A model generated the notes under the pieces. The model was not told where the DNA came from and did no database searches. It was given only the letters and a program-made list of their open reading frames with translations. A stretch of 64,000 nucleotides of DNA from Cavenderia fasciculata. Lineage: Eukaryota > Evosea > Eumycetozoa > Acytosteliales > Cavenderiaceae. The DNA is taken from assembly GCF_000203815.1 (NCBI RefSeq), contig NW_004457639.1, forward strand, positions 310,001-374,000, written 5' to 3'. Within the stretch, counting starts at the first letter, position 1. Each line of letters opens with the position of its first letter. This document shows positions 1 to 64,000 of this stretch, one piece after another. Made by a program: the position numbers and the translations under genes.

Positions 1-1111
1 CGTACATTTTGTAAAACGTCAATGTTGTTGTAGGTGTATTGTCAGCATCCATTTCTTTGATGATCTTTAGTGCTTGATCAACTGCTTCCTTGTTGTTATA
101 CTGTTTTAATAGTGATTCTATTTGGTATTGTCTTGTCAAACAATTTAACTGACATTGATTCTGCTTCATTGCTTTGACGAGTGTTTCAATCTTGTCTGAT
201 TGTCCCATTCTCGAGTGACATGCAATAATCGAGTTGAAACAATCAGTCATCTGATCGATACCATTGATTTGATGTGAAGCAATGTATTTTAAAAGAAAAG
301 AGTATGCTTGATCTGGTCTATTTGCATCTGCTAGACCTTGTACAACAAGTGCGTATGATTCTTGATTGGGTTGCACCAATTTTTCTTTCATCATATCCTT
401 TTCAATCAATGATATGCAACGATCGATTGAACCATTTGAAGCATAACATTTTAGCATCAAGTTGAATGTTTCTACTGTTGGTTGTATTGTGGTGTTTTGT
501 TGTTGGGGATGACTATGTTGTTTGTTGTTGATCTTTTCGACAATGTCTCTGTTGTTGAGCATCTTGTAGAGATTGTCAATGATCAATTCTTGTGATCCTT
601 TTTGAGTATACTCTACCATGAGTTGGTGAAAGTGATCCAATTGAATGGTTTGTTTGAATTGTAGTAATCTTCGAATGAGATGGTTGACAATATCTCTATC
701 ATTCTTTAATCGACCACATACTCTTACCAGAGTAGCAATAGTAAGATTACTTCTATCGATAGGTACATCATTGTCAATCTCTACTCTTGCTTTTTCAATC
801 TCTTGTAATAATCCTTCATCTTGATTAGATTCATTTGTTGAGTGTTCAACGATCGTTTCTCTTTGAATTTGTTTAATATTTGTCTTGTTCTTGTTTAATA
901 TATCATTGACAGATGATACTTTCTTTTCCAATGTAATCTTGTTCATCCAATCTCCATTATCTTCTTCTACTTCTTCTTCTTGTTCAGGTTGATTTGAAGA
1001 AGTGGTTGAATATCGATTGATTGTAAATCTTGATGTTGCCAAAGTAACCAAATGTTGAGTCTTCAATAATGAAACATTATTGGTTGTATGTTTAATTAAT
1101 AATCTAAACAT
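1..1111 (-). CDS. Mitochondrial PPR-type repeat protein (3' part outside window)
   Basis: The minus-strand frame opens with ATG at 1111 and stays open for 370 codons to the window edge, so the C-terminus is missing. The N-terminus (MFRLLIKHTTNNVSLL, then TSRFTINRYSTTSSN) is basic, hydroxylated and free of acids, like a mitochondrial presequence. An acidic patch follows, then helical repeats of about 35 residues with PPR-like starts such as VETFNLMLKCYASNGSID and ESYALVVQGLADANRPDQAY. PPR proteins bind organellar RNA and act in processing, stability or translation, so a mitochondrial RNA role is inferred. No intron is seen in this part. TPR-like repeats are an alternative reading. Confidence 0.72.
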   Translation of the reverse strand, partial: MFRLLIKHTTNNVSLLKTQHLVTLATSRFTINRYSTTSSNQPEQEEEVEEDNGDWMNKITLEKKVSSVNDILNKNKTNIKQIQRETIVEHSTNESNQDEGLLQEIEKARVEIDNDVPIDRSNLTIATLVRVCGRLKNDRDIVNHLIRRLLQFKQTIQLDHFHQLMVEYTQKGSQELIIDNLYKMLNNRDIVEKINNKQHSHPQQQNTTIQPTVETFNLMLKCYASNGSIDRCISLIEKDMMKEKLVQPNQESYALVVQGLADANRPDQAYSFLLKYIASHQINGIDQMTDCFNSIIACHSRMGQSDKIETLVKAMKQNQCQLNCLTRQYQIESLLKQYNNKEAVDQALKIIKEMDADNTPTTTLTFYKMY

Positions 1112-1263
1112 GTTTGATCGATTAACAAAATGATCTTTTTAAAATCATGTTGATGACAAATGTCAAAAAAAAAATATATTAATATTAATTAAATAAATTA
1201 AAAAAATAATTATACTATTCTATCTAAAATACAAATGGGTAGTATGTTTATTTATTTATTAAT

Positions 1264-2983
1264 TTATTGGTTTACATTGTTAAGGAAATCAGATAAATAT
1301 TTAAATATAATTTTTTGAGCTGGTGCAATAGTTGAAGGTGTAAAAAGACGGGGAATGTACATATCGGCGGTATGGGCAGCTCCATGAATTAATAGAGTTT
1401 GGATTGATGATGAAGCTGGTTTTGGATCCAAAATACCCAGTGCATGCCATGGATCAATGTCACCATTGATATACATTATATTGGATGCTGATGGATCTAA
1501 TCCTCCATATTCTAAAATGGTCCAATTCACATTGGGAAGGAAGGCAAAACCAAATATGTCGGTACACTGTTTTATTTGGAAATCAATTTCGAATAAATGT
1601 CCAAATGGATGATTGTTTGAAGTGGATGATTGATAGTATCCAAATTGAGTACATGTTTGGAAGAACCATTGACGACCTCCAACATTTGTATCATCATTGG
1701 TAATATTTGCGTATTCTTGAATCATTGATTGATAACTGACATCTACCAACTCTCCTTTTTGTGCATTATTCCATATTTGAATATAATTTGTAAGAGAATC
1801 ATTTGAATAGTTATTCATTATTAAACATAACTATAAAAAAAAATAATAATTATAATTGATAAATAATCAAAGGTCTTTTTTTATATATATTTAATCTTAC
1901 AGCTTCAACACTTTTAAAAGGACCTTCAATAAGATTATATTGAGTATCTCCCATAAAAGTACCAGCAAGAGATTGCATAAAGTTTGAAATATCGTCATCT
2001 GTTTTCAACACTGGATCAAGACTAAACAGTTCAGAAACAGTTTTTAAACCATTTGGTTGCTTTAATAAATCTTGAATCTTTTGAGTTGATTGTTTAATTC
2101 TATCAACACATTGTTGTCCATTTGATGTTGTCACTATTTATATATATATATGGATAAATTAATAAAAAGGTTGATTAGTTTTGATTTTGTATTATTTTTG
2201 ACAACAATTTAATTTAACATACATAAAGCATTTTGAACAACTTCTAAATATTGGTAAAAGTCGATAACTGGGTTGACAGGAGCAGATGATGCAATTGCAT
2301 AATCAACCAAGTTTGGATATTTAATTCTAAACCAAGATGATAGACATCCAGAATAGGATCCACCAAAACTAACCCATTTAGAGGTCTGAGGGACACTATA
2401 AGTGTTGGCAATAAAGTCACGAAAAACTGCATTGTCGGCTAATGCTTGTTGTGGAGTGAGGTAGATGAGATTCTCTGTTGCCAAATTGTCAGTAACAAAA
2501 CTTGCACCATAGTATCTATGTTCTAGAGAAACAATCAAAGCATGAACCTCTTTTGCCCAAACCACATATTGTAATCCAGTGACTGCTCCCAATGACATTG
2601 GTCCCTCTCCATTGATCATCATAAATACTGGTCCTTTTCCATCCCAAAAATGATCATTCACAAGATATCTTTGTTGGAATTTCTTTTGATTAGCACTATC
2701 AAAATGGTCAACTGACTATTTATAAAATAAAATTTATTAATATTTATTTATTTTATTATCTATCTTCTACTATTTATTTATTACATACTTGAGTGAACCA
2801 TTCATAATCTATTTTTGAAATTAATTCTTGATCAGAGGATGGTAAAAGTTTTTCATCACTCAATTGGTGATAAATACTTAGATCTCTGTGTGGTCTGAAC
2901 GATGCACTTCTTCTTCCATGTGCACTATTGATATTTGAAAATATGCATAAAAATAATAATAATAATAATATTGTCCTATTCAT
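1264..2983 (-). CDS. Secreted/lysosomal serine carboxypeptidase, S28 family
   Basis: Four exons: 2983-2789, 2715-2223, 2133-1901 and 1830-1264, about 495 aa, with GT..AG introns that keep frame. The first residues form a signal peptide (MNRTILLLLLFLCIFSNI). The S28 N-terminal motif appears as a WFTQ..VDHFD junction. The catalytic Ser lies in FGGSYSGCLSSW, the Asp in INGDIDPWHALG and the His in LIHGAAHTADMY, so the full triad is present. Family members (prolylcarboxypeptidase, DPP7, thymus-specific serine protease) cleave after proline or trim peptides in lysosomes or outside the cell. Length and order fit an intact enzyme. The exact substrate cannot be read from sequence; it looks closer to the thymus-specific protease/K12H4.7 branch than to PRCP. 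Confidence 0.9.
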
Positions 2984-3596
2984 TTTTTTTTTTTTTTTTT
3001 GAGGAGAATAGTTTATACCAACATTAGTAGTATAAGTAAATAAATATATATCTAAAATAATTTAAAAAGTAAATGTTGATAACTATTTATATAGTTTTTA
3101 AATCTTTTCATTGTTGGTGTAAGGTTCACGTCATACAGGTTGAGGATATGTGTATTTTAAAGTAATCCATCTCAATATTAATATTAATACTAACATTAAT
3201 ATATCTTTTAGTATAAATATAATTTTCACTTCATTCCAAAACGGAAACAAAATAATTAATTTCACATGTGTGGTCGTGATATAAATTTACCATATAATAT
3301 TTGTGGTTGATTTCCCATGAGTTCATTGTACAATTAATATATTAAGATTATCCCTACTAATAATAAGTTAAAATTATTAACATGGTTAGATGATTATTTT
3401 CTTTTTTATGAATTAATTAATTTCCTCTTTTTAATTAAATAATTTGTAATAGACGGATAAATAGATAGTAGTAGTTGATTGTTTTTGATTATTATTATTA
3501 TTTTGTTTTCTTGTTTTGTTTCCATTTTTGTATTCTTTCTGAATATGTATGTATGATGATTAGAGGAAATTGGGATGTTGGAATTTTCCAATTGAT
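2984..3596. other. Intergenic, S28 peptidase promoter side
   Basis: AT-rich spacer with a T run just upstream of the peptidase ATG, several AATATT-type repeats and no convincing ORF. A 61-codon minus-strand ORF at 3406-3591 is low-complexity Asn/Ile/Lys and is not called. The spacer must hold the peptidase promoter and the 3' UTR of the next minus-strand gene. Confidence 0.6.
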
Positions 3597-3950
3597 TTAA
3601 ATATTGGTTGGTGGTCTTTTTAATTGGGAATCCAATAGTACTGGAGATCCTTGTCCAACTCGAACAGCTGGCTGGATTGTAGCTCCTCCTCCTCCTCCAC
3701 CTCCTTCTGAGATTATTCCACTTTGAGATGGTGGTGTTACAGATAACCTCAATGAAGAGGATGTTGCTGGCATTCCAATTGAATTTAGAGTCAATTTATC
3801 TACCTTTTCAGCCAAATCATGTTGACTCTTATCAATTTCATTGTGCCATGGGTAGAGAACACCCACTTGAAAGCATAAAGCTGCTCCTGCTACAAAAAAG
3901 TTGATCAGAGGTAGATTGGTTTGGAGTTTTGGGAATCTTGATAGAACCAT
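3597..3950 (-). CDS. Small single-TM protein, 117 aa, unknown
   Basis: Single-exon ORF from ATG at 3950 (context aaaaATGG) to a stop at 3597. Residues 12-33 (NLPLINFFVAGAALCFQVGV) form one membrane segment followed by LYPWHNEIDKSQ, a short coiled-coil-prone stretch, and a Ser/Pro/Gly-rich tail with seven glycines. The motif order Arg-Phe-Pro, Asn-Leu-Pro, a TM helix, then Tyr-Pro-Trp faintly resembles the last helix of sideroflexins, but the rest of that family is absent, so this is only a suggestion. Codon use is like neighbouring genes, which supports a real gene. Confidence 0.5.
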   Translation of the reverse strand: MVLSRFPKLQTNLPLINFFVAGAALCFQVGVLYPWHNEIDKSQHDLAEKVDKLTLNSIGMPATSSSLRLSVTPPSQSGIISEGGGGGGGATIQPAVRVGQGSPVLLDSQLKRPPTNI

Positions 3951-4382
3951 TTTTAAAAGATATTGTAGTGTTGATTATTACTACTATGATCACCAAAGGT
4001 AAACAGATAGCATCTAATTAGTCAAATAGTTGTTGCTATTTGTATATATATATATATAATGCATACTTTTGAATGAATACTATTATTATTATTACTATTA
4101 TTATGACAAACTATTATTACTTATTAGAGAACTTAAATACGCTTTCTGACACGACCCATTATAACTATGATATAAATTAGATATAGTAGATGATGAAATG
4201 ATTATGTTTAAAGAAAGATTCTTTTCTCTTCCTCACACTTTAGATAAGATAGATATTATATTATCTGTAAAGAGAGAATAAATCTGTTTGAAAAATGTTT
4301 ACAAAACTGCGAATCTATTTTTTTTATACTCTTTTTTTTTTTTTTTTTTGTTTATTACATTATTATTACAAGGAATTATTTA
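3951..4382. other. Intergenic, upstream of the 117-aa gene
   Basis: Very AT-rich, with TA and ATT microsatellites around 4042-4110 and a T18 run at about 4332-4349 near the 3' end of the Nudix gene. No ORF or RNA gene was recognised. Confidence 0.55.
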
Positions 4383-5621
4383 TTATAATTTTGATTTAAT
4401 ATTATTTCCAGAATCAGGTGGTAGGATGACATTACATTTTGAACCATCAAGATGTTTATCTGGATGAGAAGGGATAGTATTTTCATAAGAGTAGTACCAA
4501 GATGTTGTATCTGATAGGTCATTGATACGACTGCTAATAAGGAATCGATGATGATATCCATCATTCTTTGTGTATTTATCGGTTGGGTTGTGTAAATCAC
4601 CTGGAAGAGCATTGATTAGTGTCTTGTTGTGAAGAAATGGGTCGGTTCCCTTTGGTATTTCAATGTCTTCAGTTGACAATTGAGAGGAAGATACTCTATT
4701 CTTTATAAACTTTGGTGAATAGACTACATCTTGTGTCTCGCGTTGATGTGAATGTTTCAATAGATCGCTAAAGTTGTGAATCTTTGACATTTGTAGCATG
4801 GTGAGCCATTGGGGAGGTGGAAGGAATATCTTTCCACTGTCGTGTTCCTCCAATGCTTCCATGGGTGAGAACCAATCCAATTGTGTGTTTTCAGTGTTGT
4901 CTACCACCGCCGAAGCAGGATAGGTAGTAAGAGGTGCCAAATAAAAGTATGTATCGAATCTTCTCTTTTCTCCCTCTGGTGTTACCCATCTAGCCCATTG
5001 TGTTACATTTTCTAGATTTGGTATACAATTGGATGATTTTAAAAATGATAATAATGATTTTGAATCCTTAATAATAATAAGATAATGATACAAGAGGTTA
5101 ATAATAAATATATTACCAATACATCAACTACTTTAGTGGTACAATACATTTCTAACAGATTGAATAGTATCAATAGATTGAGTAGTGAATACTTTTTCAT
5201 TGATTCCACCAATAAAGAAATTAGTCTCTTCAAAGATCTCACGAAGAGCAGCAATCTTGAACGATAGATGATTGTCTACTTTTGTTGATTTCTTGTCAGA
5301 ATAATAAAAGTTTGTCCATGCTTGATCTGTATCCTCTTTATCAACTGATCCACCTGGGAATACATGTGCACTACAATAAATAAAAGTATGTATTAGATCT
5401 TTATCTTCCTTTCTTTCTCTAATCATTCTCTTTTACCTTGGAAAGAATTTAATATTTGGTGATCTCTTTACCATCATAATTCGATAGTCATACGGTGAAG
5501 GTTGATGCAACTTGTCAGCAATGGCAAATGGCAATGATGATTGTTGTTGATTGAATGCCCATTTCAATGCTACAATCACTGTTGAAGCTGGTTTTATTGG
5601 TATATTTGCTAATGATGCCAT
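4383..5621 (-). CDS. Nudix hydrolase, NUDT19-like (acyl-CoA/nucleotide diphosphatase)
   Basis: Three exons: 5621-5437, 5370-5148 and 5066-4383, about 363 aa. The family signature is split as in NUDT19/RP2: HVFPGGSVDKED, an insertion of about 30 residues, then ALREIFEETNFFIGG with the metal-binding Glu residues of the Nudix box. The N-terminal half (TVIVALKWAF..RIMMVKRSPNIKFF) fits the first Nudix strands. Mammalian NUDT19 is a peroxisomal or mitochondrial CoA diphosphatase; acting on CoA or acyl-CoA is inferred from family. The C-terminus (IKSKL) resembles a weak SKL-type peroxisomal signal. The second donor (AAT|GTATTG) is chosen because it keeps frame and removes an AT-rich stretch; it is the least certain junction. 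Confidence 0.85.
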
Positions 5622-5879
5622 CTCTATCTCTCTATCTGTATCTCTATCTAATATCTGTGCACAGATATTTCAAAACTAATTAATAATTCATTCATTCGGG
5701 TCTGATGGGACAGACTCTGTGGTCTTTTGCAAAAAAATAAAATGATTTCACAGCACCCCTTTTTTGAACATGAACATCGTTTCACCTGTATTGATGTTAT
5801 CATTCATTCATATATATTAAATCTTTTATCGTTTTTCTATATTTATATTATATATATTATATACATACATATATCAATC

Positions 5880-7086
5880 ATGTTGAGTAGTACATTTATC
5901 AGATCTATTAACAAAGTTGTAAGGAATCAATCAATCAATGAAGAGAGGGATATGCACAAGGAAAGGAGAGGAGACTGTCTTCCCTATCCTATTATCATCC
6001 TCTTCAATACTATACAGTAAAGTGATGTGATATGATATTAATATAGATATTATTATTATTATAATATTTATTTTGTAGAATACATTAAATTATATAATTA
6101 GAAATTATTCAACACAATGTTTGGTAGTTGCAGAACATGATAATAAGAATTTGATGGCTAGTACATTGAATGCAGTGACTGCTGCATCAAAGATTGATGG
6201 AGCCAACATTTCAGTGTTGGTAGCAGGTTCAAAGTGCTCGTCGGTGGTGGACAGCGCATCCAAGATCAAGGGTGTATCGACTGTCTATCACATTGACCAC
6301 CCACAATTGGAACATGGTTTGGCAGAGTCGATTACACCGGTTGTCGTCGGTCTCTCTAACAAACAATCATTGACACACATCTTTTCGCCTGCCACCAACT
6401 TTGGCAAGAACTTTATCCCACGTGTCGCTGCCAACTTGGATGTCTCTGCATTGTCCGAGATCACCTCTATCCAAAATGGCAATACTTTTAAGCGTCCCAT
6501 CTACGCCGGCAACGCAATTGCCACTGTCACTAGTGACGAAAAGGTAAAGGTTGGTACCATCCGTACCACCGCCTTTGAAAAGGCTCCCGCTGACGGTGGT
6601 AGTGCCCAAAAGGTCGCTATCGACGACTGGGCTGCCAAACTCGTCGATGAATCGGTCCAACAAACCGGCATCAAATGGGTCAGCCAAGAGGTTGTCAAGA
6701 GCGAACGTCCAGAGTTGACATCGGCCCGTGTCGTCGTGTCTGGCGGTCGTGGTATGAAGAGTGGCGACAATTTCAAGATGCTCGAGGAGTTGGCCGACAC
6801 TATGGGAGGTGCTGTCGGTGCTTCTCGTGCCGCCGTCGACTCTGGCTTTGTTTCCAACGATCTTCAAGTCGGTCAAACCGGCAAGGTCGTTGCTCCAGAA
6901 CTCTACATTGCCGTCGGTATCTCTGGCGCCATCCAACATCTTGCCGGTATGAAGGACAGTAAAGTTATTGTCGCCATCAACAAGGATGCCGAAGCACCCA
7001 TTTTCCAAGTTGCTGATATTGGTCTAGTTGATGATTTATTCAAAGCTGTTCCAGCATTAACTGAAGCAATCAAAAAGGCTAAATAA
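5880..7086 (+). CDS. etfa: Electron transfer flavoprotein alpha subunit, mitochondrial
   Basis: A 13-codon first exon (5880-5918, [13 protein letters not shown]) joins after a 160-base intron to 6079-7086, giving 348 aa. The start supplies a mitochondrial presequence continuing [13 protein letters not shown] before the mature [10 protein letters not shown]. The FAD-binding C-terminal domain is clear: [73 protein letters not shown] and [18 protein letters not shown]-alpha/beta carries electrons from matrix acyl-CoA dehydrogenases to ETF-QO. Codon use shifts to C-ending codons, as expected for a highly expressed gene. The divergent Nudix gene shares the 258-base promoter interval upstream. Confidence 0.97.
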
Positions 7087-7217
7087 ATTAAATTAATAAA
7101 TAAAAAATAAAAGAAAAATGGAAAACATGTTTATAGTATATAGAATATAAGGTACAGAATAAAAGGTATAGAATACAGTAGTACTGTATGTATAAGTTAT
7201 ATAGGTATATGGTAGTA

Positions 7218-7252
<35 letters not shown>

Positions 7253-7274
7253 ATTTGTAATTTGATCGGTCCAA
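7087..7274. other. Convergent 3' spacer with TA repeat
   Basis: Short spacer between the converging ETF-alpha and pallidin genes, holding an (AT)n tract at about 7219-7249. It presumably serves as both polyadenylation regions. Confidence 0.55.
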
Positions 7275-8140
7275 TTACAAATTAACATTTGTATTTAATG
7301 GTTGTCTAGCTTTTTGATTTTGTTGTTGTTGTTGTTGTACAAGTAGTTGTGCAGTTGGTTTAGCCATCATATCACGTTCTCTTTGTAGTGCCTTTTCAAC
7401 ACGTTCATTTAAAGATACCAGATGCAATTGTTTCTTTTCTCGTAGTGCTCCAGCTCTCTTTTTCATCTTGACCACTCTTTCTTGAACGTTGTTCATATCC
7501 TTTTTCAACGATTGAATCTTTACCAAATATTCTGTAATCTTTTTAAACTACAGTATCATCATCATATCAGTATCATAGTAGTAGTAGTGAACCGATTCCA
7601 ATCAAAAGTTATCAATAATAATAATAATACCTACATTTTCAATGATAATATCTACATCTTTTACACTTTGTAACTTTAGATTTTCATTTGCGACCAATGA
7701 TAATAATATTTGTTGTTCTTTTCTATAGAAATTGTGATTAAAAAAGTATAAGTATGTTTATCAACCAAATAAAGATCACATCTTTCCTATCCATACTGTA
7801 ATTCTAAAAGTTTTAAAGTGATTGCATCCAAAGGTATTTTAGTCATCAATAATAGACCTTCAGTGAGATCAGGTACAGATTTTAATAACTCTTTTTCAAT
7901 ATCTATTGTATGTATTGGTGTTGGTACAAATAATGAAGATTGGACTTGTGGTGGTTGTTGTTGTTGTTGTATATTGTTAGTTGTAGTTGTAGTAGTAGTA
8001 TTTTCATTGTTGTTGGTGTTATTATTTACATTATTATTATTTGTTGTTGTCTCTGTTGTTGAGGTAGTAGAAGTGGATGTAGTAGTTTCATTTTCATTTG
8101 TAGTGGTATTACTACTCGAATTATCTGTATTGTCTGTCAT
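7275..8140 (-). CDS. bloc1s6: BLOC-1 subunit 6 (pallidin) homologue
   Basis: Three exons: 8140-7797, 7722-7635 and 7547-7275, 234 aa. Residues 1-75 are a low-complexity Thr/Asn/Gln head. The conserved part starts SVPDLTEGLLLM and continues into a long coiled coil ending VKMKKRAGALREKKQLH and RERDMMAKPTAQ, matching pallidin's pattern of DLTEGL, a KKRA block and a C-terminal AKPA-type motif. Pallidin is a core coiled-coil subunit of BLOC-1, which sorts cargo to lysosome-related organelles. The gene overlaps nothing, and its 3' end lies 189 bases from the convergent ETF-alpha stop. A Gln run sits near the C-terminus. Confidence 0.8.
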
Positions 8141-8656
8141 TTCATTATTTCATCAATAAAACAAAACTTAAACAAAGTCTTTTCACCAACCTGGCGCATC
8201 TGATTTTTATTTTTTAAACAAACACACCCTTTCTTTTCAAAGAGATATCTTCCTTTTCATCTTTGCATCTCACACTACGAGTTAATATTGATATGCCATT
8301 TTAAGTTTTATAGTGTTAATGAAGAATTAAACACATAATTATAAATATTATAAATATTATATTACAATAAAATATCTATATCTTAATGTAAAAATGAATC
8401 TTTGAATCGAGAAAAGAGAAGGAATGACACTACCACAACATTAATATATTTGTTGTCAAATAGGTAGGTATTATTTTAGCATTAGAGATTGACACGTTGA
8501 GAAGAGTGCTGTAGAAGCTTCTTTGGGATTCCCAAAAAAAAATGAAAATATTATTATTTTAGAACATCGCATCGTCTTTAAAAACAACAAAAAATCACTT
8601 TTCATTATTCTCATCAGAGTCACTATTGTAATCAACAAACAAATATATATTAAATC
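8141..8656. other. Divergent promoter, pallidin / cystathionine gamma-lyase
   Basis: Spacer of 516 bases between divergent genes, with poly-A/T tracts and TATA-like runs. A 76-codon minus-strand ORF at 8471-8701 overlaps the lyase start and shows no family resemblance. No RNA gene recognised. Confidence 0.5.
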
Positions 8657-9914
8657 ATGACAGAATATAAGATCGGAACAAAGGTTATCCACGCAGGTCA
8701 AGAACCAGAACCAACTACTGGTGCTGTTATCACCCCAATTTCATTATCAACTACTTTCCTCCAATCATCACCAGGTGTTCACAAGGTATAAATAGAGAGA
8801 AAGAGAGAGAGATCATATGATAACATTATATATGCATTACATATTTGATATTAATATTGTATTGATTTCTTTCTTTACTTCTATTTTTTAGGGATACGAT
8901 TACGCAAGATCAGGTAATCCAACTAGAGACGCACTTGAAAAGTGTTTGGCTGCATGTGAGAATGGCAAGTATGGTTTGGCATTTGCTAGTGGTTTGGCAT
9001 GTTTGACCACCATCACCAACAGTTTGCAAGCCGGTGATGAAGTCATCTCTGTCGATGACGTCTATGGTGGCACACGTCGTTACTTTACTCGTGTTGCCAG
9101 CAACTTTAACTTGAAGTTCTCGTTTGTTGATATGGGTACATTGGACGACTTGAAGGCCGCCTTTACCGACAAGACCAAGATGGTATGGCTCGAAACCCCA
9201 ACCAACCCACTCCTCAAGGTAGCCGACATCAAGGCTGTTGCCGACTATGTACACAGCCGTGGAGCCTTCCTCGTCGTCGACAACACCTTTATGTCACCAT
9301 ACTTCCAAAACCCACTCGACCTCGGTGCCGACATTGTCATGCACTCTGTCACCAAATACATCAACGGTCACTCTGACGTTGTCATGGGTTTCTTGGCCAC
9401 CAACGACGAAGCTCTCTTTACCAAGCTCAAGTTCCTCCAAAACAGTATCGGTGCCGTCCCATCGCCATTTGACTGTTTCCTTGCACTCCGTGGTGTCAAG
9501 ACCCTCCATATCCGTATGAAGGAACATGAAAAGAACGCTTTTGCCGTCTGCAAGTTCCTCGAGTCGCACCCCAAGGTCGACCGTGTCATCTATCCAGGTC
9601 TTCCATCTCATCCACAACACGAAATTTGCAAGCGTCAAATGAAGGGTTTCGGTGGTATGGTCGTCTTCTTTGTCAAGGGAGGTCTTGAAGAATCAAAGAA
9701 GTTTTGGAAAATATTAAAATCTTTGCTTTGGCCGAGTCACTTGGTGGTGTCGAATCGTTGATCGAACTCCCATCCGTCATGACTCACGCTTCAGTTCCAC
9801 CCCAAGAAAGAGCCAAGGTTGGGTATCACCGACGCTTTGATTCGTTTGTCTGTTGGTATTGAAGATGAACAAGATTTACTTGCTGATATTGCTCAAGCTT
9901 TGGAAAAGATTTAA
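8657..9914 (+). CDS. cysA: Cystathionine gamma-lyase, frame disturbed twice
   Basis: Exon 1 (8657-8785) encodes [15 protein letters not shown] through SPGVHK and joins 8892 onward ([13 protein letters not shown]). The PLP-enzyme motifs are plain: [35 protein letters not shown], the PLP-lysine region [17 protein letters not shown], and [11 protein letters not shown]. The enzyme cleaves cystathionine to cysteine, ammonia and 2-oxobutyrate in the transsulfuration pathway. Near 9706 one T appears missing from a short T run, so the first frame stops at 9761 after unrelated residues. The proper continuation ([21 protein letters not shown]) is in another frame, and near 9821 an extra G returns to the original phase, ending [12 protein letters not shown] at 9914. 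Conservation on both sides makes sequencing or assembly error the likeliest cause; a recent pseudogene is the alternative. Confidence 0.9.
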
Positions 9915-10198
9915 ACCAAAAACTAAAAAATCAAACAAATAATAATTATTTTTTTTTTTCCAATTCAAAACAATAATAAAATAATTAGTAATACTAATAA
10001 CAATATAATATATAATATATATATAACCCTAATCAATTAAATTAAATAATTAATATTTATCCAGATTTACCAAAAAAAAAAAAAAATCGAAAGTTGTTTG
10101 GGGAGTTTTTATTATTATTATTATTGCATGATGGAATTGTAATTGTAAAGTTATTATATTATTATTAATATTTGTAAACAAGTAATTAATTGATTTAA

Positions 10199-11075
10199 TT
10201 AATTAATTTCGGGAATTAAAGAATAACGTTTTTTAGTATCAATCGATATAAGATTAAAAATTGAAAAGATTATAAAAACCAACTAAAAAAGAATAGTTAT
10301 AAATATAAGTAAACTTTGACGTCAATTTTCATGTGTCCTTATGTTTTAGTTTTCTCTCTCTCTTCTCTCCTCTACTTACAGTTGAAAATACCATTAAAAC
10401 TTGACCACTTATAATATATGAAAATCCAAATTGAGCTCTGGAACATTCGTCCTCTATAAACTTTCCACAGAATTTCTGGTCAAACAATGAGACACAGGTG
10501 GAATCTTGTATAGAGGACAATGATTGACAATATGATAATCGATGACTAGTTTGATTCTTCATGTAGATCATGATACCAATGGTTGCATCCAGCACAAAGA
10601 ATGCAACACTGACAAAGACAATCGAAAGTTTGATGGGAAATGTACTATTGATAATGTTTGAAAAGGCTGAAAATATACATGTAAGTGATGCCAACGATGC
10701 ACCAAACCAAATGATTGGCATACTCCAATCTTTAGATGCATCGTATTGATAGAATTGAAATAATCCAAACCCCAATAATCCAAATCCAGTCTAATTAAAT
10801 AAATATTATAGTAGAGGAGGAGGAGGAGGAGGAGGAGGAGGAGGAGGAGGAGGAGGAGGAGGAGGAGGAGGAGGAGGAGGAGGAGGAGGAGGAGGAGGAA
10901 GAAGAAGAAGAAGAGGGGAGAAAAGTTAGTGTTGTTTTTTGGTTTTGAAAGATGATATTGTCATCATAATGTTTAAACATACCAATTGAACGGCAAGTAT
11001 TAATAAAAAGGAATACCATGAATGGATTGCCTTAAATTTCGAATAATAAGTAATCTCTGTAACTATCCACCTCAT
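10199..11075 (-). CDS. Four-TM membrane protein, 195 aa, unknown
   Basis: Three exons: 11075-10983, 10790-10380 and 10282-10199. Each junction is GT..AG and in phase 0. Predicted membrane segments: residues about 17-40 spanning the first junction (SWYSFLLILAVQLV), 55-75 (IIWFGASLASLTCIFSAF), 82-106 (LSIVFVSVAFFVLDATIGIM) and 152-180 (FGFSYIISGQVLMVFS, then LVFIIFSIFNLISI). A Cys-containing loop lies between TM3 and TM4 (Cys at YCQSL, TCVSL, FCGKF and DECSR), suggesting disulfides in a lumenal or extracellular loop. The short cytosolic tail is KKRYSLIPEIN. No family was recognised; the layout resembles tetraspan proteins generally. The first intron carries a long purine repeat. Confidence 0.65.
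10814..10914. repeat. (AGG)n/(TCC)n then (GAA)n microsatellite in an intron
   Basis: About 28 AGG units followed by about five GAA units, all purine on the plus strand, inside the first intron (10982-10791) of the four-TM gene. In the transcript it is a C/U-only tract near the 3' splice site, so it may act as an oversized polypyrimidine tract. Confidence 0.95.
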
Positions 11076-12396
11076 CTTATTATTATTATTATTATTAGTC
11101 TATTATATTAAATTATGTTGTTGTTGTTGTCAAATACTATTCTACTACAACGATTGTATTTACAAATGATTTGATATATTGTACAAGTCAGAAAGGATGA
11201 TTGATTTAAATCCAAGTTATTTTCTGTATCAAAACTTTAAATTCCCTATCTCTCAAAGTTGTTGTGTTGTTTGTGCTGATGGTTTGTCAAATAAAGGGAT
11301 GACAAAGAGAAGGATGTGGAGAAAGAGGTAATGTACATAGAGGGTGAGGCAAAGATAGAAAAGGAGGAGGAAAAAAAAAGAAAGGTGTTAATGAAATGTA
11401 TTTATTAATTAATTTAGTTGATCTCTCTATCTAGCTGTCTATCTATTGTTGTTGATTTAAAGTTGATAGACATGTGCAGTAGCTTCTTCTTTATTGGTTA
11501 TGTGGTTGATGGGGGAGAAATAAACAACACAGATAGATACTACAGTGTTGTATCTGTAAATTAAATAAAGTGATTTATCTGTATCTGTTGTTTGTTTGTT
11601 TGTTTGAATATAAATATAATATATTTATATCATTGACTCTCTCTCTCTCTCTCTTTCTCTCTTCTTCTCTTCTCTTAAAAATGTAACCAAAGTAGTATGA
11701 AGCAGCTGCTTGTATGAGGACTGTTAAATTATTATTATTTGTTTTGTCCACAGTTAAACACATACAATATTATTTGATATGACGGTCGGTAATGAAAGTA
11801 AGATGTGATGAGAATAAGACACCAACAACTGACCTTGACTATGTGTCTCTTCCCCTCTTTTTTATGTGTTTCGTTTATGAGCGATGTGCTAAAATACAAT
11901 TATTCATACACCCACTGCAGTTGAGTTGTTATTCTTTCCGTATCAGTGCTAGCAGGATAGTGGTGGTGGTTGGGTTTTAGATGTTGGTTGGTTGGTTATT
12001 ATTGCTGTGAGATTGGATAATTATTATTATTACTCTTATTATTATTCTTATCTTTATAATTATAAAATTTTAAAACTATTATGTAATTTAATATATATAT
12101 ATATATTTATTCCAAGGGAGATATCATCTATAACTAGTTTGGCTTGACTCAACGGATGAAATTTTAAATTAAATAATGTGTAAAAACACAAAAAATATCC
12201 CTTTTTCAGATCTGACAGTAGCAACAATATAAAAATTTAACAAGGAAATGAACGAAATCCTGGTTCCTCGATTCCAAAGTAAAGGGGGGGAGTGGTTTAT
12301 TTTTTTGCGTTTCCCAAGGGTTCTATACATACATGCAAATATGATGCGATGGTTTGTCAAATCAGTGACAAGTCTTGTCTATCTATGATGGAGAAT
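11076..12396. other. Intergenic, 1.3 kb, no gene seen
   Basis: AT-rich spacer upstream of the four-TM gene and downstream of RINT1. It holds (ATT)n at 11078-11097, a CT-rich tract at about 11636-11680 and TA repeats near 12090. Short ORFs (11575-11763 minus, 11792-11980 plus, 12169-12360 minus) have no coding character. No tRNA or snRNA was recognised. Confidence 0.6.
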
Positions 12397-15300
12397 TCAA
12401 AGAAGACGCAATTTTATTAGATTAATACAATCGCCAGACTCAATATTGAATATTTTGTTTTCTTTTAGTAATTCCTCTTCAGTGCCAGACAATATTTTCT
12501 TGTTTAATTTTTCACTAAAACTATTTAATTGTGAATTGGTCATTTTCAAAACAATACAACTTTCATGTACCCTATAAAATAAATAATAAACAAAAATAAT
12601 TATTATTAGTCTCCAAATATTTAAATAATTTAAAATCCATACTTTTTAAAATAATTTTCAGGTTCTTTTGTAAACATTGAAAATATTAAAAATAATGTAC
12701 TCATATCCTTTGTAAATTGAATTCCATCTAGATAAAGAAATAAAATAATAATTAATAATTCAAATTCCACTCTTTTAAAATTAATTTTGATTGATTGATA
12801 TTGTTTTTTTTTTTTGTACCTTTAAAAGTAAACTTAAAGGAACTTTCAATTAATAATTTAAATATATGATTATCAATTTTCAATGACAATTTTCTCCAAA
12901 GTGATGGCAATTTGTTTGAACAAAGACAACGAGAAATGACACCAAGTTGGAAACGAAGAGTTGAAAGGGCATCTACAATTTCATGTGAAATATCAAGATG
13001 TGATGATTCCTTTTCTACATTTCTTTCAAATGCCGTTGTAATCGAAGAGTTTTCCTCATTTTGTTCACCTTCTTGTCCACCTGGTTTGTTGGAAGAAGAA
13101 TTGGTTGAAGTTGCTTTTGGAGTTGATGGTTTGGAGCTAGAATTCTTGGCAGCATTACTTAAAAATATATTTGATTTGTTTGATCTAATAAAAAAAATAA
13201 ACAAAAGATTAGCAACTATTTAAATTGATAGATAGAGATATATATTTGTTGTTTGAGACTTACGATCTTTTAAGATAATTTGAAATTCTTGAAGAGAAAT
13301 TAATAAATACAATATCAACCATTCTTGAAATCATTTTTTTGGAAAGTTTTTTGTAGGTCATGATGATGGTTGAAAAGGAGGAATAGGTTTGATCGTTTTT
13401 ACTTGGATCATCATCACTGTCATCGCTATCGGCGCCAAGGTAGAGATTTTTGTTGGTCGATCTACGTTTACGTTGCATGTATTGATAGATTTCAATAAAC
13501 AATAGTTGATCATCCCATTCTCTGAGTATGCAAACGACATAGTTGATAGAGTTGAATACAAAGCAAATCTCTCGGAGTTGTATTTCATCGTATTCAGTCA
13601 TACCATCGCTAGTGAGTGATCTCCAACTGCTGTAAATGTCTGGGCCACGAGGTACCATGGTTTCAAGCTCGTCACGGTATTTGCAGAGGAGGTCGAGCTG
13701 AATCTTGCCAAAGAATTCAAAGCAAAGTGATCGGTCGCTGAGTCGTGCATATCGATCGGTCAATGCACGCAAGAGAGATATCAACTCGTAGGCCGACTGA
13801 GATGGTTTCAAAATATCAATGTCTGCAAATTCGTCCTTGTAGTATTGATGCCAACGTTCAGGTGATCGTACCAAATCTTGGAAACAATTTCGACAAATTA
13901 ATATTTCAAGAGACAACCATCCATCAAATATCTTTGGATCTTCCAATACATCGACTGGAACAATGGTATCATCAGAGTCTTGTTTTTTTCCAACTACTCC
14001 ATCTTGTTGTTGTTGTTGTTCAGAGTCTGAATCAGAGTCACCCAAATGAACCAAAGATAGACCTGGTGGAGATGGATATAGATAGACCTCTGAGAGATAC
14101 TTTTGGAATGAGAATATTTCATCAATGATGTGATGGAATGTCTTTCTAGAGTTTTGATCGTGTTTGGCGAGCTGACCTAAAAGATCACCCTTGAACTTTT
14201 CATTTAGACGACCTACCAACGACGCAATAAACCATCTTTGAACATCGATATAGGTGATTGATTGTTGATTTAGATAGGTCTGTAGACTATGAAGAAAGGG
14301 TGTATGATCCTTGAGAACCTTTTTAATATGGTGAATAGGCCATTCTGGTTTGGTAACAAGATTGGTAACTCTTTTACTTTGAAAGTGATATTTAAATCCT
14401 TTTAAAATTGGTTCTAATAATATATCAATTGCCCATAAACTAGATGGTAATTGAAATATCCATGGTGATAAAGTTGATGATGATGAAGATGTAGAAGGGG
14501 TAGATTGTTGTTTGTTGTTGTTATTATTATTATTTGATTTGTTGGTTGTTGTTGTGGTGGTGGTAGAGGTAGCAGTTGTTGGTAAAGTAGATGGATATTT
14601 TTGAACATTTAATTGTAAAATGATAAGGTTTGCAAAATTGTTTTGGAATCGTCTAAGGTTTGCTAAAATCTTATCATCTTGTTCCTTGCCAGGTGAACTG
14701 ATACCTTGTGATGTATTAATTGGTGACGATGAGGATGTGGATAATGGATTATTATTATTATTGTTATTTGACATGGTTGATTGATCTTCATTATTGTATA
14801 ATGATGATGAATTATTTAGAGCATTTAAAAGTGGTTGATTTTGATTATTTGAATTCATAATTGATATCCAATTTATATCTTTTAATGATTTCTTTAATTC
14901 TCTATAGATAAAATATAGTACATTAGTAGATAATAATAATTATTATTATTATTGTTAATAAAAGATACAAACTCTTTCATTTTAACTTCCAATAGAGTTG
15001 AAAGATCACCAATCATATGATCAATTAATTTTGTGAGATGATAACATGGTTGTTCATGATCACTATCACTAGTTGAACTATTAATATCTGGTGATTTCAA
15101 ACAATGTAAATTATGTTGTATTTCAACAAGATTGATAAATGGATAAAGTGATCGATTCAATTGATTCTTTTCAATAAATAATTTAATCTTTGTACTAAGA
15201 GAAGAAGAAGAAGAAAGAGATCAATAATTAGTACAAACATACATGATTAGGTTGTTTGTTGTAACATACTAGAATATATTAATCAATAGTAATAATTGAA

Positions 15301-15768
15301 TATATTTTTTGAGACGAGTTACTTGATTAATCAATTGAGTGAATTTACACAAGGTTGTGATTCTAGATGATGTATTTGTATGTTTCTTTAATTGCAATAA
15401 TAAATCTTCTCTCTTGGCTTCCATAGATTCCAATTGTACAAGTGTATCATTACATTCTTGTTTAAATGAATTTACAGATTCATCATTTGATAATGTATTC
15501 AACTAAAAAGTAAACAAAAGAATCATGTTAACATGTGTGTATGATGTTATTCTTCTCTCCTCTTCTCCTTTCTTGAACATACAATATTTAAAATTGAATC
15601 TCTTTCCTTTGATAATTGTAGTTTTAGTTTATTGCATTGTGATAACGATGATTCATTGATTAAATTGTCATTGAGGAATGTTAATGTATCAAATGTTTCA
15701 ATCTCTACTTCATCACCATCATTCTCTTTTCCTCTACTACTATTACTAGTCGTCGTACTGCTACTCAT
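12397..15768 (-). CDS. rint1: RINT1/Tip20 homologue, ER-tethering complex subunit
   Basis: Seven exons: 15768-15583, 15502-15270, 15194-14973, 14901-13264, 13184-12820, 12727-12643 and 12571-12397, giving 967 aa. All junctions are GT..AG and in phase; the exon 3 donor (GA|GTTTGT) is chosen to keep frame. The N-terminal 200 residues are coiled coil (QECNDTLVQLESMEAKREDL). Low-complexity Asn/Ser/Thr stretches interrupt the middle. The RINT1/TIP20 domain starts at WAIDILLEPILKGFKYHFQ and runs through KPEWPIHHIKKVLKDHTPFL, EIFSFQKYLSEVY and LISLLRALTDRYARLSDRS. With Dsl1/ZW10 and NAG/Sec39 these proteins tether Golgi-derived COPI vesicles at the ER. An insert of several dozen residues rich in Asp, Ser and Gln lies in the domain. 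Confidence 0.88.
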
Positions 15769-16405
15769 CTCTCTCTCTTAAATAATATACATGTATGAAT
15801 TGGCAAGAGTAAATTTAATAATAATAAGTCACTTCAGAATGAATCATCAGAAAAAAGGTCAATTTTGGGTTTGTGAAGATCAATCTGTCTTTTTTTTTTT
15901 ATTAAATATTATTCTTGAAATAAATACTGGATAATAAATATTTTGATCAACAGAGGATGTAGATCTTCTTCTATAGAATGTTATGGTATTTCTAGGTGGG
16001 GGGAAGTGGGGAGGGGGTTATATATAATAATATATATAATATCAAACACTCAACAAAGAGATTTATATGGTACTTTGATGATGTCGATGTAGATTATATA
16101 ATTATTTTAAAAATGGCGTGGATGTGAAACATGGAAATAAAACTATAAATAAATAATAAATATATAAATATATATGATTATGATGTGGGAGGAGGAGGGG
16201 GAGTATATATATATATGATTGATGACAAGTAGGGAAATATACATAATTGTCATTTTGGTGAGGGATGAGTGATTGATAATCTATAAAATATGATTAGGTT
16301 ATGACTCTTTTTTGTTTTTGATTGTTGTTTTTTGTTGTTGTTGTTTTTGTTTTTTCTTTTGTTTCTCTATACATAAAAAAAATTATTAATTTAATTAATT
16401 GTGTT
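15769..16405. other. Intergenic between RINT1 and the ArfGAP gene
   Basis: AT-rich spacer with a G-rich stretch (AGGTGGGGGGAAGTGGGGAG, about 15994-16013) and a second one around 16190-16202, each with several short G runs on the plus strand. TG-rich and T-rich tracts lie near 16310-16360. No ORF or RNA gene recognised. Confidence 0.5.
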
Positions 16406-18283
16406 TTAACATTTAAAACTAATAGTTGAGATTGGTGGTTTGATTGATTCATCATTTGGAATATATTCTCTTCTCTTATATTTTGATATAATATATTCCT
16501 CTTTTTCTTGTCTAAATAAATAGAATAGAATTAAATAAATATATTAATATCTTTGTTTTCTTTTTTTTAGTTTGGTTTTGTTTTGTATTGTTTTCTTTTA
16601 GTTTGATTTGACATACAATAAACTTTTTGGATAAATTATTTTTTCTTTTAATCTTGATTCCCAATATTGATTAGAGATTGAATTACCGATAGATTCAAAA
16701 AGTTGAACATGAGATTGTTCCCAACAAGTGTCAAGGATGACACTGTATACCTCAGACATTTGGTTGGAGCCAATCTTTTGATGAATGTTGCAACAATCGT
16801 CACAGAGAAAACAACCTAGTGAAATTGATCCCCATTCAGGGTCTTCGCTATTACAATCTACACAATATCTATTTCCTAGTCTGTTTCTCAACTGCAGTAT
16901 ATGTTGACGACGGTCAACTGGTACACCTTCCAAATCCAAATAATCCTCTACAGACATTGATTTGGTCAATTTGCCAAGTTGTTTCTTTTTCAAGAATGGA
17001 TTATTCTCTTTATAGTCTTTGCTACTTTCAATAGCTTGAATCCATTGACCTACAATTGTCAGACTATCCGATGCAAATTTAAATGTTTGGAATGGTGTTT
17101 TCAATTGAAAAGTAGGTCTCTTTGAATTTGATAATAATTTTATAGTTGAATATTTATATCCTATAATTCTAATTGGTTGTAATTCCTAAAGAAAAATAAA
17201 TAAAAAACAAACAAACAAAAAATATTAATATTTTTTTCTTTTCTTTTTTCTTTTTTTCTATTTCCAAACTTACAGTATAAGATTTAAATATTTGAATTGA
17301 ATTATTATCAAGTACAACCCAATGACGATTCTCTCCACAAATACTAACAGTGAAATAATTTTGAAGGTGGAGAGTTGGTTGATTGAAAAGATTGGTTAGG
17401 TTGTTTTGGTTGCCTGCAGAGTTGGGAATCGATGGTGTTGGGTAATAATCGAGACCTTGGATAAAGAGACGGACACCTTTATCAGGCTCGGCAAGCATGG
17501 AAATGGGTGTGGCGAGGGAGAGAGGGGGAGACGACTCGATGGCATTCCAAGGTTTGATCTGACACTTGAGGTCCATGATCATCATCTTTTTCTTTCTACC
17601 TATTTTATCCAATATCTCTCTGACAGTGTCAGATGGTCCAAATTGAAGGATAGTGTGTTCATTGAATGGCGGTACAAACACCTTGAGCAGTGTGACATGT
17701 CTCTTGTGTGACTTGATCGATGTGTTTTTCGATTTCTTACCCTTGAATGATGAATCTTTGACTGAGAAATCCTTGGCAAAAAATATATTTGGGTCATCTG
17801 TAATAAACACATTTTGGAATGGCGACGATGAGGAAGAGGTCAACGAAGATGACAAACATGCTGGTGGGGGAGAGTTTGGGAATGATCTAGCAATACTCTT
17901 TGCAAGACTGTTTTGAGTTGACTCGTCTGCTGTGCCTCCATCAGATGAAGTGACAAGGTTTGGTGGGTTGGGAAGAATCTTTACATAATTTTTTGGAAAG
18001 ATACCGGTTTTGGCAGAATCGAGTGTACGTCCTCTCCACCATCCGTCGGTACATTGGTCAGTGACAATGATGAATGTATCTTTGGTAAGCTCCAACTCCT
18101 CCTTGTCATCAGCTTCATAGTTGTATAAAACAACTGCAAATGCCTCTTCATTTCTCTTTTCAAGTACTATGTTTTTAGGGCTCTTTGAACGGAGTGATCC
18201 GGCAAGTAGTGCGTTGTTACCACCTGTCACCGACTTGGTACGCATCAGTAGTTGTTGGGATCTTGACAATGATTGGGAAATTG

Positions 18284-18314
<31 letters not shown>

Positions 18315-19379
18315 TGGTCTTGGGATAGACTGAGTTTGAGCAAGTGACTGGGACAAGGCAGACTGGTAGTTTTGGTGTTGGACAGATTTGAAAGCAGTGT
18401 TTTGACCGTCTGGACGCCAGTTGTTGCTGTTGGTTGCTTTGGGAGAGGCTATCGAGGCGGCCGAGAGAGGTGGGAGTGAGCCGCTACTAGTACTATTCGA
18501 GCTGGTGATAGGGACGTTTGAAGAGGAGGTCTTGAGCATACTTGGACTCGTTCCAATACTCAACATGGAGGTAGGGTAAAATCCACTACTAGTGTTTAAC
18601 GGGCCACCGCTGTCTAGTGAATTGTTGGAAGAGAGTATGGTTGCAAGACTGGATGCAGAGTCGAGTGAGTTTTGGTTATTATAGTTGATCATATTTCTCG
18701 ATGCTCCTGCACCAGACTCTGCTGCTTGATGATGAAGTCGATTCGAATAAAAGTTTTGAGAGGGGAATAATATTTTATGTGTTGGTAGAGGGATGGCAAC
18801 TGACCCTTTATGATGTTGATGTTGATGTAGATGTTGATGTAGATGAAGATGGTCATCATCAGATATTGCCATAGAGTCTGCAGTTGAAGTGGATGATGTT
18901 GTTGAGTTTTGTTGTTGTACTGAAAATGGATGAATTGGAACGGGTGCAGTTGAAGCAGGTCCAAATGAATTATCTAAAACTGGTTGTATTGGTAGTATTG
19001 TATGTTGTTGATTATTATTATTTATCTGTTGTTGTTGTTGTTTGATCTTTTGATGATGATGAATAAAAATGATTTGTTTATTACCCTTCATTCCCAAACC
19101 TTTGGGTTTGACCGATACCCATTTAGTTGGTTGTTGTGGAGGGTTGTTGTGAATGTTGACATTGGCAATACTATTGTTCTCTTTGAGCATGATCATTTCT
19201 TGTTGTGAATGTGATAAAGGTGATGGTATCCTAATACCTCCACTCATTGTCAACTTTCTTTGTAACAATGGACTGCCACGAGGCGATGGCGGACTCATGG
19301 AGGGGAATTCATTTAAAATGGATGATGATCTTCGAAGTCGGGTCTTTGGTGACTGACGTGCTATTGCCGGTTGACTCAT
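16406..19379 (-). CDS. SH3-RA-PH-ArfGAP multidomain protein; ArfGAP lacks arginine finger
   Basis: Three exons: 19379-17274, 17185-16617 and 16511-16406, giving 926 aa. A low-complexity Ser/Gln/His/Asn N-terminal half (about 1-400) is followed by an SH3 domain (AFAVVLYNYEADDKEELELT to GIFPKNYVKILP), an RA-like domain (VTLLKVFVPPFNEHTILQF, SDTVREILDKI, VRLFIQGLDYYP), a PH domain split by intron 1 (NYFTVSICGENRHWVVLD to SDSLTIVGQWIQAIESSK) and an ArfGAP zinc finger. The finger is C-x2-C-x16-C-x2-C (YCVDC, then CDDC). The residue four after the last Cys, normally Arg in HRxLG, is Gln here (CCNIHQKIG). ArfGAPs stimulate GTP hydrolysis on Arf in membrane traffic and actin control. Without the arginine this one may bind Arf without activating it. 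RA-PH plus SH3 suggests recruitment by a Ras/Rap GTPase. Confidence 0.87.
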
Positions 19380-21046
19380 ATTTTTTTTAAATGTCCTTAT
19401 ATATATATGTTGTTGTTGTTGTTGTGTGGGTGAAGGAAGGATGGAAGATGTGGGCGTGTTTTAAAATGGGGTTGATAGATATTAATTATTGGATTGATGG
19501 ATAGATTTTAAAATAAATAAAATAAATAAATAAATAATAAATAAACTGTTTGATTATGATTGATTTCAAACTATAAACATTAAATGGGGTGATGATTGAT
19601 AGATAGGATAGGATAGGACAGGGTAGATATTAAATAAATGAATATAAATATTTGACCTGTCTTTTTCTTTTTAACTGCTGAAGAAGGTTTAAACTAACTT
19701 GATGGTATGAACTATCTCTATCTTATCTGTTGTCGTGGCGTGTGAAGTGATTGAAAAGATATTAAATTAAACAATTGAACCTTTTGTTGGACTCGGCTTT
19801 TTTAGAACAAGCGTGTGAACTGTTGTGATTTTATGAAGTGATTTAAATTAAAAGGTCTTTTGTCTAAAATAGATAGCAATTAGGTCATAAGGAGGAGACA
19901 AGTACCCAATCTACACGACGACAACGAAAGAGGGAAAGAATAAATATAAATATAAAATATAATTAATTTAAATGTGCTCGACGAACGATTGATTGATTTC
20001 AACCTTTGAGCCCCAATAGATGCCAAGCCCCAAAAATCTTTCTTAATTTTATTTTAATTTCGGCGCTGGGGTTGGGGCTGTTGACGATTATCGCGGTGGG
20101 ACACTAAAAGTCAAGGTTGCACTTTTTACAGAACCTGTTACGTTCTCTGAGACAAAGGTGGGTAGAAGAAAAAGCTTGAAAAGTGGTGTGCACCTCGTAA
20201 AAAACTCAAAATAGAACATAAAAATGAGAGATCCAACTAAACAAAGATGACGATGACACACAGATTCGACCAAGATGAGATAAACCGTGATTTGTCCAAT
20301 CGCTGGACAACTTTCTAAATTTAGACAAATTCATAGTAGATAGATAGAATGAGAACGTCATCTCTGAAAACGATAAAATTCAAAGCATATGCCATCGTTG
20401 TGCAAATATCAAACACTTCTCTGTACACCTTTCGGTTTTCACACGATTGTGTTTAAAAAAAATACTGACCACTATTATAGAATATATATTATCTGTATCT
20501 ATCTGTATCTATCTGTATTTTCTCCTTATTATTACCATACATAGAGTAGTATAAAAGTTTAGACTGTACACATACACACACAATTGTGAAAATGAAAGTA
20601 GTATGGTGAGGATTGTCAATCCCAAAGAAACAAAAATAGAAAGATCATAGGACAATTTCATTTCGATTGAGGGACGGCCTGGGTGTCAAAAAAAGGTAGT
20701 GAGACGAGTTCCGCAAATATCTAGGGTGAGTGACAGTTTCGACATTGTGATGAAAATTGCGCCATCAATGATGTTGGATGACGGAACTTGATATTTGATA
20801 CATTCCAATGGCCTATGCAACCTACCTTTCTTGTCTTTTATTTGGGGAATAAATGACATTCGGAGGTTTTAGATCAAATTATATTCCTTGTTCATTGAGA
20901 CAATACATTCATTTTATACATCATCTGACCGACCTGCAAAGTTATTTATAAATATATCTCTCTACATGTATCAACTACAACTAAAACAAATATAAATACA
21001 ATATAATATAAACATACCTACATCGATATCGATATCAAAAGAAATA
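19380..21046. other. Intergenic, 1.7 kb, with GC-enriched islands
   Basis: Upstream of two divergent genes. Mostly AT-rich, but about 20000-20290 and 20640-20830 are visibly less AT-rich. The first holds an inverted repeat (AGCCCCAA at about 20009 and TTGGGGCT at about 20071). No ORF with family resemblance (the 61-codon ORF at 20088-20273 is not convincing) and no known RNA gene recognised; regulatory DNA or an unrecognised ncRNA is possible. Confidence 0.5.
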
Positions 21047-21649
21047 ATGGCAAAACATACAGTGATTGAAAAGAGTTTAGGAGGTTTTGAAAAAGAATAC
21101 CCATCTATTCTTGAGGGATTGATCGATCCGTTGGATTACAAACTAATCCTACACGGATTCAATAGTCATATCACCTTTTTTAGATTTAGAATGATCAACT
21201 TTTTCATTACATTCATCATCTCATTGATACCTCTAGTCATCTTTTTAGTCGTAAACAATCATATGCAAGCTTTGATCACAGGATCATTAGGATCTCTCAA
21301 TATTATATTCTTTGTTATTTATTTAATCACTGCTAATCGAAGAGTAAATATAAAATGATTAACTTGGATTATCCTATTTCCACTGACATTAAACCCTTTC
21401 TTTTCCCTTTTTTTTTAGATAAATAAAGTATTTAATAAAAGAGTATTAAGATTAAGTGATAGATATGCAAAGGCTGGAATATCATTCTCATTGGAACCAA
21501 AGAGAGAACATTGTGGATGCTTTTCAACCTTAATTTTGAATATCTATGCCTATGACCTTGAGATTCAAGTAAACAAAGCATCTGACAATAATAATAATTC
21601 CTATTACAATGATAAGTCTGTTGGACATGGTGCCATTCTTATCAATTAA
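21047..21649 (+). CDS. Two-TM membrane protein, 175 aa; possible Spo7/CNEP1R1-like
   Basis: Two exons, 21047-21343 and 21419-21649, phase 0 junction (CGAAGA|GTAAAT .. TTTAG|ATAAAT). A cytosolic N-terminus (MAKHTVIEKSLGGFEKEYPS) is followed by two close membrane helices (MINFFITFIISLIPLVIFLV and SLNIIFFVIYLITA), then a basic amphipathic segment (RRINKVFNKRVLRLSDRYAK) and an Asn-rich tail. The hairpin of two helices followed by a KRV-type helix recalls the regulatory subunit of the Nem1/CNEP1 lipin phosphatase (Spo7/TMEM188), but no diagnostic motif can be claimed. The alternative is an ER-shaping or lineage-specific protein. Confidence 0.62.
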
Positions 21650-22016
21650 ACCAATTGTACATTTTCCCCCATCCTCCTCCTTTTCCTTCTCTTCCCTCCC
21701 ATCCTCCTAACATATATACTTCAATCCACTTCAACAAAGAAAGTTATGGAAATACCTGGCTGTATTCAGAATAAAATTCATTCAGGAACAAACTTTTCAT
21801 TTTGTATTATATAACACAATGGTTATTTATTTGTTAGTTTCTAATAATATTATTATTAGAGATATATTCATACATATATATTTTATTTAAATTATTATTA
21901 TTATTATTATGACTTTGGATTTGGATCATCATAAAAATTGGAATTATATACATTGTTATTATTATTATTATCAATATTATTATTATTACTATCAATATTA
22001 TTATTATTATTTGAAT
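21650..22016. other. Convergent 3' spacer with ATT repeats
   Basis: Lies between the converging two-TM and SulP genes. Contains C/T-rich DNA at about 21660-21710 and interrupted (ATT)n at 21890-22015. No gene. Confidence 0.6.
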
Positions 22017-24571
22017 TTAAAAAGTATTATAATTTTGTTGTTGTTGTTGTTGTTGTTGTTCCTGTTGTTGTTGAGTATTATTACTTGGTTGATGAGTATA
22101 AGATGAATAAGAAGATTTTACTCTATATCCATTTTGAATGCGTTGAACAGCCTCGTTTATATTATTGAAAAATGATTCGATACCAATGAGATCAAAGAAT
22201 CCAGCTCTTAAAAAGGTTACTTTGAGAGAGTCGCGCAGTTTGATAAAACATACAATGACACCACGTTTGCGATATGAACTGACCATTTCATGAAGTGTTT
22301 GTAGTGAACTGGCATCGACAACGGGGATGCTACGCATATCGAAAATGACGCCTCGTAGTGGTTCATCCTCTTCTTTGAGTTCGGAAGGATGTGATGATGC
22401 ACTACCCATATTTTCGATTCTAAAGAGGATGTCTTTGACCTGGCCAATATTTGAGAAATAGAGACTCTCTTCGACACGAATGATAATGATGCCATCGATT
22501 TGTTTGGCCTCTGTGAATATAGTAATATCTTTGTATTTGCCAACAAGTTGTTGGTGGTGTGTCTGTTGACTCTGTGAAAGTTTGTTGTGTTGTTGTTGGA
22601 ACGTGTCATTGTCAGTGATACGTCCGAGCACTGTGAAATGAGGTGCGCTCGATTGCTTGATCACCATAAAGCACGACACGCCAATACTGACAATCAGGCC
22701 AACCTCGACGTTAAAGACAAAGGTTGTGACGGCCGTCAACGTGAGCAAAAACAAGTCGGTCCATGCCCTAATCTTCCACAGGAAATAAATGTCGTGTACT
22801 TCAATCAGGCCGAGTGCCGCCACAAACACAATCGAGCTCATGATCACCTTGGGCAGGTACTGGAAGATAGGCATTAAAAAGAGACAGGTCAAGAGGATGA
22901 CGATAAAGGTGAAAAAGCCGGCCAGCTGTGTCTTGGCGCCAGCTTTGTCGTTGACGGCCGATCGAGTCATCGACGCAAACATGGGATAGGCCAAGAAAAA
23001 CGATCCAACCACATTACTCACGCCAATCGCCACCAACTCTCTGTTGGTCGACACTTGGTAGTTGTGTTTGGTGGCAAAGTTTTTAGAGACGGCCATCGAC
23101 TCTACAAACCCGACAATACTGATAAATAGCCCCGGTTGAATGAGTGCACTAAATACACTCCATTGATTCAACCGTGGTAGCTGTGGAATAGGGAAACTAG
23201 TATCAACATAACCAAGTACTTTTAATCCTCGGTCATATAATTTAAATCCACTTGTAATTGCAATACCTGCAACTACAACCACCAATATACTTGGTATAAA
23301 AAATACTATATGATGAATGATCTTTGTTCTCTTTTCTGGCATTTTCTTTTTTATAGTCTAAAAAATGTAAAGTATTAATTAATTATATTGTTTTTCTTTT
23401 TTTTCTTTTCTTTTCTACTTACATTCATAACAATTAAAGAGATAATACTACAAATACTCATTATACAAGATAGAGGATGAGCTTTATGTAGGTTATCAAA
23501 AATATCTGGGATTTTAGCCCAAGAACTACCAGTGATACCAGAGAGACCTAGTAGAGTGTCAAGTTGATCGAATATGATGGTGAGAGCAATAGCTAGGATG
23601 AAGCCTCTTACCAAGGGACGCGATAATACTTCACTGAGGAATCCAAATCGAAGTAGACCCAATACTAATGAAACAATGCCAACTATGAATGCAAGGATAT
23701 TGGCTTGTTCGACCATCTCTGTAATTGTTAGGGGTACGTCATTGGCCTCACTAATCTGTCTGAGTGTATCTCCAACGATAAGAGATACAGCTGCCTCGGG
23801 ACCAACACCAAGTTGTCTAGATGTTCCAAATATAACATAGAATAGAATAGGTACCAAACCAGTATAGAGACCATAGATAGATGGAATACCAACCAACAAT
23901 GCATATGCCATCGATTGTGGTACCAACATGATACCAGTTGTAACACCAGCCACTGCATCATTGACCAAATTCTGTCGATTGTATTTTGGTAGCCAATTGA
24001 ATATTGGTACATAGTATGGCAACCGTTTCTTGATCATCTTGAATTTAGATCTAACCTTTTCACGACGATCTTCATTAAAGAATCCGTCATTATCGTCGTC
24101 TCCATCACCACCTACGTGTGGTGGTGTACCAGAGAATGATGCATCGTCATAGTATCCACCATCCTCTCTTTGACTCTTTGATTGAATGTTTCGTAGTCGA
24201 ACCACAAAATTACTCCATGTCGATGGTGTTTCAATCAATGTTGGTGTAGGTGCAACATTACCACGTACATCAATTATAGGTTCTAATACGGCTAAACGAG
24301 AGGAAAGAAAAGTAAGTACTTAAATACTAGACCAATTTTAAACCAAGTCAAATGACAGGAAGAAAATATCTTTCTTTCGAGCCAACGCCCCCAATCCGAG
24401 CAAAAGAAAAGTTTGTTCATCAATAAATAAATACTTACCGTGTGGAAGTTGATGTATTACGGGTTCTAGTTGTTGGTTCTGGTTCTGCTGTCCATCAATT
24501 AACGAATCATTATTTTGATTCAGTAATGGTGTCCTTTCAGTCTTTATATTATTCCAAAACTTCCATCCCAT
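22017..24571 (-). CDS. SulP/SLC26-type anion transporter with STAS domain
   Basis: Three exons: 24571-24439, 24291-23423 and 23357-22017, giving 780 aa. After an Asn/Gln-rich cytosolic head, the transporter core begins YYVPIFNWLPKYNRQNLVND. The SulP signature (GIMLVPQSMAYALLVGIPSI, YGLYTGLVPILFYVIFGTSR, LGVGPEAAVSLIVGD) follows, then multiple membrane helices up to FNVEVGLIVSIGVSCFMV. The C-terminal STAS domain reads GIIIIRVEESLYFSNIGQVK and VIFDMRSIPVVDASSLQTLH, including the nucleotide-binding-like strand. The family exchanges sulfate, chloride, bicarbonate and other anions at the plasma membrane or vacuole; the substrate cannot be assigned. A poly-Gln tail ends the protein. About 160 codons of the core are C-rich, unlike the flanking AT-rich DNA. 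Confidence 0.93.
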
Positions 24572-25371
24572 TTTAAATATATATATATGAAGAGAGAGTA
24601 CTTCTAGTTGTTGTTGTTGTCTGTCTGGCTGTTATATATTACAATATAAGTATAGTATAGTATAGTACAAATAAAAATAGAAAGGAAAGAGTTAGCTAGC
24701 TTAAATAGAGAGAGTGGAGTGGGATTATACCAGTGAAATTTTGAATGAATGAATGAATGAATGGATGGATTGAGTGTGTGGTTCTCTCTTTTCGATGAAT
24801 GAATTAAAGGATGATAGGATTAGGATGCTTGCTGCGAATAATATTTATAATGTTAACTTGTTATGATATGATGGTAAAAGAAAGAAAAGAAAGATAGAGA
24901 GAGAGATAGAGATATGGGTGTTTTCTTGGTTTAGAGAGCGCAAAGAAGAGATCTGTCTGACAGATTAATATAAAATTATTTTAAATTTTAAAGTGCAAAA
25001 GAACTGACGAAATTGATATTTATACTCGTCGACTGAAAACCCAGGACAACAATTTCGAGGTGAAGCGTCAAAACACAGGATAACCAAAAAAACTACAACA
25101 AGACACCACAATCGTGCATCTGTTATCAATTCAATTCAATCTGGTTGCTATTTTAATTCAACCAGTCAAGCAAGTATATACTTGTTTAATCATGTGACGC
25201 GATGACCAAGTTGTTGAATATATTGTTATCATATTCATTCATTGTTCATTGCAATTTAAATTTAAATTAACCAGACAAACAAATAAATAAATGAATAAAT
25301 GATTATCATAGAGTTTACCAGAATTAAATGATGATGTAGATGGAGTGGGAGTGTTGGGTAGGGTATTTAAA

Positions 25372-25404
<33 letters not shown>

Positions 25405-25524
25405 TATTATTTATTTGTCCAATTGTATTGTATTGTATATACTGAAAGAGTAGTATTATTAATTAATTCAATATTGAACTATATAGTAAGTAGTATAGTT
25501 TTACGTTGCTTGTTTTAGTTGTTT
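24572..25524. other. Intergenic upstream of SulP gene
   Basis: AT-rich spacer with AATG and AGAG microsatellites (about 24745-24765, 24895-24915) and a long (ATT)n tract at about 25373-25402. No gene recognised. The 62-codon plus-strand ORF at 25519-25707 is antisense to RER1 exon 3 and is not called. Confidence 0.6.
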
Positions 25525-26463
25525 TTAATCACGAGTATTGTAAACCTTTTTGCCAACTGTAAAAGGAATGTACTTGTGTTTAATCATATGTCTAATTTGA
25601 GTTCTCATTGTAACTGTGAAGAGGACGATAAAGTAAATAACCAAGATGGGCCAAAAAACTGGAAGATTGAGGAATGGGAAGAAAGTACAAAAGAGACTAA
25701 TAACTAAAGCCTTGAAAATTGAATGCCTAAAATAAATAACAATAATTAATAAATCTCTAATATGTATATATATTTAAATGTATGCATACCAAAACAAAAA
25801 CTCTGGTAATCTTCTAACAAATGGTTTTGGTTCTTCATCACCTTTGGTTGGTAATCCAACATTGAGACCGTCGTCCATATCAGGATCCCATTTTGGTGAC
25901 AAAAAGGCAATAAATTGGGTCAATAAATAAATGCTAAGTGCATAGGTAACGACGTACCATCCACCCACTATCGAGATTCTAAGTATATAAAGTAAAAATA
26001 AAACTAGATAATTAGGTAAATCGAATAAAGGAAGGAAGGGAGGGTGTTGTGATTAATAATAATATTCATATGTTAAGGAATGACGATAGATTGATTGATT
26101 GATTGATTGATTCGAAAGAATGATGAATATTCAGTTGACTAGAAGTTGCTTGTCTGTCTACATGATTTCAATACAACATCTTTGTTGAGTTGTTTTGAGA
26201 TTTACAAGTCTCTGTTTGTCTAGTCTCTCTGACTCATCGACTTTTTCCTATTGTCTCTATTCAATCTATCGTTGTTATAATCGTTGTTGTTTGTTGTAAG
26301 TTATGTTTGTGACCATACCACCAGCAGCAATCCATCTTTGTGGAATGAATGTAATGGTTCTTTCGATCAAGTTTTGATATTTTCGAGACACTTGTGTCTT
26401 TAATGTCGCAAGATTGACAGGTGCAGTCGGTGTACCCTCGTATATAGTTGTTGGTGATCTCAT
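25525..26463 (-). CDS. rer1: RER1, Golgi-to-ER retrieval receptor
   Basis: Three exons: 26463-26319, 26003-25790 and 25726-25525, giving 186 aa. The product matches RER1 along its length: RYQ-like head (SRKYQNLIERTITFIPQRWI), first hairpin (GVLFLLYILRISIVGGWYVV), TYALSIYLLTQFIAFLSPK, LPTKGDEEPKPFVRRLPEF, FWHSIFKALVISLFCTF, FLNLPVFWPILVIYFIVL and MRTQIRHMIKHKYIPFTVGK. RER1 sits in early Golgi, binds polar residues in membrane helices and returns ER proteins and unassembled subunits by COPI. The exon 2 acceptor at 26004/26005 (TATCTAG) is preferred over a nearer one (ATACTTAG) because it restores the first helix and keeps frame. The first intron (315 bases) is long for this window. Confidence 0.93.
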
Positions 26464-27207
26464 TCTTTTCTACTATGTATTCTATATAAATATAAAAAAG
26501 TATATTATGATTAAAAAAAAGAAAAAATAAAGCATTTTTTTTCTCTCCGATTCGCTTTGTCACCTCACCTTTTTCAAAAAAACCCAACAAAATTAATTAA
26601 TTTAAAAAAAACCTAGTCTTTGAGAATTATGACTGTTCTACATGGATTGTGACTCTCTCTCGAATATATTAATTAAAAAAGGAATAAAAACTTTAATTTA
26701 GAGACTAGGAAGGATAGTCCAAGTCAAAAAAAAGTCAGCTATACAGTTAAAAAAAAAAAAAAAGACCTCTGGAAATAGAATAGTTAATTTAAATTATTAT
26801 TTTCTTTAATTTTTTTTTTTTGTTTTTAGGATGGGGATATTAAATTAATATTAATTAATGAATCGGTCGATTAAGATTATATAAGTATATATATATATAT
26901 TTTATATATATTATATATATACATATTATATATATTGTAATTATTATTACTACTATTACTACTATTATGATACTGTTTGTTATTATTACTATTGGTACTT
27001 TTTATTAATATTACTATGATGATGAATGATGAATGAAGATGTCTGTAAAAAAAAAATATATATATTATATTATTATTATTATTATTAATCCCAAGTATGT
27101 GATTTAGTTTGGTTTTTTTTTTTTTTGGTTTGGTTTTCAAGTTGAACCTTTGTTTTCTTTGTTCTCTCTGTTATTATTCTTTTTCCTTTTTTTTCTACTT
27201 TCTTTCT
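26464..27207. other. Intergenic between RER1 and MHCK gene
   Basis: Extremely AT-rich, with several poly-A/T runs, TA repeats (26885-26935) and ATT/ACT repeats (26940-26970, 27065-27085). Nothing gene-like recognised. It contains the RER1 promoter and the MHCK 3' region. Confidence 0.6.
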
Positions 27208-29541
27208 TTAGAGTAAATCCCAATTCCAAACCTTAAGATTACTAGCCAATGAACCAGTGAAAAGTTGATTTTGTCTTCTCCAAGTACACAATATACTAGA
27301 TCTAGTATTTACAGCAGCCAATTGCTCGTGATCGGTGGTGCTAAAGACCTGAAGGAAATCACCGGCACCGGCAAAGATACCTTGGTTGGTGACGTGCAAT
27401 GTTTCGACACGGTCCTTGCACTTGATAGTATTTACACACTTGGTAGTCTTGAGATCCCATACCTTGACGGTTTCATCGTGCGAGCCCGAATAGAGAGTGT
27501 TGTTGTGAGCGTACAAACTCTTGACCCAACCTTCGTGACCTTGGAAGTTGGTGAGAATACGGTTGTTTTGGAGCGACCACACAAAGATTTGTTGATCGTT
27601 GGAACCAGAGAACAAGAGGTTACCCATGGCATAGACAGTCTTGATGGCACGTGTATGTCCTTGCAAGGTTTGGAGACACTTGTCGGAACGCAAATCCCAC
27701 ACTTTGACAGTCTTGTCGTTGCAACCGGTAAACAAGAGGTTGTCGAGCACAAAGACAGTGTTGACTTCGTTGGCTTCTTTAATCTCCTTGACTGCAGTCA
27801 TGGTGGTGAGATCCCATTGCTTTAGGTAAGAGTCGGCACCACCAGTAATGAGGTGACCCGTTGGTGTCATGCAAACCGATCTGATCGACTTGCCATGTGC
27901 ACGGATATTGGTAGTATGCTTGAGCTCGTTAATGTCCCAAACACCGAGGTTACCGTCGTTGGAACCAGTGTAGAGACGTGTGTCGTCACCGACAATACAC
28001 TCTGATTGCAAACCACGAATGGTATCTTGGTTGCGAATATTCTTTAAATCCCATTTTTCAAATGCTGACTTGTCTGGTACAATCTCTTGATTGGATGCCT
28101 GTGGTGCGGTAGCAGCAGCTGGTGTAACTGGCGTTGGTAGAGTAGTTGGTTGGGATGGTGCGACTGCGACTGCAACTGGTGCAGGTGTAGCAGCGACTGC
28201 GACTGGTGCGGGGGTAGCGGCAACTGGTGTAGCTGCAACTGCAACAGGCTTGGCAACTGCAGAAGGTACAGGTTTAGGAGAAGTTGGGGTAGGCGAGGTA
28301 GATGGAGGAGATGAAGCAGACGCAGACACTGATATAGAGGCAGCAGCTGGTTTGGGAGCTGGTTTGGGTGAAAGTTTGTGAAGGTTCGAGTTGGATGGTT
28401 GTTTGGGTAAAGCAGCCTGTTTGGCCTTTTGTTGTGCACGGATACGTTCCAATTGTTCTTGCAACATCTTTTCCTCATCTTCTAATGATGCGGGTGCGGT
28501 ACTCTGACCGCTGGCAAAGTACTCCATCGTATGGCCGCTCTTGGCCGCTCCAGTAGCTTGACCGTTGGCATTGATACCAATGGCATCGTGAAACTCCATC
28601 AACTGTACAACGGGCAAGGTGCCACGAAGCAATGTCTTTTTGCTCTGATTGATTTGTTTCAATTTCAAAAAGTCACACACTGCATTGCACTTGTGTGTCT
28701 GCAAGAACTTGTGGAACCCAGTCTCGCCCAAATTACCCTCACCAAAGCCTTGAGCACTCTTGGTGTGGATTTGTGGATCGGTGTAGAAATCATTGACTCC
28801 CTGAATATCGACAATCAACAATTCATGATTTGAATGTTCAAATGAAAAATGACTAAATGCTTGTGGTGTATTTCTAGCGTCTGAACTTACATATCCACTA
28901 TTATTATTATGTTTTCTAAAAAATTTAAATCAAAAAATAATATTAGTCATTCCCAACTTTTCTTTTCTTTTTTCTTTTTTCTTTTTCTTTTTCTCCATAC
29001 TTGTATTCACCATCAATAAAAGGTTCACCACCACAAACTGGATAGGGAGGTGGATGATCTATTAATTCATAGACATAGGATGGAAGAAAAGTGATTGGTT
29101 TGGGTGGTTTCATTTCATTAAACTTTTCAGTCCACTTTGCACAGAATGTTTGCATGAGGACATCTGTAAAATATGAGTCTCTGGTTGTCTTTTTGTTGGT
29201 TGAAAATTTTCCGACAAGTCTTTGATCGGGTTTCGACCAATCCTGTAATTTGTGAGCAGTTCTGCATGAACCCTGAGCAAATGGTGTCTTTTCAATGGAA
29301 ACACATACAATACTGTGTTTCCAGTGTGGTGTCAAATCATCGCCAATCGTTAGTTCCCATTTTATAGCTCTTTCACATTTAATTCCTGCTACTACATCTG
29401 CAACTGGAAATTTTTGATTCAATAATGCCAATGCTTAAAAATAAAAAAAAAGGGTATTAATACAATATTTGTGTATTGACATATTCATATGTCATTCATT
29501 CATTCAATGTCCAATATCATACCTGCTGCTGCGTCACCCAT
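27208..29541 (-). CDS. mhkB: Myosin heavy chain kinase (alpha-kinase + WD40), MHCK-B-like
   Basis: A 19-base first exon (29541-29523, MGDAAAG) joins 29433-29001 and 28915-27208, giving 719 aa. The N-terminal alpha-kinase domain reads VAGIKCERAIKWELTIGDDL, VGKFSTNKKTTRDSYFTDVL, FCAKWTEKFNEMKPPKPI, HELLIVDIQGVNDFYTDPQI, then the glycine-rich loop GFGEGNLGETG and the zinc-site residues HKCNAVC. A Pro/Ala/Val-rich linker with repeats such as PAPVAVAATPAPVAVA follows. About six or seven WD repeats end the protein (VWDLRSDKCLQTLQGHTRAI, SGSHDETVKVWDLKTTKCV). In Dictyostelium such kinases phosphorylate myosin II tails and disassemble filaments; the WD domain binds the substrate. Size and lack of an N-terminal coiled coil point to MHCK-B rather than MHCK-A; C or D cannot be excluded. 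Confidence 0.9.
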
Positions 29542-31360
29542 GGTTTGTCTGTTGTTGTTGGATTTTTATATTGTTACAAGGTATTTAAATAAATAAGTTT
29601 TGTTTTGTTTTGGCTTGGTTTGTTGGATAGAAATATTTTGGTTTAGTTTGGAGCTCCAGGCTTTTTTTTTCCTATCTAAAGTGAAGAAATTATATATAAA
29701 GTACAAGTAAGTAATTTTTTTTGGTTGTTGGTTGTTAAAAGATGTGAAATGAAGAGGGAGGGAGGGAAGGAAGGACGATAAATTTGTTCTTGTTTAAATG
29801 ATTCTAATACACAAATAAAAAAAAAAAAGATTATAAAATGAATGAATCCAACAACAACAACAACAACAACAACAACGAGAGGAGAGGAAGAGGTGGAGGA
29901 GGAAGGAATAACCACCACCACCTATAACGACTACTACTACTACTACTACTACTTTTATGATTGATCAGTAGTAGTGTTGTTTAAAAAATTAGATTATTAT
30001 AATTTCAAACGAACCACTTTTAATTGTTGTTGGTGTTGGTGTTGGTCTATCTATCTATTTTTAATCCTGCTCTTTTGTAATATGTGTTTTTTGTCGTGCA
30101 GTAAAAAATAAAATAAAATATAAAACACTTGTTGCTGTAATCACTACTGCACTCGATCAAAGAATCTTTAAATGTTGGTTGTGTGTGATTCTTGTTCTTT
30201 TTCTTCTTACTTGTTGCAACAAAAATAAGTAAATGAATCAATCTTTTGTGTTATTTTTGTTTCCTCTATTGCTTGCTCTTTTTCAATTAATAATTTATCT
30301 AAATCTTTCCTCTTCACTATTGTTATTATAATAATATAAGGAGAGGAGGAGGGTATTGATTGATTGATTGATATTATATCATATAGAGTGTACTGAAAAT
30401 ATCGCAAACACCACCCTCTTCTTATCTTTGCACGCGTGGGTTCAATATTGGTGAACCACACAAATATTGGTGGGTGAGTTATTGTTGTTGATCACCTGTG
30501 ATTCTATTAATAAACCATTCTTGTTCAGTTGATGGTTTGGAATGGGTTGTTGAGATGGTAAGGCAATAACAATAAATTGGTTATCTATCTCTTTACCAAA
30601 CCACCATAGTTGGATAGATAGATGGATAGACAGATAGATCTACCCATGTATTGTTATCCATTCATTGCAATGCAATGTAATGTATAAACAAATAAACAAA
30701 TTACTAATTATCTTTTCTTCTGACTTGTTAACCAACACATGTAACATCCCCATCTCCTGCTTTTTGACCAACACATGATCTTCCAACCACAACCACTACT
30801 ACTACTATTATTTCTTTCTTACCTGTTATATCTCTCTGCCAAAAACTATCTATTCTTTATGGTTGGTCAAAGGTACTAATACAAATAAGTGAGTGAATAT
30901 ATAAATATATATATATATATAAATAAGATTCAGAGTATGATAGATTTATAACAACGATGATAAAAAAACAACAGCAATGATAATCACCTGCCTTCAAGTT
31001 TTTCACTGAAAAAAATGTTTTGACAAAAAAATTGGTTTTTTGAAGGTTGGGTTTTTCAAAAGAGATCGCGGCGCTGTCAGACGATTGAGAGATCCTTTTA
31101 CCACCTAGCAAAAACAATGCTTATAACGAACGAGAGAGAAGATTATTAATAATACAATAAAATAAAAAGATGGAACAAATTAAAATAACCTTTTTTTTTT
31201 TTTTTTTTATTTATTATTTTTTGTTTTAACATAAGATCATTTGATTTGGAAAGGAAGGTAGGTACAATATGGTTGTTATATGTGTGATTTGATTTTAAAA
31301 ATGTAATGTATTTGTATGTGAGGAATTAATTTAGATTTAGATTGTTTTGTTTTGTTTGTT
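29542..31360. other. Intergenic, 1.8 kb, upstream of MHCK gene
   Basis: Divergence-free spacer between two minus-strand genes. Holds (ACA)n at about 29849-29875, (CTA)n at 29929-29952, (TGGTGT)-type repeats near 30025-30042, (GATT)n near 30356-30372 and TA repeats at 30900-30920. A less AT-rich patch occurs at 31060-31100 (CGCGGCGCTGTCAG). Short ORFs at 30207-30461 and 30857-31117 (minus) are weak. No RNA gene recognised. Confidence 0.55.
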
Positions 31361-33735
31361 TTAAGAATTTGAAACTACACAACCTTGACCACAAAGAGAA
31401 TACTTTCTGTTAAAGTTGAATTTAGACCACTTGGAGGTGGCAAGGTCAAAACAAAAGTTGTCGTTTTGATCAAAGAGGAAGATCTTGGACTTGGAGTCAA
31501 AGACTAGTGTTGGACGACACGATGTTTCAGTGAGTGGTGGAAAGGCCAACGTTTGGATAAACTTGGTGGCGATGGTGAATCGCTTAAATGTGGTTTGGGT
31601 CATATAGTAGATGCATTCGCCTTGTGGATCGAGTGCACAGCCTTGTACCATGCCTCCGCCACCAAGACTGGCGTAGATGGCCGACTTTTGTTCGACAGTA
31701 TCGAATCGCTCAATCTCTTTGCACGCACGGCCATTGACCACTTGACCACCGACAAGGTAGATGTAACGTCCGTCAAAACAGGTAAAACAAGAGTACTTGT
31801 GCTTGGACATGGATCCAACCGTCGAGAATTGCTTGGTCGAGACATTGTAACGCTCGATTCTCTGTACAATCTGGTGATATGGTTTGGAGTCGTCCAACAC
31901 CTTGCCACCAAAGATATAGATGTGTTTTTTGCCATCAAACTGGGCGGCAATACCTCCACCACCACGGTTCATCTTTTCAGGCTTCTCCCACGTCTGCTTG
32001 TTAATGTTGAAGCGACGATAAGTATTGATCTCATAGTTGCCACCAAACACATAGATGTACTTGCCATCGGATGCACACGACGACGACACAAATGGAAGAG
32101 CATCGGTTGATACCGATTTCAATAGTTTCCACTCGTTGCTTTCAACAATGTATTTATGACATGTACCCAAATCAGTACCATTCTCATTCCAACCACCAAT
32201 AGAGTAGATGTATTTGGCTGCCGATCCACTATTGTAATTTGGACTACCAATACCAGTTGACAATGGACTGTTGTTGTTGTCTAGTGTATCCGACTTTGAT
32301 GACTTTCTATCTTTTTTCGATGATGACTTGTCGGCATTATTGGACGACGATTCATCCTTGTATGGTAGAATCGATGGTGATTGTGCTTCTTGTTGATGAT
32401 GCTGTAATTTAATTGGTCTAAATGTAGATTGTTTGACAGTTGATATGGTTCCCAAACCAGACAATTCATCAACAATTGATTTCTTTTTCAATTGATCAAT
32501 ATCCAAAACAAACTTTACCGGTACATCAACTGGTTTTAATAAATTATAATCAGATGTTTGAATATGTCTCACTTTTTTATCTGATAATGAATATTGTTCT
32601 AAAAATAAAATAAAAATAAAAAGAGATAACTATTAGAATACATGTAATAAATAATATAATGTATGTTTTGTTTCTTTTCTCTCTTATTTTTACCTAAAAC
32701 TTCAAATAAATTTGTTTCATATAATTCAGTTGGAGTTGATTGTTGATAAGGTTTACTTTTATCCCATTGTGTTTGAACTTGAGATAGATCCTTGTCTATG
32801 AGATTTAGACGTTTGGTAAGTTCCAATTTGGTGGCATCGTATTCCTTTTGAATCTCTTTTTCCAAATTCATTTCTCTTTGTTTGATGAGGAATTGGAATT
32901 CCTTGAAACGTTCTTGAATTAATAATTTACATGATTTGTTGTTATCCTCTAGCTGTGCCATCAACTCGAGTAAATGTGCCTTGTCTTGTGCTCTGTCGCT
33001 TGCTTCGACATTCAATGTTGAAAAGACAGCCAACTTGTTGGTAAAGTCGTCAAATGGTATGGTTGGGAGAATATTGTGTTGTTTATGTGATAATGTACAT
33101 TGTGGACAGATAGGTGTTTGGCAATCCTTACAAAATGAGTTGTAATAATCATTTGTATGGAATGAACATTTGGTTTTTCTTTGTTTATCTACTACTTCTT
33201 CAATTGGTTCGGCTGTTGTCGTTGTTTGAACAGGTTCAGTAGTTGGTTGAACTTGTTGTGTAGGTTGAACAGGTTCTGTAGTTGGTTGAACTTGTGGTAC
33301 AGGTTGAACAGGCTCAGGAGTTGGTTGAACTTGTGGTGCAGGTTGTTGTTGTTCGGTAGGTTGAACAGGTTCAGCAGTTGGTTGAACTTGTGGTGTAGAT
33401 TGTTCGGGTTCAGTTGGTTGAACAGGTTCAGTAGGTTGTTGTTGTTGTTCGGGTTGTTGAGCTTGTGGTTGTTCTTGTTTCTCTTGTTCTTGATGTTGAG
33501 GTTGATCAACACCAGTTACATTTTTTTGAATCTCTACATTGTTATTATTATTATTATCTACAGTTGTTGTTGTTGTTGATGATGATGTTGTTGTATCAAC
33601 CGGTGTACTACTAGTGGTGGTAGTGGTAGTATCATCGACAGTAGCTATGAGAGTCTCGAGTGGAGCAACAACCTGCTGCTCTGCACTACTACCATCAATA
33701 TTATTTGTTATTTCTTCTTGTTGTTGTTCACTCAT
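31361..33735 (-). CDS. B-box zinc finger / coiled coil / kelch-repeat protein
   Basis: Two exons, 33735-32694 and 32598-31361, giving 759 aa; ATG at 33735 (MSEQQQEE) is the first in frame. Residues about 40-190 are Thr/Asn-rich, then a tandem Pro/Gln/Thr/Glu/Val repeat (EPVQP units). A B-box follows: KCSFHTNDYYNSFCKDCQTP and ICPQCTLSHKQHNI with the C-x2-H..C-x2-C..C-x2-C..H ligands. A coiled coil (RFKEFQFLIKQREMNLEKEI) leads to a beta-propeller of kelch-like repeats (YIYSIGGWNENGTDLG, YIYVFGGNYEINTYRRF, HIYIFGGKVLDDS, YIYLVGGQVVNG). Such TRIM-like layouts without a RING are common in dictyostelids; partners are unknown. The Ala/Cys-rich propeller codons are C-ending, suggesting fair expression. 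Confidence 0.85.
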
Positions 33736-33987
33736 TCTCGAGATATCTATCAATCTATCAATCTATCTATCTAATATAAATCGAGAGTGTGATATATCTT
33801 GTATCTGTATTTAAATGAGTGGTGTTATCAATCTTTTAAAAATAGTAATAAAAAAAAAAGGGAAGCAAACACTTTAGGGTCTGGGTTGGTGACTAAAAAC
33901 CAATTATTGTTATTAATCAAAGAATTCGGGGAACATCAAAATATCATGTGATTACAGTATTATTCAGTCTATATTTGTTTGTACTCA

Positions 33988-34019
<32 letters not shown>

Positions 34020-34332
34020 TGTAAGCAACATGGACAAGAACCAGATTAATATAGCTTAATGTTAATTATTTATGTAGTGAAGTGAAGCGAAGCAAACAAC
34101 AAATTAATTTAATTTGATTAAATTTCATTGTAATTTGTCATCTGACCATTACGCGTTCATTCGGTCATCAATCTTTTTTTTTCGTCTATTATATTATACA
34201 GTGCTTTAAGCAACCTTTTAATTACTACTTATCTCTCTCTCTCTCTCTCTCTCTACTCTATCTATCTATTATAATATAATCTTGTTGACTAGCTAGACAA
34301 CAAGACTAAAAGAAAGAAAGAAAGAACAAAAA
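33736..34332. other. Divergent promoter, B-box/kelch gene / COX19
   Basis: Spacer with a (TA)n(TG)n tract at about 33989-34019, a (CT)n tract at 34231-34252 close to the COX19 start and a GAAGCGAAGC stretch near 34081. No ORF or RNA gene recognised. Confidence 0.55.
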
Positions 34333-34725
34333 ATGAATATGGCAAGAAACTCTGCAATGAAGGCACCAACACCACCAGATAAAGGTAGCTTTCCATTAGA
34401 TCACGATAAAGAATGTACAGAGGCAATGAATGCATACATTCAATGTCTAGCAAGCAATCAGAATCAATCAAGACAATGCGCTGAATTATCTAAATTTTAT
34501 TTACAATGTAGAATGGACAAGTATGAGAAATGACAAAAGAGATAGAATAGACGATAGGAGGAGAGAGATGCTAATTTATTTATCTCTTTCAATGTTTATA
34601 GGGGATTAATGGCAAAGGATGATATATCAACATTTGGATACGACGAAATCAAACAATCAAACATTGTAGAACCACCACCTAAAACAAAGGAGCCAATGAT
34701 TGCAGGCTTGCGTAGAAAGAATTAA
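34333..34725 (+). CDS. cox19: COX19, twin CX9C mitochondrial assembly factor
   Basis: Two exons, 34333-34520 and 34602-34725, giving 103 aa. The conserved start PPDKGSFPLDHDKEC is diagnostic, followed by the CHCH pair C-x9-C (ECTEAMNAYIQC) and C-x9-C (CAELSKFYLQC), then RMDK, GLMAKDDISTFGYD and a basic tail. COX19 is an intermembrane-space protein oxidised by Mia40 that helps copper delivery to cytochrome c oxidase. The AA|GTATGA donor and TATAG acceptor join in frame to give CRMDKGLMAKDD, as in other eukaryotes. Only 28 bases separate its stop from the next ATG. Confidence 0.95.
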
Positions 34726-34753
34726 TGTAAATAATAATAAAAGTAAAAGTATC

Positions 34754-34969
34754 ATGACGTCACACATTGATCGATCACATCGTTTATGGGCAACTCATCC
34801 CATCTTTGGAAAACTTGTCGTTCTCGATGAATTCAAACAAGGAAAAGATATTCTTTTTTTTAAGTTTAAAACAGAAAAATCAAAAGAAGAAGAACCAACC
34901 AAAAGTGATTGTTCTTCCGTTGGTAAGTGGCCACTTCCTATGAATAGTTTAACTCTTTATGAATTCTAA
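34754..34969 (+). CDS. Possible small protein, 71 aa, unknown
   Basis: ATG at 34754 opens 71 codons (MTSHIDRSHRLWATHPIFGK ... PMNSLTLYEF) to a stop at 34969, 28 bases after the COX19 stop and 35 before the next ATG. The composition (mixed, few Asn/Ile runs, one Trp in each half) is more protein-like than intergenic ORFs here. There is no room for a normal promoter, so it may be a downstream ORF on the COX19 transcript, an unspliced part of a neighbour, or chance. No family recognised. Confidence 0.35.
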   Translation: MTSHIDRSHRLWATHPIFGKLVVLDEFKQGKDILFFKFKTEKSKEEEPTKSDCSSVGKWPLPMNSLTLYEF

Positions 34970-35004
34970 TCAGTTCACTTTATTCACAACAAGCAAACAC
35001 AACA

Positions 35005-35706
35005 ATGAAAATAATTACAACTATCATTTTATCAACATTATTAATATTGGTTGGCAATTGTACAACAACAACAACACAGTATTATGCCAGTTTTACACCT
35101 TTTAGTGGTGTAAATTGTACAGGGTCTATATCTGGACAAGGGTCAAGTTATCTCTTGAATACTTGTCTACCATACGGTGATAAATATTCTATCAAATATG
35201 TTCCAAACAATGATAACACTGCATTTACACCAATCTATTATCTCTACAACGCCGATTGTTCCAGATTCCCAACAAAGGATACAACACTCAATATTGGACA
35301 ATGTTATAGCAATGAAATCAATGACCCAGACAATGGATTATTCTATTCGTCTGCCTCTATCCAATCTGAACCTCTTGCACCTCCCTCATCGGGACAACCA
35401 TCACTATACAGTCGGTTCTTTGACAAGTCAGACCAAAGTTGTTCAGAGACTATGTTGTGGTCCCAATTCTACACCAACAATACAGCCTATGATGTCAATT
35501 TCACTCAAAGAGAAACCTTTTACTGTGATCCAATTACCAATAATCCAATGCAACAAATATGTAATTTAGGTGGTAACAAGGAATGTACAACCAATGACCT
35601 TTCATCAAAATGTCAATATGACAATACCTATTTAGCAAATAGTATTTATACTTGTGTTGATGGTACTACTAGTGATGATATTATCAAAGTTAGACATATT
35701 AAATAA
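35005..35706 (+). CDS. Secreted Cys-rich glycoprotein, 233 aa, dictyostelid-type
   Basis: Single exon. A signal peptide (MKIITTIILSTLLILVGNC) precedes a mature region with about ten cysteines (VNCTGS, NTCLPYG, ADCSRF, GQCYSN, SCSETM, FYCDP, QICNLG, KECTTND, KCQYD, YTCVDG), several N-glycosylation sequons (NCT, NNT, NFT) and no membrane anchor. The end (IIKVRHIK) is basic. This looks like the secreted cysteine-rich proteins abundant in dictyostelids; some act in matrix or cell signalling. No named domain was recognised, so function is unknown. Confidence 0.75.
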   Translation: MKIITTIILSTLLILVGNCTTTTTQYYASFTPFSGVNCTGSISGQGSSYLLNTCLPYGDKYSIKYVPNNDNTAFTPIYYLYNADCSRFPTKDTTLNIGQCYSNEINDPDNGLFYSSASIQSEPLAPPSSGQPSLYSRFFDKSDQSCSETMLWSQFYTNNTAYDVNFTQRETFYCDPITNNPMQQICNLGGNKECTTNDLSSKCQYDNTYLANSIYTCVDGTTSDDIIKVRHIK

Positions 35707-35925
35707 ATCAAAGGAAATAAGAATATTTTAGAAACCAATCAATAAATCAATAATCCATTATTTTTATTTGTGTATCTACTCGATCTTGGAATATCCAAAA
35801 TAATATTTGTTTCGCTTTTTTTGTCTTAAAAGTCATCACCGTCATGATGATCAGACTCTGACAGAGCAGAGGCTTGATTGTTGTTTTGTCATTCATTCAT
35901 ATCTACGTGCAGCAAGAACAAAGCA

Positions 35926-37903
35926 ATGAATATATCAAAGATATTATTCAAATCAGGTAGCAATTATACTACTAAATTGGTCAATAGCACCAATAGTAAT
36001 AGTATCAATGCTTTGAAACGATTCAATGGTCAACAACAATCGTCATCATTATTTCAAACCATCATTATCGATAACAATAGCAATAGATATTACTCTTCAA
36101 AGCATCACAAAAAAGGAGGTGATCTAAAGAATAACAAATATAATAATAATAACAATAAACCAAATAATAGTAATAGTAATAGCACCAATACACCACCTCC
36201 TCTTAATAATAATAATAACATTAATAACATTAATAAAGATATTAATAACAGTAATAAAGAAAACAAAGACATTAATAACATTAATAATGAAAACGAATTG
36301 AAAAAGAAACAACTAGAGGAAGATATAGCAACAGCCAATAAACAACAAGTCTATCAACAATTGGCATCACAGATTCACAAAACCAATCAATTTCACGAGG
36401 CAAGCGATCAAGCTGAATTTGATCAACAGAATAACGAGAATAATGGCAACAACAATGGTAAACCAAATTGGAAGACAAAGTTGTTAAGAAATGCAATTTC
36501 ATTGGGTGTCTTTGGTGTTCTTTCATTGGGTTTTGCAGGTAATTTAATTATTAATATATAAAAGTATCTTGATTTGTATGATTACTTATACTTTTATTTA
36601 TTTAGTTTACATGTCATCAAATGATGAAACTGAATATCTTTTAAAACATGCACCACGTATATTAAAGGAAATTCAAACATCTGATGAATTATCAGTCATT
36701 GAGACTAGATTACAATCACTCTCTGAATGTACTTCAAGCAATAATACAATGAGAAAACTTATGGCTCAACCAGAGAATATCAACCATTTATTGGATATTA
36801 TCGATACCTTTGCAAACATTGAAGTCAATATCTATGCTGCCAGAATCATTGAAAACTCTGCAACTTTTAGTATGTTAAAAAATTACTACAATCATCATCA
36901 TTTATTATTTCTGTCTCTAACCAATATTTCTATATTTATAGTTCAAGATTATTCAACATTACCAAGAATTATTAAAATGTCAACTACACCATACTTACCA
37001 GCATATGTTCAAAAGACATTGGGTGTTGCCATTAGTAGAATTGCTGGAAATGAAGATGCTCGTGTTATCTTGGCCAACAATGGAGCCATTACAGCATTGG
37101 AAACTTTAAATGCAAACAAAATGCTTCACAAACAAATCTTCCATACTGCATTGTTGGTCATCAGTCACACTTGTTTGAAACTTGCCAACCATGATGATCT
37201 TTTGGTCACCGAAAAGGAATATCAATCAATGTTGACCTATGCCAAGGAAGAAACCATCATTCAAGCCGATTCACTCTTATCAACCAAACGTCAATTATTT
37301 GAATCTGGTTGGTTATTATATCTTCACACAAGTGCTGGTGGTTTTGTTTGGGGTTGTTTTGAAAGTATTCAAAATGTAAGAAAACATGGAAATATTTATT
37401 CTTGTAAATCTATATACACCGTTTTTTTGTTGCCATTTACTTATTAATTTTTTTTATTATTTTCTTTTTTTTAGAAATTTAATTTAAAGACAATTTTAAC
37501 AAATGGAGTTAAAACATCATTGATTACAGCAGCAGTACCAATATTTTTCGTTGGAGCCATGACAACATGGTATAATAACGAGTTGAAGAAATTGGATTCT
37601 ACCAAAGACAAATTCTACTTTTACTTTGCTGGCGCCTATTCATTGTACCCATGGTATTATCTTTTACCAAAGATTGAAAAGTTTTCACCCTATTGGTTGG
37701 GAGGGCACGTTGTTGGTTTCATGTCCTTCTTTGCCTACCTTGTCATTTCAAAGAATGATATCTTTAATTCCGACTCTCTCATCATTCAATCCGACAAGAA
37801 ATCACCACCACGTGATGTTTTAATTAAACAATACCAACAACAAAAGAAAAAAGAAAAATTATCAATTACTAGCAACTCTAATAATTCTGTAATTAATCAA
37901 TAA
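35926..37903 (+). CDS. Mitochondrial membrane protein with ARM-like helical repeats
   Basis: Four exons: 35926-36538, 36606-36869, 36942-37375 and 37475-37903, giving 579 aa, all junctions in phase. The N-terminus (MNISKILFKSGSNYTTKLV, later RYYSSKHHKKGG) looks like a presequence. A long Asn-rich linker is followed by one TM segment (AISLGVFGVLSLGFAG), helical armadillo-like repeats (ETRLQSLSECTSSNNTMRKL, VQKTLGVAISRIAGNEDARV, NNGAITALETLNANKM) and two or three further hydrophobic segments (SLITAAVPIFFVGAMTTWY, YFYFAGAYSLYPWYYLLPKI, VVGFMSFFAYLVISK). The Lys-rich C-terminus is cytosolic or matrix-facing. I do not recognise the family; ARM-repeat mitochondrial proteins such as ARMC-type proteins are the nearest idea. 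Confidence 0.72.
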
Positions 37904-37971
37904 AACAAAAAGAAAGTTGGTTTGTAATTCAAAAAAAAAAAAGTGCATACATTCTCTTTTCTGTTTTCTTT

Positions 37972-38955
37972 TTATTCTTGAATATTAAATAAAGATTTAA
38001 TATAATCTATAGATTCTGGAAGAAGAGTTGTAAAAGGATCAACCTTTGGAGTATGACGAACTATAAGGGAGTCCAAAAGATCTTTTACAGCGGGATCGTT
38101 GACGATTTGATTGGCTTTGGTGATACGATCATAAATTTCAGAAGAGATTGATTGTGAACGACGGAAACATTTGAAAATGTCAATAATGTCTTGTGGCGAT
38201 TCTGCAGCTTCAAGGAAGATTTGAGCCAATCCATGTTGCATGGCTTCAAATGTCGATTGATTCTTTTTAAAGATGCCAAGGACGAGATCCTTTCTTCCCA
38301 ACTTGGTCAACTGTATGAGATATGGTTGATAGTTTGATATTGCCTTTCTCTTGCTGTCTGAGTGGTCGTCTAAAAATTGGTCGATTATCTGTAGGTTGTC
38401 AGTCAATGGCTGAGTGGCACAAAACAACTTGACGGCTTGTTCCTTGGGTCCAATGGATTTAGACGACTTTTGATAGAAACTATAGGCGTTGTCATATTTT
38501 TTGGTTTCGATCAAGTGGAACAGACGGAAAGTGGAAATGGTGGTATTGTTGATGAAATAATTTGAAAGGATCTGTGGTTCGTTGCCATTGTACTTGTTTT
38601 CAATCATGGCTCTTTGTGCGTATGCAACCGCGACCATTTGATCGGATGCAAATTCTTGATTTTTTTGCAAAGATCTGTCGGGCCAGATCGAATCGGTTGC
38701 TCTTGCAAAGCGCTGCCATCAGGTTGGATAGCGTTCCATAGTAGCTGCGCATGACGTCGGCGCTGACCATTGATTTGTAAAATTGGATGGCAGTGTTTGG
38801 ATCCTCGTTGGTGATATCGATGAAAAGGTCGGGATGGAATAGAACGATACGCCATGAAACTGGTAATTTATTCATCAACAAATTACGGCATCGTGGTCTA
38901 TCATACTTTCCAATAAAGTTCATTAAAAAGAAATGATACTTTGTGAATGATTTAA

Positions 38956-38986
<31 letters not shown>

Positions 38987-41451
38987 CGATGATTCTTCCT
39001 CTGTTGTTGTTGCTTCTGCATTTTCGATAATATTATTTGTTGTTTCTGTTTGTAATACCAGTTGTTCAATATGATCCAAATCATTGTTGGTAATTGAGTT
39101 TTTCATGATTGACAAGTTGCTAGGTATCTCTCTGTCTCTGAGAACCTTGTAATGGGTGACCAGTTTTTGTTCCAATTCGCCCCACTCGTGTTGTGGATTT
39201 GGCACACGGATCATGTGCAACAAACGTTCTTCCATTGTATCGTTTTGATAGTCGGCGGCTGCAGCGCTGAGAACAGAAATGTTGTTTCTGTCAACACGAC
39301 AGTGTTTACGATAGTCAAACCAAAAGTGTATCAAATTGGATTCAATCATTTTATCGATCATGTCCATTGGCTTGTTATTATTTTCATCAGTTTTTAAAAA
39401 TATTCTTTGGTGTTGTTGTTGTTGTTGTTGTCCGATTGGATGCTGTTGCTGTTGCTGATTCTGATGCTGCTGCTGCTGATCCAATGGATAATCTTTTGGA
39501 TTTCCAAAATCATCATCACCACCACCATCATAAAACAAACTTTTAGATGAACTCGTGCGTCCTCTGATTTGAATCTCTTCGACAGGGAATCCCTTGGTGT
39601 TGGCAACACGGGGTTGATGGTAGATGATAAAGAGTGATGGGATGTAATTGTCGGGTGGCAGGTTGAACTGGTAGAGTCGCAGGCGATGGCATTCCAAAGC
39701 CTGGCTGTACAAGTCTAGCTTGAGATAATGCACGGCCAATTGATTGAGAATAAATGAAATGGCACGTGGCTCGCAGTGGCCGAGACCAGACAATAGGAAA
39801 TCATATATTTTCTCGTTGCCCATCAATCGATTGTACATAATGGTCTCAATAATGACGGTATGTGATATGTTTTGGACATTGATGCTACGTAGCATGTCGC
39901 TTTGTGGCTTTTTCGAGCGGTACTCGAGAAAACGCTGAAAGGTGGGTGACATGATGCTTATGTAGTTTTGTTGGTGCACTGTGAGTTGGGGGTCTGTCAC
40001 TACGATCGTCTTGATCACCTTCCACCAATAGCTGACCTGCCCATCATAGTCGAGTGTGATGGCCAGGTTGATCATGTCGATGGCAATCTTGGCGGTGATG
40101 GCGTATCCCTTGGAGAGGAAAAAGTCTTGGTAGATGTTTTTGGTGAGGTTGTGAGAGCGCGACTTGGAGACAATGTGGATGGCCGACTCGAGGAATCGTA
40201 TATACGATGCATCGTCAAAGTTTTTCGAGTGCACTGCCGTCAACACCTCACGCACGCTGTTGGCCGAGCGACTGGCCAACAAACTGATGAAAAACTGAAA
40301 GTCTTTGCTCAGGATGTAATCATTGGTGTCTGTGAGAGACTCTTCGATAAACTTAACAACCACCATGGTATAGTCGTACTCAAACAACAGTGTCATCACC
40401 AGATGGATGTTGCTGACCGTGTATCGCATCGAAGAGTTGAGATAGTCGACCGCCTTTTGGGGCTCTTCATGCTCCAAATACTGTGTAATGATCCACTTTT
40501 GCACGTCCTTTGGAAAGATATGCTTGTTCTTTTTGATATTGTGCAACTCAAAGAAATCAAACAATATACCGGTTTGTTCTTGCTTGATTTGTTTGCCCAG
40601 TGACAGATAGCAGGTCACTATCTTTTCCAACATGGATGGAGACCATAGATAAGTGAATTTGGCAGACGATCGAATCATTGTGCCAAGTGCCTCAATGTTT
40701 TGACTCTCCAAAAAGAAAATGATAAACTCTATTATAATCTTGTCACGATGTGGCACAACTTTGGGTGATGTCAATACACCTTGCGATATAAATGCTTCAT
40801 ACAATCCATTAACATATATTTCAAATCCTTTATAATTTGAATTTGCCTTTAAGAATCTTTTTAACCTAGAAAAAAACAAAACATATTAGAGATTCATTCA
40901 AAAAAGTAAAGGAAAGGAAAGGAAAGGAATGATATATGTTTTTTTACTTACCATCTATGAATATCAATAAAGTCCATATCTTCATTGATAATACGTTGAA
41001 CAAATATTTCATATCGAATGGAAAGATCTTTGTTTGTTATTTTACCTAGAGTTTCAGTAGTGATTTCATCTCTATCACCTGAAAATATGTTTGAGAATAT
41101 AGATGATGTTCTAGATGATGGTAACGGTGATGATGATGATGGAGAAGAGGAAGAGGATGGTCCTTGAAATAAAAATGATAGTGAATTTTCATTATAATTA
41201 TTATTTACTTTGTTGTTCTTTGAAGTAGTATTTGTTGATGATAATGATAACGGTGATGATGATGATGATGATGACGATGAAGAAGAAGATGATGAAGAAG
41301 AAGTATTACAATAGTATCTTTGATTAATGATACTACAGTGTTGATGATTATATAATGAAGAAGATTGAAGTGAAAAGAACAATAAATTCTTTGCAATATC
41401 GTTATTTGCTATTGCCGACGTAGTATTGCTACTACAAATGAATCTTTTCAT
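37972..41451 (-). CDS. Large mitochondrial helical-repeat protein (PPR-like), one frame break
   Basis: Exon 1 (41451-40952) and exon 2 (40865-37972) encode about 1130 aa. The head (MKRFICSSNTTSAIANNDIA ... CSIINQRYYCNTSSSS) fits a mitochondrial presequence, then Ser-rich spacer. The body is helical throughout, with paired-helix repeats reminiscent of PPR or TPR arrays (LEKIVTCYLSLGKQIKQEQT, DVQKWIITQYLEHEEPQKAV, LNQLAVHYLKLDLYSQALEC). Poly-Gln, poly-Thr (from GTC repeats at 38955-38985) and His/Gln runs interrupt it. At 38660-38666 a run of seven A (minus strand) breaks the frame; six would join LARQIFAKNQEFASDQMVA and keep the repeats. A role in mitochondrial RNA or translation is inferred only from targeting and repeat type. 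Confidence 0.72.
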
Positions 41452-41642
41452 TTATTGTTACTTTGGATCTCTCTCTTCTTTCTCTCTCTCTCTCTTCACC
41501 CCCTACTACTACTTATTTTGATAAGACGAAGAAAGAAATTACTTTTGCAAAAAGTGGTATGCTTCTGATCGAAAAAACGAATCAAAAATGGATTATTTAA
41601 TATCCATATCAATATATTATAATGTAAAAAAAAAAGAAGAAG

Positions 41643-41727
<85 letters not shown>

Positions 41728-42006
41728 ATAATAATAATACTTGGCTACTACAATTGGTAGTAAGATTGATTAATTTTTTAAAACTTAATAATACAAAGTT
41801 GATCGTGAATTGTTTATTTTAAATGGATGGATGGGAGGAGGGAAGAAGAGAGATTATAGTAATGGCAGGATCCGGATATTAATTCAATATAATTTGAATA
41901 TTGAATGACTAAATATACCATGTGTCGACACATATGTATGTTGTATCGATACTGTCATCATAGGACTACTGATACATTTCGAGTCACACTGTTCCAATTT
42001 CTTTGT
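41452..42006. other. Intergenic with long CTA repeat
   Basis: Upstream of the mitochondrial repeat-protein gene. Apart from the microsatellite listed separately it holds a T/C-rich tract at about 41470-41500 and AT-rich DNA. No gene recognised. Confidence 0.55.
41643..41727. repeat. (CTA)n microsatellite
   Basis: About 28 uninterrupted CTA/TAG units followed by about five ATA units, between the mitochondrial repeat-protein gene and the small 65-aa gene. Confidence 0.97.
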
Positions 42007-42295
42007 TTAGTACATTGGGAGCCAGTATTTTCTGGCAAATTGGGTAGTGTTGGCTCCTTGTGGGGCTTGAGCATTACAAACGACAATGTTGGCACTTTGG
42101 CTTAAATGTTCGTGTTGAGCATAACTAGTATTGGACATGCTTGAAATATTTGCCTTGAGGTCAGATGATGAACCTAATCTTGATAAAGTAGCTAAAAGTA
42201 AAAAAATATAAAATATTAATATTAATATATATTAATTGGATTGAGAAATTATTATTATTATTATTATTTAATTGATATTTACCATAGATGGACAT
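42007..42295 (-). CDS. Small spliced protein, 65 aa, unknown
   Basis: A 13-base first exon (42295-42283, MSIYG split) joins 42191-42007 across an 91-base AT-rich intron (GTAAAT .. TTTTAG). The protein begins MSIYATLSRLGSSSDLKANI, is Ser/Asn/Gln-rich and ends TQFARKYWLPMY. The coding part is markedly less AT-rich than its surroundings and the splice sites are good, so it is likely real despite its size. Dictyostelids have multigene families of such tiny developmentally regulated proteins (for example hssA/2C), whose start is also MS/MT-[IL]-x plus Ser-rich. Membership is not shown here. Confidence 0.55.
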
Positions 42296-44760
42296 TTTTA
42301 AAATTGCGAGAGAGTTTTTGGTTTAAATTTGAAAAAGATGGAAATAATATTATTTTATTAATTAATTTTTAGAGTAGAATAAATTTAATTTTAATTTAAA
42401 TTTATGATTTGATTTGCTAGTACTACTAATTTTTTATATTGTACGAAAACTGTTGCTTTGCTTTGAGTTTGATATTTTATTTGTTGATTGATTGATTGTT
42501 TGATTGTTGAATGAATAGAATGATTATTGTCCGTGCTTTTATAGTGTCGCCAATAAAAGATCAATGCAGTTCAAGCTCCCTCCTCCAACGTTGGAATAGT
42601 TTGTGACCATCACGAATATACAATTTTTCAGAACACAGGTATTGTGCTAGCTAATGTTTTAAATTCGGCCAAATTGGGTGAAAGAGAAAGAGGGAGAGAG
42701 AGAGAGGAGTTGGCACCAACCTAATTAATATGGTGACAGTTAAATGAATTAGATGAGATGTGTATTAATATGTATAAGTTGACCTTTGGTAAATGTATAG
42801 CATCCACAATCAATATCTCAAAATAAATGATGCTACTCTACTCTATTAGTACCCGGGTGAAGCTTGTGGAAGAGGAGAGGTTGGTGTTGGTGTCATTACA
42901 ACACATCGTTGTTTCTTTAAACAAAACATTTACAACGGTGATATAAATTATCCATATTATTATTATATGCCATTCATGAATAACCCTAGTTAACCATCCA
43001 ACCAACCAACCACAACCAACAACACACACTTACAAGTAAAGTAGTAGCTAGCACGGACGGAGAATTGGTATTGTTACTACTTTTTTAGAGGGTGGTAAGT
43101 GAAAGAGTAGAAACAATGCAGCCTGCAGATAGATAGGTGATATCACTCTGAAGAAACTTCTTGTTTTCCAGTATTTTGTTTCTTCCTGTGCGATTTATAT
43201 ATGTGTGTGGGGTTTGGTGACTACATTTTTTTAAACACCCAATGCTGTCAATTGACCAATCCACACACAAACACACCCGAATATTGTGTTGGTGAGTGAG
43301 TGAGAATAGTTTGAATTACAACTAATCGATCAAAAGATAGATATAGGTGAATTACGACGATGCATGTATGCGTCATGTACTTAGTGTGATGATGTTGATG
43401 AGGTGGTGATGGTGGGTGGGTGGGTGGGTGGTTGGGTAATTAATTAGCATCAACGATTTGTTATATATTTGGCAATGTCGTCTAATTAACCAACACACAC
43501 ATAAATACATACAGCTTAGCCAGAAAAGAAGCAGCCGGCTGCAGCTGCAACGTCGAGTTGACATTGGTCGTACACACTGCCCGACTTTAGGTGGATAAAA
43601 AAGTGATAAAATGGAATCATGATTGACAACTTGCTAAAAGTACCGATATATCGGTCTATCTATCTACACCTAACCACCAACTCTCTCTCTACTCTATTCT
43701 ATGCCAGTACTTGGGAAGGAATAGGAGTATTACTCTTTCTCATTATTCCAAACTGTTGAGAATCAATATCCCTCATTCATGTGAATTAATTCATGAATCT
43801 ATCTTTAATCTGTCGGCCAATCCAACCCAATCTATCTCTGGATCTTTCCTTTCCTCTCTTCTTTTGTTTGTTTGTGTTTCACACACTCCAATCCAATCCA
43901 ATCCCAATTCAATTTCAACCATAAATGAATCATTTTTAAAATAAATCTGTTGTTGTTTTGACTAAAGCAGCAAGCTATTGTTAACAACAATGTCACAGAC
44001 AGACAGCACTACCACATCCGGATGTGTCTATTCAATCCATCCCATATATTCAATTTAGGTGATTGTACCTATTTCTTGAATTCTTGAGCAATCACCACCA
44101 CCACCACTACTACCAAATCAAATTAATGATCGGTACTCGTAGTATGTCCATCCATCATAATCATCATTTCTCTCTTGTTTTATAATATTTGATTGGTTTA
44201 AACTAAAAAGGTAGAACATACGTTATATATGTGATGACGACGACGATGACCGGATAATTAAAATATCATAACATATATATTATCATCATAGCGATTCAGT
44301 AGTGATAGTGGTAGTGAGCTAGGGGGTGGTGATTGATGAAACCATCTTATCTTATTCTATCCGTTTTCAGATATATATATACTATACCGGTACTAACACT
44401 GTAACGAATAATAATAATAATAATAGTTTGTGGTGTTGCTAGCTATCCTCTTTTCATTTAGTTGTTATATTGTTAGATGTAAGATTTACATCGTATCGAT
44501 TATTAACTACTGTACAATAATTAAAATGGTGTATGAATAATTTTGAATTTCCTCATAAAATTATGGCGCCAATGAAAATGTGAACAATAATCACCATCTT
44601 TAACTCTTTTTACAATAAGCGTAGTAACATAGTAATAATAACAATAAAGATCTATTATTGAAAGATATTCTCACAATACAATAAACAATACTATAACAGA
44701 GTAAAAGAAGACATATTAGACAAGAGTCGAGAGAAAGAGAAAGAGATATATATATATAAA
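42296..44760. other. Intergenic, 2.5 kb, with G-rich motif
   Basis: Largest gene-free stretch. Several 60-77-codon ORFs (42838-43029, 43085-43276, 43373-43564 minus; 43711-43944 plus) show no family resemblance. Contains CA/GT-rich segments (43250-43276, 43485-43505), a GGGT repeat, a 14-base palindrome at 44013-44026 (CACATCCGGATGTG) and AT-rich DNA. It may carry regulatory DNA for the small gene and RFC3. Confidence 0.5.
43411..43437 (+). promoter_or_regulatory. GGGT-repeat, potential G-quadruplex / GBF-type G-box
   Basis: Five GGG runs spaced by single T, then GTTGGG, in AT-rich surroundings. The pattern could fold as a G-quadruplex, and GT-rich boxes of this type are bound by G-box binding factor in D. 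discoideum. Function is inference only. Confidence 0.4.
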
Positions 44761-46085
44761 ATGTTATGGGTAGATAAATATAAACCAACTTCACTTGATC
44801 ATATGGATTATCATCCTGATTTATCACTTCATTTAAAGAATATGGTATGTTGTTATTATTGTTGTTGTAGTTGTCATTGTTGTTTAAATATATATACTTT
44901 AAAAAACAACTCTATATATAAATATTTAACTAAACCTATCTAACCTTCTTTTTTTTGTTTAGATTAAATCATCAGATTTCCCTCATTTATTAGTATATGG
45001 ACCATCGGGAGCAGGTAAAAAGACAAGGATTATGGCAATTCTTAAAGAGGTGTATGGACCCAATTGTCTAAAGTTAAAGATTGATCATCGTACATTTAAA
45101 CATCCATCTACCAACAAGAATCTTCAGGTGACTACGATCAGTTCACCCTATCATATAGAAATCAATGCTGGTGAGGCTGGCAGCAACGACAGATTGATTG
45201 TACAGAGTATCATCAAAGAGATTGCTCAATCACCTCCTATCGACTCGTCAGTGTTTGGTGCTTTCAAGATTGTTATTCTCAACGAAGTCGATAAACTTTC
45301 AAAGGATGCTCAACATGCTCTTCGTCGTACAATGGAAAAATATGCTGCCTCTTGTAGACTTATCCTTTGTTGTGATAGTACAAGTAGAGTAATTGATCCA
45401 ATTCGTAGTAGATGTCTTGGTATTAGAGTTCCTGCTCCTTCAATTGCTGATGTAAGTATAGAAAGAAACTAGAAAATGTCAAAGTAATATGGTGTATTAA
45501 TTGATCAACCTTTCTATATTGATATTATTAGGTACAAAATGTTTTAAATATAGTAGCAACAAAAGAGAAATTTGAATTGCCAAAGAAAATATCAGAGGAA
45601 ATAGCAGTAAAGGCAAAAGGTAATCTAAGATATGCATTGTTAATGTTGGAAGCAAAAAAGGCAAAACAATATCCCTTTGTTGAAGGAGTTCCATTGTTGG
45701 ATTGGGAAAATTATATTCAAGTCATTGCAAGAGACATCATTATGGAACAAACTCCTGCCAAGTTGATGGCAGTCAGAGCTAAACTTTACGAACTCATTGG
45801 TCATTGTATTCCACCCGAACTCATCATTAAAACTCTAACTCTTGAACTATTGGATAGTATTGATAATTCCCTTAAATGTGAAACTATTCATTGGGCTGCT
45901 TTTTATGTATGTGTATAAAATGAATTAATTAAAACAACAACAACAACAAATACTAATATTGTGCAATTATTTAGGAACATCGTATACAAATTGGAACAAA
46001 ACCAATATTTCATTTAGAAGCATTCATTGCTAAATTTATGAGTTGTTATAAGAAATTTAATTCTGAACCATTTGTAGCTCAATAA
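44761..46085 (+). CDS. rfc3: Replication factor C subunit 3 (clamp loader)
   Basis: Four exons: 44761-44844, 44963-45451, 45532-45906 and 45975-46085, all phase 0, giving 352 aa. The start MLWVDKYKPTSLDHMDYHP, Walker A (HLLVYGPSGAGKKTRIMAIL), the degenerate Walker B (VILNEVDKLSKDAQHALRRT), the sensor region (CRLILCCDSTSRVIDPIRSR) and the tail (EHRIQIGTKPIFHLEAFIAK) match human RFC3/yeast Rfc5 closely. The LNEVDKL replacement of DExD is typical of this non-hydrolysing-type subunit. RFC loads PCNA at primer ends in replication and repair. Nothing looks damaged. Confidence 0.96.
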
Positions 46086-46250
46086 TAATAATAATATTAT
46101 TATTATTATTAATCATCATCAACAACAAGAGGAATAAATAATTAATTTTTCATTTATTCTAATTAAAAAGAAACTTATTATTACTATTATTTGAGAAATC
46201 TTTGTTGTTTTATAAATAAGTAGTATGTATATGGTTTGGTTTTATTTGAT

Positions 46251-46970
46251 TTATTCCTTTAATTCACCACAATTTTCAATGATGACTGGTTCAAGTGGAG
46301 CATCACTTCTATCGGTCTTTGTATTTTCAATCTTGTGAACAACATCCATACCAGAAACTACTTGTCCAAAAACAACATGCTTCTTGTCCAAAAATGGTGT
46401 CTCTGCAACAGTAATAAAGAATTGAGATCCATTAGCTAAAAACATGAAAAGAGAAAATATATTGGTTAGAAATCGACTAATCGATCGAGTAATATAAGTA
46501 ATATTATTATAATATTGATTGATAGAATACTATTTTTTCCAGCATTAGCCATAGAGAGGACACCAGTCTTGTGTGGAATCTTAAAGTTCTCATCAGCAAA
46601 CTTGGCACCGTAGATTGATTCACCACCAATACCAATACCATGAGTAAAGTCACCACCTTGAATCATCTATAAAATAGAAGTATTATGATTAGTTTCATAT
46701 TGAATATCATCATATCATCATTATCATCATTTGATCGTCTTTTTCTTTCTTTGTACGTACAAACTTTGAGATGATTCTGTGAAACTTTGAACCCTTGTAG
46801 TGAAGTGGTTTACCTGATTTACCAATACCCTTTTCACCAGTACAAAGAGCTCTAAAGTTATCAGCAGTCTTTGGAGTGACATCATTGAACAATTCCATTG
46901 TGATTCTACCCAATTTGTTTGATCCTTGTGCCATATCAAAGAATACCTTGAATCTGTTAACTGCTGCCAT
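46251..46970 (-). CDS. cypA: Cyclophilin A, peptidyl-prolyl isomerase
   Basis: Three exons: 46970-46761, 46666-46531 and 46435-46251, giving 176 aa. The single-domain cyclophilin reads [67 protein letters not shown]-type loop ([20 protein letters not shown]), [29 protein letters not shown] and the end [11 protein letters not shown]. Active-site Arg (FHRII), Phe, Gln (GSQFFI) and His (KKHVVFG) are present. The Trp that dominates cyclosporin binding in human CypA (EWLDGKHV) is Phe here (PFLDKKHV), which is common in divergent cyclophilins. It has no signal peptide, so cytosolic/nuclear. Confidence 0.95.
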
Positions 46971-47164
46971 TTCTCTATCTATCTATCTATATCTATATCT
47001 GATAATACTAGTATAATAGTCTAATTAAAAACACTGAATGAAGACGAGCAATGATCACACCCGATTCGTTTGAAATTTTCGATTTTTTTTTTAATTAATT
47101 ATTTATTTATTTTTTGATTAATTAATTTGATTGATTTATTATTTATTTGATTATAGTTTTCCAT

Positions 47165-48426
47165 TTAAAGATTTAATTCTCTATCTTTTGGTAAATGATC
47201 AAAATATTTTGAAATCATTGAATCTGTGACTTGGGAGAGATTGGAAGGCTTCCATTGTGGGTTCTTGTCCTTGTCGACCAAGAGTGCTCTGACACCCTCA
47301 AAGAAATCGTGTTGTTCGACAAATTGTTGTGACATTCTAAACTCCATCTTGAGACACTCGGCCATGTCCAACTTGGCACCGTTCAACAATTGACGGTGGA
47401 CAACCTTGAGAGAGGTGGGTGACATGGTCTGGAGGGTGGCAATCGTTTGCTTGGCCCAGTCAGATCCATCCTTTTTCAACTCTTCAATGATTCTCTCTAC
47501 AGAATCCTTTCCAAATATTCTATGAATCGCATCAAACTTGGTGGCTATAGTACCATCAAGATTCGATGGAACTTTTTGTGAATATGAATCCAATGTACCA
47601 CGTACATTCTTTTCACTTGGTACACTTAATGATTCCAAAGCGTCTTGAACTTTTCCAATCTTATCATTTGTAATATAATGTGTTGTCACTCCACTTATTC
47701 TAAAAACAAATAAAAATAAAAGTAAGTAGAGTATTCATTCATTCATTGGTTTGTTTGATTGATTGATTCTTACAAATTATCAATTCCTTTTAATTTAGCA
47801 CCAGTTAAACCAAGATACATACCCATATGGTATGGTAGACGTGGTAGGAAATGTGAACCACCAACATCACAAAAGAATCCAATACCAGTTTCGGGCATGG
47901 CAAATTGAGTGCTTTCAGTGGCTACTTTAAACTTGCCGTGGATAGAGAGACCGACACCACCACCCATCGTGAAACCATTGTAGATAGATACTTGGGGAAC
48001 TGGTGAAGTGTAGATGAGATGGTTGAGTTGATACTCTTCTCTAAAGAACTTGTCACCAGCTTCGAGTTGTTGTTCTGGTGAGAGTGTCTTTCTCGCGGTT
48101 GGATTGCAGCCGTCATAGATGGCACGAATATCACCACCTGCACAGAACGCCTTTTCACCAGCACCCTTCATAACGATTGCCAAGTCTCCATCCTTGCAAG
48201 TAGAATGAATCTCTGTGTATCTTGGTGTTAAAAGATGAACCATCTTGGCACTGAGTGCATTCAATGCTTTTGGTCTATTCAACAATACATTTAAACATTT
48301 TCCCTTTTGTTCAAATAATACTTCTTCCAATGGAGCAGCAGCAGCAGATGGAGCAGCAGCAGCAGCAGAACTATATGATCTTCTTGCAACTTGTTGTAAA
48401 CCAATATTGAGAGTTGATCTAATCAT
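47165..48426 (-). CDS. hibch: 3-hydroxyisobutyryl-CoA hydrolase, mitochondrial
   Basis: Two exons, 48426-47774 and 47699-47165, giving 395 aa. ATG at 48426 gives a presequence (MIRSTLNIGLQQVARRSYSS) ending in an Ala run coded by GCA/GCT repeats. The crotonase fold follows: VLFEQKGKCLNVLLNRPKAL, GAGEKAFCAGGDIRAIYDG, YQLNHLIYTSPVPQVSIYNG, FTMGGGVGLSIHGKFKVATE, and the HIBCH-specific FAMPETGIGFFCDVGGSHFL. The C-terminal half holds IHRIFGKDSVERIIEEL, SLKVVHRQLLNGAKLDMAEC and FFEGVRALLVDKDKNPQWKP. The enzyme releases CoA from 3-hydroxyisobutyryl-CoA in valine breakdown, which also yields acyl-CoA electrons for ETF. Intact. Confidence 0.96.
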
Positions 48427-48599
48427 CCTTAATTCTTTGTATCTCTTGAAGTTTGTGTGAAAAATGATCAAGTAAGTAATTTTTTGAATCTTTTTTTACT
48501 CCTCCCGCTTCATTTTCGATGTTCATTTGTTTTTTATTTAGTATTATTTAAAATTACACAGATAATATATACATATCTCAAGATAGATAGATTGTAAAG

Positions 48600-49888
48600 A
48601 TGCAAATAGAAGGAGATGAAGATCATAATATGGGTGAAGAGGAAGACGAAGATGTTAATATAGATCATCATAATGATGATAACAATCATACTACTCATAA
48701 TAATAACAATAACAATGAAACAACTACAACACACCAAATAGATAATAATAATAATAATAATAATAACAATACTGATAATACTGATATAGCAATTGGTACA
48801 AGTACAACTAGTACTTCTACTACATCAACGACAATTAGAAATTCAAATTATAATGAAGAAGATGAAGATGCAGAGGAGGATCAAATAATTAAAGAAGATG
48901 ACGAGGAAGAAGAGGAACAACAAGTTGAAGCTGCTGTTGCTGCTACTGAGGAAGAAGAAGAAGAAGAGGAGGAAGAAGAAGACGAAGAAATGGAAGAAGA
49001 TGAAGAAGATGAAGAGGAAGAAGATGGTGAAGAAGAGGAGGAAGAAGAAGAGGAAGAGGAAAGTCAAGCAGCAGATGAAGATGAAGATGGAGATTCATCA
49101 GACAGTGACAAGGAAAGTAAAGCAGAAAAGGAAAAACAATTACAAGCACAACAAGAACAAGAACAACAACAACAAGAACAACCAGTCAAAGAACCATATC
49201 GTATGCCAGAGGACTATTTAGTCCCCATTCGATTAGAGGTTCAAAATGGTCTCTATCGACTATGGGATCAGGTGCTATGGAACATCAATGAAACACAAGT
49301 CACACCTGAACAATTTGCAAAGGGATTGTGTGCAGATTTGGATCTACCCGATTGGTTTGATCCACTAGTAGCATCTGCCATAAATAATCAATTAAATCGT
49401 CATCGAGATGTAATGGAAAGACTCGAACAAGTTATGGCTGGTATTGGTTCAGAAAGAATTATTACCATTGTTGTATGTTGAAATAGTAGAAAGAAATTAA
49501 AGACAAGACAAACAAAAGAAAGAATTCCAAACAATTATTTATTAATTTATTTATTAATTTATTTAATTATTTTTAGTTGGATTTAACAGTAAATGGATTA
49601 CATCTTAGAGATCAATTTGAATGGGATATATTATCATCAACCAATGTGGAAGCATTTGCCAAATCACTGTCATTGGATTTGGGATTATCAAGAGAGTTTG
49701 AAAATTCTATTAGTTTTACAATGAGAGAACAGATACAATACCAATATGAATTGTTGGCTACTCGAGCACTTCAACAAAGACCAATGGTCACTGCACACAC
49801 CATCATGAGAAATGAACTTGATGTCCAAAATTGGAGTCCTTTTGTTCGACCATTATATCCTATTCCTCATTTAATAAAAAGACAATAA
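48600..49888 (+). CDS. snf5: SNF5/SMARCB1 homologue, SWI/SNF core subunit
   Basis: Two exons, 48600-49472 and 49577-49888, giving 394 aa; the junction is phase 0. The N-terminal 200 residues are strongly acidic (Glu/Asp runs) with Asn and Gln stretches. The paired SNF5 repeats follow: VPIRLEVQNGLYRLWDQVLW with TPEQFAKGLCADLDLPDWF, and LDLTVNGLHLRDQFEWDILS with VEAFAKSLSLDLGLSREFE. The end (NWSPFVRPLYPIPHLIKRQ) is basic. SNF5 links the remodelling ATPase to nucleosomes and transcription factors. The winged-helix N-terminal domain of the animal protein is not evident. The gene is divergent from HIBCH, sharing about 170 bases. Confidence 0.87.
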
Positions 49889-51109
49889 TCAATCAATCAA
49901 AAGAAGAAGTAGATTACCACCTTATAATTGGATAAAGAGACAGCGTGGTTACTTTTATCTCTTTTATACAAACAAAAACGTCTTGGGTCATTTAGAAAGT
50001 AATCGAATAACCAACCGTCATGTTCAGTACTATATCTCTATAGATTTCTCTTCTTTGTCAAACACAGCTGTTCAATTATTTATAACCCCCCTTGCGTTGT
50101 TTCGAAGTTTATCTCTATCTAATATTATTTATTGTTTTCCTCACAATATATAGCTACAAGTTCATGTGTGTTTGATGATGGATGAGTGGATTCTTAGTCA
50201 AACATTAATTAATCTAATAGATATTATCGGTTTCCCGCTTTTCACGTTAGATTGTTCGATTTCTTTTATCTAAGTGATGGTGCAATGACCCTGTTTGATG
50301 GTTCTATGTTTTCACTATCTTGACGACATCAAATGTTAACATTTAAGATCTTATACCCCCTTTCCTTATTAGATGTGAAGAGACAACTGCCTGTTACTTA
50401 ATCTCTCTTTTGTTTGCAAAAGACTTCTGGGTCACTTGGAAAGTAATCGAACAATCTAACGTGAAAAGCGGGGCGTAGCTACCTGATACAAGTTGGTGTC
50501 ATGTTCAGCACTAGCATCAAGGTGAGGGATGTGGTATATATTCTGATGGTCTCTGGTGTCTCTCTATCTCAGCATGGATTTTCAGTGGAATGAAAATATC
50601 TTTTGGGTTTTTTGTGTTGTTATCAAACGAGAGCCGATTTCTTTTCACCAACAGTGGCACTCAAAGCCAAAGAAGGGGGTAGGTATAGAAAGCAAGGCCT
50701 TGGTGGCTCTACATGAGGGGGTCTCCCACATTGAGCCGAGATGAAACAAATTGTTTTTGTTTTTTAGGGCTATTTTTTTTTTTTGAACAAAATATATTTT
50801 TTTTTTGAGGCTCGTTCGACTTCACTAGTGAAGACGATCAGTTTCTCTTTTCTCCTCTTTGTCTAACACACACTTAACACACTTAGCCGTTCAATTATTT
50901 ATAACCCCTGCGTTGTTTCGAAGTTTATCTCTTTATATAATATTATTTATTGTTTTCCTCACCTATACCATACCGAGACTCTAAATAATCCCTTTTATCT
51001 TTTATAAATTTTCATTTAACAACTCTAAACCCCTTTTAAATAATAATAATACCAAACACACAAACAAAAAAAACCTTTTTTTTTCCATATATTATATACT
51101 TTTTAAAAA
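49889..51109. repeat. Cluster of decayed, partly duplicated repeats
   Basis: Three related segments occur: about 49950-50140, 50395-50520 and 50820-50965. Copies 1 and 3 share GTTCAATTATTTATAACCCC, TGCGTTGTTTCGAAGTTTAT and TTATTGTTTTCCTCAC; copies 1 and 2 share GAAAGTAATCGAA and GTCATGTTCAG. A 28-base inverted repeat links the interior. No protein-coding remnant of a mobile element was found; the 62-codon ORF at 50556-50744 has no family resemblance. The right end includes the promoter of the sterol methyltransferase gene. Confidence 0.7.
50234..50472. repeat. Perfect 28-bp inverted repeat with 183-base spacer
   Basis: Arm 1 is 50234-50261 (begins CCCGCTTTTCACGTTAG) and arm 2 is 50445-50472 (ends CTAACGTGAAAAGCGGG). 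They are exact reverse complements and less AT-rich than the surroundings. It could be the terminal repeat of a small non-autonomous element, a cruciform, or the stem of a folded RNA. Confidence 0.9.
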
Positions 51110-52171
51110 ATGAATACTCAACAACGTGCTATGGAGGGTGATTTGACCCGTATTACTGCTATTGCCAGAAAGGAAAAGGACGCCGTCGAACGTACCGACA
51201 TGAACGACACCTTGAAGCAATACACCACCCTTTTCGAAGGTGACAAGGCCTCGATCGAGTCGCGTAAGGACAACTACACCTCGATGGTCAACCAATTCTA
51301 CGATTTGGCCTCTGACTATTATGAATTTGGTTGGGGTCAATCCTTCCATTTTGCCACCCGTCACAGATTCGAGTCATTCGAAGCCTCGATTGCCCGTCAC
51401 GAAATGTACTTGGCCCATCAACTCGGTCTCTTCCCAGGCATGCGTGTCCTCGATGTCGGTTGCGGTGTCGGTGGTCCAATGAGAACCATTGCCCGTTTCT
51501 CTGGTGCCCACGTCGTCGGTCTCAACAACAACGAATACCAAATCCAACGTGCCAAGCGTCTCAATGAAGCTGCCGGTCTCTCCCACCTCTGCTCCTTTGT
51601 CAAGGCTGATTTCATGCACGTCCCACAAGCCGACGAGACCTACGATGCCATCTACCAAGTCGAAGCCACCTGTCACGCTCCAAACAAGGTCGACTGTTAC
51701 AAGGAAATCTACCGTCTCCTCAAGCCAGGCTGTCTCTTTGGTGGTTACGAATGGGTCATGACCAACAAGTACGACAAGAACAACGCCGAACACAACAAGA
51801 TCAAACACGAAATCGAAGTCGGAAACGGTCTCCCAGATCTCGAACAACCAGACGTCATCGTTGCCGCCCTCAAGGAAGCCGGTTTCGAAGTCCTCACTGC
51901 TCACGACGTTGCTGAAGACTCTGAACTCCCATGGTACCTCCCACTCTCTGCCTCCTTCTCCATCACTGGTTTCCTCCACACTGGTGTCGGTCGTTACCTC
52001 ACCGGTAAGTTCTGCCAATTGCTCGAACTCGTCAAGATCGCTCCAAAGGGTGCCTACGACGTCAATGTCTGGCTCCAATCCGCCGCCACCTACCTCGTTG
52101 CCGGTGGTTCCAAGCAAATCTTCTCCCCAATGCTCTTTGTCTTGGCCCGTAAGCCAGAAAAGAAGAACTAA
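51110..52171 (+). CDS. smt1: Sterol 24-C-methyltransferase
   Basis: Single exon, 353 aa, from ATG at 51110. SAM-binding motif I is [12 protein letters not shown]; the sterol-methyltransferase signatures [20 protein letters not shown] (region I), [11 protein letters not shown] (region II) and [14 protein letters not shown] (region III) are present, followed by the family C-terminus ([10 protein letters not shown]-type: [20 protein letters not shown]). The enzyme transfers methyl from SAM to C24 of cycloartenol or a similar sterol, giving 24-alkyl sterols at the ER. Codons are almost all C-ending, in sharp contrast to flanking DNA, indicating high expression. Intact and intronless. Confidence 0.96.
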
Positions 52172-52331
52172 ACCTAGATCTTTGTTTCACAAAAAGCTTT
52201 TTAAATTATATCTCTCTTTTTTTCAACCAATAAACTTTATTTGTATAAATATAAAATCAAAAAGGATTAATGGGGGGGGGCAAGGATAATATTGATATTA
52301 TTATTATAATGTTACACAGATCCGTGAGTAG

Positions 52332-54903
52332 TGGGATTTCCACAAACAAAAAGAAAAGAATGATGATAACAATAACAATAACAACAAAGACAGTACTAGT
52401 ACTGTCAAGAGTATCACAAAACAAAGATTCAAAGACATCTTAGAGTCTACACCAGATAAAGTAGTATCATGGTTACTCTATTTAATTGTAAATGGTACTT
52501 GTAAACATGTATGTAATTTATTATAATCGAGATCACCTTTGCAATTTACTTACTTTACTGTTGTCATTAAAGAGAAATCAGTACAGTTTCTTGATAAATT
52601 ACTGATTAAAAAAGGTGATGACTTGATCAAAGAATTGTTACTGGATGATAACAGTCGAGTTGTTAAAGACAAATCATACAGTTGTTTTTATCGGTCATTT
52701 ATTTAGTATCATTCAAACAATTGCTCTCTTTTTAATTCCTAAAGGTATGCATGTTTAAATTGATACTTTTACAATTTAATTAATGTGTATTATTTTATTT
52801 TGATTTGGTCTGTAGGTCTTTGGAATGAATTACAACCATCATTGGTGGAAATTGTAAATCGCGAAGAAGAGGAAGAAAAAGAAGAGGAAGGATCACCATC
52901 ACCATCACAATTAAAAGTAAATACATTATCATTACTATCATTGTTGTCAAAGTATGACTCTAAAAAGGCAAAACTAGAAACGTTGGTCAATGAGATAAGC
53001 TCTGGTGTATTGTCTGATGATCAGTATCGATCATTATTTCCCGATCTATTGTCAATGCTTCCAATCATCGAAAAGACTGAAGGAGAATATTTTAAAAAGA
53101 TTGTGGTCGCTCTAAACAAATATCTATACAAACGAGAATCCAAATTGGATGCAAGAATTCATTTTACCAATCATTAACACGTTAATAGAAGTATTGGATA
53201 ATAATCGTGAAAATGGATTCTCTGTAAATACAAAGGGTGTGGTTTATAATTCTTGTTGGATATGGTCGAGAATGATGAAAACAATATTTTTACCAACAGT
53301 CATCTTGAAAGAATCGTGTCACACTTGTACGAATGGATGGTGATTCAAGTTGAGGATGTATCAGTGGAAGAGTGGACTGATAGCGACTACTGTACAGACA
53401 ATCAAGGTAGTATATTCAACATAAATAGCGAGGAAGAACGTGACCTTGGTATCCTCAAGACAGACTTTGATCAACAAATTCCAGCCGATTCGAATTTTGA
53501 ACGATTCGTTGGGTCGATTGGTAACCATGTCGAAATACAACAATCCATTTACGATCAATTCTCCATCCTAGTAAACTCTCAAAAATGGAATGAAAGATAT
53601 GCTAGTTTGATTGCTTTGTCTAAATTTACTAGATTTATCATTGATATTGTTACGCAACAACTTCCATTTATTTTAAAGTATGTTAAATAATAATAATAAT
53701 AATAATAATATTTATTTAATTAATTATTTATTGATTTATTTAATTTTATTTATTTGTAGTTCAATATTTAAATTAGTTGAAGATGAAAATATAAGAATCA
53801 GATGGGCATCATTACAATGTTTAATTCAATTATTTATACATATGCAAGAGATGATTGGTTCAAAAGAAAAGGTATACCAAGTTTTGATCAAATCAATTTA
53901 TGATCCAAATGAACGCATACAAATTAGTTGTTGGTTGTTACTTCAAACAATGACAAATGTATTGGAAGCAGATATGATAGCAGATACTGATTTGCAAGTA
54001 TTATCAAGTTTGTTTGAAAAACTTTTACAATCACAAAAGTTATATGTCGTTGAAAGTGCATTACCTTCATTCATGTCTCTTGTTTCTATTGCTAAAGAAA
54101 GATTAAACCCTGTATGTTAATATAAATATATTCAACTTTTTAAAATATTAATCAATTTATTTCTATTATTTATTAGTATTTTGGAAATATTATTCCAATA
54201 CTATTATCAGTGTTGGAAAAACATCAAAGTATTGGAACAAAAGAATCAAGAGTATTCAGGTGTCGTGCAGTTAAAGCATTTGCTTTGTGTGGTTTGGTGG
54301 TTGACAATAATACATTTTCAACATACTTGAACAAGTTTATGATGTTTGTTAAAAAGAATCAAGGTTCGGTTGATTTAGCAGTTGATATTACAAGAGCATC
54401 ATATTCATTTATTCAAACGGTTGGTAATGAGTTTGCAGTTTATTCACCAATGATTGTCAGGATGGCTGTCAATGTACTAGAGATACCACTACCCGACCAA
54501 GAACAAGACATGCGTGCATCGTCACGACATAATGTCAAGAAAATAATGTCGACCCTCACAGGATTGAACAACCTTATTCAGATTTGTATTGATTAGGGGA
54601 TGTCATAAATTACGTGACACCGAAGGATCCAATGCAATCAAGGCTAGGATCCTCTCATTTATGCATAGTTACTGCAAGTATGGTGGTGAGTTGGCTATCA
54701 ACTCTTTCCCACATATCATACCTGCCATTATCGAGTGTCTGACATATACGAATAACATCTCACGTATTGCTGCATCTACACTAAAAGAGGCAGCACAAAA
54801 TGCCAAAGATAGATTCTCACCTTGGGCCATCATGATCCTACACACTCCCAACAATGTACCGCCCAACTCTACCACTTTGACCCTTTTCTGGCAGAGAGGA
54901 TGA
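52332..54903 (+). pseudogene. Importin-5 (karyopherin beta-3)-like pseudogene or broken gene
   Basis: Pieces in changing frames resemble IPO5 in order: KSITKQRFKDILESTPDKVV, SVQFLDKLLIKKGDDLIKEL, GHLFSIIQTIALFLIPK then GLWNELQPSLVEIV after an intron, LVENDE-type acidic region DVSVEEWTDSDY, SQKWNERYASLIALSKF, ENIRIRWASLQCLIQLF, and YFGNIIPILLSVLEKHQ. Introns near 52745-52815, 53690-53760 and 54113-54178 still look functional. No in-frame ATG opens the first segment, the frame changes near 52700, 53150, 53250 and 54580, and the match stops at about 54903, well short of the roughly 1100 aa of IPO5, so the C-terminal HEAT repeats are missing. A real IPO5 elsewhere in the genome is expected. Assembly error explains single shifts but not the truncated ends. 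Confidence 0.75.
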
Positions 54904-55328
54904 TCTTGATAATATACTCTGCTTTGATGATTGTTGGTCAGCATCTCTTTAATCCGAGAGGGCAAATGAAGTGAATTTATAATTTAACATACGATGGTGA
55001 TTTGTTGTGACATTTTTAAAAAAAATTCTAAGGTAGAGATAAATAAATCCGGTGTATCATCCCTATCCTATCTACTTTAATAAAAATCAACCTCCAAGTT
55101 GGTTCATTTTCAAAAAAAAGGAAATATTAAAAAGTATTTATTCTTTAATTAAATTATTATTTTGATTACATAGTCATGGGAGGAGGATAAGAAGAAGGAG
55201 ATTTAAAGATAAGGTAGATACATTAAATGCCAACCAATAATATACTATAATATTTTGAGAAAAGCAAGTAAAAGGAGTTTTTAAACTAATAGAATATGAT
55301 ATATAAAGTTTTTGTTGTTGATTTAAAA
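54904..55328. other. Spacer between importin-like pseudogene and nuclease-like gene
   Basis: AT-rich, convergent 3' spacer with poly-A and poly-T tracts. No gene or further importin-like sequence recognised. Confidence 0.5.
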
Positions 55329-56816
55329 TTAATTCAAGTTAGATTCCATTAATCTATTCATGATTGTTTTGGAAGGTAGTTTCAACCATTTTGGTAATTC
55401 TTTTTGATTTGGGAGAATTTTCATGGTAATAATGTGAAATTGATTCCCAAGTTGACATTTGATTTTACCAACAATAAATCTGCCATGAATGGTCACACAA
55501 CACAATATTTTTTGAATTCGAGCCATCATATATTTTTACCAATACAAAGTCCATTTTATCGAATTGACAAAATCTATAGATATTTGAGTTTGATTCGTTC
55601 TTCAACCACTTTTCCATTTTTTCTAATAGTTGGGTATATTGTAAGACATCGATTGGTTGTTCTTGTTCTTCCACAATAGATTTTTCACAATTAGAATTGG
55701 GGGAAAAGAATTCTCGATGTTTGAAGACGAAATCATTATCAACTTTGAGCATCGACGCATCAACCTTTAAAATGTCTTCGAGAAACAAAGTTGGTTTCTT
55801 TTTGAATTCCAAATATGAGTAAAACTCTTTGTTGAATACAATCAAAGTTTTGAAAGGATCAAGACTTGATAAAATGATTTCAAACAATAAAAACAAGTTA
55901 TTGGTTCCATTGGACTGCAACATAATCTTATCTAGGAATGTGAAGGGGATTCGAACAAGAAAAATCAATGGATTATCCAATATTGATAGTTTTCGAATAT
56001 CTCTTTCTTGGTTCTTTTTTCGTGTGTGGGAACGATCATCAATCTCCCACAATATAATGTAGAATTTGAATTCAAGGTTGCTGATAGGTTGAAGGTTCAT
56101 GTTAGAGTCAAGTCGAACCCCCAAATACCAATCCACATGCATTTGATCAAATACAGGGTACTGTGGAATAAGTTCGAAGTACTTTCTTTCGGTGTCGTAG
56201 GTTTTGATAAACATATCCAAAATCTTTCCAAATGTTATTTCTTGATAATTGACGCCATTACATATTTGACAATAACCTTTGCTACTTGATTCATGGTGAT
56301 CAGGATCTCTGCACTGAACTTGATAACTTTCACTATTGTACATGAGGTAGTCAGTGTCGATGTCGGTATCACTTTTCATGTCGCTTTCCATTTCAATGTC
56401 CATTCTGTTGTCAATATCGTTTTCTACATGCTCCTCTATCTGATATTCTACGAAATCTATACTATTATTAGGGTAGTCATAACATTGTCTGAGGTATCTT
56501 GTTACAAAATCCAAATTTTTGATACATGTCCATTTTACTTGATATATTCTATTTTGTGTCTAAAAAAATAGATTAGAATAATTGATTTCATAAAATCTTG
56601 AAATTTAAATTTAAAGTTAAGATTTATACATACAGGGTTCTCACCTCCCTCGTTTACCAAAAAACCAACTTTTTTCTTTTCCAAACCACTAGTGCCACAA
56701 TTGTCGAAAAAACTTTTTTCATCCAAAGACTTATCTCTATAGTTTTTTCCTTTATGATACCTATTGTACAGATTTAATTTTGATAAAATGTCAAGGCAAA
56801 TTCCACATACCTCCAC
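55329..56816 (-). CDS. Zn-cluster protein with Vsr-like PD-(D/E)XK nuclease signature, copy A
   Basis: Exon 56816-56634 (5' limit uncertain, no clear in-frame ATG nearby) joins 56559-55329 through a good intron (GTATGT..TTTTTAG). The first exon carries a CGICLD motif. After an acidic Asp-rich stretch comes a C/H cluster (CRDPDHH .. YCQICNG), then a segment with HVDWYLGV, WEIDDRSH, ERDIRKLSIL and PLIFLVRIPF. Asp, then E-x-D-x3-H, then R-D-x2-K and a hydrophobic strand ending in Arg is the layout of Vsr/DUF559-type endonucleases. Copy B has the same series. A long C-terminal part ends in KWLKLPSKTIMNRLMESNLN; the frame is broken once in this part. Nuclease activity is inference; no homologue name is claimed. 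Confidence 0.6.
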
Positions 56817-56818
56817 AT

Positions 56819-57162
56819 CGGTTGATTTTGGTTTTTTTTGACTTGATTGTGTTGAGGGAAAGCTTTTCTATGTTACAACCTCCCATTCATAATTAGTCAA
56901 CACTTTCAATTATGACTTCTAGGTTGACACCAATAGCAGATTAACATATCGAATATCAACAACGATCTCAGTATACACAAGACGAGGTCAGTATCAGGAA
57001 TGAAAGATCAGTCATTATCATTTTTTTATTTGTTATAATATGAACATTGATCTTTATCTTCCTCATCTCATTTGTTTTTTAAACCTAATCTACTTTGAAT
57101 CAATGATTTTTAATCACTCCCTATATTTTTAAAATAGATAGAGAGAGAGTATATATATTAAA
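56819..57162. promoter_or_regulatory. Shared interval between divergent nuclease-like genes
   Basis: About 345 bases separate copy A and copy B. It holds AT-rich DNA and GATAGAGAGAGAG just before the copy B ATG. The true 5' end of copy A may lie here. A bidirectional promoter is inferred from the layout. Confidence 0.4.
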
Positions 57163-59953
57163 ATGGAGGAAAACACCCTTAAAAGGAAATCAGAACATCA
57201 GATCTCTAGAAAAGAAAAAGAAGAAGAGAAAGAAAGTGATGAAGAGTACGAAAGTGAAGAGGAGGTGGAAAGTAATGAAGAGATAGAGAAAAAACAGGTA
57301 GACCATCCTCCCCATCCTCACCAAGAGATTCTAAATATGTTGATGATAGAGCATGTCGAGGATATATTTCCACGATACGTAGCAGTAGGGAATCTCAAAG
57401 AGATTGAAGAAACGATCAACGAGGTTGTATTGCCAGCATTTCTCAGTTTGTTAATAAAGAATGACATCGAAAACTTTATGGAAATATTGACAGAATACAT
57501 GACGAAGGTCGAAACGAGTATTGTTACTCAATCAAAGTTATTAGAGTTGCCAGTTTGGTGTACAAGAATCAAGGATGGTTTGAATTTAAAACTATTTATC
57601 AACCACCTCAACACTATCCCAACAATTAAGGTTTTAGACATTACACACTCATCAATAGATTTTACTTGTAAGAAATGTAAAATTGTGGATAAAATAGATT
57701 CAACCCTAAAAGACCACATCAGTAAAATGGGAAAACCCAATTCTACTATCAATCAAGCTACTTTGGAATCAATTAAATTTATAGATGGAAAAAGTGTTTT
57801 AGTAATGGTAAGTTTTTTTAAATCCAATCAAAAGAGTAATAATTTACTAAAATTTTCAATCACAGGAAAAAAGTTGTGGTTGTTTGGTTTCTGTTGATAG
57901 AGCACGTATGATGTGTCAAGGTTTTCCATTATGCAATTGTAGCAAATTATGGAATGAAGAAGAAAAAAGTAAATTTATGGAAAAAGTAGAGATTTTTCTC
58001 ATAGGTTCTGGTTGTCCAGGGCTTTGGGAGAACGAAAAAGAAAGATTATCAAAAATGAATACTTTGAACCAAAAATATTCATACAGTATTGTAATGAAGA
58101 GACCATGTGGATGCATATTTATGATAGATGATTTTAGTAAACATGGGGCAGATGCCAAACACAAGTTAAATAATCCATGTAACACATGTACATACAAAGA
58201 ATCAATTAGAGAGTGGTTGGGAGTTCCCAAACTAATTGACAAGTTTAACACCTACAACAACGACAAGATAGGTTACAATTCACGAGTTTCAATCCCTTGT
58301 CCACAATGCGAATCAGAGATCAAAGTCGATAGATTGGAAATAGATAGAAATCAACAAATTCTATGTGTGAAATGCAATAACAAGGAGACATTGGAAGTGA
58401 TGGAATCTAGAGGATACAAATATGTATCGTATAATGGAGAAAAGTGTCCAATCTTCAAATTTGAACATATTATATGTGGAACTATAGTTGATCATTCGAT
58501 ACCAAACATTAATTGGACAAATGGTGATAATTTGACATACTGTTATCAATGTAGTAGTGGGGATAGAGAAAAGGAATTCAATGGTAACAAATCAATTCTT
58601 GTTTCAACTTCTGAAACTCAGTGGATTTACCATGCTAGATGTACATATGGACACGATGGTCTCATTTACAAAAACAGATCTGGTAATAAAACTCATTTCA
58701 AGTGCAAAATATGTGGATCTGTTGCCCTGGTATTAAATAAGGTTGGTTGTTTGGACAAAGAATTTGGAATGGATAGACAAAATGGGTTTTATAAAAATTT
58801 GAAGGAGGATCTATTACAAGTGTTTGATTACATGAAGTCTATTCCATTCACCATCAAATTTAAAGGAGAAACTCATACAAGTTACATTAATATTTTTACA
58901 ATTCTTTCTAGAGAAGGAATTAAAAAAATAATTCTGAAGGATTTAACAAAATCTCCTAAAAGGTAAATATAGTATTAAATTAAAGTAAACCTTTTAATTA
59001 TAGATAGTAACACCATTTTTTAGCTACAATACTTTTCAAACAAAAGAAAATGTTACACCTTCAAAATTCCTATGTGATTCAAACCACACTTGCCTACGTA
59101 GAGAGATTTGTTATCTTTGCTCTAACTCTCCATTCTTTTATGAAGTTGAACTATTAAAGGCGCTGGAACATGTGATGAAAATCGTTCACCCAGATGGGAA
59201 ATTCAAGTTTTCTCTTTCAGAAACGGTATCTCATGAAAAAGGTGTTACATTTAGATATGACATTTGTCTATTGTTGGAAGGATGGTATGGATTGAAAGGA
59301 AAGATTTCAATTGAAATGGATGAGGAACCTCATTGGGAGCGAAAAGTTACCAAGGCAAGAGATGAGAAGAAGAATGTACTTTCACCAAAAAATGGAATCA
59401 CATTGTTACGACTCAACTACAAACTCTTCACAAGCCCTTACGAATTCCAAAAATCTATTTTCAAATTGGTGCTGGCTGTCTCTAATGAAATGAAAAAAGT
59501 TTCATATTCACCAAAAGCATTTGCCTCAGACGATGACTACAAGAGCTTGAACTCAAAAACAATCTAGTGATTCTATCAAACAAACTAGAAAAAGATATAG
59601 AAGGAAATATGAAATGGAGAAACCAAGAGGACATCGAGGAGTCATTTGGAATTCCCAAACCAACAACATCTCCTGAAACTCCAGTAGAGAAGATCCTCGA
59701 AGAGTTGGGCACTTGGATTTACTTTAATCAACACAGCCAAAACAGAGAGTCATTATTTGCAAGAGTAGATGACAAATTGGTGATTTTTGTTGGGGACTCG
59801 TCAACATACTTTATCTTATCTGATGACGAAGGAATATCTCGATTCGTTGAAGGCCATTTAAGATGTAAGACCCAAATCATGATTTTTATTAAATCAACCA
59901 ACATCACGAAAAAAACTATTTTAAAGGTATTAAACAGACTCCATTTTGAGTAA
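57163..59953 (+). CDS. Zn-cluster protein with Vsr-like PD-(D/E)XK nuclease signature, copy B
   Basis: Exons 57163-57807, 57866-58962 and 59024-59953, about 925 aa. A Lys/Glu-rich head is followed by a helical region, then many paired cysteines in ribbon-like clusters (FTCKKCKIVDK, CGCLV, CPQCESEIKVDRLEI, LCVKCNNK, YCYQCSSG, FKCKICGS), some with His. At about residue 600 lies CDSNHTCLRREICYLC, equivalent to the copy A cluster, then the nuclease-like stretch: FRYDICL (Asp about 660), IEMDEEPHW (Glu 678, Asp 680, His 684), ARDEKKN (about 692-698) and ITLLRLNY. This is the Vsr/DUF559-like D..ExD..H..RDxxK..R series. The frame is broken once after this domain; a leucine-rich coiled coil and an alpha/beta C-terminus follow. 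Zinc-ribbon plus Vsr-like nuclease pairings are known in bacteria, phages and large DNA viruses; here introns and codon use are those of the host. Confidence 0.65.
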
Positions 59954-60422
59954 TTTAATACAATCCAATCCTTTTTTATTTATATTTTAAAATAAATAAT
60001 CAATATAATAAATTGTTTTAAACCATATATATGACTGGTTTTTAATATATTGTCTTGATTGATCGTCGTACTTGATTGTTATTGAGGTGGGAATTTTAAA
60101 TGGTTGTTTAGGAATGATTCGGTTTGCTGATGTCACCGTCTCACTCTCTCTCTTGCTAAATTCATTAAAGGTGCTGTCTCTGTATTGGATTTAACACTCT
60201 AATACAAACATATATAAATAAATAAATAAATTAAAATATACATATATAGAAATAAAAAATAATATATTAATGATCCCCAAAACCAAAGACTAACATACTA
60301 AAGCTAAAAACTAAACTATATAGAACCCAAAGAGGTTGGGTGTTTTGATTCTCTGAACTTTGGAGAACAGAGAATCAAAAGAATCAGTACACTAGTTTTA
60401 AATCATCACAGCAGCACACAAC
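59954..60422. other. Intergenic upstream of MIT/kelch-like gene
   Basis: AT-rich spacer with a (AATA)n tract near 60213-60230 and a strong hairpin close to the next start. No ORF or RNA gene recognised. Confidence 0.55.
60343..60380 (+). promoter_or_regulatory. Perfect 13-bp hairpin 43 bases before start codon
   Basis: TTTTGATTCTCTG (60343-60355) and CAGAGAATCAAAA (60368-60380) are exact reverse complements around a 12-base loop. If transcribed it lies in the 5' UTR of the MIT/kelch-like gene; as DNA it is a palindromic protein site. Role unknown. Confidence 0.6.
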
Positions 60423-63080
60423 ATGTCACATGAAATATTACAAACAGGATTACAACTAGCTAAACAAGCAGTTGAAGCAGACACATCAAAGCAATATACT
60501 CTGGCATCGCAGTTGTATGAACAAGCAATACTCAACCTTAAACTAGCGATTGTCAGCGAAAAGGATCCATCGAGGAATGCTCTTGTAAAGACAAAGATTG
60601 AAGAATACACAAATCGTAACAAGTTTATAAAGAATTTAGCTTCTTCTTCTTCTTCAACTAGCACAGGTGTTGGAGGTAATAGTAATAATAGTAATGCAAT
60701 ATTCAACTTTCCATCAATACCATCATCAGTATCACCATCTGTAGCCAATGTAACATACCATCAACAAATACTTATATGACTACCAGTGTTGTACAACCAT
60801 CATCTGCATCGATTAATCAATTCCCATCTGCTGGTGGTGTTGGTATGAATCAATCAACATCATTTGGTAGTACCGGTAGTTCAAATGATACTTTATCGAA
60901 ACTATCATCTATGCCATCTGTTGGTGACCAATTCTCTTCAAAGAGTACAATGGGAAGAGTAGAGGCTGACGAAGTGGCAATGGGACTGGTTTCAAAGGGA
61001 AAACGTGAAGAAGAGTTGAGAGACTACAGAAAGGCATCTTCATACTATGAACAAGCGTGTTCATACTTTTTATTGGCAATCAAGGGTGAACCTGATAGTA
61101 TCATCAAACAAAGTTTAAATGACAAGGCAAAGATCTATCTTGAAAGAGTCGAGAAATTAAAACCATATGTTCAACATCAATTACAACTTGCTGCACAACA
61201 ACAACAACAACAACAGCAACAACTTGCACAACAACAACAACAACAACAACAATCAAATTTCCCAACTTTACCAAATATTAATAATTTTGGTGGTAATATT
61301 TCATATTGGTGGCATCATTTCCAAATGTATCATCTTCTTCATCTTCATCATCTTCATTATCTGGATTCCCAACCATTGTCAATAATAATAATAATCATAA
61401 TCATCATTTATCAACTGGTTCAATTGGAAATATGTTTAGTGGTATGGGAGGAATGGGATTGTGCAAAGTTTATGGATGATGTTAAACGCCAAGAAAGAGA
61501 GATTAGATCGTTTGTATGGGCCATGCGTAATCAATTGGATGTGTTGGAGAGAAAGCTTACAAAAGACTATTCGAAGCAATCAACCTATCTCGAGAGTCGA
61601 TTACAATCAGATTATCTACAACTAGATTATTTGAATCGTTTGGTCAAGACTGTCACTGTCAATCATGGTTATGATAGCAATTTCGATGATATGCAACAAT
61701 TATTAAAACAATATCAAGATCAACAACAAGGAGCATCAACAACAACAACCACTACAACTGCTACTACAGCCAATGTCGCAGAACAAGTTGAATTAGATAA
61801 TCCAAAACCATTCTCATTAAAGGAAATGAGATCAGTCAATGATTTGAAAGCACGTGTTCAACAATTCCAAGAGTTTCAAGACTTTTTGTATAGGATGGAG
61901 TCTAAAGAGTTTGTACCGACAGCTAAAACCAACAGACACTTGGATCTAGAGATAGAAAGGGTATTCAAGGTATCACAACGTGATCCATTTACCAAACTGT
62001 CTTTTACAACTACTTCTCCCAACTATTTGGCACAATTCAAGGAGAACCTAGACTCACTCTACACACTCGAACAAAAGTTGGTCAAATCTGATGATGAAGA
62101 AGAGAAATCACGTCTCTTTGAAGAGGATCAAATAGAGGCACAAGAGACATTGGCAGTAATGGCATCACAACCATTCAAAGAGATCTATCTAAAGAGTAAA
62201 GATGATAACTCGTCATTTTGTATCTTTGACATTGAAACCAAGACACTACTAGAACACATCAACTTGGTCTTTAAACAGAAGCGTGAACGTGGACAACTCG
62301 TATCATTCCAACGTCGTTACATTTACATGTTTGGTGGTAGAGGTAAAGGTTCAGAGTCTACTTGGGAACGTTTCAACGTTGAAAAACAGATAATCGATCA
62401 GGATGGTGAATTGGGTCACGTTCAAGGTGAATGGATTGTCACTTGTACAGATAACCTAAGATATATCTACCTCTTATCAACTGTCAATAGAGATGGGATG
62501 ATTGAAAGGTTCGATACACAGACAGAGAAATTTGAAACACTCGGAAAGGTATTATACCTTCCATCGGGTGGTACTACCCAAGGTTTCTCATTTCTCTATT
62601 ATTTTAATGGCTCGATTCTAATTAAACATGAAGATGTCAAATACATGGAATCATTTGATTTAAAAACAAAGAAATCTTCAATCTATCATAAATCAACTGA
62701 TAAACCTTTTAGATGTTCAAGTCAAGTACGAAAGAAAATAGAATCAAAATAGAATCAAAATAGATTTAATTGATATTAATATTAATTTTACAAATTTGTA
62801 GGGAGTATTTGATGAAAAACAATATATTTATACGTATGGATATACAAACAAGGTATTACAAAGATTTGATATTAATACTAGAATGGTAGAGACTGTGTAT
62901 TCAGATCCAACAAATGTTCATTGTTTCAATACACATCCATTTATTTATTGTCAAGCTACCAATACCATTTATTTTGCAACTAGAAAATCAATTAGAAGTT
63001 ATAACCTAACGACCAACCAATTTTCAATGCTCTATTCAACAACTGAAGATAAATTAAGTATCTATTGTTGTGGAATTTAA
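60423..63080 (+). CDS. Double-MIT, coiled-coil, kelch-like propeller protein; frame breaks
   Basis: Two MIT-type three-helix domains are clear: HEILQTGLQLAKQAVEADTS with AILNLKLAIVSEKDPSRNAL (about 3-75), and DEVAMGLVSKGKREEELRDY with QACSYFLLAIKGEPDSIIKQ. A poly-Gln linker, a coiled coil (REIRSFVWAMRNQLDVLERK) and a propeller follow (YIYMFGGRGKGSESTWERF, YIYLLSTVNRDGMIERFDT, and after an intron at 62726-62801 YIYTYGYTNKVLQRFDI). The frame breaks once in the first Ser-rich linker near 60750-60776. It is displaced again between about 61300 and 61460, where the natural frame reads SFPNVSSSSSSSSSLSGFP. All breaks fall in low-complexity linkers while domains remain intact, so indel errors or spliced-out linkers are likely. 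MIT domains bind ESCRT-III tails, suggesting an endosomal role. Confidence 0.75.
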
Positions 63081-63203
63081 AAACAAAATAACAAACAACA
63101 AATAACTTAACTTGTCATTGGTCATTGTTGTTGTTGTTTGTTGCTGTACATTTACATAAATAAACCATTTACACACAAAAAAATGTGTTGTATTATATAA
63201 CTT
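63081..63203. other. Convergent 3' spacer
   Basis: Short AT-rich interval between the MIT/kelch-like stop and the convergent phosphatase stop. No gene. Confidence 0.5.
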
Positions 63204-64000
63204 TTACTTTTCATCTACTCTTGATTTAATTATTTGAATACAGGGTTGTTGTGTTGGTGCTTGTATCCAAGTTCCACAACTACAAGCACTTCCAGTTATA
63301 TTCCATGATCCAAGTTTCTCTTTACAAACTTTGCAAACAACCTTTCCATTTGAAATTTGGTCACCATCATCTGTTAAAATGGTTATATTGATTGATGGAA
63401 TTGATACTTCTTTAATAAAATATGATGTACATGATGTTGTAGTAGATTGTTGTTGTTCTGATGATTGATGATATTGTATCTTTCTATTATTTTGATTTGA
63501 TTGATTTCTTTTAGTTGGTTTGTTGTTAGAATTATAACCTTGACCAACTATATGATAATCCAAATCCATATCAAAGAATATAAGAGTTGAACATTTCTTA
63601 CAACAATATTTTGTATCTCTCAGAGGTTCTTCCTCTTTGCTATCTTCCAACAATAATTGATCTTCTTTTAGTTTGGTTTCAAGTTGTTGTTCATAATATT
63701 TATCCTTTTCAATTCTTTTTTGGTTTCCAGTTAATGTTGTAGGTGTCGTTGTAGATGTAGTAGTTATAGTTGTATTCATTAATCTTGGATGTTGTTTCTT
63801 TTTCAATCTATTTGATTGTTGCCTTGAAAGTTGTAATTCATATTCCAATAGTTGTTTGATGAACCCATTGTTTGGATAAATGACACGTCTCTGATTGAGT
63901 ACAAATGCATAGGCTTCTTCAAAACCGATTGATTGTTTTCTCATTAGATAGGCAATTGATATGGTAGCAGATCTAGATACACCAGCAAAACAATGAACAA
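63204..64000 (-). CDS. dusp12: DUSP12/Yvh1-type dual-specificity phosphatase (5' part outside window)
   Basis: The frame runs from the window edge to a stop at 63204, about 265 codons; the N-terminal phosphatase part lies beyond 64000. The catalytic P-loop HCFAGVSRSATISIAYLM is present, followed by EAYAFVLNQRRVIYPNNGFI, as in dual-specificity phosphatases. The C-terminal zinc-binding domain typical of Yvh1 follows: KYCCKKCSTLIFF, CTSYFIKEVSIPS, KVVCKVCKEKLGSWNITGS and ACSCGTWIQAP. An internal Gln/Asn/Thr-rich insert is characteristic of the group. Yvh1/DUSP12 acts in 60S ribosome maturation, releasing Mrt4, with phosphatase activity dispensable in yeast. No break seen. Confidence 0.9.
   Translation of the reverse strand, partial: VHCFAGVSRSATISIAYLMRKQSIGFEEAYAFVLNQRRVIYPNNGFIKQLLEYELQLSRQQSNRLKKKQHPRLMNTTITTTSTTTPTTLTGNQKRIEKDKYYEQQLETKLKEDQLLLEDSKEEEPLRDTKYCCKKCSTLIFFDMDLDYHIVGQGYNSNNKPTKRNQSNQNNRKIQYHQSSEQQQSTTTSCTSYFIKEVSIPSINITILTDDGDQISNGKVVCKVCKEKLGSWNITGSACSCGTWIQAPTQQPCIQIIKSRVDEK

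Follow-up and report, generated by a model that had tools for sequence, protein, structure and literature searches.

Does the divergent gene pair in this stretch of DNA encode nucleases of the Vsr/EDxHD type behind zinc clusters, and if so, from where could such genes have reached an amoeba chromosome and what would they do there? The window, i.e. the whole stretch analysed, covers 64,000 bases (positions 310001-374000 of contig C18, in an assembly of 30,995,898 bases and 21 contigs). In Vsr proper (very short patch repair), nicking at T:G mismatches is linked to a cytosine methylase, and many, not all, zinc-ribbon VSR homing endonucleases reside in a self-splicing intron. Searches of the open-licence literature brought up no recognised description of Vsr/EDxHD-type genes in dictyostelids.

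Gene structure and surroundings

The two genes, copy A and copy B, are arranged head to head on opposite strands in a region with a GC content of about 32%. The identified parts, in window coordinates, are as follows.

55329-55535, minus strand: open frame after copy A, in another phase (68 aa)
55465-56559, minus strand: main exon (exon 2) of copy A, 364-aa open frame with zinc cluster and Vsr/EDxHD-type nuclease domain
56560-56633, minus strand: intron of copy A (74 bases, GT-AG)
56634-56867, minus strand: upstream open exon of copy A (78 codons)
56868-57162, no strand: gap between the divergent open frames (295 bases, from frame and exon coordinates)
57163-57807, plus strand: exon 1 of copy B, from ATG to a GTAAG donor, with an N-terminus rich in Glu and Lys
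57866-58962, plus strand: exon 2 of copy B, a run of Cys-pair modules, probable zinc ribbons
59024-59567, plus strand: exon 3 of copy B, with the last zinc cluster and the Vsr/EDxHD-type nuclease domain
59537-59953, plus strand: open frame after copy B, in another phase (138 aa)

The earlier note had spoken of a spliced family. In copy B, two short predicted introns of the GT-AG type, with plausible borders, join the exons into a protein of about 760 residues, and copy A has a single predicted intron. The stop-free frames of the pair are 251, 371, 187 and 364 aa long. Each gene ends in a frame break, the frame of B ending at 59567 with a different-phase open frame continuing to 59953, and that of A ending at 55465 with a different-phase continuation to 55329. 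In copy A, the stop codon at 56868-56870 directly precedes the open frame, which lacks an initial ATG, and nothing in it corresponds to roughly the first 450 residues of B; at best, copy A is a partial gene or one whose model is incomplete. Exon 1 of copy B gave no Pfam family above its cut-off and no recognised domain. In this exon and in exon 2 of copy A another reading frame scored higher in codon bias, so the score was not taken as coding proof.

The flanking genes with assignable names are a sterol methyltransferase gene and a gene with MIT and kelch motifs (window 60402-62749), and three pieces of the frames just upstream had no Pfam match. The search for signs of mobile elements revealed no direct or inverted repeats of at least 20 bases in 54900-60400. 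Rfam at gathering threshold gave no match in 54500-60500, i.e. no Rfam-detectable self-splicing intron around the two genes.

Zinc clusters and active-site residues

The residue series reported earlier, a C/H cluster followed by D..E-x-D-x3-H..R-D-x2-K..R, was present as described in both opposite-strand genes. In exon 3 of copy B the order is CDSNHTC..CYLC, FRYD, IEMDEEPHW, RDEKK and RLNY, and in the main exon of copy A it is QCRDPDHH..CQIC, HVDW, WEIDDRSH, RDIRK and VRIPF. Positions of the main residues are given below, with conservation counted over 71 aligned rows.

56131-56133, minus strand: copy A D143, candidate first-strand Asp, directly before the first strand of the structure model and within a stretch of mean pLDDT 59
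56026-56049, minus strand: copy A WEIDDRSH with E172 and H178 in within-exon numbering (E99 and H105 of the trimmed row, invariant)
55990-56004, minus strand: copy A RDIRK with D187 and K190 (K117 of the trimmed row invariant, D114 in a column of at least 90% identity)
59073-59120, plus strand: copy B zinc cluster C-x3-H-x-C ... C-x2-C before the nuclease, read from the sequence
59250-59261, plus strand: copy B FRYD with first-strand Asp D660 (D79 of exon 3, column at least 90% identical)
59310-59336, plus strand: copy B IEMDEEPHW with E678 and H684 of the EDxHD set (E97 and H103 of exon 3, invariant)
59358-59372, plus strand: copy B RDEKK with D694 and K697 (D113 of exon 3 in a column of at least 90% identity, K116 invariant)

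All five residues of the active-site series D, E, H, D, K were thus found in copy B, and E, H, D and K are retained in copy A, where the sequence alignments put Lys in the place of the first-strand Asp, against the model candidate D143. Copy B has seven CxxC pairs in total, five of them within exon 2; over exons 2-3 there are six, a count reached by 1 of 2000 shuffles, whose mean was 1.27. For the two CxxC pairs of copy A, 63 of 2000 shuffles were as high. Exon 2 of copy B resembled two zinc ribbon families, NF038384 of NCBIfam (E 1.9e-4) and Zn_ribbon_5 of Pfam (E 0.028), both below the family cut-offs.

Membership in the nuclease superfamily

A profile of 69 rows (phage and bacterial Vsr/EDxHD domains, 69 of 77 references, collected starting from a seed peptide), which contained no window sequence and had D, E, G, H and K as invariant columns, was compared by hhalign with the 137 window frames of at least 80 aa, out of 669 of at least 40 aa. 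Exon 3 of copy B ranked first (34.7-34.8) and exon 2 of copy A second (31.5), the third frame reaching 17.5, and both copies scored above all 800 shuffle controls (best of 400 for B 21.8, best of 400 for A 23.3). The rows of A and B were 18-34% identical to the phage and bacterial rows. In hmmsearch with a profile of 82 domain sequences, exon 3 of copy B was the first of the 669 frames (E 6e-4, 15.3 bits; best of 1905 scored shuffles 11.5), and copy A in this search alone was not above its own shuffles (143 of 1916 as high). The score of 19.1 for B in the shuffle-control hmmsearch is the sum of two stretches; a second nuclease-like stretch at B residues 524-578 (6.1 bits) was judged to be chance. 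Profiles extended into the zinc part gave no significant match and separated neither copy from its shuffles.

Family matches of B exon 3 were weak: E 0.007 to phrog_559, E 0.059 to phrog_9084, and E 0.04 (14.1 bits) to DUF2726 (Pfam PF10881), under its curated cut-off of 24.7 bits. NCBIfam returned nothing for B exon 3 or copy A. For B exon 3, a phmmer search of PDB brought up no hit with E under 0.12 and tblastn against phages gave no match; no relative was confirmed when viral contigs were scanned by pattern with this exon and with exon 2 of either copy. When the phage profile was run against PDB sequences, AbaSI was the only one at E 1 or better (E 0.36, and 0.03 with A and B included). The IEVDEGHHF of this 5-hydroxymethylcytosine-specific restriction enzyme resembles IEMDEEPHW of B; the similarity is weak, and AbaSI, unlike A and B, is a bacterial modification-dependent enzyme.

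The structure model of B exon 3 had a pLDDT of 81-91 over exon residues 91-150, and the Bax1 nuclease tied at 6.9 among its PDB matches. For the copy A model, the best PDB match in a second look was the catalytic domain of I-Bth0305I. Vsr was absent among the 50 PDB matches listed for each model, which is no evidence against Vsr kinship.

On the level of sequence, superfamily membership of both copies is shown here by the controlled profile comparison. Support for the proposal that a Vsr-like PD-(D/E)XK nuclease follows a zinc cluster comes from this comparison, from the weak family matches of B and from the similarity of B to two clearer relatives described below, and less independently from the structure models. 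These relatives link B directly to the family; for A the profile comparison is the only link.

Relatives in the same genome

A search of the assembly with phrog_559 hit four places (C16:4077-5135, C18:473571-474011, C18:474181-474573 and C21:1951516-1951740), of which the two on C18 were counted as one gene, giving three relatives, and phrog_9084 found the same three genes. These family-model searches score best candidates only, so the number of relatives is a lower bound. The relatives came up with the family models; used as protein queries against the genome, exon 3 of copy B and exon 2 of either copy each recovered nothing but itself.

The C16 and C18 genes share 66% identity across 200 residues. 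They have motifs of the IEFDGQQHF and RDLVKNQFCKNNG type, and match the phage homing-nuclease family both in the nuclease part (1.6e-25 and 2.6e-22, respectively) and in the zinc part (5.5e-6 and 6.7e-8). Their dN/dS of 0.25 over 197 aligned codons indicates that the pair has been under purifying selection. The C16 gene matched DUF2726 at 6.6e-4 and DUF559 at 0.014, both below the curated cut-offs, and its 21.3 bits was the best DUF2726 score in the genome search.

Copy B aligned with the C16 gene over a stretch that starts at the CxxC and extends past the RLNY strand (score 69, none of 1000 shuffles as high). Against the C18 and C21 genes, 1 and 95 of 1000 shuffles were as high for B. Copy A was not separated from its shuffles in comparison with C16, C18 or C21 (133, 466 and 678 of 1000 as high), and exons 1-2 of copy B against two C16 upstream frames (284 and 34 of 500 as high) gave no support for homologous zinc arrays.

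Relation between copy A and copy B

In five Smith-Waterman tests between the two genes, the shuffles out of 500 that scored as high numbered 7, 21, 59, 11 and 102; all alignments but the last are collinear. Among the collinear pieces, the tail frame of B at 59537-59953 resembles the end of A exon 2 (21 of 500), the tail frame of A at 55329-55535 resembles that of B (59 of 500), and the upstream exon of A resembles B residues about 478-516 (11 of 500). BLASTP of A against B saw no similarity (best E 2.6). The proposed paralogy of A and B is suggested and would be weak.

Origin of the family

The C16 nuclease matched 323 phage records, with 27.5 to 37.8% identity among the 15 listed, and in the one record examined, of Enterococcus phage iF6, the VSR endonuclease gene adjoins the terminase gene. 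The tree was built from 50 rows, of which 35 came from the 69-row profile, 10 were additional viral rows and 5 were amoeba rows. It joined C16 and C18 (99/93) and placed B, A and C21 apart on long branches, and the amoeba label needs 4 changes. One or several arrivals are both possible on this topology. Placement of B and A within the tree failed because of the long branches, with the bootstrap not settled.

For C16 and C18, horizontal transfer into the amoeba lineage is likely. The earlier suggestion of horizontal acquisition accordingly holds as plausible for the family, in which these two genes match phage homing endonucleases in both parts.

Comparison with known systems and possible function

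The phage zinc-ribbon VSR/EDxHD homing endonucleases (phrog_559, phrog_9084, I-Bth0305I) share with A and B the Cys-pair modules before a Vsr-like nuclease and the D..E..H..D..K series. They differ from them in that A and B are eukaryotic chromosomal genes which themselves carry introns and have no Rfam-detectable intron around them, and whose loop after the His is shorter, with the conserved Gly lost. The C16 and C18 genes have the same order of zinc part and nuclease as A and B, and B is similar to both, but they stand far closer to the phage family, and a common clade with A and B was not recovered. EDxHD homing nucleases are described as most commonly phage-derived; in these enzymes a metal-dependent cutting site of the restriction type is combined with an extended part that binds DNA and can contain zinc fingers (PMC3943268); by inspection, the layout of copy B, with Cys-pair modules and then the nuclease, matches. 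Another paper reports 16 VSR-like nuclease genes in spliceosomal introns of mirusviruses, viruses with predicted reproduction in nuclei of unicellular eukaryotes (PMC12768974). By that description the mirusvirus nucleases are likewise tied to such nuclei, but they lie inside viral introns, whereas A and B carry introns in an amoeba chromosome. Bacterial restriction-type proteins with Vsr nuclease domains are described as well (PMC3710099).

The most likely assignment of A and B is to the zinc-ribbon Vsr/EDxHD group, as eukaryotic members that have diverged far. We think it reasonably probable that they are strongly diverged, intron-containing nuclear genes of a family from phages, bacteria or large DNA viruses, with B a DNA-binding, metal-dependent cutter. 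The family would have entered the amoeba lineage, probably from one of these sources, and would now occupy at least five genome places in far-diverged form. By analogy with EDxHD enzymes, the Cys-pair modules of B may bind DNA, and metal-dependent cutting would proceed at a PD-(D/E)XK-type site formed by D660, E678, H684, D694 and K697. DNA cutting, sequence-specific binding, transfer, a common origin of all five genes and present activity are points that we infer.

That A and B are instead decaying pseudogenes of once active nuclease genes, the motif persisting because neither time nor chance has yet sufficed to erase it, we consider possible and rather unlikely. The frame breaks near both 3′ ends, the missing start codon and N-terminal counterpart in A, and the very long branches agree with decay, as does the codon bias, in which the five A/B pieces score lower than 10 of 12 reference frames on a scale trained on those frames. 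Set against decay are the long stop-free frames at this base composition, the plausible intron borders and the fact that both copies, for all their extreme divergence, retain E, H, D and K; an assembly error could lie behind one or both breaks.

The earlier note had also raised a domesticated two-gene system for genome defence or DNA repair, which is improbable and lacks support. Retained active-site residues, purifying selection on the related C16/C18 pair and the 295-base head-to-head layout, which would permit shared control, are consistent with it, but the nameable flanks are ordinary, the three upstream frame pieces have no Pfam match, in PADLOC B exon 2 reached only E 0.016, with no match up to E 1 for B exon 3 or A, and the pair is only weakly paralogous, with A incomplete. 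A domain with a restriction-endonuclease fold working in RNA binding, like the RAP domain, and thus no nuclease, is very improbable: none of seven pieces gave a RAP family in Pfam at E 10 or better, the Bax1 nuclease ties among the matches of the B model, the A model prefers I-Bth0305I, and the residues that are retained agree with the phage nuclease family.

If the preferred reading, of diverged nuclear members of the EDxHD group, is true, intron-bearing chromosomal members at no fewer than five places in a social amoeba would mean that nucleases of this type are able to establish themselves in the nucleus of a eukaryote. They would also provide a tractable system for asking what EDxHD nucleases do there. 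It is a long shot that the dictyostelid lineage acquired phage-type zinc-ribbon EDxHD homing nucleases which spread within the nucleus and were kept as host enzymes, A and B being fast-evolving and still active site-specific cutters under shared control, directed against invading nuclear DNA or making programmed breaks.

For further study, the C16 and C18 genes are more suitable than the pair in the window. Both (loci L103, C16:2577-6635, and L106, C18:472071-475511) have acidic low-complexity tails, absent from A and B, and the C16 copy lies ~4 kb from the contig end. The C18 nuclease (L106:2018-2857) had a weak PADLOC match to PDC-S69 (E 5.8e-4). The C21 gene (L105, C21:1950016-1953240) is a frame of 413 aa in which a different N-terminal part with repeats is followed by a terminal nuclease part of Vsr type, FEYQGKQHF..RDVEKR; frames resembling these repeats (query residues 50-163 only) occur at C18:1911668-1912429 and C1:1169146-1169382.
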